IMG/VR virus record: IMGVR_UViG_3300033747_000028
Location: 1-43,062 of that record
DNA: 43,062 bases
Reading direction: 5' to 3' (one strand)
Source: a virus
Made by a program: the position numbers and the translations under genes
Part shown: piece after piece, positions 1 to 43,062 of the stretch
Position numbering within the stretch: position 1 is the stretch's first letter
How the letters are laid out: the number at the start of each line of letters is the position of its first letter
The notes under the pieces: generated by a model
What the model saw: the letters and a program-made list of their open reading frames with translations, nothing else
Databases searched by the model: none
What the model was told of the DNA's origin: nothing

Positions 1-12
1 TTTTGCACCTCC
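1..12 (-). promoter_or_regulatory. Ribosome binding site of a divergent gene lying off the left edge
   Basis: Read on the minus strand, the first 12 bases are GGAGGTGCAAAA, a strong Shine-Dalgarno sequence with the spacing that normally precedes a start codon. The start codon would lie just outside the window. Together with the minus-strand promoter at 34-62, this predicts a leftward gene, plausibly the CI-type repressor or an integrase operon. The gene itself cannot be seen. Confidence 0.7.
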
Positions 13-33
13 AATTACTAATAATGTAATTAT

Positions 34-62
34 ATTATAATACTTTATATTGCATTTTGCAA
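34..62 (-). promoter_or_regulatory. Leftward promoter (TTGCAA, 17 bp, TATAAT)
   Basis: On the minus strand, TTGCAA (57-62) and a perfect TATAAT (34-39) are separated by 17 bp. The promoter fires toward the ribosome binding site at 1-12. A 13-bp dyad (50-62) overlaps its -35 and spacer, so repressor binding there would block it. It faces away from the rightward promoter at 102-130, as in temperate-phage genetic switches. Confidence 0.7.
50..62. promoter_or_regulatory. Candidate operator 1, perfect dyad TTGCATTTTGCAA
   Basis: A perfect 13-bp inverted repeat (TTGCA, 3-bp centre, TGCAA). It fits the shared pattern TTRCR-N3-YGYAA with the dyads at 143-155 and 390-402. It overlaps the -35 and spacer of the leftward promoter. 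The protein that binds it is inferred to be the HTH regulator encoded at 174-389 or the unseen divergent repressor. Confidence 0.55.
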
Positions 63-101
63 GAATAAATTAATATTTATCAGAAAATATTGCGAAAAGT
101 A

Positions 102-130
102 TTGACAAGTTTTTTTAGTTATGTTAGTAT
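102..130 (+). promoter_or_regulatory. Rightward early promoter (TTGACA, 17 bp, TAGTAT)
   Basis: A consensus -35 TTGACA (102-107) is followed after exactly 17 bp by TAGTAT (125-130). It lies 44 bp upstream of the first gene and would drive the long rightward early operon. A degenerate operator-like element (TTGCG plus a poor right half, 90-102) precedes it and a good dyad (143-155) follows it. Confidence 0.8.
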
Positions 131-142
131 TTTAATTAAGAA

Positions 143-155
143 TTACGAAACGCAA
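143..155. promoter_or_regulatory. Candidate operator 2, dyad TTACGAAACGCAA
   Basis: A 13-bp imperfect dyad of the TTRCR-N3-YGYAA pattern. It sits just downstream of the expected transcription start of the rightward promoter and just before the ribosome binding site of the HTH gene, suiting repression by roadblock or autoregulation. Confidence 0.5.
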
Positions 156-173
156 TAAAAGGAGGTGGAACTT

Positions 174-389
174 TTGGCTGACTACACAAAAATGTGGGAA
201 CTCAAAAGAAAGATCAAAGAAGAAGGCTATACTTACGCCGAGTTAGCTGTTGAAATAGGGATGGGCGCAAATACTCTTAGTGATAAATTGAACGGTAAAT
301 CTACTTTTACTATTGATGAAGTTCAATTAATAGTCGAAATTCTTGATATTGATCCTAGAGAAATTCCTAAATATTTTTTTAATTTATAA
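174..389 (+). CDS. Small HTH (XRE/Cro-like) transcriptional regulator
   Basis: A 71-residue protein with a single helix-turn-helix domain of the lambda-repressor/XRE type. The run TYAELAVEIGMGANTLSDKL (about residues 20-39) is the recognition helix-turn-helix, followed by a helical tail. There is no dimerization or cleavage domain, so it resembles Cro or a short immunity regulator. I start it at TTG 174, 6 bp after AGGAGGTGG. An in-frame GTG at 165 lies inside the ribosome binding site and is unlikely. It is the first gene of the rightward operon and lies between operators at 143-155 and 390-402, so autoregulation is likely (inference). Confidence 0.85.
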   Translation: MADYTKMWELKRKIKEEGYTYAELAVEIGMGANTLSDKLNGKSTFTIDEVQLIVEILDIDPREIPKYFFNL

Positions 390-402
390 TTACGTAACGT
401 AA
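390..402. promoter_or_regulatory. Candidate operator 3, dyad TTACGTAACGTAA
   Basis: A 13-bp dyad with perfect arms (TTACG / CGTAA). It occupies the gap between the Cro-like gene and the antirepressor gene and overlaps the latter's ribosome-binding region (AAGGATG). It matches the dyads at 50-62 and 143-155, so the same regulator may control antirepressor expression. Confidence 0.55.
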
Positions 403-414
403 GGATGATATAAA

Positions 415-1149
415 ATGAATGATATTAAGATTTTTGAAAATTATCAGTTTGGAGAAATAAGAGTTAGAAAAGAAAATGATCAAATTTGGTTTGTTGCTAA
501 AGATTTATGTAATGCATTAGATATTTCTCATTATAGAGATGCAGTTTATAGATTAGATGATGATGAAAGGGGGTCGCTAATAGTCGACACCCCTGGAGGA
601 AGACAAGAAATGTCAGCAGTAAATGAACCAGGAATGTATTCTTTGGTTTTGAAAAGTAGAAAACCAGAAGCGAAAAAATTTAAGCGCTGGATAACTCACG
701 ATGTAATTCCTGAAATCAGAAAGACTGGACAGTATGCTGCTAAACCTAGATCAGTTGAGGATCTTATTATTATGCAGGCTGAATCAGTTAAGGAATTGAA
801 ACAAAAGGTTGATCATCAGGAAAAGCAAATTAAGTCAATGAAAAATTCGCTTATTCACACGGATCAAGATTGGCGTGACTGGGCTAATAAACAACTTAAC
901 ACTATAGGCTACCAAATGGGAGAAAGATATAGAGAAGCTAGAAGAATGAGCTACACTATATTAGAAAACAGAGCGCGCTGCCGTTTAGATGTTAGATTAT
1001 CAAACCTAAAAAACAGGCTAAGAGAAGCTGGAGCGACTGAAACAAGAATTAACGATGCAAATAAATTAGATGTTATTGGTGAAGATCCCAGGTTGAAAGA
1101 AATATACAAATCAGTTATAGAAAAACTTTCTATCAAGTATTCAGTCTAA
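415..1149 (+). CDS. Phage antirepressor, Bro-N plus ORF6C domains
   Basis: A 244-residue protein. Residues 1 to about 105 form a BRO-family N-terminal domain, recognisable by the FVAKDLCNAL stretch, the VNEPGMYSLVLKSRKPEAKKFKRW block and the VIPEIRKTGQY ending. About residues 115-240 form a charged helical ORF6C-type domain. Known family members bind DNA and relieve phage repressors (antirepression). It is second in the operon, directly after the Cro-like regulator and with a candidate operator in front of it, which fits a role in the lysis-lysogeny decision. The function is from family knowledge and the repressor it would counter is not visible. Confidence 0.88.
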   Translation: MNDIKIFENYQFGEIRVRKENDQIWFVAKDLCNALDISHYRDAVYRLDDDERGSLIVDTPGGRQEMSAVNEPGMYSLVLKSRKPEAKKFKRWITHDVIPEIRKTGQYAAKPRSVEDLIIMQAESVKELKQKVDHQEKQIKSMKNSLIHTDQDWRDWANKQLNTIGYQMGERYREARRMSYTILENRARCRLDVRLSNLKNRLREAGATETRINDANKLDVIGEDPRLKEIYKSVIEKLSIKYSV

Positions 1150-1164
1150 GAGGAGGTGTTTGAA

Positions 1165-1410
1165 TTGAAGCCAGAAATTCAAGCTAAAGAGATCATAGAG
1201 AAAAGGGTTAGTGAAGAAGTTAAAAAATACCCGTTATTAATGAAAGTAGATGAAGTTAAGGAAGTGTTAGAAATTAGCGATGATGGCCAGATATATAAAA
1301 TGCTTAATAAAGGCCAGGTACCCGGAGGAAAGAAAATACCTGGTTTAGGTTGGAGAATTAATAGAGATGTCTTTTTTACCTGGCTTTATTCTGGAGGTGA
1401 TTCAAATTAA
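1165..1410 (+). CDS. Helix-turn-helix domain protein, excisionase-like
   Basis: An 81-residue protein. Its C-terminal part (MKVDEVKEVLEISDDGQIYKM, then KKIPGLGWRINRDVFFTWL) has the layout of a MerR/excisionase-type winged helix, as in phage Xis or HTH_17 proteins that read 'helix-turn-helix, then GxGWRI wing'. I chose TTG 1165, six bases after AGGAGGTG; an in-frame GTG at 1156 is part of that ribosome binding site. No integrase is in the window, so the excisionase role is uncertain and it may be a general early regulator. Confidence 0.6.
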   Translation: MKPEIQAKEIIEKRVSEEVKKYPLLMKVDEVKEVLEISDDGQIYKMLNKGQVPGGKKIPGLGWRINRDVFFTWLYSGGDSN

Positions 1411-1696
1411 AAAAATCATCTTTAAATTAAAAGGGGCCTTAGAAATGCTCATCATCGCTTTAAAAGTTTCAGAAAGTGAAGAGGATAAAGAAATAGTTTT
1501 TAGAGCTCAACAGAAATTAGGAATGAAGAACGGCCTGAGGTATGCGAAAAGAGATTTTGTAGATGAAGTTGCTGACCAATTAGTATTATCAATTATTGAA
1601 ACTTTAGAAAATCAAATCTCAGAAGTTAAAGAACACCTGGAAAATAAATTAAAAAATAGAAACTCTGGAGAGGATGAACTAAATGAAATTAACTAA
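1406..1696 (+). CDS. Small helical early protein, probable ATT start
   Basis: Unrecognised. From the ATT at 1406 it has 96 residues; from the internal ATG 1445 it has 83. A perfect GGAGGTG (1393-1399) stands six bases before the ATT, the same geometry used by the TTG starts of neighbouring genes, and the ATT-initiated N-terminus (KKIIFKLKG after the start) looks natural. ATG 1445 has only a weaker AAAGGGG upstream. The protein is charged and predicted helical (SEVKEHLENKLKN near the end). It overlaps the preceding stop region and ends 14 bases after the next gene starts. Confidence 0.6.
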   Translation: MKKIIFKLKGALEMLIIALKVSESEEDKEIVFRAQQKLGMKNGLRYAKRDFVDEVADQLVLSIIETLENQISEVKEHLENKLKNRNSGEDELNEIN

Positions 1697-1940
1697 AAAA
1701 GAAAAAACAGCCAGTTTGTTACTTGATTTATTTGTAGATTTCAATGATAAAGCTGAGGTTATTTATTATGTTGATCCAGTAGATGAATTAGTAATGTGTT
1801 CGACGGGAAAAGAAACAAAACTCATTTGTCCTATAAATGAGGTAGAAAGCGCAACCAGTACTGAAGATGATGTTTTATTCATTGAAGCGGACAAAACCTT
1901 TAAATTGACTAAATCTGGACCTATGGAGGTGCAAAAATGA
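1683..1940 (+). CDS. Hypothetical small acidic protein
   Basis: An 85-residue protein that I do not recognise. It is acidic, with alternating hydrophobic residues that suggest a beta-rich fold (VIYYVDPVDELVMC, DDVLFIEADKTFKL). The ATG follows GGAGAGGATGAACTA. It overlaps its upstream neighbour by 14 bp and its downstream neighbour by 4 bp, so it is translationally coupled within the early operon. Confidence 0.6.
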   Translation: MKLTKKEKTASLLLDLFVDFNDKAEVIYYVDPVDELVMCSTGKETKLICPINEVESATSTEDDVLFIEADKTFKLTKSGPMEVQK

Positions 1941-2131
1941 AGATAGATATCAGTTTATCTGAGGAAATGACTATCAAAAGTGCTTTGCAGATGAGGTTGG
2001 CCAACCTGAAATCGATAAAATATAAAGATGAATATGTAAAAAAAGAAATTAAGAAAATTGAATTACTCTTGGAGAAACTAAATAAAGAAGATGAAAAAGA
2101 AGCTAAGAGAATAATGAGAGGTGAAGGTTAA
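1937..2131 (+). CDS. Hypothetical small helical protein
   Basis: A 64-residue protein, very rich in Lys and Glu, predicted to be an alpha-helical hairpin. The ATG is preceded by GGAGGTGCAAAA, nearly identical to the ribosome binding site found on the minus strand at the left edge. It overlaps the previous gene by 4 bp. No family recognised. Confidence 0.6.
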   Translation: MKIDISLSEEMTIKSALQMRLANLKSIKYKDEYVKKEIKKIELLLEKLNKEDEKEAKRIMRGEG

Positions 2132-2132
2132 G

Positions 2133-2435
2133 ATGGGAACTATTAGAGAATGGCAACTTGTTATAATGGGTTTTCTTTGGGCCTTCCTTCTGTTCGTATT
2201 ATTTCCACCAATGATCAAAGATATAATAGACACATTTAAAGAATTGTTTATACTGCTGCTGGCCCGGATAATTATATTTTTTAAGCGAATCAGAAAATTT
2301 TGGGCTATCTGGCGAAAGACTAAAGAAATCCCAGCTGATGGCACAGCTGAGATTCAAAAGAAAAAGCACTCTAAATACATTATAACAAATAGTTGCACTG
2401 ATTTCCATAGGCAAAACTTAGAGAGGTGGAGATAA
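2133..2435 (+). CDS. Hypothetical membrane protein
   Basis: A 100-residue protein starting at ATG 2133 behind GAGAGGTGAAGG. It has two hydrophobic segments (about residues 9-27 and 39-54), then a basic cytoplasmic-looking stretch (FFKRIRKFW) and a polar tail. It probably sits in the inner membrane. Function unknown. The stop overlaps the next ATG by one base, a sign of coupling. Confidence 0.6.
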   Translation: MGTIREWQLVIMGFLWAFLLFVLFPPMIKDIIDTFKELFILLLARIIIFFKRIRKFWAIWRKTKEIPADGTAEIQKKKHSKYIITNSCTDFHRQNLERWR

Positions 2436-2692
2436 TGAAATTATTTTTAAAATTTAAACTTTGGTTAATTGGAATACTGATCCCTTCAATTCATAAAGAT
2501 TTAGATTTCTTAGAGCTGAACTATGACAGAAGCAAGAAAGGTCCTCTGATTATTTTATCAAATAAAGGAGCTGGCCAGATCAAGGACTGGGAAGGTAAAT
2601 ATTATCACTCTTATCAAAAAACTATAGGTAAAACAAAATTAACCCATTATGATACTACAGAAATTTACAGAGCAGAAGAAAATGAAGCATAA
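2435..2692 (+). CDS. Hypothetical early protein
   Basis: An 85-residue protein starting at ATG 2435 behind GAGAGGTGGAGA. It has one N-terminal hydrophobic helix (KLWLIGILI), which may be a membrane anchor, then a polar domain rich in Tyr and Lys. Not recognised. It is followed 20 bp later by the replication initiator-like gene. Confidence 0.55.
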   Translation: MKLFLKFKLWLIGILIPSIHKDLDFLELNYDRSKKGPLIILSNKGAGQIKDWEGKYYHSYQKTIGKTKLTHYDTTEIYRAEENEA

Positions 2693-2712
2693 AAATTTGG
2701 TGGTGATAAAGC

Positions 2713-3651
2713 GTGGCTGGATACTTCAAACTCTATCGAGATATATTTGAAAGCAGCATATGGATGCAGCCAGTTGATTTGCGATTGTTCATATACCTAA
2801 TTGGACAGGCCCGCTATAAAGAAGAACCAAACACCAAATATAAGGCTTATGGAATCATTATTAAACGCGGGCAGTTCCTCAGGTCCTATAGAAAAATAAG
2901 AGATGATCTTGAGTATTTTGAGAACAATGCTCTTAAGCATTATAGTCTTTCAGTAATCAAACGTTCGGTGGATAGATTGGTAGAACAAGAAAGAATAGAA
3001 ATTGAACAAACTAAGCTTGGAACACTCTTTACAGTCGTTAATTACTGTCAGTATCAGGATTATCAAGAAAAATGCGACCAGCTTGGAACAGACTTGGAAC
3101 AGGGTTGGAACGGCGCTGGAACGGACGCGGAACAATACAGTAAGAAGGGGAAAGAAGGGGAAAGAAAGGAGAAAGAAAAACGTTCGGACTCTGAAAGCCC
3201 GAACCCTCCTTCTAAAACTGAAGAAGATAACCCTAAATATGGAGAAGATTCTAGACCTTATAAAGCAGCAATGCATTTAAGAAAAAGAATTTTAGAAAAT
3301 AATGAAAAGGCCCAGGTTCCTCAACCAGATCCAAAGTCAATGGAAAAATGGGCTTACGAGTTAGATAAGTTAAATAGACTGGGTCCGGTAGGTAGAAATG
3401 ATGCCGGTTATGATTGGAAAGAGATCGGAATGATTATGGAATGGTGCCAGGATCATCACTTCTGGAACACTAATATTTTATCAGCCGGTACTTTTAGAGA
3501 ACAAATAATCAAATTAGAAAATCAAATGAAAAGCGATATTAATAATGGAGAATGGAAAGCATCTAAAAATTCAAAACAAAAAGGGAATAAGAGAAAAGAG
3601 TTGTTTTTAAAATATAAAAATGAGGAAAAGAATAATTCTGGGGGTGAATAG
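2713..3651 (+). CDS. Replication initiator / replisome organizer-like protein (contains iterons)
   Basis: A 312-residue protein. The N-terminal ~115 residues look like the winged-helix DNA-binding domain of phage replisome organizers and DnaD-type primosome proteins (opening GYFKLYRDIFESSIW, then RGQFLRSYRKIRDDL and SVIKRSVDRLVEQ). A low-complexity linker follows (about 120-180, rich in Lys, Glu, Ser, Gly), then a C-terminal helical domain with the W-x-E-I-G-M-I motif typical of such proteins. It starts at GTG 2713 after GGTGGTGA. The linker-coding DNA holds five 11-bp direct repeats (3083-3137), so the protein probably binds within its own gene, like lambda O. It is followed by a helicase-loader-like gene. 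The role is inferred. Confidence 0.7.
   Translation: MAGYFKLYRDIFESSIWMQPVDLRLFIYLIGQARYKEEPNTKYKAYGIIIKRGQFLRSYRKIRDDLEYFENNALKHYSLSVIKRSVDRLVEQERIEIEQTKLGTLFTVVNYCQYQDYQEKCDQLGTDLEQGWNGAGTDAEQYSKKGKEGERKEKEKRSDSESPNPPSKTEEDNPKYGEDSRPYKAAMHLRKRILENNEKAQVPQPDPKSMEKWAYELDKLNRLGPVGRNDAGYDWKEIGMIMEWCQDHHFWNTNILSAGTFREQIIKLENQMKSDINNGEWKASKNSKQKGNKRKELFLKYKNEEKNNSGGE
3083..3137 (+). repeat. Five 11-bp iterons, candidate replication origin
   Basis: Five head-to-tail 11-bp units share the core TGGAAC/CGGAAC: TTGGAACAGAC, TTGGAACAGGG, TTGGAACGGCG, CTGGAACGGAC, GCGGAACAATA. A sixth copy (TTGGAACACTC) lies at 3017-3027, exactly six periods upstream. Eleven is not a multiple of three, so the period is not a peptide repeat and is probably selected at DNA level. 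A 39-nt purine-only tract follows at 3142-3180. Confidence 0.65.
3142..3180 (+). other. Polypurine tract beside the iterons
   Basis: Thirty-nine consecutive purines with an imperfect 10-bp repeat (AAGAAGGGGA-like units). Such a strand-asymmetric tract could be an unwinding or triplex-forming element next to the origin iterons. Alternatively it only encodes the Lys/Glu/Gly linker of the initiator. Five bases separate it from the last iteron. Confidence 0.4.
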
Positions 3652-3652
3652 A

Positions 3653-4225
3653 TTGGAAAAATCAGAAGTAGTTCAGTTACTTAGCGCTTTAGATAGATAT
3701 TATAATCATAAATTTAACTTTCCGGTTGAAGATGATAGCGAGAATGAATTATTGATTGAGGTCTGGCATGACTATTTAGGAGATTATGATTACAAACCAG
3801 CTTCAGTAGTATTAAAAAAACTTATGATTGAAAAAGAATGGCCACCAACACCAGGTGATTTAATTAGAGGAATTCAAAAAGCAATGACCAGAGATGAACC
3901 AGTAATGAAAATAAGCGGGCCAGAAGCCTGGAACATGGTTTTAAATGCAATCAGCAAGCATAGTTGGGTATATAATCCTAAAGAAGTGAAAGAAGCACTC
4001 CCGGAACCAGTTCTAAAGGCTGCAGAAATAACTGGGTTCAGTTTGATTAATAATAATGCTGATGACAGTTTCATTATGAACAGATTTATTAAGACTTATG
4101 AACAGATTTCAGAACATGAAAAAGAAAGAATGCTGCTACCTGGAGGAATTAGAAAAGATATTGAGAGAATTGAAAGACCAGAAGTAAAACAACTTGCAGA
4201 GAGGATAAGTGATAATAATGAATAA
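3653..4225 (+). CDS. Helicase loader/inhibitor-like replication protein
   Basis: A 190-residue protein starting at TTG 3653, after GGGGGTGA. Its N-terminal half (VVQLLSALDRYY, VEVWHDYLGDYDYKPASVVLKKLM, WPPTPGDLI) resembles the SPP1 G39P family, 'loader and inhibitor of the replicative helicase', in which a small helical domain reads ...W...L.DYDY......L.......PP...D. The gene follows the initiator-like gene with one base between them, as in SPP1-type replication modules. No phage helicase is visible, so host DnaB is probably recruited (inference). Confidence 0.6.
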   Translation: MEKSEVVQLLSALDRYYNHKFNFPVEDDSENELLIEVWHDYLGDYDYKPASVVLKKLMIEKEWPPTPGDLIRGIQKAMTRDEPVMKISGPEAWNMVLNAISKHSWVYNPKEVKEALPEPVLKAAEITGFSLINNNADDSFIMNRFIKTYEQISEHEKERMLLPGGIRKDIERIERPEVKQLAERISDNNE

Positions 4226-4661
4226 TGAAGTTTTCCCTAACTGGAAAAATGCTAATCAAGAATTAGAAAAATTAACAGAAGCAACATTTATTTATCCGGC
4301 CTTTTCCAAACCGTCTGGCCAGATAGCAATTAACTTATTTTTTGTAGATGAAAAAGCTCTTGATGTAAAGATACCTCAGGGGCATAAGAGAAAATTCGAG
4401 AACATACTTGTGGCATTGACTCAGGAAGTGATTCAAAAAGTCGGACTTAATATAATTGGAATGGCCTATAGAAATCAGGAGTTAACAGGTGATGTCAGAG
4501 AAATGATGGCCCGGGATGCAATTAGTAGATTCAAAAAATATTCTGAAGATCATGATCTAAAAGATTTTCTTGCCAGGAGACTTAGAGAAAGATTAGGTTT
4601 ACCGGTTGAAGATGATGCAGAATATACTATTAGATTAGCCTGGGAGGGTGAAGAAGAATGA
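4218..4661 (+). CDS. Hypothetical early protein
   Basis: A 147-residue protein that I do not recognise. It starts at ATG 4218 inside the end of the previous gene (8-bp overlap). It has a central conserved-looking helix (ENILVALTQEVIQKVG) and a C-terminal Arg-rich segment (FLARRLRERLGL). Its place directly after the helicase-loader-like gene suggests a DNA metabolism role, but no catalytic motif can be seen. Confidence 0.55.
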   Translation: MNNEVFPNWKNANQELEKLTEATFIYPAFSKPSGQIAINLFFVDEKALDVKIPQGHKRKFENILVALTQEVIQKVGLNIIGMAYRNQELTGDVREMMARDAISRFKKYSEDHDLKDFLARRLRERLGLPVEDDAEYTIRLAWEGEEE

Positions 4662-4891
4662 AACCAATTATAGTAAATGGAAATGTTGATGCAGACACTA
4701 AAAACGATATGGCCGGACTGCTCAGAGACTTTAAGAATGACAACAAAGGGAAAAGAATTAAAATTGCCGGACCATTTATCGAAACTGCATTAAGTACTGC
4801 AAATTATGAAAATGTTGAAATTGAATTAAGTGAAAATTATAAAGAAATCAGACTGAATATTACTGATAAAGACGCTGAGGTCTCAGCTTAA
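4658..4891 (+). CDS. Hypothetical small protein
   Basis: A 77-residue acidic protein with a mixed alpha/beta pattern. The start overlaps the previous stop by 4 bp (ATGA), a typical coupled junction. No family recognised. Confidence 0.55.
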   Translation: MKPIIVNGNVDADTKNDMAGLLRDFKNDNKGKRIKIAGPFIETALSTANYENVEIELSENYKEIRLNITDKDAEVSA

Positions 4892-4904
4892 GGAGTTGGT
4901 TAAA

Positions 4905-5303
4905 GTGCCAGTTGTTAATACAAACGTAAAAGAAATAGGTTATGCTGCGTTAGCTCTGGCCATAATCGAAGGATATACACCGGAAGGAGCTTTGCAGGTA
5001 GTAGAAACAGGAGAAGAGCCAGTGACTAAGTTCAATGGAGATAATGATATTTTAGACATGATCATTTTAAAGTTTACTGAAGATATGACCTATAAAGAAA
5101 TTGGTGAAGTTTATAATATTAGTGCAGATAATGCTTATAACAAGTTCAGAAGACTGGCTGCTAAAAGAAAAACCGAAGACATGGTAAAACTTTATGATGC
5201 CGGACTTAATTTTAATCAGATAGCAAAAGTTTTTAGGATGTCCCGGCAGGGAATCTGCTACAGATATAACAAAGCCAGGGGTGGAGATAATGAAAAGTCA
5301 TGA
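4905..5303 (+). CDS. Two-HTH DNA-binding protein
   Basis: A 132-residue protein. I start it at GTG 4905, nine bases after AAGGAG; the in-frame TTG at 4896 is too close to it. Two helix-turn-helix units are visible: MTYKEIGEVYNISADNAYNK (about residues 61-80) and LNFNQIAKVFRMSRQGICYR (about 102-121). The 'xxIaxxxxxsxxxvxxR' spacing is like sigma region 4 or transposase-type HTH proteins. It probably regulates phage transcription. Its target is not known. Confidence 0.65.
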   Translation: MPVVNTNVKEIGYAALALAIIEGYTPEGALQVVETGEEPVTKFNGDNDILDMIILKFTEDMTYKEIGEVYNISADNAYNKFRRLAAKRKTEDMVKLYDAGLNFNQIAKVFRMSRQGICYRYNKARGGDNEKS

Positions 5304-5469
5304 GGTTATTTTCAAGAAAGACGGCCGGGCTAGAAAAGAGGTTATTAAAGCAAGGAACCAGTCAGCTGCAGTCGAAAAAATAAAAAAGAAACACAGGACC
5401 ACTCATATTATTAAAGTCAGAAAACCAAAAGTAACTTTTGATGAGATATTAAATAAGTTGTTAGGGTGA
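5290..5469 (+). CDS. Hypothetical small basic protein
   Basis: A 59-residue, strongly basic protein starting at ATG 5290 behind GGGGTGGAGA. It overlaps the HTH gene by 14 bp. Rich in Lys and Arg, it could bind nucleic acid, but no family is recognised. Confidence 0.55.
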   Translation: MKSHEVIFKKDGRARKEVIKARNQSAAVEKIKKKHRTTHIIKVRKPKVTFDEILNKLLG

Positions 5470-5474
5470 TCAGG

Positions 5475-5723
5475 GTGAGTAAGAAAATTGAAGTAGGTGA
5501 TACAGTTCAAAGAAAGTATACTTTCGGAACTGGAGATAAGACAATCGAGGGAGTAGTGCTGGGGAAAGACATTAATAAGGTATCTGGAGAGTCCTGGCTA
5601 AGAATAGCAGTTAAAGGTAATTTGAATTATAAAATTCTTTCACCAGAGAAAAGATGCAAGAAAATAGATAAAAAATATAAGCTGCATGAGGGTGGACAAA
5701 TGAGACTTTTTGAGGAGGTTTAA
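5475..5723 (+). CDS. Hypothetical small protein
   Basis: An 82-residue protein. It starts at GTG 5475, or at an in-frame GTG 5466 overlapping the previous stop. The central region (VGDTVQRKYTFGTG...GVVLGKD) looks like a small beta-barrel. Function unknown. Confidence 0.5.
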   Translation: MSKKIEVGDTVQRKYTFGTGDKTIEGVVLGKDINKVSGESWLRIAVKGNLNYKILSPEKRCKKIDKKYKLHEGGQMRLFEEV

Positions 5724-5725
5724 GG

Positions 5726-5968
5726 ATGGAAGATAAAATTTTAGTAGCCGAGGTTGATTATAAAGGGATAGGTAGTTATACATTACTACCCAGCCAATTT
5801 AAGAGTGTTGATATTGAAATGATGAAAGAAGAGGTAGTGGATGAATGCTTAAACGGGATGGGGGCAATTGATGAAGAAATTTATAATTCCGAAATTGAAG
5901 TCACAGTTACTTTTAAGAATATGACTAAGAAAGAAGTAGAAAATATGGCAGAGTTTAATGGATTTTAA
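5726..5968 (+). CDS. Hypothetical small acidic protein
   Basis: An 80-residue acidic protein with ATG 5726 behind GAGGAGGTTTAAGG, an unusually strong ribosome binding site. It has an alternating beta-strand and helix pattern. Not recognised. Part of the early operon. Confidence 0.55.
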   Translation: MEDKILVAEVDYKGIGSYTLLPSQFKSVDIEMMKEEVVDECLNGMGAIDEEIYNSEIEVTVTFKNMTKKEVENMAEFNGF

Positions 5969-5978
5969 GGAGGTTAGA

Positions 5979-6227
5979 ATGAAAAAGAAAAAGCAAAACA
6001 GATATATTTACAGAGTCTATTATCAGACCGGCGGAGGAATCAAAGGTTGGAAAAGGTTAATAACTAGAAAAAGAATGACAGTGGCCAGAAGAGATAAAAT
6101 GGAAAGTGTTTTATTAGAATTAATAAATAAAGAACGGGCTATAAAAGGTAAACCAGAAATACCAATTTTAGTTGTTACAAATGTTGAATGGATTAATAAA
6201 ATAGGCAGGGGGATATCATGGAAATAG
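5979..6227 (+). CDS. Hypothetical small basic protein
   Basis: An 82-residue, very basic protein starting at ATG 5979 after AAGGAGGTTAG. Its first ~45 residues are dominated by Lys, Arg and Tyr (MKKKKQNRYIYRVYY), which suggests nucleic-acid binding. No family recognised. It overlaps the next small gene by 10 bp. Confidence 0.55.
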   Translation: MKKKKQNRYIYRVYYQTGGGIKGWKRLITRKRMTVARRDKMESVLLELINKERAIKGKPEIPILVVTNVEWINKIGRGISWK

Positions 6228-6343
6228 ATTATTTAAAACCAATCGAAGACAAGATAAAGAAAGAATACAGCCAGCTGTCTCCGGCAAAGATAGAAGAAAT
6301 AATTGAGAAAGCAGATGAAGAGGTTAGAGAAAAAGAAGAATAG
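6218..6343 (+). CDS. Small helical protein (41 aa)
   Basis: A 41-residue, Glu/Lys-rich helical peptide starting at ATG 6218 after AGGGGGATATC and ending at TAG 6341-6343. It overlaps the preceding gene by 10 bp, and a good ribosome binding site and tight packing support it being real. Function unknown. Confidence 0.5.
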   Translation: MEIDYLKPIEDKIKKEYSQLSPAKIEEIIEKADEEVREKEE

Positions 6344-6361
6344 TTAAAAGGTGGTATGAAA

Positions 6362-6697
6362 ATGGATTTAACAATATTTTACGAGCTGCTTAATGACATA
6401 GAACAGAATCCAGAAGCTAAAACAATAATAATGCCGTTAGATATTTGGTTTAACTTTAAAGGTACAGAAATATTTATGAATTATGGCCGGTTCATATCCG
6501 CCGAAGACGGACATATAAAATATTATGAAGATGGCCCAAGAGATAAAGTAGAGCTTTTTGACTTAGAAATAGTTAGAGTTTCACCGCATTTAATAGATAG
6601 CGATTATTTATTAATAGATAAAGTGATTACTAAAACTGGCATTGAGAAGATTATTGAGTTAGAAAAAATAATCTCAGCAGGCGAAGGAGGTAAATAA
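6362..6697 (+). CDS. Hypothetical early protein
   Basis: A 111-residue acidic protein. ATG 6362 is better spaced from AAAGGTGG than the in-frame ATG 6356. Mixed alpha/beta pattern, with one repeated feature: two segments begin 'DxIxFN...'-like strands. No recognised family. It abuts the next gene directly (stop to GTG with no gap). Confidence 0.5.
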   Translation: MDLTIFYELLNDIEQNPEAKTIIMPLDIWFNFKGTEIFMNYGRFISAEDGHIKYYEDGPRDKVELFDLEIVRVSPHLIDSDYLLIDKVITKTGIEKIIELEKIISAGEGGK

Positions 6698-7033
6698 GTG
6701 AAAGATCAACTTAAAGGACCCTGGGAGTTTATAGAGTATGAAAATTCAATGTTTACAATTTTAGAAGTGAAAGATAAGAATTCTAATAAGATGATAGCAA
6801 ATTTTGTTGCTAATGATGAAGATTATCCAAAGAAGAAACGGCTCGCCCTGGCAATATCAAAAATACCTAACTTATTAAAGTTATTTGAGACTATCAAAAC
6901 AGAGGTTAAGCTCCAGGAGCAGAAAGAAGATAACTCTGATAATCAGAACATAATGATTAATTATTTAATTAAAGAGAACTCAGAGGAGCTGGCCCGGATT
7001 ATTCAAGAAATAGAAGTGGATCTAAATGGATAG
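6698..7033 (+). CDS. Hypothetical early protein
   Basis: A 111-residue protein starting at GTG 6698, seven bases after GGAGGT. An N-terminal beta region (GPWEFIEYENSMFTILEVKD) is followed by a helical C-terminus with a Gln/Asn/Lys-rich linker. Not recognised. Confidence 0.5.
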   Translation: MKDQLKGPWEFIEYENSMFTILEVKDKNSNKMIANFVANDEDYPKKKRLALAISKIPNLLKLFETIKTEVKLQEQKEDNSDNQNIMINYLIKENSEELARIIQEIEVDLNG

Positions 7034-7097
7034 CACATATTTGTTCTGGTTTATATTTATTTGGTGCTTAATAACAATGGCCAGAGCAAGAAAATAG
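7026..7097 (+). CDS. Single-pass membrane micropeptide (23 aa)
   Basis: ATG 7026 overlaps the previous stop codon by 8 bp and the frame ends at TAG 7095-7097. The 23-residue product is almost entirely one hydrophobic helix (YLFWFIFIWCLITM) with a basic end (ARARK), the pattern of a membrane micropeptide. There is no clear ribosome binding site, so coupling would be needed. Uncertain. Confidence 0.35.
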   Translation: MDSTYLFWFIFIWCLITMARARK

Positions 7098-7107
7098 GGA
7101 GGAATAG

Positions 7108-7548
7108 ATGAATTTAGGAAATATATTATTTGCAATTGGTGGAGTAGTTTTCGGAACAATAGTTACAGCTATAAAATTGCATAAAGAAAATTATGAGCAG
7201 CAGGAAATGATCAATAAATTAAACGGTAAATTAGTCCTTGAAAAAACTTCAAAAGAGCTTTATTTAAAAATGTTTGAAGAACAATTAAGAAAAAACGCAA
7301 ATGATAAATATGCTAGAGCCTGCGACTCACCTGAGGAAGAGTTCAAAAAGATTGAGTATGAAAATGAGCCGATATTTCCGGGCTTGGGAAAAGAAGGATT
7401 TGTGTCTGGCGGACAAGATATAAATTATTATGGTATTAGAAGTCCTTTTAGCTGGGTGGAACCTTATTCTAGACCATATTATTTGCCTTATTCAGCCAGA
7501 AAAGAATTAGAAAATAATAAAGAGGTGAAAAAACATGATGAGATATAG
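7108..7548 (+). CDS. Hypothetical membrane-anchored protein
   Basis: A 146-residue protein with ATG 7108 behind AGGGAGGAATAG. Residues 3-19 form a hydrophobic N-terminal anchor (ILFAIGGVVFGTIVTAI). They are followed by a short coiled-coil-like helix (about 24-60) and a proline/tyrosine-rich C-terminus (SPFSWVEPYSRPYYLPY). It probably faces the cytoplasm or periplasm from the inner membrane. Not recognised. Confidence 0.5.
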   Translation: MNLGNILFAIGGVVFGTIVTAIKLHKENYEQQEMINKLNGKLVLEKTSKELYLKMFEEQLRKNANDKYARACDSPEEEFKKIEYENEPIFPGLGKEGFVSGGQDINYYGIRSPFSWVEPYSRPYYLPYSARKELENNKEVKKHDEI

Positions 7549-8038
7549 AACTGATTGCGGAATGGAATTTAACTCAACTGAGCATACATGCAAAAAGAAT
7601 GTAAATCTAGAAAGAAAATTAATTGAAGGTAACCGGCCCAAAAATATAAAAGTTGAATTTGGGATGAATGAAAAATGTAAAGAATGTGCAGCAGTGAAAG
7701 AAAAAATAGATAAACTGCTAAATACTGAAGATGGTACAACTTTCAAAATTAAAGTTAAGTACTGTGAAGCCAGATCAATAACACCTGAAGAAAGATACTG
7801 GCTGCTGTTGGATAGTTTGAGAGAAACCATCTCGGTATCAGTTAATGATTATGAAACCAGAGAAGGTTCATTTGAAAGGTTGGATGAATTGCACAGAATT
7901 AACAACAAACTCTTGAAAGTGGTAAAAATGTCAAAGGATTTACTCTTAAATTTAGAAGCTAATCCGGATGCCTGCGGGATAATGGATACAGTCGAGTATT
8001 TAGAGGGAGCAATCAGAGACGCGGAAGGTGAAAAATAA
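7535..8038 (+). CDS. Hypothetical early protein with Cys pairs
   Basis: A 167-residue protein starting at ATG 7535 after AGAGGTG, overlapping the previous gene by 14 bp. The N-terminal part has cysteines at a CGMEFN...CKKN and a CKECA motif (about residue 47), possibly metal-binding. The rest is helical. No family recognised. The stop overlaps the next ATG. Confidence 0.5.
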   Translation: MMRYRTDCGMEFNSTEHTCKKNVNLERKLIEGNRPKNIKVEFGMNEKCKECAAVKEKIDKLLNTEDGTTFKIKVKYCEARSITPEERYWLLLDSLRETISVSVNDYETREGSFERLDELHRINNKLLKVVKMSKDLLLNLEANPDACGIMDTVEYLEGAIRDAEGEK

Positions 8039-8133
8039 TGACTTGCTTAAAATGCGGAAAAGTAATTGTTACAGATACTGATCAACCAGAATTTGGAGTC
8101 TGCGATAATTGCATAAAAAAGAAAGGGAATTAG
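8038..8133 (+). CDS. Zinc-ribbon mini-protein (31 aa)
   Basis: ATG 8038 overlaps the previous TAA by one base and the frame ends at TAG 8131-8133. The 31-residue product is a bare zinc ribbon: CLKCGK near the start and CDNC near the end form a CxxC-x16-CxxC arrangement. Such minimal zinc knuckles are common in phage early regions. Function unknown. Confidence 0.5.
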   Translation: MTCLKCGKVIVTDTDQPEFGVCDNCIKKKGN

Positions 8134-8340
8134 ATGCTTTTAACTGTTATAGTAACATATTTGGTGTTGGGTGCATTGATCACTATGACCCTGGGAGATG
8201 TTTTTAGTTCAGTTTATATAGATTGGAAAATGCTTTGGTTTGATATATTATTATTTGTCTTTGCAGTAATTACTTCTCCTGTATTAAGTTTAATATTTAT
8301 TATCCAGGGAGTAGTTGAAAAAATTAGAGGGAGGTTCTAA
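8134..8340 (+). CDS. Two-helix membrane protein
   Basis: A 68-residue protein that begins immediately after the preceding stop. It has two transmembrane helices (about residues 1-21 and 31-60) with a short loop between. Function unknown. No lysis genes are adjacent, so a role in host takeover is possible but unsupported. Confidence 0.55.
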   Translation: MLLTVIVTYLVLGALITMTLGDVFSSVYIDWKMLWFDILLFVFAVITSPVLSLIFIIQGVVEKIRGRF

Positions 8341-8342
8341 AT

Positions 8343-8525
8343 TTGGCAAATTATATTTTAGATGAAATAAAAGGTCAATTGATTGATCAACAAAAACCAA
8401 AACATTTAAATTGCTGGAATTGTCCTAATCATAATAAATGTTCAAAGATTAAAAGGTATTGCCCTACATTTAATTTAAGCACAGAAGATTTTTCTAAAAA
8501 ATATATCGAAGTAGAGGTTGGGTAA
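8343..8525 (+). CDS. Small Cys-rich protein
   Basis: A 60-residue protein starting at TTG 8343 after GGGAGGTTC. The central C-W-N-C-P-N-H-N-K-C block plus a later Cys (about residues 23-40) could bind a zinc or an iron-sulphur cluster. Not recognised. Confidence 0.5.
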   Translation: MANYILDEIKGQLIDQQKPKHLNCWNCPNHNKCSKIKRYCPTFNLSTEDFSKKYIEVEVG

Positions 8526-8527
8526 TT

Positions 8528-8740
8528 ATGATTAAAAATACTATAGTTCAATGCAAAATATACGATGATCCAGAATTAGGACCAGAAACTATAAACATTT
8601 GGGAAGGAGTCAGGGAAAAAGAAGGTAAAGATGCTGATAAAAAGTTTAATATAACAGACTTTAATATTTTATCTTATACCGAACAAAAAAACAGAGTCTT
8701 AATACGTGTCACTTTAGAAGAAAAAGGAGCTGATGAATGA
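8528..8740 (+). CDS. Hypothetical small protein
   Basis: A 70-residue acidic protein with ATG 8528. Predicted beta strands alternate with polar loops. The TGA stop overlaps the next ATG (ATGATG junction). No recognised family. Confidence 0.5.
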   Translation: MIKNTIVQCKIYDDPELGPETINIWEGVREKEGKDADKKFNITDFNILSYTEQKNRVLIRVTLEEKGADE

Positions 8741-8898
8741 TGCCTAAATTTAAAAATCGAATTCATAATCACCCTATGATGGAAAAGAAATTAGGGTTAG
8801 ATGATGATCATGTAATTATTGATAGAGAACTTTTTGAAGAATTAAAATATAAGCAGTATGGAAATTGTGACTATATAAATGTAAAGGAGAGTGAATAA
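8740..8898 (+). CDS. Hypothetical small protein (52 aa)
   Basis: ATG 8740 shares a base with the previous stop and the frame ends at TAA 8896-8898. The 52-residue product is rich in His, Asp and Tyr (IHNHPMMEKK, LDDDHVIIDREL). It is coupled at both ends by one-base overlaps, which supports expression. Function unknown. Confidence 0.5.
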   Translation: MPKFKNRIHNHPMMEKKLGLDDDHVIIDRELFEELKYKQYGNCDYINVKESE

Positions 8899-9065
8899 TG
8901 AAGGAAATTAAATTTGGATATAGTGCAAGTGCAAAAGAAAAAGAGGAAATATTAGACCTCCCTGATGGTACAACTTCTGAAGAAATAGAAGAATTGTACA
9001 TTGACTGGTTAAGCGAAAAAACAGGCGGCTATTGGGAGGAGGCTGAGGATGAAAATGAGAACTAA
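8898..9065 (+). CDS. Small acidic DUF7167-like protein (55 aa)
   Basis: ATG 8898 overlaps the previous TAA by one base and the frame ends at TAA 9063-9065. The 55-residue acidic product has an EEILDLPDGTTSEEIEELYID stretch followed by GGYWEE. This matches, from memory, small phage proteins of the DUF7167 type (beta strand, 'xxTxEEIEExxxxW', then a WxE end). Role unknown. It overlaps the next gene by 17 bp. Confidence 0.5.
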   Translation: MKEIKFGYSASAKEKEEILDLPDGTTSEEIEELYIDWLSEKTGGYWEEAEDENEN

Positions 9066-9285
9066 AGTTGTGGATATAAAAACAATGGTTAGGCATTTAA
9101 ACAGTGGATGGCTTAATGATACCGATCAAGAACTTTTTGATTTGCTAATAACCTGGGCTAGTAAAGGGTATAGAAAAGTAAATATAGATGAAATAGCAGA
9201 CGTTCTAGGTTGGCGTAAAAACAAAGTAAAATATAGATTAAATAAATTAAGAGATAGAGGTGTATTAACATGCTCAACAGAATAG
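9049..9285 (+). CDS. Winged-helix DNA-binding protein
   Basis: A 78-residue protein, ATG 9049 after GGAGGAGGCTGAGG. The C-terminal half is a winged helix-turn-helix (VNIDEIADVLGWRKNKVKYRL, then LRDRGVL, about residues 43-72). It is located just before ssb and overlaps it by 16 bp, so it may regulate or assist replication. The exact role is unknown. Confidence 0.6.
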   Translation: MKMRTKVVDIKTMVRHLNSGWLNDTDQELFDLLITWASKGYRKVNIDEIADVLGWRKNKVKYRLNKLRDRGVLTCSTE

Positions 9286-9794
9286 TACTTATCGGCCGGT
9301 TGACACGAGATCCAGAACTTAGATACACCAGTAACGGAACACCGGTTTGTAACTTCACACTGGCCGTAGAAAGAAATTATACCAATCGAAATGGTGATCG
9401 TGATGTTGATTTTATCAGTATTGTCACCTGGAGGGGTTTGGCTGAAAACTGCGCCCGTCATCTTGGAAAAGGTAGACTTGTGGGAGTGGATGGCCAGCTG
9501 CATATTAGAAAAAGCGAAAATAACAATAGAACTTATATAAACCCTGAGGTCAATGCAGACAATGTCCGCTTTCTAGATTTCGCAAACAATAACAACCAGA
9601 GAAATAATTCACAAAATAATAATAACCGGCAGCAGAATTCTAAAAATAATAACCAGGGAAATAGAAAACAGCAGCCACAGAATAATCAAAACAGCCAGAG
9701 TCAGCAACAACCTCAAAACCGGCCACAAAACTATAACCAGAATCAAGGCGGTAACGGAAATTTTGACCCCGACGACTTCGATGTTCCCTTTTAG
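9270..9794 (+). CDS. ssb: Single-stranded DNA-binding protein
   Basis: A 174-residue SSB. Residues 1 to about 105 form the OB-fold (MLNRIVLIGRLTRDPELRYT, then FTLAVERNY and VDFISIVTWRGLAENCARHLGKG), followed by a long Asn/Gln-rich flexible linker (about 110-160). The acidic C-terminal tip DPDDFDVPF is the known docking site for replication and repair partners. It forms tetramers that coat ssDNA during phage replication and recombination. It fits between the origin genes and the nuclease genes. Confidence 0.96.
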   Translation: MLNRIVLIGRLTRDPELRYTSNGTPVCNFTLAVERNYTNRNGDRDVDFISIVTWRGLAENCARHLGKGRLVGVDGQLHIRKSENNNRTYINPEVNADNVRFLDFANNNNQRNNSQNNNNRQQNSKNNNQGNRKQQPQNNQNSQSQQQPQNRPQNYNQNQGGNGNFDPDDFDVPF

Positions 9795-9833
9795 GCGCAA
9801 AGTTAATTAGTCAAAAAATAGAGAGGAGATAAG

Positions 9834-10343
9834 ATGGGATATATAAGCAGAGAAGATCAGAAAATAGCAGAAGTATTAAGTCACTTTCAATTATATTTAA
9901 ATGACAAAATCGACAAGTATAAAGAAATTGATTCAGTTGAAAAGTCACCTAAGTTTATACGCTCTATCAAGATGGCCCGGACCTACACCGGCAAAGTAAA
10001 AGACATGCTAATGGAGGATGCAGCCAAAGAGCAGAAAGAAAATATTATTAAAAAGGTGCGTGATACAAAACTTTCTTTAGATTATACCAGGGTGGCCAAA
10101 AAGAAAAAGAGAAAGATGAGGAAAGAGGACGATGTCACTGCAGTAGAGACTGATGATCTTTATGACATCATTGACAAAACTGTAAAAGTTCATTGTCTCG
10201 AATGCATTAAATCAAAAGATGAGATTGATAAATGCAAATTAAGAAAGCGTTTATTAAAATATGACATTCCAGTAATACATGATGATCCAGAGCATAGCAG
10301 TTGCCCTTATAAAGTACTGCCGGACATGGTGCAAAATGAATGA
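9834..10343 (+). CDS. Hypothetical early protein with C-terminal Cys motif
   Basis: A 169-residue basic protein, ATG 9834 after GAGAGGAGATAAG. The N-terminal half is helical. The C-terminal third has spaced cysteines (VHCLECIKS, DKCKL, SSCPY), which suggests a metal-binding or zinc-finger domain. Not recognised. It overlaps the next gene by 8 bp. Confidence 0.5.
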   Translation: MGYISREDQKIAEVLSHFQLYLNDKIDKYKEIDSVEKSPKFIRSIKMARTYTGKVKDMLMEDAAKEQKENIIKKVRDTKLSLDYTRVAKKKKRKMRKEDDVTAVETDDLYDIIDKTVKVHCLECIKSKDEIDKCKLRKRLLKYDIPVIHDDPEHSSCPYKVLPDMVQNE

Positions 10344-10602
10344 TTACTATATTTGCGATATTGAAGGCTGCGGGGAACAGATCAGGAATGGCCGGTTTTG
10401 TCACTATCATAGCTCAATAACCGACCGGCCATGCGCTTGGTATTACCATAATGATTTGGGTACAGCTGCAGTGGAATGGTGCAGGAAGAAAAACAAAAGA
10501 TTTATTGAAGTTAGCTGCAAAGGATGCGAGGATCACATAAAACCAGAGAACGGAATTGAAATCATTGAGAAGTTGACCGGACTTAATGGAGGTGGAAAAT
10601 GA
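10336..10602 (+). CDS. Cys/His-rich small protein
   Basis: An 88-residue protein starting at ATG 10336 inside the end of the previous gene. It has C-x4-C, C-H-Y-H and two later cysteines (CKGCED), enough for one or two zinc sites. No family recognised. Confidence 0.5.
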   Translation: MNDYYICDIEGCGEQIRNGRFCHYHSSITDRPCAWYYHNDLGTAAVEWCRKKNKRFIEVSCKGCEDHIKPENGIEIIEKLTGLNGGGK

Positions 10603-10970
10603 ACATCAACAAAGAAATTGAAAAAATAATGAAAGATGATGATCAACCATTTATTCAAGTGAGAAAAAGATACACTGATGAGGGAAAATATAATCCTTGG
10701 TATCTAAACAATAATTTATCTTTGCCGGCTTACGGTTTGATGGCTTACTTATGGGATTTAGTCGGAAGAACTAATACATTAAAGCTAAAAGTTTTAACTA
10801 TAAACATGGGATTTAAAGAAAAAGCGATAAACACAGCAATAGACGAATTAATCAAAGAGGGTTATCTTCAAATCTCAAAAGTTCCAGTTCCAAAGAAAGT
10901 ATATCGGTTTGATATATTCAGAAATAAGTACAGAACAAGCAGCAGATACACTTCAAAAGATTTACTTTAG
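10599..10970 (+). CDS. Winged-helix, replication initiator-like protein
   Basis: A 123-residue protein, ATG 10599 after GGAGGTGG and overlapping the previous gene by 4 bp. The middle region (FIQVRKRYTDEGKY, LSLPAYGLMAYLWDL, FKEKAINTAIDELIKEGYL) has the layout of the N-terminal winged helix of phage replisome organizers: 'spaYgLyayL... r..v..a..eL...Gyl'. It may be a second initiator-like or regulatory protein. It has no C-terminal domain. Confidence 0.55.
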   Translation: MNINKEIEKIMKDDDQPFIQVRKRYTDEGKYNPWYLNNNLSLPAYGLMAYLWDLVGRTNTLKLKVLTINMGFKEKAINTAIDELIKEGYLQISKVPVPKKVYRFDIFRNKYRTSSRYTSKDLL

Positions 10971-10981
10971 GAGTGAGCCAA

Positions 10982-11350
10982 ATGGGAAATTTAAAATTAA
11001 AAAGAAATAGTGGGAAGATTACTTTTAAAAAATCAGAGGATAATAAAAATAGTGCAATGATTGCCGGCTGGATATCAGCTAAAAGGACCGGAATCTGGCT
11101 TAATCATATTAGAGGATTAGAAAATAGGTTTTTCGATATTGAAGAAAGACCAGAAATCAATGAAAATCACATTACTCTTTATGAGTCTGGCCAGATAATT
11201 GGATGGATAGAAAAAGATTATAAAAAAGAAATTGAGGACATACTCTGGAAGCATCTAAAGCATTATACTCATAAACCGGCAGAAGAAAAAGAAGTTAAAA
11301 AAGAGATTAAAGAGGAGCCGGCAGAGTTTGGCCAACTGGCATTATTTTAA
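10982..11350 (+). CDS. Hypothetical early protein
   Basis: A 122-residue protein. ATG 10982 is well spaced from AGGAGTGAG. It has a beta-rich N-terminal part and a Lys/Glu-rich helical C-terminus that ends EFGQLALF. That hydrophobic tip resembles a beta-clamp-binding peptide (QLxLF consensus), which would recruit the host DNA polymerase sliding clamp. This is an inference from the motif only. Confidence 0.5.
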   Translation: MGNLKLKRNSGKITFKKSEDNKNSAMIAGWISAKRTGIWLNHIRGLENRFFDIEERPEINENHITLYESGQIIGWIEKDYKKEIEDILWKHLKHYTHKPAEEKEVKKEIKEEPAEFGQLALF

Positions 11351-11367
11351 TAGACAGGAGTGGGAAA

Positions 11368-11949
11368 ATGATTTTATCAGATCAAGAAATTATGAGAGCT
11401 CAGACAGAACACAATATAATAAGTGATTTTAATCCAGACCAGGTGGAGCCGGCATCATATGATCTAAGGTTAGCAGACAAGATTTTACTGGAAAGAAATT
11501 ATTCAAGACCTATAGGAATGAATGAAGAGGTTGAATATATACCGACATCAATCAATGACCGGCCACTCAATCCACAGGAATTTGTTTTAGGTAGCACAAA
11601 GGAGTACATTTCATTGCCAGACAATTTAGCAGCATTTGTTACCGGCAAGTCTACCATCGGTAGAAAAGCAATAGAAGTTCATCAGACAGCTGCATGGATA
11701 GATCCGGGGTTTCAGGGCAACATCACTTTAGAGATTATTAACAATTCTTCAAACAAAAGAAAACTCAAGGCCGGGGAATTAATCGCTCAGATAGTCTTTT
11801 TTAAAGTGGCCGGCACAGTACTGGAACCTTACGATGGCAAATATCAAAATTCAGATGGTGTAATTGGCAGCCTGATAAATAAAGAAACTGAAATTAAACC
11901 GCTCTTTATCGGTGGCCCGGGCCAGGAGGTAAATCAGAATGAAATATAA
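11368..11949 (+). CDS. dcd: dCTP deaminase-like nucleotide metabolism enzyme
   Basis: A 193-residue member of the dCTP deaminase/dUTPase superfamily. Key blocks are GKSTIGR (residues 93-99) and HQTAAWIDPGFQGNITLE (105-122), with the catalytic Glu at 122. This matches dCTP deaminases, which make dUTP, and some family members go on to dUMP. It shapes the dTTP supply for phage DNA. Length is typical (about 170-195). ATG 11368 follows AGGAGTGGG. It overlaps the next membrane mini-gene by 11 bp. Confidence 0.85.
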   Translation: MILSDQEIMRAQTEHNIISDFNPDQVEPASYDLRLADKILLERNYSRPIGMNEEVEYIPTSINDRPLNPQEFVLGSTKEYISLPDNLAAFVTGKSTIGRKAIEVHQTAAWIDPGFQGNITLEIINNSSNKRKLKAGELIAQIVFFKVAGTVLEPYDGKYQNSDGVIGSLINKETEIKPLFIGGPGQEVNQNEI

Positions 11950-12082
11950 ATTATCAGTTTTAATTGTCACTTTAGCAATATTCCTGGGCTATTCAATATT
12001 ATGGGAGACTCAGGAAGGTAGATTGTTTGCGGCTAAATGGTTAGTGGTTTCGGGAACATTTATCTTAACTTTTAAAGAGTAG
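11939..12082 (+). CDS. Small membrane protein (47 aa)
   Basis: ATG 11939 behind CAGGAGGTAAATCAG overlaps the end of the dCTP deaminase gene and the frame ends at TAG 12080-12082. It has two short hydrophobic helices (LSVLIVTLAIFLGYSIL and WLVVSGTFILTF) with a charged loop. Function unknown. A strong ribosome binding site supports expression. Confidence 0.5.
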   Translation: MKYKLSVLIVTLAIFLGYSILWETQEGRLFAAKWLVVSGTFILTFKE

Positions 12083-12105
12083 AGTATAGAAAGGGGTGTT
12101 ATTAG

Positions 12106-12246
12106 ATGCCGGACTTTTTAAAACAGTTAATATTTTTAATCATAATGAATATAGCAGCATACAGAATAGCGAAAACCGAAGAAGGAAAAATATATTTAGC
12201 CAAATTCACATTGATTATTGCGTTTATTTTACTTATATCAATTTAA
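12106..12246 (+). CDS. Small membrane protein (46 aa)
   Basis: ATG 12106 follows AAGGGGTGTTATTAG and the frame ends at TAA 12244-12246. The 46-residue product has two hydrophobic segments (about 5-17 and 30-46) around the charged stretch RIAKTEEGK. Like its upstream neighbour it is a membrane peptide of unknown role; the two may act together. Confidence 0.5.
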   Translation: MPDFLKQLIFLIIMNIAAYRIAKTEEGKIYLAKFTLIIAFILLISI

Positions 12247-12258
12247 GGAGGAATAAAG

Positions 12259-12591
12259 ATGAGTAAAAGAATTAATAAAAGAGACTTATTAAATAAAGCA
12301 AAAGAAATTAAGAGCGAAGGGCAGCATCTAGCATTAACAATAGTTACACCAGGCAACAGAGAAGTTATTATTGTGCCAAACGATGATATAGAAAATAAAC
12401 TTCGCTATATTGATAACGCTTATGATTCTAATCTTGACCATAAAAGCTTGATAAGTGGAGGGGTGAAAATAACAGATGTTTGTAACCTTGAAAAATGGAT
12501 TGAAGAAGTCCGAGAACATGGATTTTATGGTTTATCCGATACTTATAGAGAACTCAAAGACAAAATAGAAGCAGAAAGTGAAAATCAATGA
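12259..12591 (+). CDS. Hypothetical early protein
   Basis: A 110-residue protein, ATG 12259 after AAGGAGGAATAAAG. Mixed alpha/beta pattern, with LALTIVTPGNREVIIVPNDD as a likely beta-hairpin. Not recognised. It overlaps the next gene by 4 bp. Confidence 0.5.
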   Translation: MSKRINKRDLLNKAKEIKSEGQHLALTIVTPGNREVIIVPNDDIENKLRYIDNAYDSNLDHKSLISGGVKITDVCNLEKWIEEVREHGFYGLSDTYRELKDKIEAESENQ

Positions 12592-12995
12592 CCGGGCCAG
12601 AAATTAAAATAAATAGAATTGTCGGACCTGAGGACGAGCCAGAATGTGTAGTTTCACCTATAGATGATGATCAAATAACTTTGTATAAGGATTATGTAAA
12701 AGCGCCGTGGTCAGTCAGAGAGGTGCAGAAAAGAAATGAGATTCAGTTTAAGATTTTAGATAATGAAGAGAAAATAATCTGCCAGGTAACTACTAAGTTG
12801 AAAGACCAGAAATATGGCAAGGTTATAGCAAGATTAATTGCCGGAGCTCCCAGAATGGTAGATCAAGGGGCTAAGGTTGAAACAGCTTTGCTTTTTAGAA
12901 ATGAAGTTGATCCCATGGAAGAAATTAAAAAGCTCATTCGGACAGCTAAAACAATTAAGCATGGTATTGTTGAGATGTGGGAGTGGAAAGAATGA
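12588..12995 (+). CDS. Hypothetical early protein
   Basis: A 135-residue protein of mixed alpha/beta pattern (IDDDQITLYKDYVKAP, KIICQVTTKLKD, then a C-terminal helix KKLIRTAKTIKHGI). Not recognised. Coupled to both neighbours by 4-bp overlaps. Confidence 0.5.
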   Translation: MTGPEIKINRIVGPEDEPECVVSPIDDDQITLYKDYVKAPWSVREVQKRNEIQFKILDNEEKIICQVTTKLKDQKYGKVIARLIAGAPRMVDQGAKVETALLFRNEVDPMEEIKKLIRTAKTIKHGIVEMWEWKE

Positions 12996-13531
12996 AATCA
13001 GTTAGAAAGCAAATAATGGACACTTTTAAAGTACCTGTTGAGTATTTATATATACACGAGGAGGTGAAAGAATTGACCGGGCCAGCACTAAAGGACGAAA
13101 AGATAACTTACAAAGATCAAGAAATGAACTATTATCATTTTATAGAAATGCTGATATCTAAATCATATAAATTAAATGCAGCTATCTTTGTAGATAAAAC
13201 TGGAATTGATCTAAGAGTAGTGGATTTAGAAATTTTAGGTCAGATAATATTAGATACTAATCGTTCAAATGAATTACTTAAATTATCACATAAAAAGTTA
13301 TATAATTTCATGGTTGAATTCTATTTTAAATTCAATTATTTTGATGAATTAAAAAGATATCAAAATAGAGATATACATCTCGGTAGAATTGAGATAGAGA
13401 ATGATTTTAAAAAAATGGTAAATAAATTTGAAGTTGATCATGGTTTGGATATGAAGAAAGTTTTAATGGGCGCACTGGGAGTGCCCTGGCATAAATATAA
13501 ATATAAATTGTTCAAAAGAATAAAACCCTAG
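12992..13531 (+). CDS. Hypothetical early protein
   Basis: A 179-residue protein, ATG 12992 overlapping the previous stop. Mostly helical, with a basic C-terminus (WHKYKYKLFKRIKP). No motif recognised. It is followed by a 58-bp gap that carries one copy of the recurrent octamer TGGCCCGG (13564-13571). Confidence 0.5.
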   Translation: MKSVRKQIMDTFKVPVEYLYIHEEVKELTGPALKDEKITYKDQEMNYYHFIEMLISKSYKLNAAIFVDKTGIDLRVVDLEILGQIILDTNRSNELLKLSHKKLYNFMVEFYFKFNYFDELKRYQNRDIHLGRIEIENDFKKMVNKFEVDHGLDMKKVLMGALGVPWHKYKYKLFKRIKP

Positions 13532-13589
13532 ATCAAGACCGGCCGGGGGAAGTTCAAGAGCGATGGCCCGGGCAATTAGGAGGTGAATA

Positions 13590-13943
13590 ATGAATAAAGT
13601 ATATTTCTTTTACAATGAAGAAGGAGCAGGGAAATATGTGGCACACAAATCCTTTAAAGAAGCGAAAGAAATAGCATTGTTAAGCCCAGTTTTTGATATG
13701 CTTGAAAATCCATTTGTAGATATTAGAGGAAATTTAGTTAAAAGATATGATTATAGAGATAAAAAAGAATATATAGTTAAAACAAATACAGAAGGAATGT
13801 TAAGTACTCAAGAAATTGTAGATTTAGGGATAGCCTGGTGGCAATGTTCAAATTGTGGAACTGATGATATGGAAATAGTTGATAGTGGAGAAAATTACAA
13901 CTGTTTATCTTGCGGGCACTCTGATGAAGTTCCGTATTATTAA
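13590..13943 (+). CDS. Zinc-ribbon protein
   Basis: A 117-residue protein, ATG 13590 after AGGAGGTGAATA. The C-terminus has a classical zinc ribbon: CSNCG (about residue 87) and CLSCG (about 107). The N-terminal domain is an alpha/beta module (KVYFFYNEEGAGKYVAH). Possibly regulatory. Not recognised at family level. Confidence 0.55.
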   Translation: MNKVYFFYNEEGAGKYVAHKSFKEAKEIALLSPVFDMLENPFVDIRGNLVKRYDYRDKKEYIVKTNTEGMLSTQEIVDLGIAWWQCSNCGTDDMEIVDSGENYNCLSCGHSDEVPYY

Positions 13944-13995
13944 TTATAAGCTGGCCCGGGTATTTATTAAAAAATGAAAATAGGAGGAAATTAAA

Positions 13996-14448
13996 ATGGC
14001 ACAATATACTCAAGCCCCTGAGGTAGAAAATATTGCTAATAAGTTAATAGAAAAATATCATAATTACCTACAGGGTTTTAAGATTATTTACTTATTTAGA
14101 GACAAAGCGATGAAATCAAAAGGAAAAGAGGTTTATGGTAAAGCGTCAAAAGTACAATCTAAGTATCAAGCTATTACTGGAGCAACATTTGTCATCGAGA
14201 TAGCTGAGCCGGCATTTTATTCAATGGAGCACAAACATCAGGTAGCTTTAATAGATCATGAACTGATGCATTGCTTTATTGATGAAAATGACCAACCAAC
14301 AATACTTTCTCATGACTTTGAAGGATTTAACAAAGAACTTAAAAGACATGGCTTCTGGGCTTCTGATTTGCAGATCATGAAGAAGCAGCTGCAACAGATG
14401 GAACTGCCTTTTAATGAAAAACCAGAACTTAAGGTGGTGAGTGGGTAG
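13996..14448 (+). CDS. Putative phage metallopeptidase
   Basis: A 150-residue protein with the zinc-binding HELMH motif at residues 88-92 (HExxH), preceded by EHKHQVALID. This is the hallmark of the PhageMetallopep family, compact single-domain metalloproteases found in phage early regions. The N-terminal part (LIEKYHNYLQGFKIIYLFRD) also fits that family. Known members are thought to cleave a host or phage protein, but the substrate is unknown. Overlaps the next start by one base. Confidence 0.72.
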   Translation: MAQYTQAPEVENIANKLIEKYHNYLQGFKIIYLFRDKAMKSKGKEVYGKASKVQSKYQAITGATFVIEIAEPAFYSMEHKHQVALIDHELMHCFIDENDQPTILSHDFEGFNKELKRHGFWASDLQIMKKQLQQMELPFNEKPELKVVSG

Positions 14449-14663
14449 TGCCAATCAATCACAAAAATCTGGCCCGGGCCAGAGAAAAGAGCGGAAATAC
14501 TAAAACATTTTTAGCAAAAAAATGCGGTGTAACAATAACTACCTATAGCAAGTGGGAAGATGGAGACACTGTCCCGGGAGTCGATAAAGCTAAGATACTT
14601 GCGGATATATATGAAACAACAGTTGACGTATTATTTTTCAGCAGAGTATTTAGACTAATTTGA
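14448..14663 (+). CDS. XRE-family HTH regulator
   Basis: A 71-residue single-domain HTH protein starting at GTG 14448, after AAGGTGGTGAGTG. The motif ARAREKSGNTKTFLAKKCGVT...YSKWEDGDTVPGVDKAKILADIYET is a textbook lambda-repressor-type HTH (about residues 8-60). It may be a second regulator of the early operon or antagonise the first switch. Confidence 0.85.
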   Translation: MPINHKNLARAREKSGNTKTFLAKKCGVTITTYSKWEDGDTVPGVDKAKILADIYETTVDVLFFSRVFRLI

Positions 14664-14673
14664 GGTGAGGTAA

Positions 14674-15513
14674 TTGGATTTTAAATGCAGCTTAAGCAAA
14701 TGGAGAACTAACAAAAGGTCGGCCAGGTTAACATTACTGGTCGGCCCCAAAGATGCACCAATGGATTTATATAACTTTGAAGACAAACCGCTCGATATTA
14801 TTTTAGACAGCAAAGTTAAGATAAAAGGAGAAATCAAAAATATTGAGCAGCTGGTAAAAGGAAAAATTAAAATTGTGATCGTTGCTGCTGAAGATTATAA
14901 AAAAGAAATTATTAGTGGTGGCCCGGGCCTTAAAAATTCAGAAGAAATAAAAGCTACTTTTTTGATTGATGCTGATGAACAGGTTAAGCGAATGAATATG
15001 ATCAGTGGCCGGCAGAGAAGAAAAGCTTTTGCAACTATAAAAGATATTGCGGAAGGCACTGGCCATGAGACTAATGAAATGTACAGAATCATAAAAGATA
15101 AATTTTCAGAAGTTACCGGTTATGGTGAGATTAGCCTTTCGGATTGTACTAGAGAAACCGCTGCTCTTTTTATTGAGTATTGCATAAGGTTAGGGTATGA
15201 AAGTGGAGTTGAGTGGAAAGAACACCCCAGAGAGAGAATGGACAATCTTTATAGATGGCTGCGGCTGTGTCTTGATCAGAAAATTTGTGCAGTGTCTGGC
15301 CTGCCGGGAAAAGAATATTTAATTGATAACTCTGGAGCTATAATTCATGCTCATCACACTGATGCAATCGGGATGGGAAGAAACAGACAGAAATTTGATG
15401 ACAGTAAACTCAAAAAGATATCTCTATCAGCTAAATATCATAATGAAGCGCACAGTATGGGTTGGGAATCTTTTAAAGAAAAATATCATGTTGAGGGCAT
15501 TATCTATCCGTAA
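14674..15513 (+). CDS. Putative HNHc nuclease
   Basis: A 279-residue protein starting at TTG 14674 after TGAGGTGAGG. The C-terminal ~90 residues form an HNH-type nuclease domain of the 'putative HNHc nuclease' family (HNHc_6): AVSGLPGKEY, then IHAHHTDAIGMGRNRQKFDDS, then YHNEAHSMGWESFKEKYHV. The N-terminal ~190 residues match the DNA-associating part of those proteins. Family members sit in recombination and replication modules of temperate phages. It pairs with the VRR-NUC nuclease gene downstream. Confidence 0.78.
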   Translation: MDFKCSLSKWRTNKRSARLTLLVGPKDAPMDLYNFEDKPLDIILDSKVKIKGEIKNIEQLVKGKIKIVIVAAEDYKKEIISGGPGLKNSEEIKATFLIDADEQVKRMNMISGRQRRKAFATIKDIAEGTGHETNEMYRIIKDKFSEVTGYGEISLSDCTRETAALFIEYCIRLGYESGVEWKEHPRERMDNLYRWLRLCLDQKICAVSGLPGKEYLIDNSGAIIHAHHTDAIGMGRNRQKFDDSKLKKISLSAKYHNEAHSMGWESFKEKYHVEGIIYP

Positions 15514-15549
15514 TGGATTAGGTGCTGGCCCGGTGATCGGAGGTTGATT

Positions 15550-15966
15550 TTGTTGGCCTGGAGAAATGTAAGCGAAAAACAAGCAAAAGATTTGATTAAG
15601 AAAAAGAGAAAAGGTGCCGGTGTTAATGTTTTAGAAGAGGAAGAACAGAAAAAGCTAGCTCAATATCTTGATTATAAATATATGGAAGGCGATTGGTGCC
15701 ATGTACCTAATGAAGGTGACCACAAAGTTCAGTATTATGTTAAACAAAAAACTTTAGGTGTTAAATCAGGCGTGCCGGATGCATTAATTTTCAAGCCGGT
15801 TGCCGGCTATAATGGAATTGCTATTGAACTTAAGAGGTTGAAAGGTGGCCGGGTTAGCGAAAGCCAAAAGAGATGGCTTAAGAGGTTTAAAGAGAACGGT
15901 TGGGCTGTTAAGTTAGCAGAGGGAGCAGATGCAGCTATAGAATTTATTGAAGAACTGGAGGGGTAA
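15550..15966 (+). CDS. VRR-NUC domain nuclease
   Basis: A 138-residue protein. Best start is TTG 15550, six bases after GGAGG; TTG 15553 is also possible. The core GVKSGVPDALIFKPVAGYNGIAIELKRLKGGRVSESQKRWLKRF has the D-(x)n-ExK signature of the VRR-NUC PD-(D/E)XK family. The catalytic residues would be Asp of GVPDAL, and Glu and Lys of IELK. Homologues are small Holliday-junction or flap-type nucleases in phage recombination modules. Confidence 0.82.
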   Translation: MLAWRNVSEKQAKDLIKKKRKGAGVNVLEEEEQKKLAQYLDYKYMEGDWCHVPNEGDHKVQYYVKQKTLGVKSGVPDALIFKPVAGYNGIAIELKRLKGGRVSESQKRWLKRFKENGWAVKLAEGADAAIEFIEELEG

Positions 15967-15967
15967 A

Positions 15968-16294
15968 ATGATCTGGATAGATTTTTTTGATGATACAAAA
16001 AACAAAATTAAAAATATAAAAGATATTAATAATATTGAAGTAATAAGATTTGATTTTATAGTGGATGGTCATGCAGACCAGATGTACATTTATTTAGAAG
16101 AAAAAAGATTATTATCATTAACAAAACCTTCTATAAAAATTAATTATAAATATTTGAGAATCAATAATATAAGTGCCACTATGTTTATTGAAAAAGCAAT
16201 AACAGAACTAGAATACCAACCAGATGGTTTTTTCTTAGATGATTCCATAACATTAAGAATTAACCAAGGTCATGATATCGAAATAAAAATTTGA
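15968..16294 (+). CDS. Hypothetical protein
   Basis: A 108-residue, Ile/Asn/Lys-rich protein with ATG 15968 after GGAGGGGTAAA. Beta-rich pattern. It is more AT-rich than its neighbours, suggesting separate ancestry. Not recognised. Confidence 0.5.
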   Translation: MIWIDFFDDTKNKIKNIKDINNIEVIRFDFIVDGHADQMYIYLEEKRLLSLTKPSIKINYKYLRINNISATMFIEKAITELEYQPDGFFLDDSITLRINQGHDIEIKI

Positions 16295-16306
16295 TGAGGT
16301 GAAGTC

Positions 16307-16588
16307 ATGAAAAATATAGTTGATATAATTGATAGCTTTCTAAATGAAATACAAAAAGAAACTGAAAACAGACCTTATTTAGACATGATGTTTTTTGTAA
16401 GTGAAAAAGAATATAAAAAAATAAAAGATGTTTTTATGAGTTCAGCCAACAAAAAAGAATTAGTGATCAAAAGGAGCATGGCTCATAGTGACCCAGAAGC
16501 AAGATATGAAACTTATCGTTTTGAAAAACGGTGGATAAAGTTTAGTTTTAGAGTTGATACGAGTTCTGGTGAAGATAATGAAGATTAA
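16307..16588 (+). CDS. Hypothetical protein
   Basis: A 93-residue protein, ATG 16307 after GATGAGGTGAAGTC. Mixed alpha/beta with a Met/Phe-rich segment (DMMFFVSEKEY) and charged C-terminus. Not recognised. Overlaps the next gene by 11 bp. Confidence 0.5.
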   Translation: MKNIVDIIDSFLNEIQKETENRPYLDMMFFVSEKEYKKIKDVFMSSANKKELVIKRSMAHSDPEARYETYRFEKRWIKFSFRVDTSSGEDNED

Positions 16589-16745
16589 ACTTAGGTTTGA
16601 AAATCATGAAATAGGAACAATTATCAAAATAATGGCTGATAAATATAATGATGCCGGAGAATTATTAAGCTCAAAAAGTGTTGGCTATGTTAGCAGCAGA
16701 TTAATCGCTAAAGGTGTAGAATTTAAAGACATAAATTTTGATTAA
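16578..16745 (+). CDS. Hypothetical protein (55 aa)
   Basis: I start it at ATG 16578 within the end of the previous gene; an in-frame upstream start at 16554 has no ribosome binding site. The 55-residue product is mixed alpha/beta (KIKLRFENHEIGTI). Not recognised. Confidence 0.45.
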   Translation: MKIKLRFENHEIGTIIKIMADKYNDAGELLSSKSVGYVSSRLIAKGVEFKDINFD

Positions 16746-16758
16746 AGGAGTGATCGCT

Positions 16759-16974
16759 ATCGAACTAATAAAAAACGTTCCTTATTTTATTTATAAATTA
16801 TTTTTAATTCTTATAATGTTTGAATATATACTTGTTAAAGTAAAATTTATAAACCAAGTATTGAATATTCCTGGAATGATTGAAGAAAAAGTAGTAGAAA
16901 ATTTAGTTAAAGAATATTTTATGAAGATAATTGGTGGGATATTAATTTTAAGATTTTTGTTAATAAAACTTTAA
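16759..16974 (+). CDS. Small membrane protein with probable ATC start
   Basis: A 71-residue hydrophobic protein with two membrane segments (about residues 8-28 and 55-70). A strong AAGGAGTG (16745-16752) is followed after six bases by ATC 16759, the normal spacing seen for ATG and TTG starts here. The in-frame TTG 16738 precedes the ribosome binding site and the in-frame GTG 16750 lies in it, so neither is a convincing start. Function unknown. Confidence 0.5.
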   Translation: MELIKNVPYFIYKLFLILIMFEYILVKVKFINQVLNIPGMIEEKVVENLVKEYFMKIIGGILILRFLLIKL

Positions 16975-16989
16975 AAAAGGATGAGAAGA

Positions 16990-17313
16990 ATGAAAACTGA
17001 TTTAGAAAGACTTCACGATGTAGCTTTAAAAGAAAATCACGGTCCTAGAGAAGGTAAAACTTTTTATGATTGTCATTTAGTTGCCGGAGCCTTAGAATTA
17101 GAAAATGAAGAGGTTATAATCTGGCTCCCATCTTTACGCAGTGCGAAGCATATAAAACCAATGCTCAAAAAGGTATTACAAGATCATGATATTTCTATAG
17201 CAAGCAAACCAAATAGAAATTGTTGGATATTAGATAATAATTCTAGAATCATTTTTGCTTGGGGAAATATTAATGGTTACTCTCATGATTCGGCAGTAGT
17301 GACTTTTTGGTAG
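16990..17313 (+). CDS. Hypothetical early protein
   Basis: A 107-residue protein. ATG 16990 lies behind AAAAGGATGAGAAG; the in-frame ATG 16981 is too close. The middle (EEVIIWLPSLRSAKHIKPML) and end (NNSRIIFAWGNINGYSHDSA) have strand-helix patterns reminiscent of a P-loop fold fragment, but no Walker motif is present. Function unknown. Confidence 0.5.
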   Translation: MKTDLERLHDVALKENHGPREGKTFYDCHLVAGALELENEEVIIWLPSLRSAKHIKPMLKKVLQDHDISIASKPNRNCWILDNNSRIIFAWGNINGYSHDSAVVTFW

Positions 17314-17322
17314 GAGGAATCT

Positions 17323-17571
17323 ATGATCACTTCCAATAAACGATATAATATAATTACAAGATGCATGAAAGTATTATTTATGATTGTAAATGAGAGTGGT
17401 TTAAATAGAAATTTGATTGCCGGCCGGTTGGGGGTGAGCTCTAAAACGGTCAGTAGATACATTAATATTTTAAGAGCAGCAGGGTTTGAAATAGTTTATA
17501 ACTTTAAAAAGAAAGAATATGAAGTAATTAATTATCAAATGGTGGAGGGGTTGGGCGGAAATGCTAAATGA
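17323..17571 (+). CDS. HTH_11-like DNA-binding protein
   Basis: An 82-residue protein, ATG 17323 after TAGGAGGAATCT. A helix-turn-helix (NRNLIAGRLGVSSKTVSRYINILRAAGFEIVYN) covers about residues 26-58, of the BirA/HTH_11 type, with a beta wing. Probably a transcription regulator near the end of the early operon. Confidence 0.65.
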   Translation: MITSNKRYNIITRCMKVLFMIVNESGLNRNLIAGRLGVSSKTVSRYINILRAAGFEIVYNFKKKEYEVINYQMVEGLGGNAK

Positions 17572-17815
17572 ATCTAAATTAATTTGTGAATACCAGGGTA
17601 TTAAAAGACATATTCAAGTGCCAGTATTATGTCCTAGGTGCAACAGAAGGACTTTCATTTTAGATAATAGAAAAGAAAAAGGTAAATGTATAAGGTGTGG
17701 CAAAGAAATGACCGCTGATGAATTATTGGAAGTTGCAAAGGCTGATTACTTAGAAAAACACAGTGCTACTGATTATCAAATTAGAAATAACAGAGGTGAC
17801 TGCGGCAATGCCTAA
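17561..17815 (+). CDS. Zinc-finger protein
   Basis: An 84-residue protein, ATG 17561, overlapping the previous gene by 11 bp. A CxxC (CPRCN, about residue 22) and a second CxxC (CIRCGK, about 46) form one treble-clef-like zinc site. Function unknown. Confidence 0.55.
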   Translation: MLNESKLICEYQGIKRHIQVPVLCPRCNRRTFILDNRKEKGKCIRCGKEMTADELLEVAKADYLEKHSATDYQIRNNRGDCGNA

Positions 17816-18260
17816 TAAAGAGAAAGAAATCATAGAAGAGTTGTTAAATAATTATAGAAGGATAAAAGCAAAAGTTGCAACAGAAGCTATAAAAGATGCT
17901 CCTGAATATGCACTGCAGGCTATTAATTATAGTAAGGTAGGGTCTGGCGAAACTAATAATACATATTCTGATGTTGAAGAGTTTGTTGCCAGAAAGTCTG
18001 AACATGATAGCAAATATAAGAATTTAGTTAAAGCAAGAAATATAATCTATCACGCTTATATTAATTTACCTACTGAAATGAGAAGAATAGTCGAGTACTT
18101 TTATTTTAACGATATGTCAGTAAAAGATACAGCAAGTCGAGTTAATTGCTCAGAAAACACAATAAGAAATAGAAAACAAGAAATATTTGCAGAATTAAAA
18201 GTTCACGGACTGATGTCTGCTTGGGAGTTCTGGGTTGAAAGTCGAGAATTATTGAGTTAA
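17808..18260 (+). CDS. Sigma-region-4-like late transcription regulator
   Basis: A 150-residue protein starting at ATG 17808 after AGAGGTGACTGCG. The C-terminal ~60 residues (LPTEMRRIVEYFYFNDMSVKDTASRVNCSENTIRNRKQEIFAEL) form a sigma-70 region 4-type HTH. The overall architecture resembles ArpU/RinA-type phage late-gene activators. It is the last early gene, right before the terminator and the packaging genes, the usual position of such activators. The target promoter is not identified. Confidence 0.75.
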   Translation: MPNKEKEIIEELLNNYRRIKAKVATEAIKDAPEYALQAINYSKVGSGETNNTYSDVEEFVARKSEHDSKYKNLVKARNIIYHAYINLPTEMRRIVEYFYFNDMSVKDTASRVNCSENTIRNRKQEIFAELKVHGLMSAWEFWVESRELLS

Positions 18261-18406
18261 TTTTTAAAAAAACATTAGTTTGGTGTTATTTTGGTATGAT
18301 TTTGAGCTGTTTTTGAGTGGATTTTCTATATATAAAGAATATAATGATAGTATGAAGTAATTGTGAGTTTTTCCATTATTACTTATTTATTTCCTGTTTG
18401 GTTTTT

Positions 18407-18443
18407 TACCGGCCTAATTCCACTATTTAGGCCGGGTTTTTTC
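18407..18443 (+). terminator. Rho-independent terminator ending the early operon
   Basis: A 9-bp perfect stem (CCGGCCTAA / TTAGGCCGG, 18409-18417 and 18427-18435) with a 9-nt loop is followed by six T residues. It lies 147 bp after the last early gene and marks the end of early transcription. Confidence 0.88.
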
Positions 18444-18866
18444 ATACTACCTCTATTATAATATGTGTGGCTCGGACTCAATGTCCGGGCCATTACTCGT
18501 TTATAGAGCTACGAATCAGCCAGAATGCAGCACAAACTACCAGCCGCAGCTACTGGATAGCAGAGGAAAAAGGTGTCAGCTCAGCACTCCTGCTGGCTCC
18601 ACATGCCCCCAGAATCTGCGGGTCCCTCTGAGAATCTAGAGCCTTGCGGTGACGCTGAATCCCAAAAACTGGCTAGATTTCGGTGAAAAAAGTTCAATTT
18701 CATACAGTCGAAAACTTTTATATTTTTTAAAATCTAATATCAAACTTTTATAATAACTGTCATGACAGCGTTCGTGGCAGTTTTATTTTTACCATTAAAA
18801 AAACATTTATTTACAGCATTTTACTGAACTTAAGGTGATTTTAATTTCAGTGAAAAGGAGGTCCTT
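18444..18866 (+). other. Non-coding region before terS: candidate structured RNA or cos site
   Basis: No credible gene occupies this stretch between the early terminator and terS. Bases 18465-18690 are clearly richer in G and C than the surrounding DNA and contain several hairpins: 18469-18491 (9 bp, GGCTCGGAC / GTCCGGGCC, 5-nt loop), and a CAGCA-CTCC-TGCTG hairpin near 18575-18590. A TATAAT (18457-18462) lies immediately upstream but lacks a matching -35. The segment ends at a second terminator-like hairpin (18755-18790). A lambda-like terminase follows, so cos or terminase binding sites are expected here. A small RNA of about 300 nt is the alternative. Confidence 0.45.
18755..18790 (+). terminator. 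Second terminator-like hairpin
   Basis: An 11-bp stem with two G-U pairs (AACTGTCATGA, 18755-18765, with TCGTGGCAGTT, 18772-18782) and a 6-nt loop is followed by a T-rich tail (TTTATTTTT). It would end transcripts starting in the non-coding region upstream. A perfect 12-bp palindrome, CTGTCATGACAG, lies inside it (18757-18768) and could instead be a protein-binding site. Confidence 0.6.
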
Positions 18867-19382
18867 ATGAAATTTGCAGTTTCAGCTGAAGAGCTAGCAG
18901 AATTTATAGATATTTCAGAGCGCAGAGTTTACCAGTTAGTCGATGCAGAAATTATCGATAGAGTTGAAGAAGGAAAATATAATCTCAAAGAATGCGCTAA
19001 AAAATATTATGAATTTAAGTTTGGAAGCGGCAGCAGAGATTTAAATGAAGTTCGAGCTGAGCACGAAGAAATTAAAAAGCGGATCAGTGAAATAAAACTT
19101 GCTAAGCAGCAAAATAAGGTTTTTGAAGCAGAAGCCATAAAATTTAGAATGACTGATATGATCACTACTTTTAGAAATAGAATTCTTGCAACTCCAACTA
19201 AATTAGCTCCTCAAATAACTGGAGTTAAAAATACTAATAAAATAAATGATTTAATGAATACAGAGCTAAGAGAAGCATTAGAAGAATTATCAGAATACGA
19301 TCCTTCCTTATTTGTTAATGATGAAGATCTATATAAAGACAATTTAGCTAAAAAAAAAGTAGGAGATTATTCGAAAAAATAG
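18867..19382 (+). CDS. Terminase small subunit (Nu1-like)
   Basis: A 171-residue protein, ATG 18867 after AAAGGAGGTCCTT. The N-terminal ~45 residues are a winged HTH that reads like phage lambda Nu1 and its relatives (VSAEELAEFIDISERRVYQL), the DNA-binding part that recognises the packaging site. The rest is a helical oligomerisation region with EVRAEHEEIKKRISEIKLAK. It is directly upstream of the GpA-like terminase and directly downstream of the candidate cos region. A role in packaging initiation is family knowledge. Confidence 0.88.
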   Translation: MKFAVSAEELAEFIDISERRVYQLVDAEIIDRVEEGKYNLKECAKKYYEFKFGSGSRDLNEVRAEHEEIKKRISEIKLAKQQNKVFEAEAIKFRMTDMITTFRNRILATPTKLAPQITGVKNTNKINDLMNTELREALEELSEYDPSLFVNDEDLYKDNLAKKKVGDYSKK

Positions 19383-19387
19383 TCAGA

Positions 19388-21202
19388 ATGGTAGCACCTC
19401 CACCGGATCTAAAAATAAGTGACTGGGCTGATCAATATAGAAAATTACCTAAGGAAACATCAGCTGAGCCTGGTCAATGGAGAACAGAGCGGGCACCTTA
19501 CCAACGTAGAATAATGGATTCTATTAATGATCCAGAAGTAGAAAAAGTTGTTGTAATGAGTAGTTCTCAGGTTGGAAAGTCTGAAATAGTAATTAATGTC
19601 ATGGGATATTATATTGATGTTGATCCTTGTCCTATGCTTATGATCCAACCAACAATTGAAACTGCTCAGGATTTTTCAAAGAGAAGAATTGCTCCTTCTA
19701 TCAAGGCAGCTGATTCTCTGAGAGAAAAAGTTGCAGACAGCAAAAGTAAAAGCGGGAATAATACTATTTTGATGAAGTCTTTCCCCGGTGGTTTTCTTGC
19801 CCTGGGAGGAGCTAATTCTCCAGCCGGTTTAGCAAGTAGACCAATAAGGATATTACTTGCTGATGAAATAGACAGATATCCAGAGTCGGCCGGCAGTGAA
19901 GGCGATCCGTTAAAACTTGCTGAAAAAAGAACAACTACTTTTTGGAATAAGAAAAAAGTTTATGTGTCTACTCCAACAATTAAGGATGCTTCCAGAATTG
20001 AGGATGAATATAAAAAAGGTACTCAGGAAAAATGGAAGCTTAAATGTCCTCATTGTGGAGATTATCAATATATACATCTGCAAAATGTTAAATTTGAATA
20101 TGAGAAAGATAAAAAAGGCAATTATAAAGTTTGGGATCTCAAATATGAGTGCACTGAATGTCATAGCAAATTTGATGAGCACACCTGGAAGAATCAATCA
20201 GGTAAATGGGTTGCAGAAAATGATGATGTAATTAAGACAAGAAGTTTCCATCTTAATGCTTTTGTGAGTCCCTGGACTCCCTGGGAAGAAATTATAGAAG
20301 AATGGCTGACTGTGAAGAAAGATCCGGAGCAGTATAAGGTATTTAAAAATACAATGCTTGGTTTGCCCTGGGAGGAAAAAGGAGAAATTGAAGATGAAGA
20401 ATTTCTTTTAAAACGCAGGGAAGAATATGAAGCAGATGTGCCAGATGGAGTTCTACTTTTAACCGCTGGTGTCGATGTTCAGGATGACAGACTAGAATAT
20501 GAGATAGCAGGCTGGGGAAAAGGGCAGGAGTCCTGGGGTATTGAGTATGGCATGATAATGGGTGCTCCTGATATGCCTTCAACCTGGCAGATGCTTTCCG
20601 ATAAATTAGACCAGACTTTCAGGACAGAGTCAGGTAAAGGAATGAAAGTTGCCTGTACCTGTGTTGACTCTGGAGGTCATTTCACTTCAGATGTTTATAA
20701 ATTTTGCAAAAAGAACGAACATAGAAGAATATTTGCTATTAAAGGCCGCGGTGGCCCGGGTATTCCTTTGATAGATAAGATTTACCGCAGTAAAAAAGAA
20801 AATGCTGCGGTCTTTATTTTGGGTGTTGATTCTGGTAAATCAACTATCATGTCAAGACTTAAGATAAAAGAAAGAGGCGATGGATATTGTCACTTCCCTG
20901 CTAATAAAGAAAGAAATTATGATCGCAGTTATTTTCAAGGACTCATATCTGAGAAACTGGTCCGGAGAAAAAGGAGTGGCCAGTACAGAATGGTCTGGGA
21001 AAAAATCAGCCCTAATCAGAGAAATGAGCCTTTAGATTTAAGAAATTATGCTTTAGCTGCACTTAATATACTTAATCCTAGCTTTGATGCACTTGAAAAA
21101 AGGCTAAAACAAAAAGGAAATGGCAGTGTTAGTACAAGCAATTCTAAATCTAGAAGAAAAAAGAAGCGCCGCGGTGTGGTTAATAAGGGTGTTTCAGTAT
21201 AA
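19388..21202 (+). CDS. Terminase large subunit, GpA family
   Basis: A 604-residue GpA-type (lambda-like) packaging ATPase and nuclease. The Walker A-like segment QVGKSE is at about residues 61-66, the acidic Walker B-like DEIDRY at 159-164, and a CPHCG/CTECH zinc-ribbon pair at roughly 220-257. The C-terminal half carries the nuclease domain (TAGVDVQDDRLEYEIAGWG). It translocates DNA into the prohead and cuts at cos. The codons just upstream of ATG 19388 are in frame and encode LFEKIVR, which resembles the usual family N-terminus. An earlier non-AUG start, perhaps ATA 19379, is therefore possible. Confidence 0.93.
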   Translation: MVAPPPDLKISDWADQYRKLPKETSAEPGQWRTERAPYQRRIMDSINDPEVEKVVVMSSSQVGKSEIVINVMGYYIDVDPCPMLMIQPTIETAQDFSKRRIAPSIKAADSLREKVADSKSKSGNNTILMKSFPGGFLALGGANSPAGLASRPIRILLADEIDRYPESAGSEGDPLKLAEKRTTTFWNKKKVYVSTPTIKDASRIEDEYKKGTQEKWKLKCPHCGDYQYIHLQNVKFEYEKDKKGNYKVWDLKYECTECHSKFDEHTWKNQSGKWVAENDDVIKTRSFHLNAFVSPWTPWEEIIEEWLTVKKDPEQYKVFKNTMLGLPWEEKGEIEDEEFLLKRREEYEADVPDGVLLLTAGVDVQDDRLEYEIAGWGKGQESWGIEYGMIMGAPDMPSTWQMLSDKLDQTFRTESGKGMKVACTCVDSGGHFTSDVYKFCKKNEHRRIFAIKGRGGPGIPLIDKIYRSKKENAAVFILGVDSGKSTIMSRLKIKERGDGYCHFPANKERNYDRSYFQGLISEKLVRRKRSGQYRMVWEKISPNQRNEPLDLRNYALAALNILNPSFDALEKRLKQKGNGSVSTSNSKSRRKKKRRGVVNKGVSV

Positions 21203-21216
21203 GGAAGGTGGTTTGA

Positions 21217-21456
21217 ATGGCTTCAAAAGACAGGTTAGAAAAAGCAAAACAAAGATTAGAAGCTTATTATGAAGCAGAAATGGCTGTTCTTGCCGGCCAG
21301 GAGTACAAAATTGGAACTAGAAGTTTGACTCGAGCTAATTTAGAAGAAATAAGAGCAGCAATTGACAGTTTAGAAAAACAAGTTGATCAGTTAACTGCCG
21401 CAGTAGACGGAAAAGGCAGAAGAAAAGCTTATAGAATTACCGCCAGAGACCTATAG
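21217..21456 (+). CDS. gpW-like head-tail joining protein
   Basis: A 79-residue, helix-rich protein with the size and layout of the lambda gpW/DUF6148 family: an N-terminal helix (ERLEKAKQRLEAYYEAEMAVL), a central YKIGTRSLTRANLEEIRAAIDSL and a basic C-terminus. In lambda, gpW plugs the portal after packaging. Its place between TerL and portal is the usual one. ATG 21217 follows AAGGAAGGTGG. Confidence 0.85.
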   Translation: MASKDRLEKAKQRLEAYYEAEMAVLAGQEYKIGTRSLTRANLEEIRAAIDSLEKQVDQLTAAVDGKGRRKAYRITARDL

Positions 21457-21466
21457 GAGGTACAAA

Positions 21467-21583
21467 ATGAGTTACAAAAATAAAAAAAATAAGCCAAAAA
21501 AAGAAATTATCATTCCTAAGGACACCAAAATTAAATCAAAGGAAAAAAATAGACAAAATTTGATTAAAAGAAAAGTACGGTAG
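21467..21583 (+). CDS. Small, very basic protein (38 aa)
   Basis: ATG 21467 follows TAGGAGGTACAAA and the frame ends at TAG 21581-21583. The 38-residue product is dominated by Lys and Asn (KNKKNKPKKE). It sits between gpW and portal and may be a small head-morphogenesis factor. Function unknown. Confidence 0.5.
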   Translation: MSYKNKKNKPKKEIIIPKDTKIKSKEKNRQNLIKRKVR

Positions 21584-21592
21584 GTGACGAAT

Positions 21593-23272
21593 ATGAATTT
21601 AATCGACAAAGCTGTAAAATATCTTAGTCCTCAGACTGCACTAAAAAGAGAATATGCAAGAGAAAAACTTAATGCATGGGAGAAATTTAAAAACTCTGGG
21701 TACAGCGAAAGCGGAGCCAGCCATCAGAAAAAATCAATGAAAGGTTGGAATTCATTGAGTCGCAGCCCTAACGAAGATATTAATGACAATCTCGATACAT
21801 TAAGACAGCGCTCAAGATCATTATTTATGGGGTCACCTTTAGCTGCTTCTGCAATCAAAACCAACAGGACCAATGTTGTAGGTGCCGGTTTAAAACTAAA
21901 ATCAAAAGTAGATGCTGAAACTTTAGGAATAAGCGAAGAACAAGCTGATCAGTGGGAAAGAAAAGTCGAAAAAGAATTTAGTTTGTGGGCAGAATCAGTT
22001 TGGGCCGATAATTTAAGACTTAATAATTTTTATGAGCTGCAGGGTCTGGCACTAATGTCCTGGCTAATGAATGGAGATGTTTTTCCACTCATTAAAAGAG
22101 ATGAAGCAAAAAGTTGGATGCCTTATACTTTAAGGCTGCACCTTGTAGAAGGTGATAGAATAGGCACTCCTAATGTAGGAAGTAATTTTAGTTATTCAAG
22201 TTTTTATAGTGCTCAGTATAATACTTCTGGTAAAAATAGTGAAACTGGAAATCCTATCTATAATGGTGTTGAAGTTGATCAAGAAAGTGGGGCTGTGGTC
22301 GCTTATTGGGTAGCAAATAGACATCCGAAAAAGAAAATGGATGGCCACTTCACAAAATGGAAAAGAGTTAAAGCTTTTGGAGACAAAACTGGGGAACCTA
22401 ATATCTTACATTTAATGGAGCCTGAAAGATGCGAACAGTACAGAGGTGTACCTTATCTTGCTCCGGTTATTGAATCCTTAAAACAAATAACTAGATATAC
22501 AAAAGCAGAGTTGACTGCAGCAGTTGTGCAGTCATTTTTTACTGCATTTATTAAACAAGATGGCCCGGCCAATGAAATACCTTTTGGAGAAACCTTTATG
22601 GGTGAAGAACAGGTAGATGAAGAAGATCCAAATTCTTACGAAATGGGCGCCGGGACAATCAATGTCTTAGGTGAAGGTGAAAGTGTTGAATTTGGAGATC
22701 CGACCAGACCGGGAAATAATTTCGAGCCATTCATAAATGCGATAGCCAAACAAATTGGTGCAGCTTTAGAAATACCATATGAGTTATTAAATAAAGCGTT
22801 TCTTTCTTCATATTCAGCGAGTAGAGCTGCATTGTTAGAAGCCTGGAAAGCATTTAAAATGCGGAGAACCTGGTTTGCTAATGATTTTTGCCAGCCAGTG
22901 TATGAATTATGGTTAACAGAAGCAGTTGCCCGGGGCAGAATTAAAGCACCTGGTTACTTCAATGATCCTGCCATTAAAAGAGCCTGGGCTTCTGCAGAAT
23001 GGATAGGACCAGCTCCAGGACAGGTTGATCCAGTGAAAGAGGTCACTGCTGCAATTATGAGAATAGAAAATGGTTTATCAACTAGAGAAAGAGAAACCAC
23101 CGAGCTCAATGGAAGCAATTGGGACGATAATATAAAACAGCTACTGAAGGAAAACAAAAAGGTCAGAGAAGCCTATGATGGGCTTGGGGAGGATGATCAA
23201 AATGCTGTTCAAAATCTAGTTAAGACTCTATATAACAAAGAGATTGAAAAGGGGGCGACAGAAATTGACTAA
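21593..23272 (+). CDS. Portal protein, lambda family
   Basis: A 559-residue protein starting at ATG 21593 (the in-frame GTG 21584 overlaps the previous gene's end). Family blocks are visible: DTLRQRSRSLFMGSPLAAS, RTNVVGAGLKLKS, and near the end AFLSSYSASRAALLEAWKAF plus RTWFANDFCQPVYELWLTEAV. These are hallmarks of the lambda gpB-type portal, a dodecameric channel at the packaging vertex. Length (~530-560) is normal. Confidence 0.92.
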   Translation: MNLIDKAVKYLSPQTALKREYAREKLNAWEKFKNSGYSESGASHQKKSMKGWNSLSRSPNEDINDNLDTLRQRSRSLFMGSPLAASAIKTNRTNVVGAGLKLKSKVDAETLGISEEQADQWERKVEKEFSLWAESVWADNLRLNNFYELQGLALMSWLMNGDVFPLIKRDEAKSWMPYTLRLHLVEGDRIGTPNVGSNFSYSSFYSAQYNTSGKNSETGNPIYNGVEVDQESGAVVAYWVANRHPKKKMDGHFTKWKRVKAFGDKTGEPNILHLMEPERCEQYRGVPYLAPVIESLKQITRYTKAELTAAVVQSFFTAFIKQDGPANEIPFGETFMGEEQVDEEDPNSYEMGAGTINVLGEGESVEFGDPTRPGNNFEPFINAIAKQIGAALEIPYELLNKAFLSSYSASRAALLEAWKAFKMRRTWFANDFCQPVYELWLTEAVARGRIKAPGYFNDPAIKRAWASAEWIGPAPGQVDPVKEVTAAIMRIENGLSTRERETTELNGSNWDDNIKQLLKENKKVREAYDGLGEDDQNAVQNLVKTLYNKEIEKGATEID

Positions 23273-24404
23273 GTTTTGGTCTTTTAAAAATATTGAAAAT
23301 GAAGATTCAGAAAGTCTTGAATTGAGAATCGAAGGCGAGATATTAGATAGTGAAAATTCTTGGTTATATGACTGGCTTGGCATACCTTATGCTAGCAAGA
23401 ACCAACTTAAGGACACTTTAATAAAAAACAAAGAAAAAGACATAACAGTTTGGATTGACAGTCCTGGAGGTTCAGTTTTTGCAGCTGCTGGTATATACAC
23501 TCTGCTTAAAGAGCATAAAGGAAAAGTCACTGTAAAAATAGACAGTAAAGCAATTTCAGCAGCAAGTATGATTGCAATGGCAGCAGATGAAAGATATATT
23601 TCACCGGTTGGCCAAATTATGATTCATAATCCTATTCCGGCAAACGGAGTTTTTGGTGACGCTGAGGAACTAAGAAAAGTTGCTGATGTGTTAGACGAAA
23701 TTAAAGAAGCAATTGTTAACGCTTATATAGCTGGTACTGGTCGACCAAAAGATGAAATCTGGGAAATGATGAATCAAGAAACCTGGATGAGTGCAAATAC
23801 GGCTGTAAAAGAAAAATTTGCTGATAAAGTTCTCTATCAGGATGAAGATGAAGAATTTAACGTCAAAAATATTAAGGATTATGAATTTAAAAGGTTGCAA
23901 ATAGTTAACAGTATGGAAACATCTATTAAAGAGATGATTTCTATAAAATCAAATGAACAGGCTGTAGAAAACAAAAATAAGGAAGATAATTCTCAAAAGG
24001 AAGGTGATCGGGACGTGGAAATTAAAAACCTTGAAGATTTAATTAATGCTTACCCGGATTTAGTGAAGGAAGCTGAAAACAAAGCAGTTGAGTCAGAAAG
24101 AAAAAGAATTAAAAATATTGATGAGATTGCAGACAATATTGATCAGGACTTGGTTAATAAAGCTAAGTTCGATGAACCAATGGATGCAAAAGATTTAGCT
24201 TTTGAAGCAATGAAATCTGATAAGAAAAAAGCTGGTCAGTATCTTAACAATGTTAGAGAAGATACTGAAGAGTCAGGGGTAGAAGATGTAGAAGCTAACA
24301 ATTCAGCCGAAGAAGATTCTGGCCCTAAAAATGTGGATGATAAAGCTAAAAGTATAGTCGCTAAATTTGACGCTAAAAGGAGAGGAGTGAAGATTGATGG
24401 CTAA
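23265..24404 (+). CDS. Head maturation protease (ClpP-like, S14), with C-terminal scaffold-like region
   Basis: A 379-residue protein starting at TTG 23265 after AAAGGGGG. It has a ClpP-like serine protease fold: SPGGSVFAAAGIYTL (66-80), nucleophile Ser101 in ISAASMIAM, and His121 in GQIMIHNP. The C-terminal ~150 residues (from about 230) are charged and helical and probably act as a scaffold, as in lambda gpC/Nu3-type fusions. It overlaps the end of the portal gene by 8 bp. The protease would cleave scaffold during prohead maturation (family knowledge). Confidence 0.88.
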   Translation: MTKFWSFKNIENEDSESLELRIEGEILDSENSWLYDWLGIPYASKNQLKDTLIKNKEKDITVWIDSPGGSVFAAAGIYTLLKEHKGKVTVKIDSKAISAASMIAMAADERYISPVGQIMIHNPIPANGVFGDAEELRKVADVLDEIKEAIVNAYIAGTGRPKDEIWEMMNQETWMSANTAVKEKFADKVLYQDEDEEFNVKNIKDYEFKRLQIVNSMETSIKEMISIKSNEQAVENKNKEDNSQKEGDRDVEIKNLEDLINAYPDLVKEAENKAVESERKRIKNIDEIADNIDQDLVNKAKFDEPMDAKDLAFEAMKSDKKKAGQYLNNVREDTEESGVEDVEANNSAEEDSGPKNVDDKAKSIVAKFDAKRRGVKIDG

Positions 24405-24771
24405 TTATGAAGTTGTTGCTAACAATGAACCTGATAATTTAGTTGCTGGCCATGAAGTAGAATTGCTGACTGCTGCTTTAACAATTGCTCAAGGACAAAG
24501 CATTCTTGAAAGAGGTAGTGTTCTGGGTGTAGTTGAAGCTGACGGCAAAGGAAAACTTTGTGATAAAGCAAGCGCCGATGGCAGTCAAGTTGCTAAATAT
24601 GTATTGCCAGAAGATGTTGATACTTCTGGAGGAGATGTAACTTTAGCAGTTTGGAAAACAGGTATTTTTAATAGAAATGCTGTAATTTTTGGTGGGGATA
24701 GCACCCCGACTGATCACGAAGATGAATTAAGAGATGTAAATATACATCTTAGAGATTCTATTAATTATTAA
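24397..24771 (+). CDS. Head decoration protein (gpD-like)
   Basis: A 124-residue protein starting at ATG 24397 after GGAGAGGAGTGAAG, overlapping the protease gene by 8 bp. The central ITIAQGQSILERGSVLGVV...ASADGSQVAKYVLPEDVDTS segment matches the lambda gpD/DUF2190-like decoration family (beta-tulip fold). It lies between protease and major capsid in standard lambda order. It stabilises the expanded capsid (family knowledge). Confidence 0.82.
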   Translation: MANYEVVANNEPDNLVAGHEVELLTAALTIAQGQSILERGSVLGVVEADGKGKLCDKASADGSQVAKYVLPEDVDTSGGDVTLAVWKTGIFNRNAVIFGGDSTPTDHEDELRDVNIHLRDSINY

Positions 24772-24790
24772 ATTCAAGGAGGAAATATAA

Positions 24791-25852
24791 ATGGCTAATG
24801 AAATTAATTTAAACAACCCTCGCACTATGAAACCTGCTAGATCAAAAAACATGCCAGTTACCACTTTTATTCGCGATACGTTTTTTGGTCAGGCAAATAC
24901 TTTTTTAACAAAAACTGTTGATATCGATTTTAGAAAAGGAGGACGTCAAATAGCTCCTTTTGTTGCAAAAAATGTTGGTGGTATCAACATGGAAAGAAAA
25001 GGCTTTGAAACTAAGAACTATGAGCCACCAAAGATCGCACCTCAAAGAGTTCTGAGACCTGAGGTATTAGAACCTAGACTTCCAGGGGAAACAGTACACA
25101 CTTCTCAATCTCCTGAAGAAAGGCAGGATTATTTCTTAGAGCAGGACTCTCAAGAGATGGAAGATTCAATTTCTCGCAGAGAGGAACTAATGTGTTCTGA
25201 GCTTTTAACAGATGGAAAAGTAACTGTTAAAGGTTATATAGATAATGATTTAACTAACTTCAGAACAGATGAGGTTAATTATCAGCTTAATAATAAGTTG
25301 ACTCTTACAGGAACTGATGCTTGGAATGATTCAGCTCCATCTAGATATAAAGATCTTGCAAATGGTGTAGAAACTGTCCTTAAGTCTGGTTATAACCCAG
25401 AAATGGCTATTATCGGACAGGATGCATGGTCTGATTTATTAAATGATAGCGATTTTAAAGATAAATTAGATAATAGAAGAATGGAAATGGGTATGATCAA
25501 TCCTGAATTTAGAACAGTTGATGGTCATGGAGTTAAATATCTTGGCTTTATCAGTGATCTAGGGCTTGATTTTTACACCTACTATTCCTGGTATATGGAT
25601 TATGACGGTGTAGTTAAACCTTATTTTCCTTCTGATCATGTAGCAATCGCACCTCAGGGAATAGGAGAAATGTTGTATGCAGCTGTCACTCAGCTTGAAG
25701 ATGATAAAAGATATCATACTTATGAAGGAACTAGAGTTCCTAAAATCTTTGCTGACACAAGTAATGATGCTATGACATTTAGAATGACTTCAAAACCTTT
25801 ACCAGCACCATTCGATATTGATAGCTGGTATGTAATTGACACTAGAGGTTAA
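24791..25852 (+). CDS. Major capsid protein (gpE-like)
   Basis: A 353-residue protein, ATG 24791 after AAGGAGGAAATATAA. It has the gpE-family layout: an N-terminal arm, RDTFFGQANTFLTKTVDIDFRKGGRQIAPFV, the REELMCSELLTDGKVTVKGY block, and a C-terminal SDHVAIAPQGIGEMLYAAV. Lambda gpE is 341 residues. It builds the icosahedral head. Confidence 0.93.
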   Translation: MANEINLNNPRTMKPARSKNMPVTTFIRDTFFGQANTFLTKTVDIDFRKGGRQIAPFVAKNVGGINMERKGFETKNYEPPKIAPQRVLRPEVLEPRLPGETVHTSQSPEERQDYFLEQDSQEMEDSISRREELMCSELLTDGKVTVKGYIDNDLTNFRTDEVNYQLNNKLTLTGTDAWNDSAPSRYKDLANGVETVLKSGYNPEMAIIGQDAWSDLLNDSDFKDKLDNRRMEMGMINPEFRTVDGHGVKYLGFISDLGLDFYTYYSWYMDYDGVVKPYFPSDHVAIAPQGIGEMLYAAVTQLEDDKRYHTYEGTRVPKIFADTSNDAMTFRMTSKPLPAPFDIDSWYVIDTRG

Positions 25853-25867
25853 TAAAGGAGGTAAATT

Positions 25868-26287
25868 ATGTTTAAAGTAACTCACGGCAAAGTTAGATTT
25901 GAAAAAACTGTATATGGAGAAAATGAAAAGGCCGGAGATATAATTTCTGGCCTTTCTGCATCTCAAGAAAAAAGTTTAGCTGAAAAAGGCTATGGAGAAA
26001 TCATAAAAGATGTCAAAAAGAAAGAAAGCTCTGAATCTGATGGCCCAGGCAAAGAAAAAGAGCCTGAAATTATTCCGGATAATCTCACTGTTGAAGAAGT
26101 TGAAAAATTAATTTCTGAAACTGATGATCTGGATGACCTTTATGACATGTTAGATTTTGAAAGAGAAACTAAAAATAGAAAAGGGGTTGTAGCCCCACTT
26201 GAAGAGAAAATTGGTGAAATGGAAGAACCACCAGAAGAAGGGGAAGTGAATGTTGATTTAGATCCTGATCAAGTAATCACTGATTAA
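25868..26287 (+). CDS. Hypothetical head-region protein
   Basis: A 139-residue, strongly acidic protein with ATG 25868 after AAAGGAGGTAAATT. The N-terminal ~50 residues form a small beta domain (FKVTHGKVRFEKTVYGENEKAGDI, GYGEIIKDV). The rest is an Asp/Glu-rich tail with a helical 'NLTVEEVEKLIS' motif. It is located where head-completion proteins occur, but no family is recognised. Confidence 0.5.
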   Translation: MFKVTHGKVRFEKTVYGENEKAGDIISGLSASQEKSLAEKGYGEIIKDVKKKESSESDGPGKEKEPEIIPDNLTVEEVEKLISETDDLDDLYDMLDFERETKNRKGVVAPLEEKIGEMEEPPEEGEVNVDLDPDQVITD

Positions 26288-26298
26288 GGAATGATATT

Positions 26299-26631
26299 AT
26301 GCCAAAACTAAAAGATTATTTACAATCTGACCTTGATGTGTTTATGAATGTCGATGAGTTTGCAACTAACCACAGCATAAATGGAACTGAAATGGATGTA
26401 ATCGTTGATAATGATTTAATTGAACAATGGGGCAAAAACAGGCAAACTGGGTTTAAAGATCCTACCGGAATATATAATGCAGATATGATGTTTATTGTAA
26501 AAGCTGCAGATTATGGGGATAAACCTTTACCTGGAGAGAATATCCGCTTCGACGGCGACTTATACCAGGTAGCGGACTCAAAAGAGGAAACAGGGTCATA
26601 TCTGATCGGATTGGTGGCGAATTTCTCATGA
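26299..26631 (+). CDS. Head-tail connector protein (Gifsy-2/gpFII-like)
   Basis: A 110-residue protein. The blocks DLDVFMNVDEFATNHSINGTEMDVIVDND and GIYNADMMFIVKAADYGDKPLPGENIRFDGDLYQVADSK match the small head-tail connector family often labelled 'ATP-binding sugar transporter Gifsy-2'. It is likely a structural homologue of lambda gpFII, a ring joining head and tail. ATG 26299, then 4-bp overlap with the next gene. Confidence 0.72.
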   Translation: MPKLKDYLQSDLDVFMNVDEFATNHSINGTEMDVIVDNDLIEQWGKNRQTGFKDPTGIYNADMMFIVKAADYGDKPLPGENIRFDGDLYQVADSKEETGSYLIGLVANFS

Positions 26632-27179
26632 TAGAAATTTCAACAAATATGGTTAAAGAGATTGAAAAAACTCTTGGTAGATATAAGAGTAAAACGCCAA
26701 TTGTTTTATATCGTGCTCTTAATAGAGCTGCATCTACTATGAGATCTAATGCTGCTAAGAAAACTCGCAAAGAATATCATATTAAATCAAGTGATGTTAA
26801 AAAAACAATAGAAACTATCAAAGCTCGCAGGTCAAGCCTGGGGGCTTTAGTAGTTTCAGAGGGTGAACATGTACCGCTTGATAAGTTCAGATATAAACCC
26901 AGAAAGCCAAAGCCATCTAATCCACCTCAGCTTAAAGTTGCTATTAAAAGAGATGGTTATAAAGATTTGAAAGATGCATTTGTAACTGACATTAATGGCA
27001 ACAAAATATTTAAAAGGGTTGGAGAAAAAAGGCTGCCTATTACCAGAATGGCTGGCCCGGCCGTACCTCAAATGATTGCAAACGATGAAATATCAGATTA
27101 TGCACAGGACAGAGCAGAAGAGACATTTTATAAGCGGCTTGATCATGAAGTTAAAAGAGTACTGGAGCGTGGTAGATAA
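26628..27179 (+). CDS. Minor tail protein gpZ-like
   Basis: A 183-residue basic protein. The N-terminal part LYRALNRAASTMRSNAAKKTRKEYHIKSSDVKKTIE matches the prophage minor tail protein Z (gpZ) family, with RMAGPAVPQMI further on. In lambda, gpZ is needed for infectious joining of tails. ATG 26628 overlaps the connector gene by 4 bp. Its stop overlaps the next ATG by one base. Confidence 0.8.
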   Translation: MIEISTNMVKEIEKTLGRYKSKTPIVLYRALNRAASTMRSNAAKKTRKEYHIKSSDVKKTIETIKARRSSLGALVVSEGEHVPLDKFRYKPRKPKPSNPPQLKVAIKRDGYKDLKDAFVTDINGNKIFKRVGEKRLPITRMAGPAVPQMIANDEISDYAQDRAEETFYKRLDHEVKRVLERGR

Positions 27180-27646
27180 TGGTTCCTATTTTATTACAAA
27201 AACATTTAGTTGATGAAGTCCTTCCAAAAATCTTTGAAGGTACTAAATTTTTAAATACAGATAATGAAAAAGTGAATATTAATTTTTATAAGCAGTATTT
27301 GCCGAAAAAGAAAAAAGATATCGATATTTTTCCTTTTGTAAATGTGATATTACTCGATGGAGAAGAACAAAGCAAAGATACCGCTAATACAGCCCATATT
27401 CTTTTCATGGTTGGCGTTTATGATGAAGACGAAAACAATCAAGGTTATCAAGACAGCATAATTATTTTAAACAAAATATATCAACATTTAAGAGAAAAAG
27501 AATTATTTGATAGCAAATATGTTATTGATTATCCAGTTAAATGGATGACTAACGATGATGTAACTTACCCTTATTTTTATAGTGCCTTAGAAACTAACTG
27601 GGAAGTCGCAAAAGTATTACAAACAAATGAAAATCTATACTCATAA
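27179..27646 (+). CDS. Tail terminator / completion protein
   Basis: A 155-residue protein that overlaps gpZ by one base. Size, beta-rich pattern with KKDIDIFPFVNVILLDGEEQ and position directly before the tail sheath suggest a tail terminator of the gpR/gpU or Gp37-like type, which caps the tail for head attachment. The family assignment is from context rather than motif. Confidence 0.55.
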   Translation: MVPILLQKHLVDEVLPKIFEGTKFLNTDNEKVNINFYKQYLPKKKKDIDIFPFVNVILLDGEEQSKDTANTAHILFMVGVYDEDENNQGYQDSIIILNKIYQHLREKELFDSKYVIDYPVKWMTNDDVTYPYFYSALETNWEVAKVLQTNENLYS

Positions 27647-27659
27647 AGGAGTGAAATAA

Positions 27660-29132
27660 ATGGCTTATCAACACGGTGTATATATTACAGAACAGGCAAC
27701 TTCATTAACACCTCCTGTACAGGTTGACAGTGCTATACAGGTTGTTGTAGGTACAGCACCAGTAAACTTGGTTGAAGATCCACAGGGTGCTGTTAATAAA
27801 CCACTTATTGCTTATAGCTTTGCTGAAGCAGTAAGTAAAGTTGGCTATTCTGATGACTTTGAAAATTACACTATATGCCAGTCTATTGATGCATCTTTTA
27901 GAGTCTTTAATGTTGCACCAATTGTACTGATTAATGTTCTAGATCCCGCAGAACATAATATAGCTGTAACCGATGAAGTTTATGCAATTGTAAATAATGA
28001 AATTGAAATTGAAGAAGAAGGAATAATGTTAGATGAAAACTTTTCTGTCAGCAGTGAAGACGGAGTAACCGATTATGTAAAAGATAATGATTATAAATTA
28101 TCTTTTAATGATGATGGGTTCGTTGTACTGGAAGTTGTTGAAGGTGGTCAAATAGAAACTGACGGAGAAACATCACTAACTTTAGGTTTTACAAAGCTAG
28201 ATCCATCAGCAGTAACTAAAGATGATGTGATTGGTGGTTATGATATTGCTACTGGAAAATATAAAGGTTTAGAAAATGTTGAGCAGGTATTTCCTCAATT
28301 ATCAGTAATACCTGGTACTATTCTGGCCCCTGGTTGGAGTCACATGCCATCTGTAGGTATTGCAATGACTTCAAAAACAAAAGGAATTAACGGTTCATTT
28401 AGCTGTCAGTCGGTTCTTGATATTGATACAAATGATGTTGATGGAGCTGCAGCTTATAGTGATGCAGCTGGCTGGAAGAATGATAACAGCTACACTGATA
28501 AAAATAATATTGTCGCCTGGCCAAAAGCTATGGTTGGAGATAAAACTTATTATTTTAGCGCTCTTATTGCACCGCTAATGGCTTTTATTGATGATCAAAA
28601 CGAAGGCGTTCCTTTTGTTTCTCCATCTAACAAGCAGGCTAAAATTACAGCCACTGTTTTAGAAAACGGAGAAGAAGTATATCTAGATCAGGTGCAGGCC
28701 AATCTTTTAAATAGCAATGGTATTATAACTGCTATTAATATGGATGGTTGGAAAGCCTGGGGTAATAGAACTGGAGCTTATCCATCTACTACTGATCCTA
28801 AGGATGCATTCATATCTGTTAGAAGAATGTTTGACTGGTGGGGAAATACATTCATTCGGACATATTTCCAAAAAGTCGATGATCCCACTAACTTAAGATT
28901 AGTTGAAAATATTGTGGATAGCGAAAACATCAGAGCAAATGGTTATAAAGCTAAACAGCAGCTGGCTGGAGCTAAGATTGAATTTAACCAGGATGAAAAT
29001 CCATTGACTGATATTATCGATGGAAAAATTGTATTCCATCAGTATTTGACACCATATCCACCAGCTAGATCTATCACAAACATTCTAGAGTTTGATCCTT
29101 ATGCTCTGCAAGCAGCTCTTGGAGGTGAATAA
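27660..29132 (+). CDS. Contractile tail sheath protein
   Basis: A 490-residue protein, ATG 27660 after AAAGGAGTGAAATAA. The opening YQHGVYITEQATSLTPPVQ and internal DAFISVRRMFDWWGNTFIRTYFQKVDDPTNLRLVENIVDSEN identify the P2 gpFI-type tail sheath. The C-terminus (HQYLTPYPPARSITNILEF) fits as well. Its presence shows a myovirus-type contractile tail. The tube gene follows after two bases. Confidence 0.93.
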   Translation: MAYQHGVYITEQATSLTPPVQVDSAIQVVVGTAPVNLVEDPQGAVNKPLIAYSFAEAVSKVGYSDDFENYTICQSIDASFRVFNVAPIVLINVLDPAEHNIAVTDEVYAIVNNEIEIEEEGIMLDENFSVSSEDGVTDYVKDNDYKLSFNDDGFVVLEVVEGGQIETDGETSLTLGFTKLDPSAVTKDDVIGGYDIATGKYKGLENVEQVFPQLSVIPGTILAPGWSHMPSVGIAMTSKTKGINGSFSCQSVLDIDTNDVDGAAAYSDAAGWKNDNSYTDKNNIVAWPKAMVGDKTYYFSALIAPLMAFIDDQNEGVPFVSPSNKQAKITATVLENGEEVYLDQVQANLLNSNGIITAINMDGWKAWGNRTGAYPSTTDPKDAFISVRRMFDWWGNTFIRTYFQKVDDPTNLRLVENIVDSENIRANGYKAKQQLAGAKIEFNQDENPLTDIIDGKIVFHQYLTPYPPARSITNILEFDPYALQAALGGE

Positions 29133-29134
29133 TA

Positions 29135-29653
29135 GTGGTAAATCCTATTCCAGAAAAAGTAGTTAACTTTAATCTTTATGATGAAGGCGAAAAAATGATT
29201 GGTATCACAGGCGAAGTAACGTTACCAAATTTTGAAGCAATGTCAGAAACAATTTCCGGAGCTGGTATAGCGGGAGAATATGAAAGTCCAACACCTGGAC
29301 ATTTTAGCAGCATGGAAATAGAAATCCCGTATAGAACTGTTAACGGACGCTCAACAAAACTGATGACTCCTACTGCCAAAACTATAATCTTGCGTGGGTC
29401 TCAGCAGATTAATGACTCTTCTGCTGGAACTATTGAATATCAACCAGTGAAAATAACTATGAAAGTAGTGCCTAAAAATCTTAATTTAGGTACTATGGGA
29501 GTTGGCCAGCCATCTGAGACTGCTAATACTCTTGAAATAATGTATATCAAAATAGTTATTGATGGAGAAGAAGTTTTAGAATATGACAAATTAAACTTCA
29601 TTTATGTTGTTGATGGTCAAGATATACTTAAAAAAGTAAGAGATCAAATATAA
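29135..29653 (+). CDS. Tail tube protein (gpFII-like)
   Basis: A 172-residue protein, GTG 29135 after GGAGGTGAATAATA. The motifs YDEGEKMIGITGEVTLPNFEAMSETISGAGIAGEYE and QQINDSSAGTIEYQPVKITMKVVPKNLNLG are characteristic of P2 gpFII major tail tube proteins. It forms the inner tube inside the sheath. Standard position right after the sheath. Confidence 0.92.
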   Translation: MVNPIPEKVVNFNLYDEGEKMIGITGEVTLPNFEAMSETISGAGIAGEYESPTPGHFSSMEIEIPYRTVNGRSTKLMTPTAKTIILRGSQQINDSSAGTIEYQPVKITMKVVPKNLNLGTMGVGQPSETANTLEIMYIKIVIDGEEVLEYDKLNFIYVVDGQDILKKVRDQI

Positions 29654-29668
29654 TAGGAGGTAAATTAA

Positions 29669-29983
29669 ATGTCTAAAGAAGTGAAAAAAGATAATCCGTT
29701 GATCATTGAGTTAAGTAAGCCAATCAAATTTGAAGATAAAACTGTAGAAAAAATTGATTTAACTGGTTTGGAAAAGCTAAAAACCAGTGATCTAATTGAA
29801 TTAGAAAAACAGTTTAATTTAGATGGTAACTTTTCTTCTCAACCAGAAGCCAGTGTTGCTTATGCAAGATTGGTATCTAACCGAGTTACAGATTTACCGC
29901 TGGAATTTTTTGATCAATTAGGTGCAAAAAATATTATTAAAGTAAAGACTGCGGTAATGAATTTTTTCTACGGAGAGGAATAA
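29669..29983 (+). CDS. Tail assembly chaperone, short form (gpE-like)
   Basis: A 104-residue protein, ATG 29669 after AGGAGGTAAATTAA. Charged, mostly helical (IDLTGLEKLKTSDLIELEKQFNL). It has the size and place of P2 gpE between tube and tape measure. Near its 3' end is a slippery T TTT TTC (29962-29968), which would extend translation in the -1 frame into a second frame ending at 30132, so this is the unshifted product. Known E proteins chaperone the tape measure. Confidence 0.8.
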   Translation: MSKEVKKDNPLIIELSKPIKFEDKTVEKIDLTGLEKLKTSDLIELEKQFNLDGNFSSQPEASVAYARLVSNRVTDLPLEFFDQLGAKNIIKVKTAVMNFFYGEE

Positions 29984-30132
29984 AAGCCACTGACGGAAAA
30001 AAGTTAAGAAAAATTTCTGTCAGTTTAGGTTTGAGAACATCAACCAGCGTTGATTTTTATTATTACTTAGAAATCGATGAACTTTTCAATATAGCTGATG
30101 ATATAAAGGCGGTGACTAATAATGGCAAGTAG
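29669..30132 (+). CDS. Tail assembly chaperone, frameshifted fusion (gpE+E'-like)
   Basis: A -1 frameshift after the TTT TTC codons lets ribosomes read on from base 29968 to TAG 30130-30132. The fusion has about 154 residues (100 from frame 0, 54 from the new frame). The extension (GKKLRKISVSLGL, VDFYYYLEIDELFNIADDIKA) is helical and overlaps the start of the tape measure gene at 30122. This exactly reproduces the E+E' arrangement of P2-like phages. The fraction of ribosomes that shift cannot be judged from sequence. Confidence 0.78.
29962..30023 (+). promoter_or_regulatory. Programmed -1 frameshift site with downstream stem-loop
   Basis: The heptamer T TTT TTC (29962-29968) fits X XXY YYZ in the reading frame of the chaperone gene. 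Twenty-one bases on, a 10-bp stem (CTGACGGAAA, 29990-29999, with TTTCTGTCAG, 30014-30023; one G-U pair) with a 14-nt loop could act as the stimulatory structure. The spacing is longer than the usual 5-9 nt, so the stem may work in another conformation or be incidental. Confidence 0.65.
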
Positions 30133-32332
30133 GACCACTTATCAAACTCATTTTCTTTTGGGTGCAAAAGTTCAATCCAGTATGCATAAATCTTTTTCTA
30201 AAGTCCAGAAGAATATGAAAAATATTAGAAAAAGTGCAGGTTATACAGAAAGTGCTTATTCTAAACTAGGTAGAACTATGAAAAGAGCTTTGGGTGCTGC
30301 CGGAATATATTTTAGTGCCAGAACAATAGTCACCGCTTTAAAAAGCTCTACTCAAGCAGCAATGGAATTTGAAGATCAAATGGCTGATGTTGGTACTCTC
30401 CTGGATGGCAATGTAAAAGAAAAGTTAGGTAATTATAGTGAGCAGGTTAAACAAACAGCAATTGCAACTGGTCTTTCTACAGAACAGTTAAACAGAGGTC
30501 TATATGAAACTATATCAGCATTAGGAGAAAGCGCTGATACTTATGATATTTTTCAAAAGGCTGCAGAAAATGCTCGCGGTGGTAATGCGGATGTTCAAAA
30601 TGTAGTTAAGTTTTTATCTGCCACAATGAAAGGTTACGGAGATGTAAGTGCAGAGACTGCTCAAAAAGTTTCTGATTTAGGTTTCCAGACTGTTAAATTA
30701 GGTCAGACAAGTTTCCCAGAATTAGCACAGAATATGGGTGATGTAGTACCTCTTGCTGGCGCGATGGGAGCCAATATGGAATCTGTTTTCGGGGCTATGT
30801 CCACTCTAACTGGTGTTACTGGTGATACTGCAAAAGTAAGTACTCAGTTAAGAGGGGTTTTCACAGCTTTAACAAAGCCAACATCAGCTATGAAAGAAGT
30901 TATGAATGGCTTAGGATATGAATCTGGTGCAGCAATGATCAAAGCAAAGGGTTTCCAGGGAACACTTGACCTTTTAAAGAAGGCTACTGGAGGATCTACT
31001 GAACAATTAAGTAAAATGTTTGGGCGAGTTGAAGCATTAAATGCAGTTATTGCTTTAACTGGAGCTCAGTCAGAAAACTTTACAACTAAAACAGAAGCTA
31101 TGTATCAAGCAGTTGGAGCAAGCAACGAAGCTTTCAAAGATAAAGTTAAAACTTCTAAAGCATTAAGAGAACGTTTTGGACAGTTAATTAATGTATTGAA
31201 AATTAATTTTGGTAACAAAGTTTTACCCTATATTAATCAAGGGTTAGAATTTATTCTTGCTAATTATAAAGAAATGGGAGCTCAAGCAAAAGCGGCTATG
31301 GAGCCTGTCCGAGCAACTTATAATTTCATAAAAAATAATTGGACTGCAATAGAGCCAATTGTCGTTGGAATAACTTCTGCAATGGTAGCATATAAAACTA
31401 CTCAAATTGCTTTGACAGCTGCTCAAAAAGCCGGAATGATTGTTCAAGCAATCTCTAAAGCTTATAGTACTTTTCAAACAACTATGAATGCAGCTCGATA
31501 TTCTACTTTGGCGGCAAGCAAAGCTCAGGTCGCGCTTAATCTTGCAATGTCAGCTAATCCAGCTGCAGTTGTAGCAATCGCGATAGGCGCTCTGGCTACT
31601 GCCGGATATTTGGTCTATAAAAACTGGGACAAAATATTACCTAAGTTAAGAGCTTTCTATAATTTAATTAAAAACTTGCCGGTAGTTGAAGCTTTTATAA
31701 GTGGAATCACTGACATTTATCAGTCAGGAAAAGACACTTTTAACGGACTAGTTGATTTTGTAAGCGGAGTATTTACTGGCAACTGGTCAAAAGCCTGGGA
31801 TGGAGTTGTTCAAGCAGTCGGAGGTTCATTCTCTTTAATTGGAGATTTAGTTAAACTTCCAATTAATAATACTATAGGTTTGATTAATACAGCCCTTGCA
31901 GGCATTGGAAAGATTGATGTCTCTATACCCGACTGGGTACCAGGAGTTGGAGGTAAAAGTTTTGGCCCGGACATTCCAGAAATCCCATTGTTAGCAAAAG
32001 GAACGAATAATTTCGGCGGAGGTATGGCTATAGTTGGAGAGCAAGGACCTGAACTGGTTAATATGCCACAAGGAACTCAGGTTACAACTGCAACTAAAAC
32101 CGAGACGCTTATACAAAAACTAAAAGAAACTCCTTCTAAGGCTACTAAAATATTAAACAACTTAAAATCTGATAATTCGACTAAAAATACTAAAATTGAA
32201 ATTAATATTGAAAATATTATTGAAGGAAATGCGGATAAAACAGAATTGGAGCGTTCAAATAGAGAATTAAGAGATATGATCGAAGAAGTATTTCTTGATT
32301 TAGGAGGAAATCCAAGAACTGATTTCAGTTAA
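30122..32332 (+). CDS. Tail tape measure protein
   Basis: A 736-residue protein overlapping the E' extension. The N-terminal ~300 residues match the TP901/P2 gpT-type tape measure core (LSTEQLNRGLYETISALGES, GDVVPLAGAMGANMESVFGAMSTLTGVTGDTAK, GMKEVMNGLGYES-like blocks). Long amphipathic helices and a hydrophobic stretch (about 480-505, AVVAIAIGALATAGYLVY) follow. The C-terminus has GGMAIVGEQGPELVNMPQGTQV. It sets tail length and guides DNA entry. ATG 30122 follows AAAGGCGGTGACTAATA. Confidence 0.93.
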   Translation: MASRTTYQTHFLLGAKVQSSMHKSFSKVQKNMKNIRKSAGYTESAYSKLGRTMKRALGAAGIYFSARTIVTALKSSTQAAMEFEDQMADVGTLLDGNVKEKLGNYSEQVKQTAIATGLSTEQLNRGLYETISALGESADTYDIFQKAAENARGGNADVQNVVKFLSATMKGYGDVSAETAQKVSDLGFQTVKLGQTSFPELAQNMGDVVPLAGAMGANMESVFGAMSTLTGVTGDTAKVSTQLRGVFTALTKPTSAMKEVMNGLGYESGAAMIKAKGFQGTLDLLKKATGGSTEQLSKMFGRVEALNAVIALTGAQSENFTTKTEAMYQAVGASNEAFKDKVKTSKALRERFGQLINVLKINFGNKVLPYINQGLEFILANYKEMGAQAKAAMEPVRATYNFIKNNWTAIEPIVVGITSAMVAYKTTQIALTAAQKAGMIVQAISKAYSTFQTTMNAARYSTLAASKAQVALNLAMSANPAAVVAIAIGALATAGYLVYKNWDKILPKLRAFYNLIKNLPVVEAFISGITDIYQSGKDTFNGLVDFVSGVFTGNWSKAWDGVVQAVGGSFSLIGDLVKLPINNTIGLINTALAGIGKIDVSIPDWVPGVGGKSFGPDIPEIPLLAKGTNNFGGGMAIVGEQGPELVNMPQGTQVTTATKTETLIQKLKETPSKATKILNNLKSDNSTKNTKIEINIENIIEGNADKTELERSNRELRDMIEEVFLDLGGNPRTDFS

Positions 32333-32345
32333 AGAGGTGGTTGTT

Positions 32346-32549
32346 GTGAGGTATACTACAAAATCCGGTGATACATTTGATATTATCGCAAAAGAAAATT
32401 TAGGAAAAGAAAAATATGCAAAAGAATTAATGCAGGCGAATAAAGAATATATAGAATTTGTTATTTTCCCAGCCGGCATTGAACTGGAGTTGCCGGAAAT
32501 AGATGAAGAAAGTTCTTCTGGGAAACAAGCACCTCCATGGAGGGATTAA
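32346..32549 (+). CDS. Tail protein X (LysM-like)
   Basis: A 67-residue protein of the P2 gpX family: TTKSGDTFDIIAKENLGKEKYAKELMQANKEYIE is a short LysM-type fold. GTG 32346 is correctly spaced from AAAGAGGTGG; the in-frame start at 32337 is inside that site. It probably connects tail tube and baseplate hub. Typical position between T and D. Confidence 0.88.
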   Translation: MRYTTKSGDTFDIIAKENLGKEKYAKELMQANKEYIEFVIFPAGIELELPEIDEESSSGKQAPPWRD

Positions 32550-32552
32550 TAA

Positions 32553-33560
32553 ATGAAAACCAGAAGAGCTAATCCTATAATTTATTACCAGGGAACAAAT
32601 ATAACTAAAAACTTAGAAAAGGAAATTAAATCATTTTCTTTTACCGATGTTGCTTCGGGATCGTCAGATACTATACAACTTAAAGTACATGATATAACAA
32701 AAAAATGGCTATCGAACTGGGCTCCTCAAACAGGCGATGTAATTGAAGCATCAATAAAAGTAGAAGATTGGAACAAAGAGGGAGATACAAGAGTTTTTAG
32801 CTGCGGGAAATTTATTGTTGATCGGCCACGGTACAGAGGGCGACCAGTTGAATTAAGTTTAAATGCTGCAGCACTTCCTAATGATACAGACTTTACAACT
32901 ACTAAAAAAAGCAGAACTTGGAATAAAGCCACTTTAGAGAAAATAGCACAAAAAATTGCTAATGAGAACAATTTAAATCTAGTTTTTGATTCCAGTTTAA
33001 ATCCCGATATAAAATTTGTTGAACAAAGTGAAGTTAGTGACAAAACTTTTCTTAATGATCTCTGCACCAGGTACGGTGTAGTAATGAAAATTTATAAAGA
33101 AAAAATTGTACTTTATAACGAAAAAGATTATGAGAGCAAGGAGCCGGTAACTACTATTGACGAATCAGAATTAGAAGACTGGGACCTCGATCCTAATCTT
33201 ACTGACAGCGGATATGATGGAGCTCATTTAAGTTACTTTGATCCAGAAACCGAAGAACACAAAGATTATACTTTTATAATACCAGGGGAACCAGGTAAAA
33301 AAATATTAGAGATTAATGATTTAGTATTTTCTCTTTCTGAAGCAGAAGCAAAAGCGAAAGGGGCTTTAAGAAAGAAAAATAAAAGCGAAATAAATTTGAA
33401 AGGTAAATTAAGTGGAGGAACTTTTTTAGTTGCCGGCAGCACTATAGAAATCACTGGCTTAGGAATTTATTCTGGCAAGTATTATATTGATAAAATAATT
33501 CATAATGTAAAACCTTATAAAATGGGCCTTGAAATGCATAAAGTTCTGGAGGGTTATTAA
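32553..33560 (+). CDS. Tail hub protein gpD-like (late control protein)
   Basis: A 335-residue protein of the P2 gpD family: TRRANPIIYYQGTNITKNLEKEIKSFSFTDVASGSSDTIQL, SRTWNKATLEKIAQKIANENNL and KPYKMGLEMHKVL at the end. This is the baseplate hub that binds the spike. The next gene's start overlaps its stop (ATGA-type junction). Confidence 0.88.
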   Translation: MKTRRANPIIYYQGTNITKNLEKEIKSFSFTDVASGSSDTIQLKVHDITKKWLSNWAPQTGDVIEASIKVEDWNKEGDTRVFSCGKFIVDRPRYRGRPVELSLNAAALPNDTDFTTTKKSRTWNKATLEKIAQKIANENNLNLVFDSSLNPDIKFVEQSEVSDKTFLNDLCTRYGVVMKIYKEKIVLYNEKDYESKEPVTTIDESELEDWDLDPNLTDSGYDGAHLSYFDPETEEHKDYTFIIPGEPGKKILEINDLVFSLSEAEAKAKGALRKKNKSEINLKGKLSGGTFLVAGSTIEITGLGIYSGKYYIDKIIHNVKPYKMGLEMHKVLEGY

Positions 33561-34114
33561 TGAGCTGGATTAAAGATAAAATTGTTCAGATATTAAAAAA
33601 TATGATCAGAGTTGGTAATGTTTCAAGTATCGATTATGAACGCGGAGCTGTGAAAGTGACCTTTCCAGATAAAGATAATATTGTTACAGATCTTCTTCCT
33701 TATCTTTCTTTTGAATATAATATGCCAGAGGTAGGGGATACTGTTTTATGTGTTTTCTTACCTAATGGAATTTCAAAAGGTTTTTGTCTGGGCCAGCCTT
33801 ATAGTCTCAAAAATATGCCAAAGCAGCCCGGGCCACAGTACTATTATAAAAACATCTATGACGAAGCCTTTTACCAGTACGATAAAAACTCAAAAACTTT
33901 AACCATAGACGCTGATAATATTGTGCTTAATGCAGCAACATCGATTGTTTTTAAAGCTCCTACAATTACTCTTGATGGAGAAACAACTATAACTAAAAAC
34001 TTAACTATTAATCAAAATCTTAATGTTAGTGGCACTATTTCTGCAGGTGGAGATATAACCTCAGGAGGATCAATTATTGATACAGCAGGCAACACTAACC
34101 ACCATACTCATTAG
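33560..34114 (+). CDS. Baseplate spike protein gpV-like
   Basis: A 184-residue protein of the P2 gpV family. An N-terminal OB domain (RVGNVSSIDYERGAVKVTFPDKDNIVTDLLPYLSF, then FCLGQPYS) is followed by a repetitive beta-helical C-terminal part (ITKNLTINQNLNVSGTISAGGDITSGGSI). It ends in HHTH, the kind of His motif that binds iron at the tip of gpV-type membrane-piercing spikes. It starts in the last base of gpD. Confidence 0.9.
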   Translation: MSWIKDKIVQILKNMIRVGNVSSIDYERGAVKVTFPDKDNIVTDLLPYLSFEYNMPEVGDTVLCVFLPNGISKGFCLGQPYSLKNMPKQPGPQYYYKNIYDEAFYQYDKNSKTLTIDADNIVLNAATSIVFKAPTITLDGETTITKNLTINQNLNVSGTISAGGDITSGGSIIDTAGNTNHHTH

Positions 34115-34129
34115 AAATAAGGTGATTAT

Positions 34130-34528
34130 ATGATTGGATATTTTGGTCCGGTTATCTTCGAAACATCAGATAGTCGGATTTTGAATTTTAATGACTTATC
34201 TCATACAGCTTCTGCCAGTTATGAAAAACATCAGATTATTGGCCAAAAACCTAGAAGTGAATTTAGCAATCCCGATCTTGAAACGATTAGCTTTACAATT
34301 AACCTCAATGGAAACCACGGCGTTAAACCCCGAGATGAGATAGAAAAGTGGGCCAGCATTGTAAATCAAGGAGAAGCATATTCGCTTGTTATAGGCAGCA
34401 AGATAGTTGGGGACGATCTCTGGGTGTGCCAAAGCATAAGTTCAGCCTGGAATACTGTATTTAACCAGGGAGAATTATTTTCAGCAAAAATAGATGTCTC
34501 TCTTGAAGAATACATTTCGGAGATGTGA
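34130..34528 (+). CDS. Tail protein gpU-like
   Basis: A 132-residue protein of the P2 gpU family: GYFGPVIFETSDSRILNF, KPRDEIEKWASIVNQGEAYSLVIG and VSLEEYIS. In P2, gpU is a tail tip or baseplate component. ATG 34130 follows AAGGTGATTAT. Confidence 0.85.
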   Translation: MIGYFGPVIFETSDSRILNFNDLSHTASASYEKHQIIGQKPRSEFSNPDLETISFTINLNGNHGVKPRDEIEKWASIVNQGEAYSLVIGSKIVGDDLWVCQSISSAWNTVFNQGELFSAKIDVSLEEYISEM

Positions 34529-34836
34529 TGCAAATGATTGATACAACCAAAATTAATTTAAATTTAAATGATGATCTTGAAGAATATCAGGAAGTTATAA
34601 GAAATGTAAAAACTATACTTACCACTCCAAAAGGAACAGTTGCTTTTGATAGAGAATTCGGAATCGACTGGTCTATTCTTGACCAACCGATGGCCCGGGC
34701 CAAAGGGCTTTTGACTGCAGAGTATGTTAAACAGGTAAGAAAATATGAACCCAGAGTAAAAGTTACTGAAGTATTATTTGAAGAACCGGATCAAGATGGA
34801 GTGTTAATACCTAAGGTGGTGTTAGAAAGTGGCTAA
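34528..34836 (+). CDS. Baseplate wedge gpW / gp25-like
   Basis: A 102-residue protein of the GPW/gp25 family: LEEYQEVIRNVKTILTTPKGTVAFDREFGIDWSILDQP is the diagnostic block. gp25-like proteins build the wedge that triggers sheath contraction. Start is taken as ATG 34528; ATG 34534 is possible. Overlaps the next gene by 8 bp. It carries one TGGCCCGGGCCA palindrome (34691-34702). Confidence 0.9.
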   Translation: MQMIDTTKINLNLNDDLEEYQEVIRNVKTILTTPKGTVAFDREFGIDWSILDQPMARAKGLLTAEYVKQVRKYEPRVKVTEVLFEEPDQDGVLIPKVVLESG

Positions 34837-35977
34837 AATTCAAGAATTGCAACACTTGCCGGAAATAAATTTTGTAGAAACAGATGTAGAAACTATGCTG
34901 GCCGATGCTATAGAAAGTTATGAAAAAGCTTTTTATGATCAAACTGGGAAAAAGAAAACCCTTGCCCCAGGTGATCCTGTTCGAATTTGGATTTATTCTC
35001 AAGTTTTGAAACAATACCAAACTAATTTGTTAATAGATAAAGTCGCAAAACAGAATTTGCTTTATTATTCCACAGGCGAAAAGTTAGAACATTTAGCTGC
35101 ATTGTTAAGTGTCGATAAAGACGGACCGCAAAAAGCGATAACAACTATGGAAATTACTCTTTCTGCAGCACAAGATAATGCAGTTCCTATAAAAGCCGGA
35201 ACCAGAGTTACTCCTGGTAATAATATATTTTTTGAAACTACTGAATATCAAGAAGTGCCGGCCGGGTCAACAACCTATGAATTTCAAGTTACTTGTACTG
35301 AAGCAGGAACAATTGGCAATGGTTTCACAGCTGGACAGATAGATACTCTTGTTGATCCAATACCTTATACTGAATCAATAACAAATATAGATACAAGTCA
35401 GAATGGAGCTGAGGAAGAAAGCGATGAAAGTCTGACCAGAAAAACATATTTGAAGCCAGAGTCGTTTTCAGTTGCTGGCCCGGAGGGAGCATATATCTTT
35501 TTTGTCAAAGAGTTTAGTCAGAGCATTATTGATGTTGTGCCAACTTCTCCATCGCCAGGAGTTGTGGATATTAGATTTATTTTAGAAAATGGAGAATTAC
35601 CTGACCAGGCAATAATAGATTCTTTAGAAGAATATTTGGATTTCAAAAAACGAAGGCCACTTACGGATAATGTACAGGTAGGAGCTCCGGTCCAAGTTAT
35701 GTATGATATAGATTTGACTTATTACATATCTTCAAATGATGAAGATATTGCTCAGAATATACAAGATGCAGTTGATCAAGCTATATCTGATTATCAAAAA
35801 TGGCAAAAAACAAAAATTGGCCGGGATATAAACCCGGATGAACTTAAAAGTAGAATAAAAGAAGCTGGAGCTAAAAGGTCTGTTGTTGCAGCACCAGTAT
35901 TTACTCAAGTTCAGAAAACAGAGGTGGCAGCTGCAGCCAATATAACTATTAATTATGGAGGTTTAGAAGATGAATAA
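34829..35977 (+). CDS. Baseplate protein gpJ-like
   Basis: A 382-residue baseplate J protein: an N-terminal arm (IQELQHLPEINFVETD), a beta-rich core (ITLSAAQDNAVPIKAGTRVTP, GTIGNGFTAGQID) and the ESDESLTRKTYLKPESFSVAGPEGAYIFFV block typical of P2 gpJ. GTG 34829 follows AAGGTGGTGTTAG. The C-terminal end overlaps gpI by 8 bp. Confidence 0.92.
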   Translation: MAKIQELQHLPEINFVETDVETMLADAIESYEKAFYDQTGKKKTLAPGDPVRIWIYSQVLKQYQTNLLIDKVAKQNLLYYSTGEKLEHLAALLSVDKDGPQKAITTMEITLSAAQDNAVPIKAGTRVTPGNNIFFETTEYQEVPAGSTTYEFQVTCTEAGTIGNGFTAGQIDTLVDPIPYTESITNIDTSQNGAEEESDESLTRKTYLKPESFSVAGPEGAYIFFVKEFSQSIIDVVPTSPSPGVVDIRFILENGELPDQAIIDSLEEYLDFKKRRPLTDNVQVGAPVQVMYDIDLTYYISSNDEDIAQNIQDAVDQAISDYQKWQKTKIGRDINPDELKSRIKEAGAKRSVVAAPVFTQVQKTEVAAAANITINYGGLEDE

Positions 35978-36710
35978 TAAAATAGATGAAGTTAAACTTA
36001 TTGAAATCTTACCTCCGAATTTAAGAGAAGATCCGGATATCATAGCAGCAAGCGAAAGCATAGACGCTGAACATCAAAAAACAGTAAGCAAAATAAATAA
36101 AGTTTTAACTGTTGGAGATATTGACAATGCAGAAGAAAAAGTTGTCGATCATTTAGCGCTGTCAGCTCATGCTGATTATTATGAACTCAGTTTACCAATT
36201 GAGAAAAAAAGAAAAATAGCAAAAAAAGCTTATATTTTGCATTATACAAAGGGAACTCCTTTTGCGGTCGAACAAATTGTCAGTGATGCATTTGACAACG
36301 CTATTGTGGAAGAATGGTTTGAATATGATGGAGACCCTTATTATTTCAGAATCCAAGTTGAGGATAGAATAACTGATCAAGAAGTCTTAAGAAAACTACT
36401 GAAAGCTATTAACTCAGCAAAAAATAAACGGTCCTGGTTAGAATCAGTTAACATTAAGCGCGAAAACATTGCTAATTTATATTTTGCATCTTTTATGCAT
36501 ACTAATCAAAATGTCACTTTAAAACAGATTCCGGTCCAAGATGTTTATGATCCAGTTAATAATCTTTATGTTGCCGCAGTTAATAGACAATCTAAGGAAT
36601 TGATTTTAAAACAAATACCTTTGCCCGAGGTTATAGAAAGTTCGGGCGCATTAAAAGTTGGAGTTGCAAACAGACAAAGTACTTATTTGAAATTATACAC
36701 GGAGGTGTAA
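35970..36710 (+). CDS. Tail protein gpI-like
   Basis: A 246-residue protein. The first ~140 residues match P2 gpI: LIEILPPNLREDPDIIAAS, VDHLALSAHADYYELSLPIEKKRKIAKKAYILHYTKGTPFAVEQIV. The C-terminal ~80 residues contain two imperfect repeats of ~35 residues (both with LKQIP and VANRQS/AVNRQSK), which probably attach fibres. Overlaps gpJ by 8 bp. Confidence 0.86.
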   Translation: MNNKIDEVKLIEILPPNLREDPDIIAASESIDAEHQKTVSKINKVLTVGDIDNAEEKVVDHLALSAHADYYELSLPIEKKRKIAKKAYILHYTKGTPFAVEQIVSDAFDNAIVEEWFEYDGDPYYFRIQVEDRITDQEVLRKLLKAINSAKNKRSWLESVNIKRENIANLYFASFMHTNQNVTLKQIPVQDVYDPVNNLYVAAVNRQSKELILKQIPLPEVIESSGALKVGVANRQSTYLKLYTEV

Positions 36711-37271
36711 ATGATGGCCCAGTTTAATAGTTTAACGATTACTCAAGATGGTTTAGAGCTGCAGTCAAAAGCTCAGACTGGTACTACTCTAAATTTTACT
36801 AGAGCAGCAGTTGGAGATGGAGAACTGCCGGATGGTACAAATTTAATTGATTTAAGTTCTTTGATAAATGAAAAGGAGTCTCTTAACCTTACCGATTTAT
36901 TTGTAGACGGCAGCGGTAATGCTAGAGCCAGAGCTACTGTTTCTAATCAAGGTTTAGCCACTGGTTTTTATATCAGAGAGATTGGTCTTTTCGCTAACGA
37001 TCCAGACAAAGGCGAAATTTTATATTGCGTAGCAAACGCCGGGCAGTATGCTGACTTTTTGCCGGCTGGAACTGGATCAGATATTGTAGAATCTACTCTT
37101 GATCTGGTAACTATTGTAGGTAATGCAGAAAATGTTACCGCTCAAATAGACGAAAGTTTAACTTATGTTACTGTAAAAGATATTAATGACAAATTAGATC
37201 TAGAGACTGCTGATCATCAATATAAATTAGTAGTTATTGACGGATCACTTGTTTTAGAGGAGGTATTATAA
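36711..37271 (+). CDS. Tail fibre, N-terminal collar domain protein (gpH-like)
   Basis: A 186-residue protein with the phage tail-collar fibre domain (DUF3751 type): LTITQDGLELQSKAQTGTTLNFTRAAVGDGEL, LNLTDLFVDGSG, GFYIREIGLFANDPDKGEILYCVANAGQYADFLPA. This is the module that plugs into the baseplate. It is short, since a full fibre has a long C-terminal shaft. The DGR target gene follows after one small gene and may supply the missing receptor-binding tip. ATG 36711 follows GGAGGTGTAA. Confidence 0.88.
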   Translation: MMAQFNSLTITQDGLELQSKAQTGTTLNFTRAAVGDGELPDGTNLIDLSSLINEKESLNLTDLFVDGSGNARARATVSNQGLATGFYIREIGLFANDPDKGEILYCVANAGQYADFLPAGTGSDIVESTLDLVTIVGNAENVTAQIDESLTYVTVKDINDKLDLETADHQYKLVVIDGSLVLEEVL

Positions 37272-37589
37272 ATGAAAGGATTTCCTAAAAAATTAAAGAC
37301 AAAAAAAGATTATGAAAATATCGTCGATGATTTCGGCTACACTCAAAAAGTAAAAGAAGCTTATCAGGCATTGTTAGAAACTGATCAGCATTATGTATTT
37401 GATAAAGAACTGGCAACTGAGGATGAAAGGACTGGCCCGCTCCCTGATTATAAAATAATGAAAGAAGATGATCAGGAAACCGAGACGGTTAAAATTGTTC
37501 AGTATAAATTAGTAGATAACCCTGACTCAAAGCTCAAAGAGTTAGGATTTACAGAATCTGAAGTTCAAGAGGTGATTGACTTATGCTAA
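37272..37589 (+). CDS. Hypothetical linker or fibre-assembly protein
   Basis: A 105-residue charged protein, ATG 37272 after GAGGAGGTATTATAA. The N-terminal half is a small helical domain (KTKKDYENIVDDFGYTQKVKEAYQALLE). The middle is acidic and the C-terminus has SKLKELGFTESEVQEVIDLC. It lies exactly between the fibre gene and the DGR target gene and overlaps the latter by 7 bp, so it may chaperone or bridge the adhesin. Function not recognised. Confidence 0.5.
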   Translation: MKGFPKKLKTKKDYENIVDDFGYTQKVKEAYQALLETDQHYVFDKELATEDERTGPLPDYKIMKEDDQETETVKIVQYKLVDNPDSKLKELGFTESEVQEVIDLC

Positions 37590-38629
37590 GTGTAGTAGGA
37601 GTAGATAGTCCTGCTTTTTACAACGCTGAAGGAAACATAGAAAAGACAACCGGAGTCCAGGGAGTAGATATTCCGGCCCTGGCATTAAGAATTAATAGGC
37701 AGAACTTAAAAATTGAATCAGCATCAGCACTAACTGCCTCAGACAATGATGGCAGTTTTTCTAGTTTTGCGATGGGTACAGATTATTATATCTATGCCTG
37801 TCAACCAGCTGATGGTATTGAGCCAGACTTTGTGCTTTCGGCTAACTCTACTTATCCAGATACAATTCCTTCTGGAGTTACGCCCAGTGCTGATAACACT
37901 CGGAAGATTGGTGGCTTTCATTATGGCCGGGTAAGGAACAGTTCTACAGCTTCTGATGTATCAGAAAGCATTGTACCTAACTCAGTTTGGGACCTTGTTA
38001 ATCGTCCTAAATGTTCCCCTGAGGGGATGGCTAAGGTAGGAAACCTTTGGGTAGATATTTATCTGGCATCTGATGATGGTAACGGTGGTGTTGAATCAAA
38101 ATATAATGCGACACCTATAACCGGAACTGAAGGCTTAAGCTGGTACAGTTTCGCTGAAAGGTTTGCCAAAGTTGATAAGAGGATGGCATCAATGTCAGAG
38201 TGGACAGCATTAGCTCAGGGCAGTCCTCAGGGTAACGATGGTGACAATGTCAATGCCTGGTCTGCTACCAGCAACAGCAGTAGAACTGCAACTGGTACTG
38301 TAACCAATGCTATCAGTAATTATAATATTGTCGATTGTGCTGGTAATGTGTATGAGTGGTTGGATGAACTTTCTATTAGACAGGATAGTTCAGTGACTAC
38401 CGACTGGCGCTGGTATGATCCCGATACTGACTTTGATGAAAGCATCGAAAGCAATTGGAATGAGTTAGGAGATTTATATCTACCTAATGATAATGGTCTT
38501 ACTGCTTTCAGAGCAGGTGGCGGCTGGGACTATGGTGTCCGCTGCGGTGCTCGTTCGGTCGACGTGGGCTACCGACCGTGGGGCGTGTTCTCGCTCCGCG
38601 GGTCTCGTGGTGTCTGTGATCCTCTGTAA
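37583..38629 (+). CDS. DGR variable protein: C-type-lectin/FGE-sulfatase-like phage adhesin
   Basis: A 348-residue protein, ATG 37583 overlapping the previous gene. About residues 1-150 are a beta-rich N-terminal region that should attach to the tail. About 155-348 form a formylglycine-generating-enzyme-type C-type lectin fold (VGNLWVDIYLAS, MASMSEWTALAQGSP, CAGNVYEWLDE, then GLTAFRAGGGWDYGVRCGARS). The last 39 codons hold the variable repeat. Variable residues are 314, 316, 317, 320, 327, 329, 330, 331, 334, 336, 338 and 339, embedded in an invariant frame of GW, CGARSV, PW and GSRGVC. In other DGR phages this protein binds the host receptor; here that is inferred from position after the tail fibre. 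Confidence 0.93.
   Translation: MLSVVGVDSPAFYNAEGNIEKTTGVQGVDIPALALRINRQNLKIESASALTASDNDGSFSSFAMGTDYYIYACQPADGIEPDFVLSANSTYPDTIPSGVTPSADNTRKIGGFHYGRVRNSSTASDVSESIVPNSVWDLVNRPKCSPEGMAKVGNLWVDIYLASDDGNGGVESKYNATPITGTEGLSWYSFAERFAKVDKRMASMSEWTALAQGSPQGNDGDNVNAWSATSNSSRTATGTVTNAISNYNIVDCAGNVYEWLDELSIRQDSSVTTDWRWYDPDTDFDESIESNWNELGDLYLPNDNGLTAFRAGGGWDYGVRCGARSVDVGYRPWGVFSLRGSRGVCDPL
38514..38618 (+). repeat. DGR variable repeat (VR)
   Basis: A 105-bp copy of the template repeat at 39031-39135 (constant offset of 517 bp, no gaps). It differs at 18 positions, and at all of them the template has A. Changes are to G (11), T (5) or C (2). The last 19 bp (38600-38618, a GT-rich run without A in either copy) are identical and are the likely initiation-of-mutagenic-homing (IMH) region. 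Beyond 38618 the two copies diverge. It ends 11 bp before the stop of the adhesin gene. Confidence 0.97.
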
Positions 38630-38672
38630 TTCGTGATTTGATAATCTGTCTTTTTATAAGGTGTGAATACTT

Positions 38673-39008
38673 ATCAAAAATTTTACAATACATCAAAAAG
38701 TATATGATTTTATGGTTTGGTTTTTCCCGATTGTAGATAACTTTCCGAAGTACGAAAAATTTGTACTTTGTACTCAAATTAAGAATTCAATACTTGATAT
38801 CTCAAAAATTATTATTGAAGCAAATAAATCTAGAGGTAGCAAAGTTAGATTTCTGCACCGGGTAGATGTCAGACTTGAACAATTAAGAATGCTGATCAGA
38901 TTTTCTCACAAAAGAAGATATTTAAATGATTCTAAATATGAAAATGCATCTAAAAAAGTCAATGAAATAGGCCGCATGCTTGGAGGTTGGATCAAGTCGT
39001 GCGATTAA
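38673..39008 (+). CDS. avd: DGR accessory variability determinant (Avd)
   Basis: A 111-residue four-helix-bundle protein: KNFTIHQKVYDFMVWFFPIVDNFPKYEKFVLCTQIKN, then GSKVRFLHRVDVRLEQLRMLIRFSHKRRYL and ASKKVNEIGRMLGGWIKS. The last segment is diagnostic for DGR Avd proteins, pentameric basic partners of the reverse transcriptase. The conserved N-terminus lies upstream of the first ATG (38712), which has no ribosome binding site. In frame, only non-standard starts exist after the stop at 38664: ATA 38667 or ATC 38673, behind AAGGTG (38658-38663). I favour ATC 38673. It ends 22 bp before TR. Confidence 0.85.
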   Translation: MKNFTIHQKVYDFMVWFFPIVDNFPKYEKFVLCTQIKNSILDISKIIIEANKSRGSKVRFLHRVDVRLEQLRMLIRFSHKRRYLNDSKYENASKKVNEIGRMLGGWIKSCD

Positions 39009-39030
39009 ATATTTGGGGTTAAGAGCGTTA

Positions 39031-39135
39031 CAGGTGGCAACTGGAACAATGGTGTCCACTGCGGTGCTCGTTCGGTCAACGTGAACAACCAACCGTGGAA
39101 CGTGAACTCGAACAACGGGTCTCGTGGTGTCTGTG
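39031..39135 (+). repeat. DGR template repeat (TR)
   Basis: A 105-bp non-coding template. It holds 24 adenines, 18 of which are replaced in VR. Read in the target frame, it has nine AAC, one AAT, one CAC and one CAA codon at exactly the 12 variable positions; the fixed frame between them is free of A. AAC and AAT can only mutate to NNC or NNT codons, so no stop codon can arise. Located between avd and the reverse transcriptase gene, as in the Bordetella phage BPP-1 DGR. Confidence 0.97.
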
Positions 39136-39376
39136 CTCTTCATGCAAAAATCTTTCAGACAGTAGTGGTTACGGCCACTGCTGCAGTGTTTCTAGAAATG
39201 AGGAACAGGCTTTTAATCCCTGCTGAGATACTTTTTAAGTCAATCCAGCAAAAAATTTAGATTGCTGGCCAGGCAGCAAGTATTGAAAAATAGAAAGTTG
39301 TCACAGTCAGCGACTGCCCGTTCTCATTTGAGCGGGCTTTTAATTTTCACCCACAAATAAAGAAAGTGGTGATAAT
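39136..39376 (+). ncRNA. Structured spacer of the TR RNA
   Basis: No gene occupies this 241-bp spacer between TR and the reverse transcriptase. It holds hairpins that fit a structured template RNA. One is 39160-39183 (9 bp with one G-U, loop TTACGG). Two mutually exclusive hairpins share one arm: 39245-39250 with 39263-39268, or 39262-39267 with 39274-39279. In BPP-1, the RNA downstream of TR is known to prime and bind the RT-Avd complex, so a similar role is likely. A terminator-like stem (39316-39347) closes the region. Confidence 0.6.
39316..39347 (+). terminator. Intrinsic terminator or stem between TR and RT
   Basis: GCCCGTTC (39316-39323) pairs with GAGCGGGC (39330-39337) over 8 bp with one G-U, loop of 6 nt, followed by TTTTAATTTT. 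It may terminate part of the TR transcript and so give a TR RNA in excess over the reverse transcriptase mRNA. Confidence 0.65.
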
Positions 39377-40489
39377 ATTCCAAAAAAATTTAAAAATTTA
39401 TATCCTAAAATATATAACTTTTCAAACTTATTAGTTTCTTATGAAAATGCTAGAAAATCTAAACGATATACTAATCAAGTTCTTGAATTTACTAATCAGT
39501 TAGAAAGTAATTTAATCAACCTTCAAAACCAGCTTATCTGGAAAGAATATTTACCTGGTGAATATCATCAATTCTATGTTTATGAACCTAAGCAGAGGTT
39601 AGTTATGGCACTTCCTTTTGAAGATAGAGTGGTCCAGTGGGCTGTATATAGAAACCTAAACCCTATATTTGATAAAACTTTTTATGAACATAGTTGTGCC
39701 TGCCGGATTGGCAAAGGTACTCATTATGCAGCAGACCAGCTGCAGCACTGGATGAGAAAACTCGACAGGAGCCCAGGGAAAACTTATTATCTCAAAGCTG
39801 ATGTTGCAAAATATTTCTACAGGATAGATCACAGAACTCTTTTCGAAATAATCAAAAGAAAGATTGGCTGCAGAGATACTTTAGAGCTGATCTGGAAAAT
39901 TATCAAAAAAGATGATGGTGAATTTGGGATACATCTCGGTGATCATTACTTTGAAAGGGATAAAATTAAAGGAATTGGAATCCCAATTGGTAACTTAACC
40001 AGTCAATTATTTGCTAATGTTTATCTAGATTTTATGGATAAATTCATTAAACATAATTTGAGAGTGAAGCACTATGTAAGATATATGGATGATTTCGTTA
40101 TCCTGGGAAAATCAAAGAAAGAACTACATACAATTAGACAGGAGATAGAAATATTTCTTGCTGATTATCTAAAATTAGAACTTAACAATAAAACTACCGT
40201 GGACAATATCTGGAATGGTATAGATTTCTGCGGATATGTTACTTATCCACCATATAGAAAATTGAGAAAAAGTACAAAGAGAAAACTGAAAAGGCGGCTT
40301 AAATATCTTCAGAAAAAGTATTATAAAGAGGAGGTGGAGATCGATGAAATAAATGCCAGTGTTCAAAGCTATTTAGGAATATTAAAACATTGTAATAGCC
40401 ATAATCTGACAATGTCAGTTATTGGCCAGTTAGAAGATGAAATACTTAATCAACTAGATTTAGATGACGTACGAGAACAAAGAAGTTGA
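39377..40489 (+). CDS. DGR reverse transcriptase
   Basis: A ~370-residue group-II-intron-like DGR reverse transcriptase. Catalytic Asp142 in KADVAKYF, the DGR-specific IGNLTSQ (204-210; DGR enzymes carry this in place of other RT motifs), and YMDD (236-239) are all present. It copies TR RNA into A-mutagenised cDNA for VR. Homology runs well upstream of the first ATG (39605): YNFSNLLVSYENARKSKR and LIWKEYLPGEYHQF are the conserved N-terminus. The only start consistent with it is ATT 39377, five bases after GTGGTG. The first part of the gene would be lost in standard gene calls. Confidence 0.93.
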   Translation: MPKKFKNLYPKIYNFSNLLVSYENARKSKRYTNQVLEFTNQLESNLINLQNQLIWKEYLPGEYHQFYVYEPKQRLVMALPFEDRVVQWAVYRNLNPIFDKTFYEHSCACRIGKGTHYAADQLQHWMRKLDRSPGKTYYLKADVAKYFYRIDHRTLFEIIKRKIGCRDTLELIWKIIKKDDGEFGIHLGDHYFERDKIKGIGIPIGNLTSQLFANVYLDFMDKFIKHNLRVKHYVRYMDDFVILGKSKKELHTIRQEIEIFLADYLKLELNNKTTVDNIWNGIDFCGYVTYPPYRKLRKSTKRKLKRRLKYLQKKYYKEEVEIDEINASVQSYLGILKHCNSHNLTMSVIGQLEDEILNQLDLDDVREQRS

Positions 40490-40552
40490 TGCGATATACA
40501 GATAAGCAAATACTTTTGCCTTGTAGCGGGGCTTGGTTTGAGGTGAAAACAC
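40490..40552 (+). other. Short intergenic gap before the lysis genes
   Basis: A 63-bp gap between the reverse transcriptase and the holin. It contains the holin ribosome binding site (TGAGGTGAAAA, near its end). No clear promoter or terminator can be seen. Confidence 0.4.
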
Positions 40553-41014
40553 GTGAATGCAAAATGGAGACCATTTTTAGACGAAATAATTTATTACTGG
40601 AACAAATTTTTTGAGCATACATTTATTAAAAGTTTTCTTGCGGTGGGGGGCACATTGCTGACTATGATGTTTGGAGATATGAATGCAGCTATGCAGGGTT
40701 TTTTAATTTTGTTGGCAGCAGATTATATGACAGGAATTATCAAAGCAAGCAAAAAAGGTCAGCTATCTAGCTGGATGTCCCGAAAAGGTTGGGGTAAAAT
40801 AGCAACTTATGCTATTGTAATATCTCTTGGCCATCTGGTAACCCAAATAGGTATGAAAGGAATGAGAGATTTTGTTCTACTTTGGGCCGGGGCAACTGAA
40901 GCAATTTCTATTTTAGAAAACTGCGATGAACTCGGTGTTGCTATTCCTGAATTTATGCGCGAAAAACTTTTAAGAACGAAAGAAAATAAATTTGGAGAGG
41001 AGATCAATCAATGA
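40553..41014 (+). CDS. Phage holin (holin_4 / toxin-secretion type)
   Basis: A 153-residue protein, GTG 40553 after TGAGGTGAAAACAC. Three or four hydrophobic segments (about residues 26-44, 46-60, 76-95, 105-122) and the AADYMTGIIKASKKGQLSSW block place it in the phage_holin_4_1 family, which forms lesions in the inner membrane so that endolysin can reach the wall. The next gene overlaps by 4 bp. Confidence 0.88.
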   Translation: MNAKWRPFLDEIIYYWNKFFEHTFIKSFLAVGGTLLTMMFGDMNAAMQGFLILLAADYMTGIIKASKKGQLSSWMSRKGWGKIATYAIVISLGHLVTQIGMKGMRDFVLLWAGATEAISILENCDELGVAIPEFMREKLLRTKENKFGEEINQ

Positions 41015-41493
41015 AAGTTGTAGATGTTAGAGATAAGTTACCAACTCATAATTCCAAGAGATATCCAACCAGACCTCTTTCTGCTATATATTATATAGCG
41101 GTACATCACAGTCTTACAGATAACATACCAGGTGGTGAAGATGTCAAGGCTTTTGCAAGATATCATGTCAATAATTTAGACTGGCCGGGCATTGGATATC
41201 ATTATGTGATTGACACTGACGGAACTGTATATAAGACTAACGCAGCCAAAACAAAAAGTTATCATGTAGGAAAACATAATCAATCAGCTTTAGGGGTTTG
41301 TTTAGTTGGTGATTTTAGAGATTATGACCCAACAGACAAACAGTACCAGGCTCTTGTTGAGTTACTAAAAACTTTGCAAGATGCTTATGGCATAACTACC
41401 GAAAATATCAAAGGCCACAGCGAATTTGAAGGTTACAAATGGAAGAAATGTCCTGAGATAGATATGGATCAACTAAGAAAAGAGGTTGAATGA
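41011..41493 (+). CDS. N-acetylmuramoyl-L-alanine amidase (endolysin)
   Basis: A 160-residue amidase_2 enzyme. Zinc ligands are visible: His32/His33 in YIAVHHS, His136 in KGHSEFEG, and Cys147 in WKKCPE. It cleaves the bond between muramic acid and L-alanine in peptidoglycan. There is no separate wall-binding domain, so the protein is a lone catalytic module. ATG 41011 overlaps the holin stop by 4 bp. Confidence 0.92.
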   Translation: MKVVDVRDKLPTHNSKRYPTRPLSAIYYIAVHHSLTDNIPGGEDVKAFARYHVNNLDWPGIGYHYVIDTDGTVYKTNAAKTKSYHVGKHNQSALGVCLVGDFRDYDPTDKQYQALVELLKTLQDAYGITTENIKGHSEFEGYKWKKCPEIDMDQLRKEVE

Positions 41494-41707
41494 TATGACT
41501 GAAGATGAAAAGAAAGAATTAAAAGGAAGATTACTTTCATTTGTCTCTAGAAAGTTTTTGATAGCTCTAGTTATTCTGATAGCTTCTACTGTAATGGTTA
41601 TGAAAAATCAATTAGATGCGACCCAGTGGCTTGGTATAGTTACTGCAGATCTTTTAACTTATGATTTTTCAAATGCTTACTCAAAAAAAGCAAAAAAGGA
41701 GTGGTAA
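41486..41707 (+). CDS. Small membrane protein of the lysis region
   Basis: A 73-residue protein overlapping the amidase end. Two hydrophobic segments (about residues 17-32 and 41-56) and a basic C-terminus (YSKKAKKEW). It may be a second holin or an antiholin, as its membrane topology and position suggest. No family recognised. Confidence 0.5.
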   Translation: MNDMTEDEKKELKGRLLSFVSRKFLIALVILIASTVMVMKNQLDATQWLGIVTADLLTYDFSNAYSKKAKKEW

Positions 41708-41708
41708 T

Positions 41709-42116
41709 TTGAAGAATAAAACTAAGATTATATTAATTGTAATTGCTGTAATTATTGCTCTATTACTTTTATTTTTTGTTGGAAAAGAAATTGCTGCAGG
41801 TTTTGCAGCCGTCTTAGGAATTTTTGGTTTTAGTAGCAATAAAGCCCTCAAGAAAAAATCAGAAGAGATTGAGAAAAAAGCTGATCAGGAAAAAGAAATC
41901 ACTAAAAAAGTAGAAATTAATATTGATGATCGTCAGTCTAAAGATGAGCAGCTTCAGCAAAATGATAAAGAAAGAGCTAGCACGGCTGAGGAACTAGAAA
42001 AGCAAAGCGAAGGCAGGGAAGAACGTTTAGAAGAGATTGAAAATAACCAAAAAGCTCGTAAAGAAAAAGGTAAAGAGCTAAGTGCCAGGCTGGAAGAATT
42101 GAAGGAAGGTGATTAA
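41709..42116 (+). CDS. Membrane-anchored coiled-coil protein (possible inner-membrane spanin)
   Basis: A 135-residue protein starting at TTG 41709 after AAGGAGTGG. An N-terminal membrane segment (about residues 7-37) is followed by a long, charged coiled coil (about 45-135, Lys/Glu/Gln-rich). This is the topology of an i-spanin, and the next gene encodes an exported coiled-coil protein. Not identified by motif; it overlaps the next start. Confidence 0.5.
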   Translation: MKNKTKIILIVIAVIIALLLLFFVGKEIAAGFAAVLGIFGFSSNKALKKKSEEIEKKADQEKEITKKVEINIDDRQSKDEQLQQNDKERASTAEELEKQSEGREERLEEIENNQKARKEKGKELSARLEELKEGD

Positions 42117-42117
42117 G

Positions 42118-42588
42118 ATTAAAAAATTACTGATTGTTATTATAGTTTTGGCTTTGTTATTTTTGCCAGGGCAAGTTAATGCTCAGGATCAGTCTGATAT
42201 GAGCTATCAAAAACTCTTAGAACGAAATCGAGAGCTTACTGAAATCGCTGAAGGGTTCAAACAAAACTGGCAGGAAGCAGAGAAAGATATCGATAAACTG
42301 CAGGAAGAAAATAAAGATTTGGTAGCTGAAAGAAATGAATTTAAACGATTATATAAAGAAGAAAGAGAAGATAAAAAAGAACAAAGACAACTTTATCTAA
42401 GCACTGAAGAAGATTTGAAAAGAGTTTTAAACTCTAATGAAAGATTACATCAATACATTGATAGTTTAAATAAAACCATTGACGAATATTTAGGAAGAAG
42501 TGATATATCTGTTTCAACCGGAGTCGGTTATAATTTAAAAAATCCAGAAGAGAGTTTATTTATTGTTCAGCTTGAATTTGGAATTTAA
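42118..42588 (+). CDS. Exported coiled-coil protein (possible outer-membrane partner), probable ATT start
   Basis: A 156-residue protein. A classical signal peptide (KKLLIVIIVLALLFLPG after the start, cleavage after VNA) shows export. It is followed by a coiled coil (about residues 30-120) and a C-terminal strand-rich tail (VSTGVGYNLKNPEESLFIVQLEF). The signal begins exactly at ATT 42118, six bases after AAGGTG; the in-frame GTG 42109 lies inside that site. There is no lipobox, so it is not a standard o-spanin. It may help disrupt an outer membrane. Confidence 0.5.
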   Translation: MKKLLIVIIVLALLFLPGQVNAQDQSDMSYQKLLERNRELTEIAEGFKQNWQEAEKDIDKLQEENKDLVAERNEFKRLYKEEREDKKEQRQLYLSTEEDLKRVLNSNERLHQYIDSLNKTIDEYLGRSDISVSTGVGYNLKNPEESLFIVQLEFGI

Positions 42589-42616
42589 ATAGATAATTTT
42601 TGTAGCGGAGGTAAAT

Positions 42617-42847
42617 ATGCGATACCTTATGTTTTTATTATTAATTATTTTAGATTTGATTTTTAGTGCAGGAACATCATTCTTTATCTTGACTAGAAAA
42701 ATGAAGAAAATTGATAAAAATTCAAGTTGCGGAACTGGAAGTATTGGAGAAGCAATTGTCGCCTGGATAGTTGTTGCGGTTATTTTTATAATATTACTTG
42801 CTGTATATGGTTCATTATTGTATTGGATCATGTTTCTTTTACTTTAA
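42617..42847 (+). CDS. Small membrane protein
   Basis: A 76-residue protein, ATG 42617 after AGCGGAGGTAAAT. Two hydrophobic segments (about residues 2-23 and 48-74) separated by a basic loop (RKMKKIDKNSSCG). Function unknown, possibly lysis-associated or lysogenic conversion. Confidence 0.55.
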   Translation: MRYLMFLLLIILDLIFSAGTSFFILTRKMKKIDKNSSCGTGSIGEAIVAWIVVAVIFIILLAVYGSLLYWIMFLLL

Positions 42848-42858
42848 AGGAGGTCGCT

Positions 42859-43062
42859 GTGGCCATTCTAAAAGTCTTACTTATCATTGTAATTTCAATT
42901 ATTATTTCTGGCCTGCAAAGTTATTCGGTTTATAAATGGTTATTGAGTGGAGATCATCAAAATCCATTTGCACCTTATGAAAACTCTTTAATAGGTGCTG
43001 CAGTTGCCGGGATTGTTTTTGCAACTGTAAACACAACCATATTACATTGGATTATATTTTAA
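42859..43062 (+). CDS. Small membrane protein ending at the window edge
   Basis: A 67-residue protein. GTG 42859 follows AAAGGAGGTCGCT. Two membrane segments (about residues 3-19 and 43-64). The stop codon TAA is the last three bases of the window. Function unknown. Confidence 0.55.
   Translation: MAILKVLLIIVISIIISGLQSYSVYKWLLSGDHQNPFAPYENSLIGAAVAGIVFATVNTTILHWIIF

Follow-up and report, generated by a model that had tools for sequence, protein, structure and literature searches.

In the diversity-generating retroelement (DGR) of Bordetella phage BPP-1, a 21-bp IMH element sets directionality, and a hairpin downstream of the variable repeat (VR) is needed for efficient homing (PMC3240598). 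A GC-rich hairpin, mostly with a GRNA loop, follows VR in BPP-1 and in the seven other named phages inspected. The locus described here is part of the 43,062-base IMG/VR virus record IMGVR_UViG_3300033747_000028 (hereafter the window) and is almost certainly a functioning DGR of the Avd type, as in BPP-1. Elements of this kind are already known; the host lineage is new.

Anatomy and activity of the retroelement

All parts of a DGR are present between positions 37583 and 40489, colinear and in the BPP-1 order: the adhesin gene with VR, avd, the template repeat (TR), a spacer and the gene for the reverse transcriptase (RT) (Table 1). Upstream of this block, tail sheath, baseplate wedge, P2 gpI-like and tail-fibre proteins were identified by means of Pfam and PHROG, and genes for a holin and an amidase are located downstream of the RT gene. 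The "bridging protein" preceding the adhesin matched no Pfam or PHROG family. Several small proteins, some of them apparently membrane-associated or coiled-coil, are encoded after the amidase gene (41486-42588) and probably constitute a lysis module.

Table 1 Features of the DGR locus, with positions in the window
Feature	Position	Strand	Basis or remark
105-aa protein	37272..37589	+	ORF between tail fibre and adhesin; no family match
DGR target, Mtd-fold adhesin (348 aa) with variable C-terminal lectin-like domain	37583..38629	+	PF21916, PHROG, AlphaFold
Variable repeat (VR)	38514..38618	+	105-nt repeat
IMH-like extension, degenerate 7-7-8 nt phased YTG repeat	38619..38650	+	ATCCTCTG-TAATTCG-TGATTTG-ATAATCTG; no hairpin follows
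Avd accessory protein (98 aa)	38712..39008	+	PF22296, NF033474, 4dwl
Template repeat (TR)	39031..39135	+	105-nt repeat
Spacer RNA	39136..39345	+	Putative binding/priming region by analogy with BPP-1
Intrinsic-terminator-like hairpin with T-rich tail	39316..39345 (stem 39316-39337)	+	Folding
Shine-Dalgarno-like AAAGTGGTGA	39364..39373	+	8/10 match, precedes RT codon 1
DGR reverse transcriptase (370 aa), putative AUU start at 39377	39377..40489	+	Motifs, PDB match, Shine-Dalgarno sequence, codon conservation

The adhesin matched the Pfam family mtd_2nd (5e-19) and a PHROG tail protein family (1.6e-56). Its AlphaFold model, built on an alignment of 36 sequences (pLDDT 80, pTM 0.82), superposes over the whole length on all five Mtd crystal structures (1yu0-1yu4) with E-values of 2e-17 to 2.6e-18 and TM scores of 0.67-0.70, at a sequence identity of 23-25 %. 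Judged by this predicted fold, the adhesin is a diverged Mtd, and VR occupies the C-terminus of a C-type-lectin-fold target. By analogy, the variable domain is predicted to bind the receptor, and changes in VR would then switch receptor and host range. The accessory protein was assigned to Pfam bAvd (2.3e-29) and, above the cut-off, to NCBIfam DivGenRetAVD (2.8e-31), and matched Avd of BPP-1 (4dwl). The RT contains GIPIGNLTSQ (39977-40006) and YMDD (40082-40093), which provide the motif 4 signature [ILV]GxxxSQ as IGNLTSQ and the motif 5 signature YxDD. Its best PDB match is the DGR RT of BPP-1 (8ub7, 1e-53), with group II intron RTs far behind (1e-21). The original prediction had placed a complete DGR on a contractile-tailed phage, comprising a VR-bearing adhesin, Avd, a 105-bp TR/VR pair, a structured spacer and an RT with IGNLTSQ and YMDD; every one of these parts was recovered, and the RT, which might have fallen outside the DGR kind, is DGR-type by its SQ motif and its nearest solved structure.

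TR and VR form a gap-free alignment of 105 nt. VR differs from TR at 18 of the 24 TR adenines (11 to G, 5 to T, 2 to C) and at none of the 81 other positions; the probability that all 18 mismatches fall on adenines by chance is about 1.7e-15. Twelve codons of VR are variable, none of which can become a stop. Two scans of IMG/VR retrieved relatives, both close and distant, of the RT and of the adhesin. Across the 24 distinct VRs of these relatives, 47.5 % of the TR adenines are changed, as compared to 0.3-0.8 % of C, G and T. Some contigs from separate metagenome records are identical over about 1 kb of the adhesin gene, TR and RT and show 12-18 differences in VR, nearly all of them at TR adenines. 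One such pair (L002/L003) has 12 VR differences, 12 of 12 at TR adenines, with a single difference in 1000 upstream positions and none in TR or in the 1300 nt beyond it; a second pair (L010/L017) has 17, likewise all at TR adenines, and four further contigs (L030, L031, L032, L036) have 12-18, with none upstream and at most one between VR and TR. Since VR alone differs between otherwise identical relatives, the DGRs of this clade are active in nature. The population variation in VR that the original prediction demanded as a check was thus found between near-identical relatives. For the window's own strain, no VR variants were detected, and the contig of a near-identical sibling (L013, terminase 100 % identical) ends about 8 nt into VR, so that activity is demonstrated for close relatives and not for the window's own genome. 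The contig end within VR fits population heterogeneity and is just as compatible with an assembly break caused by the repeat. Two related loci with another target (L006 and L007, see below) are identical across the 1000 nt upstream of VR and differ at 23 VR positions.

By homology to BPP-1, an RNA comprising TR and the structured spacer would be reverse-transcribed by the RT together with Avd, adenines would be misread in the process, and the resulting cDNA would replace VR in the 3'-terminal part of the Mtd-like adhesin gene. Up to 12 codons would vary, with no stop possible, and the binding of the contractile tail would change.

Sequence features downstream of VR and in the spacer

Sequence reading and folding revealed no GC-rich hairpin with a GRNA loop 3' of VR in the window or in the Mtd-type members of its clade. 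The fold z-scores of the post-VR region are +0.83 for the window, +0.84 for L036 and +0.06 for L010. An automated scan for GRNA hairpins misses mismatched stems (e.g., in L006 and L051); its 29/36 split was therefore set aside, and the hairpin-free status of the clade relies on the reading and folding. The hairpin is a usual but not universal feature and, according to a published account, important for efficiency and not strictly required (PMC12875486); assignment to the Avd-type DGRs therefore stands. VRs still vary in the hairpin-free Mtd-type relatives. The clade is an example from nature in which homing is active although the hairpin is missing, which bears on how VR is told from TR. A GATA-loop hairpin is present in four loci (L006-L008 and L091) whose RTs are 78-85 % identical to that of the window. 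As the target of L006 is an FGE-type protein, different from the adhesin of the window, the hairpin seems to accompany the target and not the RT. These four loci combine a closely related RT and spacer with an unrelated FGE-type target (the FGE match was run on L006), which points to target swapping between phages.

Many DGR loci carry ATCTG or related YTG words right after VR in steps of 7 or 8 nt, e.g., at +11, +18, +25 and +33 past VR in L041 and L010. The copy in the window is degenerate, with CTCTG, TTCG, TTTG and TCTG at 7-7-8; the repeat is also seen in L042, L056, L059, L095, L096, L241 and L248. In the 70 nt after VR of 43 loci, 62 [AT]TCTG words were counted, compared with 11.9 in dinucleotide shuffles (maximum 21); there were 2 after TR, and 4.8 from background. 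Base autocorrelation yielded z-scores, inflated by the relatedness of the loci, of 3.9 at lag 7 and 5.2 at lag 8 in the discovery set, where lag 8 also reached 2.9, a lower value, after TR. In 37 non-redundant loci the corresponding z-scores were 5.0 (lag 7) and 3.8 (lag 8). These loci, obtained from three new RT scans, had been inspected by eye before the statistic was written and represent independent data, not a blind test; nothing comparable occurred in them upstream of VR, downstream of TR or at the adjacent lags. No description of such a repeat was found in the DGR literature searched, coverage of which was thin for subscription journals.

We propose that the phased repeat may be part of the IMH signal that marks VR as the recipient. 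Inheritance from a common ancestor, or a constraint of coding or composition with no role in homing, has a substantial, if less than even, chance of accounting for the repeat instead: the loci are related, and the post-VR region is short and in part coincides with the final codons of the target gene and with the avd ribosome-binding region. Against this explanation, the peaks at lags 7 and 8 recur in both the discovery and the independent set and are missing in the upstream control and, for the independent set, after TR. Moreover, BPP-1 carries CACCTG-ATTCTTG in the stretch corresponding to its directionality-setting 21-bp element (PMC3240598).

The spacer between TR and the RT gene comprises about 240 nt and folds better than shuffled sequences (z -3.4). 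Its helices covary, with changes on both sides in 12 of the 29 pairs of the consensus. Between spacer and RT, an intrinsic-terminator-like hairpin (GCCCGTTC-TCATTT-GAGCGGGC, followed by a T-rich tail) is predicted in the folded clade members except L010 and L011, and sequence changes in it preserve pairing (e.g., GCCTGCTC/GGGTAGGC in L009 and L093). The TR RNA could terminate at this hairpin, which might also restrict RT expression further. An Rfam scan of the DGR region gave no match. In some single-sequence folds, spacer GTTGTCAC paired over a long range with the Shine-Dalgarno region of the RT; this pairing competes with a covarying helix and is not claimed. A putative short TCACC/GGTGA pairing around the Shine-Dalgarno site was seen by eye.

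Translation start of the reverse transcriptase

ORF callers place the RT start at ATG 39605, about 76 codons downstream of the beginning of the conserved protein at 39377. No in-frame ATG, GTG or TTG lies upstream of the conserved N-terminus IPKKFKNLYPKI in the window, the next one being ATG 39605. All 19 clade members examined (the window, L004, L006-L011, L014, L015, L022, L023, L027, L028, L032, L038 and L091-L093) have ATT or ATC as codon 1, and in most of them it is preceded by an 8/10 match to the Shine-Dalgarno sequence at a spacing of 7 or 9 nt; several have an in-frame stop just two codons 5' of it. The sole usual codon of other clade members is a TTG at -6 (L009, L093), at -39 (L010) or 7 codons inside. 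Among the 169 distinct DGR RTs with a scorable N-terminus, a usual start is available in 159 (ATG in 140) and absent in 10, all from this clade. Throughout the clade, the RT would be shortened or given a wrong start by gene callers. Over codons 1-76, summed differences amount to 1717, 1008 and 3098 at codon positions 1, 2 and 3, i.e. an excess at third positions.

From this arrangement, the RT apparently starts at AUU or AUC behind a strong Shine-Dalgarno sequence. It is unlikely that translation begins instead at the internal ATG 39605, or reaches the RT frame by frameshifting from GTG 39366 or 39369. A GTGGTG does sit just 5' of the RT, and the window has a slippery A-AAT-TTA whose frame would permit a -1 shift; however, the distance from the second GTG to the IPKK frame is 8 nt in the window and 10 nt in L015 and L032, the GTG frame runs into an early stop in L032, and the slippery site is not conserved in the clade, so that frameshifting from the GTG pair was rejected. 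Initiation at ATG 39605 would forfeit the 76 conserved codons, and codon 1 aligns with an ATG in the distant relatives L059 and L044.

A frozen or decayed element, whose VR was diversified formerly and whose RT is no longer made for want of a usual start, is highly improbable. The conserved N-terminus without a preceding ATG, GTG or TTG would suit such decay, and the clade does include a decayed member (L094, without avd, TR and most of the RT); yet the reading frame of the RT is unbroken, and its codon positions show purifying selection that begins at codon 1 (relatives at 68-97 % identity), and relatives with the AUU start display fresh adenine-specific VR differences between otherwise identical contigs.

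AUU starts are known from infC and pcnB of E. coli and from cvfC1 of S. aureus, the last with an extended Shine-Dalgarno sequence, and expression from the non-canonical starts tested in S. aureus was about one tenth of that from AUG (PMC1780047, PMC13009471). The DGR literature searched, thin on subscription journals, contained no report of an unusual RT start codon or terminator. A weak, conserved start on a mutagenic enzyme suggests that initiation at AUU/AUC acts as a throttle on the RT. Halanaerobium infC reads AGGAGGTGCATAAATATC, without a usual start and in the same layout as the RT gene. In the Halanaerobium genomes inspected (L106-L108), infC (encoding IF3) lacks a usual start and has a strong Shine-Dalgarno sequence before AUA or AUC; the copy of a Halanaerobiales MAG (L109) likely starts at AUC. 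The combined proposal of a second DGR target signal, i.e. a 7/8-nt YTG phase that marks VR and not TR and can suffice without the hairpin, and of a Halanaerobiales-phage RT restrained by AUU/AUC in parallel to host infC, is offered tentatively, as somewhat short of probable. The pattern confined to the VR side is amenable to mutation and bears on the recognition of VR as opposed to TR; the proposed start-codon throttle is amenable to testing and bears on the limits to expression of a mutagenic RT.

Host lineage and comparison with known systems

RTs with 78-85 % identity to that of the window were found in Halanaerobium saccharolyticum (two) and in a Halanaerobiales MAG, and a truncated relative in H. 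salsuginis. Based on these DGR relatives only, the window likely derives from a Halanaerobiales phage; its terminase had no match in 14 Halanaerobiaceae genomes. In the H. salsuginis prophage (L094, L012, L040), a deletion has removed two thirds of the RT from its N-terminal end, together with TR and avd; its DGR, left with the VR adhesin and the RT C-terminus, is no longer able to diversify. No paper joining DGRs and Halanaerobium was found in a literature search thin on subscription journals. The known DGR mechanism would herewith extend to phages infecting an order of hypersaline bacteria, its activity in nature being directly evident from sequences.

Compared to the BPP-1 DGR (mtd-avd-TR-brt), the window shares the gene order, the Mtd-fold target, Avd, the SQ-motif RT, A-specific mutagenesis and the A versus C mismatch right after TCTGTG at the VR/TR end. 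It differs by the lack of a GRNA-loop hairpin after VR and of a canonical RT start, by the terminator-like hairpin before the RT and by the other host lineage. Closest among the named phages is Bacillus phage BalMu-1 (NC_030945), with an RT 50.7 % identical to that of the window, the same order of target, avd, TR, RT, holin and endolysin, and ATCTG phased repeats after VR; in contrast to the window, it has the hairpin and an ATG-started RT and represents a different phage and host (Bacillus alcalophilus). The DGRs of H. saccharolyticum (L091, L093) share with the window, besides the high RT identity, the AUU/AUC start and the Shine-Dalgarno layout, whereas L091 differs in possessing a post-VR hairpin and a different target class, FGE/SUMF1-type as judged by its near relative L006.

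Follow-up and report, generated by a model that had tools for sequence, protein, structure and literature searches.

A diversity-generating retroelement of BPP-1 layout with adenine-specific variation, apparent near-cognate start codons and a terminator-like hairpin in a phage probably related to Halanaerobium prophages

The diversity-generating retroelement (DGR) of phage BPP-1 (NC_005357) is composed of mtd, avd, a template repeat (TR) and the reverse transcriptase gene brt, in that order, and both brt and avd begin with ATG. A second described DGR, from the Bacillus phage BalMu-1 (NC_030945), has the order target, avd and reverse transcriptase (RT), again with ATG starts for RT and avd, and its target is annotated SUMF1/EgtB/PvdO. 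The locus discussed here lies in the IMG/VR record IMGVR_UViG_3300033747_000028, and the window is the whole 43,062 nucleotides of that record. Judged by its sequence, the cassette is a DGR of the BPP-1 layout. It has the same gene order as BPP-1 and shares with it an Mtd-like target with a C-terminal variable repeat (VR) as well as Avd, and its RT aligns to bRT from residue 3 to 315. BalMu-1 gives the top RT match among named phages (50.6% identity) and has its genes in the same order as the window, but its annotated target is unlike the Mtd-like target found here. Unlike in both described systems, neither the RT gene nor avd of the window appears to begin with ATG. The features are as follows.

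37583 to 38629, plus strand: Mtd-like target gene, 348 aa, with the VR at its 3' end (Pfam mtd_2nd, 5.1e-19; profile comparison with BPP-1 Mtd)
38514 to 38618, plus strand: VR, from 38513 if an extra A>G is counted (base-by-base comparison)
38619 to 38624, plus strand: 3' edge of the VR, IMH-like, with two non-adenine differences from the TR (comparison with the TR and with relatives)
38658 to 38663, plus strand: Shine-Dalgarno-like AAGGTG of avd (duplex energy -7.7 kcal/mol for the start at 38673)
38673 to 39008, plus strand: avd, with a proposed ATC start at 38673 (bAvd profile, NCBIfam Avd equivalog, clade alignment)
39031 to 39135, plus strand: TR, from 39030 if extended (base-by-base comparison)
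39163 to 39311, plus strand: conserved structured RNA 3' of the TR (31 pairs by RNAalifold, covariation)
39316 to 39347, plus strand: intrinsic-terminator-like hairpin (39316-39337) and T tract (terminator scan)
39366 to 39373, plus strand: Shine-Dalgarno-like GTGGTGAT of the RT (duplex energy)
39377 to 40489, plus strand: reverse transcriptase, with a proposed ATT start at 39377 (RVT_1, 1.2e-20; bRT 8ub7, 1.3e-53)

The target gene closes the block of tail genes in a record that has contractile-tail genes for sheath, tape measure and baseplate. It matches the second Mtd domain in Pfam, and a profile of the target and eight relatives compared with BPP-1 Mtd gives 99.4% over 258 columns, reaching the C-terminus. 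A PDB sequence search with the target gave no match, and the AlphaFold prediction has a mean pLDDT of 29, so the fold, which in a BPP-1-like target would be that of a C-type lectin, is proposed through homology to Mtd alone. The target is probably the protein by which the virus grips its host or binds a receptor. The closest RTs come from IMG/VR contigs and Halanaerobium genomes, which suggests that the window comes from a phage with a contractile tail that is a relative of Halanaerobium prophages and has a host among salt-loving bacteria. The only DNA relative among named phages is BalMu-1, at 8% of the query, and a search of Rfam gave no match.

The VR and TR of the window differ in the manner claimed in a previous sequence-only reading. 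A base-by-base recount of 38514-38618 against 39031-39135 gave 18 mismatches in 105 bp, all of them on TR adenines, with 18 of the 24 adenines changed (A>G 11, A>T 5, A>C 2) and all 81 other positions identical, and thus reproduced the counts of that reading, which had no non-adenine mismatch within the block. The 12 variable TR codons (nine AAC, one AAT, one CAC and one CAA) are each altered in the VR, also as had been stated. Six adenines are kept: one lies in a GCA at the 5' boundary, four are the middle base of AAY codons, and the last ends the CAA codon. A 5' extension of the block by one base (A at TR 39030, G at VR 38513) is possible; it brings the changed adenines to 19 of 25 and would add a thirteenth altered codon. 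By the hypergeometric distribution, the probability of finding all 18 mismatches among the 24 adenines of 105 positions is 1.7e-15, which bears out the earlier argument that drift would not give such a pattern. A DNA search of the record with the TR matched just the TR itself and the single VR, with no further VRs.

Similarity continues past the 3' edge of the block, where the VR has ATCCTC (38619-38624) and the TR has CTCTTC (39136-39141). These differ at two non-adenine positions, so the identity at non-adenine bases holds only through 38618. The same two differences are found in the window, L003, L004, L006 and L011, and we take this edge to be the place of the IMH/IMH* difference in BPP-1 DGRs. 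The IMH is also mentioned in one paper (PMC3240598). The region just 3' of the VR is a point of difference from BPP-1, which has an 8-bp GC hairpin there that the window and seven other Mtd-type relatives lack. A 75-nt perfect-stem scan, which recovered the BPP-1 hairpin, found no GC hairpin or cruciform beyond chance 3' of the VR in 8 of 8 Mtd-type loci. For BPP-1 this hairpin is required for efficient homing. An AT-rich hairpin at 38651-38680 was considered and rejected, as it has no counterpart in the other seven Mtd-type loci in the same scan.

The adenine specificity extends to the relatives, as the sequence-only reading would lead one to expect. Seventeen DGRs of the clade were counted (the window, L003, L004, L006-L011, L014-L016, L029-L031, L033 and L056); L005 and L012 yielded no VR/TR pair and stand outside the 17, and the relic L013/L017 is uncounted. 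Among these, 222 of 420 TR adenines differ in the VR vs 6 of 1495 other bases, and the pairs have zero non-adenine differences in 12 of the 17 DGRs. The six exceptions are distributed over L008 (2), L009, L029, L030 and L056. The bases that replace adenine are G (126), T (55) and C (41). Four groups of loci have identical TRs (L003/L004; L007/L029/L030/L031; L008/L056; L010/L016), and their VRs are always different, at 12 to 18 positions, so that the comparison of relatives suggested earlier found no two loci with the same VR. The TRs of the window and L003 differ at 15 of 103 positions, and 11 of the 15 differences do not involve any adenine. All 11 of these non-adenine markers are mirrored in each element's own VR, in a setting where the upstream target gene is identical at 785 of 794 positions and the 3' flank at 64 of 65. 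Template changes therefore reach the target, and the comparison argues, indirectly, for transfer of information from TR to VR with the TR unchanged. An origin of the VR/TR differences by drift or by an adenine-specific DNA base editor is refuted to our satisfaction. An editor does not account for all three replacement bases and drift does not account for the improbability given above, and the mirrored markers require copying. Twelve further loci from the wider RT group were scanned without gaps, and 11 of them contain A-biased pairs. The remaining locus, L034, has a 96-bp direct repeat with zero differences (4395-4490 and 4851-4946) on the downstream side of the RT match; it may be a VR/TR pair that has not diversified or a repeat of another sort.

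The sequence-only reading had also held that homing was recent. The absence of background differences is consistent with recent homing, but every homing event resets the entire block and the date therefore cannot be set. The cassette, known from a metagenomic record, is probably active at present. An alternative is that the RT and avd of the window are decaying and that the VR pattern is left over from past activity. Decay has a precedent in a relic DGR of Halanaerobium salsuginis (L013/L017, 3902-5402), but the frames are open and under purifying selection in the compared loci, the window VR/TR pair has no background differences, and VRs are diverse in loci with the same start codons, and we consider decay improbable. 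The relic itself consists of an Mtd-like gene followed by only a C-terminal RT piece. The end of the gene resembles the TR side (CTGTGCTCATC), and avd, the TR and most of the RT are absent; it might be the kind of remnant left by recombination between VR and TR.

By kind, then, the adenine-specific finding is that of an ordinary DGR, and it is the expression anatomy, the starts and the terminator, that is unusual. Among solved structures bRT is the best match of the RT (1.3e-53), followed by a group II type RT (1.3e-21), which places it with the DGR-type RTs. The sequence carries the motif IGNLTSQ, which we also count toward a DGR-type RT. The NCBIfam search of the RT gave no DGR RT match, and its top model was a group II model at 132.5 vs a cutoff of 300. 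The first in-frame ATG is at 39605, 76 codons downstream of ATT 39377 and inside the conserved protein, and in the alignment with bRT (8ub7) it is the isoleucine codon ATT 39377 that sits opposite Met1. The codon at this place is ATT in 15 of the 19 clade loci and ATC in four (L010, L012, L015, L016), and none has a usual start there. All 19 lack a usual N-terminal start and have an AUH codon behind a Shine-Dalgarno site, though the loci are related and the number is therefore far below 19 independent events. Six loci (L006, L010, L012, L015, L016 and L033) have an in-frame stop 3 to 5 codons upstream of the ATT or ATC, which leaves little space for an upstream start. Usual codons are found upstream in L010 and L016 (TTG two codons before the ATC), in L011 (TTG 13 codons before) and in L033 (GTG three codons before the ATT, within the Shine-Dalgarno-like stretch), and these four of the 19 could therefore start the RT upstream. 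Readings with an upstream start or a frameshift were rejected on the sequences of L006, L010, L012 and L015.

A frameshift from the GTG within GTGGTGAT would be another way to produce the RT in place of initiation at ATT. Just upstream of the ATT the window does have a GTG in another frame with an A-rich run behind it, but this GTG falls within the Shine-Dalgarno-like stretch, its frame runs into TAA after two codons in L006 and stops after few codons in L010 and L011, and the GTG of L033 needs no shift to be in the RT frame. We consider a frameshift very improbable. Initiation at the isoleucine codon fits the Shine-Dalgarno energies, which are -8.3 at the proposed RT start and -7.7 at that of avd. 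Both fall within the span seen for genes of the window, whose median is -10.2 with quartiles of -11.6 and -6.3, as compared with -2.7 for random positions. Purifying selection acts on RT codons 2-76, all of which precede the first ATG: six of 11 comparisons allowed an estimate of dS and gave dN/dS of 0.05 to 0.12, and dS was saturated in the remaining five.

The avd gene has a similar arrangement. Its open frame begins at 38667, directly past a TGA, and the first ATG, at 38712, has no Shine-Dalgarno site. Read from the ATC the protein scores 113.3 bits against bAvd and covers profile positions 3-107, and read from the ATG it scores 102.5 bits and covers 13-107. The NCBIfam Avd equivalog (NF033474) matches at 122.1 bits with a cutoff of 80, which identifies the accessory protein. 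The aligned start is ATC in the window, L003, L004 and L006, ATT right after a TGA in L010, L015 and L016, and ATA in L011. Thus 8 of 17 loci have ATC, ATT or ATA, without a usual N-terminal start and behind a Shine-Dalgarno site, and 9 have TTG at the same place. In L015 the earliest usual start of avd is at codon 20 or later.

Other genes start in the usual way. For ten other genes of the clade loci, 65 of 68 aligned starts are ATG, GTG or TTG. Of the three exceptions, two have an ATG one codon later and one, a CAG in L010, is ambiguous. Among 104 other distinct RT loci (sequences identical over the first 300 bases were omitted), a usual start falls within codons 1-5 in 95 (ATG 59, TTG 31, GTG 5), and the number of TTG starts among them seems high. 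The remaining nine include L048 and L159 with ATA (L159 at the same place as L075) and L096 with ATT/ATC; the rest are ambiguous or distant. The RT of L047 (2960-3010) has GTT, behind AAGGAGG, at the position of its relatives' ATG. Genome G398, of the same phylum, has four RT copies with equal scores (L170, L174, L176, L177).

Between the TR and the RT there are two further elements. Twelve of the 19 clade loci were aligned over this interval. In the conserved RNA 3' of the TR, 98.4% of alignment cells are paired vs 52% or less in slid controls, and changes on both sides of a pair are seen in 14 pairs and 35 cells vs 7.1 and 11.8 in shuffles. The terminator-like hairpin of the window ends in the tail TTTTAATTTT, 39 nt upstream of the RT start. 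In the clade, 16 of 19 loci have a hairpin with a stem of 8 to 12 pairs and a T tract, placed 35 to 41 nt ahead of where the RT starts; L011, L012 and L033 lack it. The same scan finds such a hairpin in 1 of 25 other loci, in 0 of 950 mononucleotide shuffles and neither upstream of brt in BPP-1 nor in BalMu-1. The hairpin is retained although the stem sequences differ among loci. The Halanaerobium saccharolyticum MA284 elements (L014, L016) and one from a Halanaerobiales MAG (L015) have RTs 78 to 85% identical to that of the window and, like it, an ATT or ATC start and the terminator; the conserved RNA is found in L014 and L015. Unlike the window, L014 has a target that is not Mtd-like, of which the sibling type in L008 matches FGE-sulfatase weakly. 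The MA284 genome thus holds two clade DGRs that differ in the kind of target and have related machinery.

This could be an ordinary DGR in which RT and avd came by rare starts through drift, without regulation, while the terminator closes a late phage transcript and the RT has a promoter of its own. Weak starts are frequent in the wider RT group, where TTG accounts for 31 of 95 usual starts, and a promoter scan of the region gave 14 sigma-70-like matches vs 13.1 in shuffles, no excess, and so gives no guidance on promoters. However, RTs that are 67 to 97% identical all keep the AUH codon whereas the genes beside them have usual starts, and the hairpin is conserved despite its differing stem sequences. 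We regard drift as unlikely, though by no means negligible. We consider it highly probable that a single explanation covers the locus, namely that the DGR rewrites its Mtd-like target and that its machinery appears to be kept scarce through near-cognate starts and a terminator.

Of the steps in this explanation, comparison shows the adenine-specific copying from TR to VR, the conserved RNA and the consistent lack of usual codons at the RT N-terminus. The TR and the structured RNA on its 3' side would be transcribed together, and RT and Avd would copy the TR RNA with errors at adenines. The cDNA would substitute the VR, at the 3' end of the Mtd-like gene, and alter the variable face of the protein. 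At the terminator between TR RNA and RT most transcripts would stop past the template RNA, which would therefore be in excess over the enzyme, and some would leak into the RT. Translation of the RT from AUU or AUC, and of avd from AUC, AUU or AUA (or UUG), would occur behind ordinary Shine-Dalgarno sites with a low yield, and the low initiation would give a low dose of RT and Avd. Among host genes, infC, pcnB and, in S. aureus, cvfC1 and ccpN begin at AUU or AUA downstream of a Shine-Dalgarno site and have a lowered yield for that reason, according to PMC13009471 and, for pcnB, its reference list; unlike these, the genes here belong to a phage DGR. The same paper gives about 10% of the AUG yield for AUU and AUA starts with an extended Shine-Dalgarno in Staphylococcus aureus. 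It appears that the machinery is limited in both transcription and translation in the Halanaerobium-phage clade, and the weak RT and avd starts may keep the mutation cassette turned down. A search of the open-access literature turned up no account of a DGR with near-cognate starts, a scope that makes this weak evidence of novelty.

Gene callers that are restricted to ATG, GTG and TTG shorten such proteins, and the RT of the window was listed 76 codons short. One survey of DGRs took ATG as the sole start codon (PMC6642488). A speculative extension, which we think rather doubtful as it stands, is that Halanaerobium-phage DGRs are throttled twice, by a terminator that makes template RNA abundant and RT message rare and by near-cognate or UUG starts, so that mutagenesis would track the fidelity of IF3 and the physiology of the host. 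To our knowledge, the way in which DGRs are restrained against over-mutation is poorly understood. A clade without a usual start codon at the RT N-terminus and with a terminator between the template RNA and the enzyme offers a direct test of this restraint.
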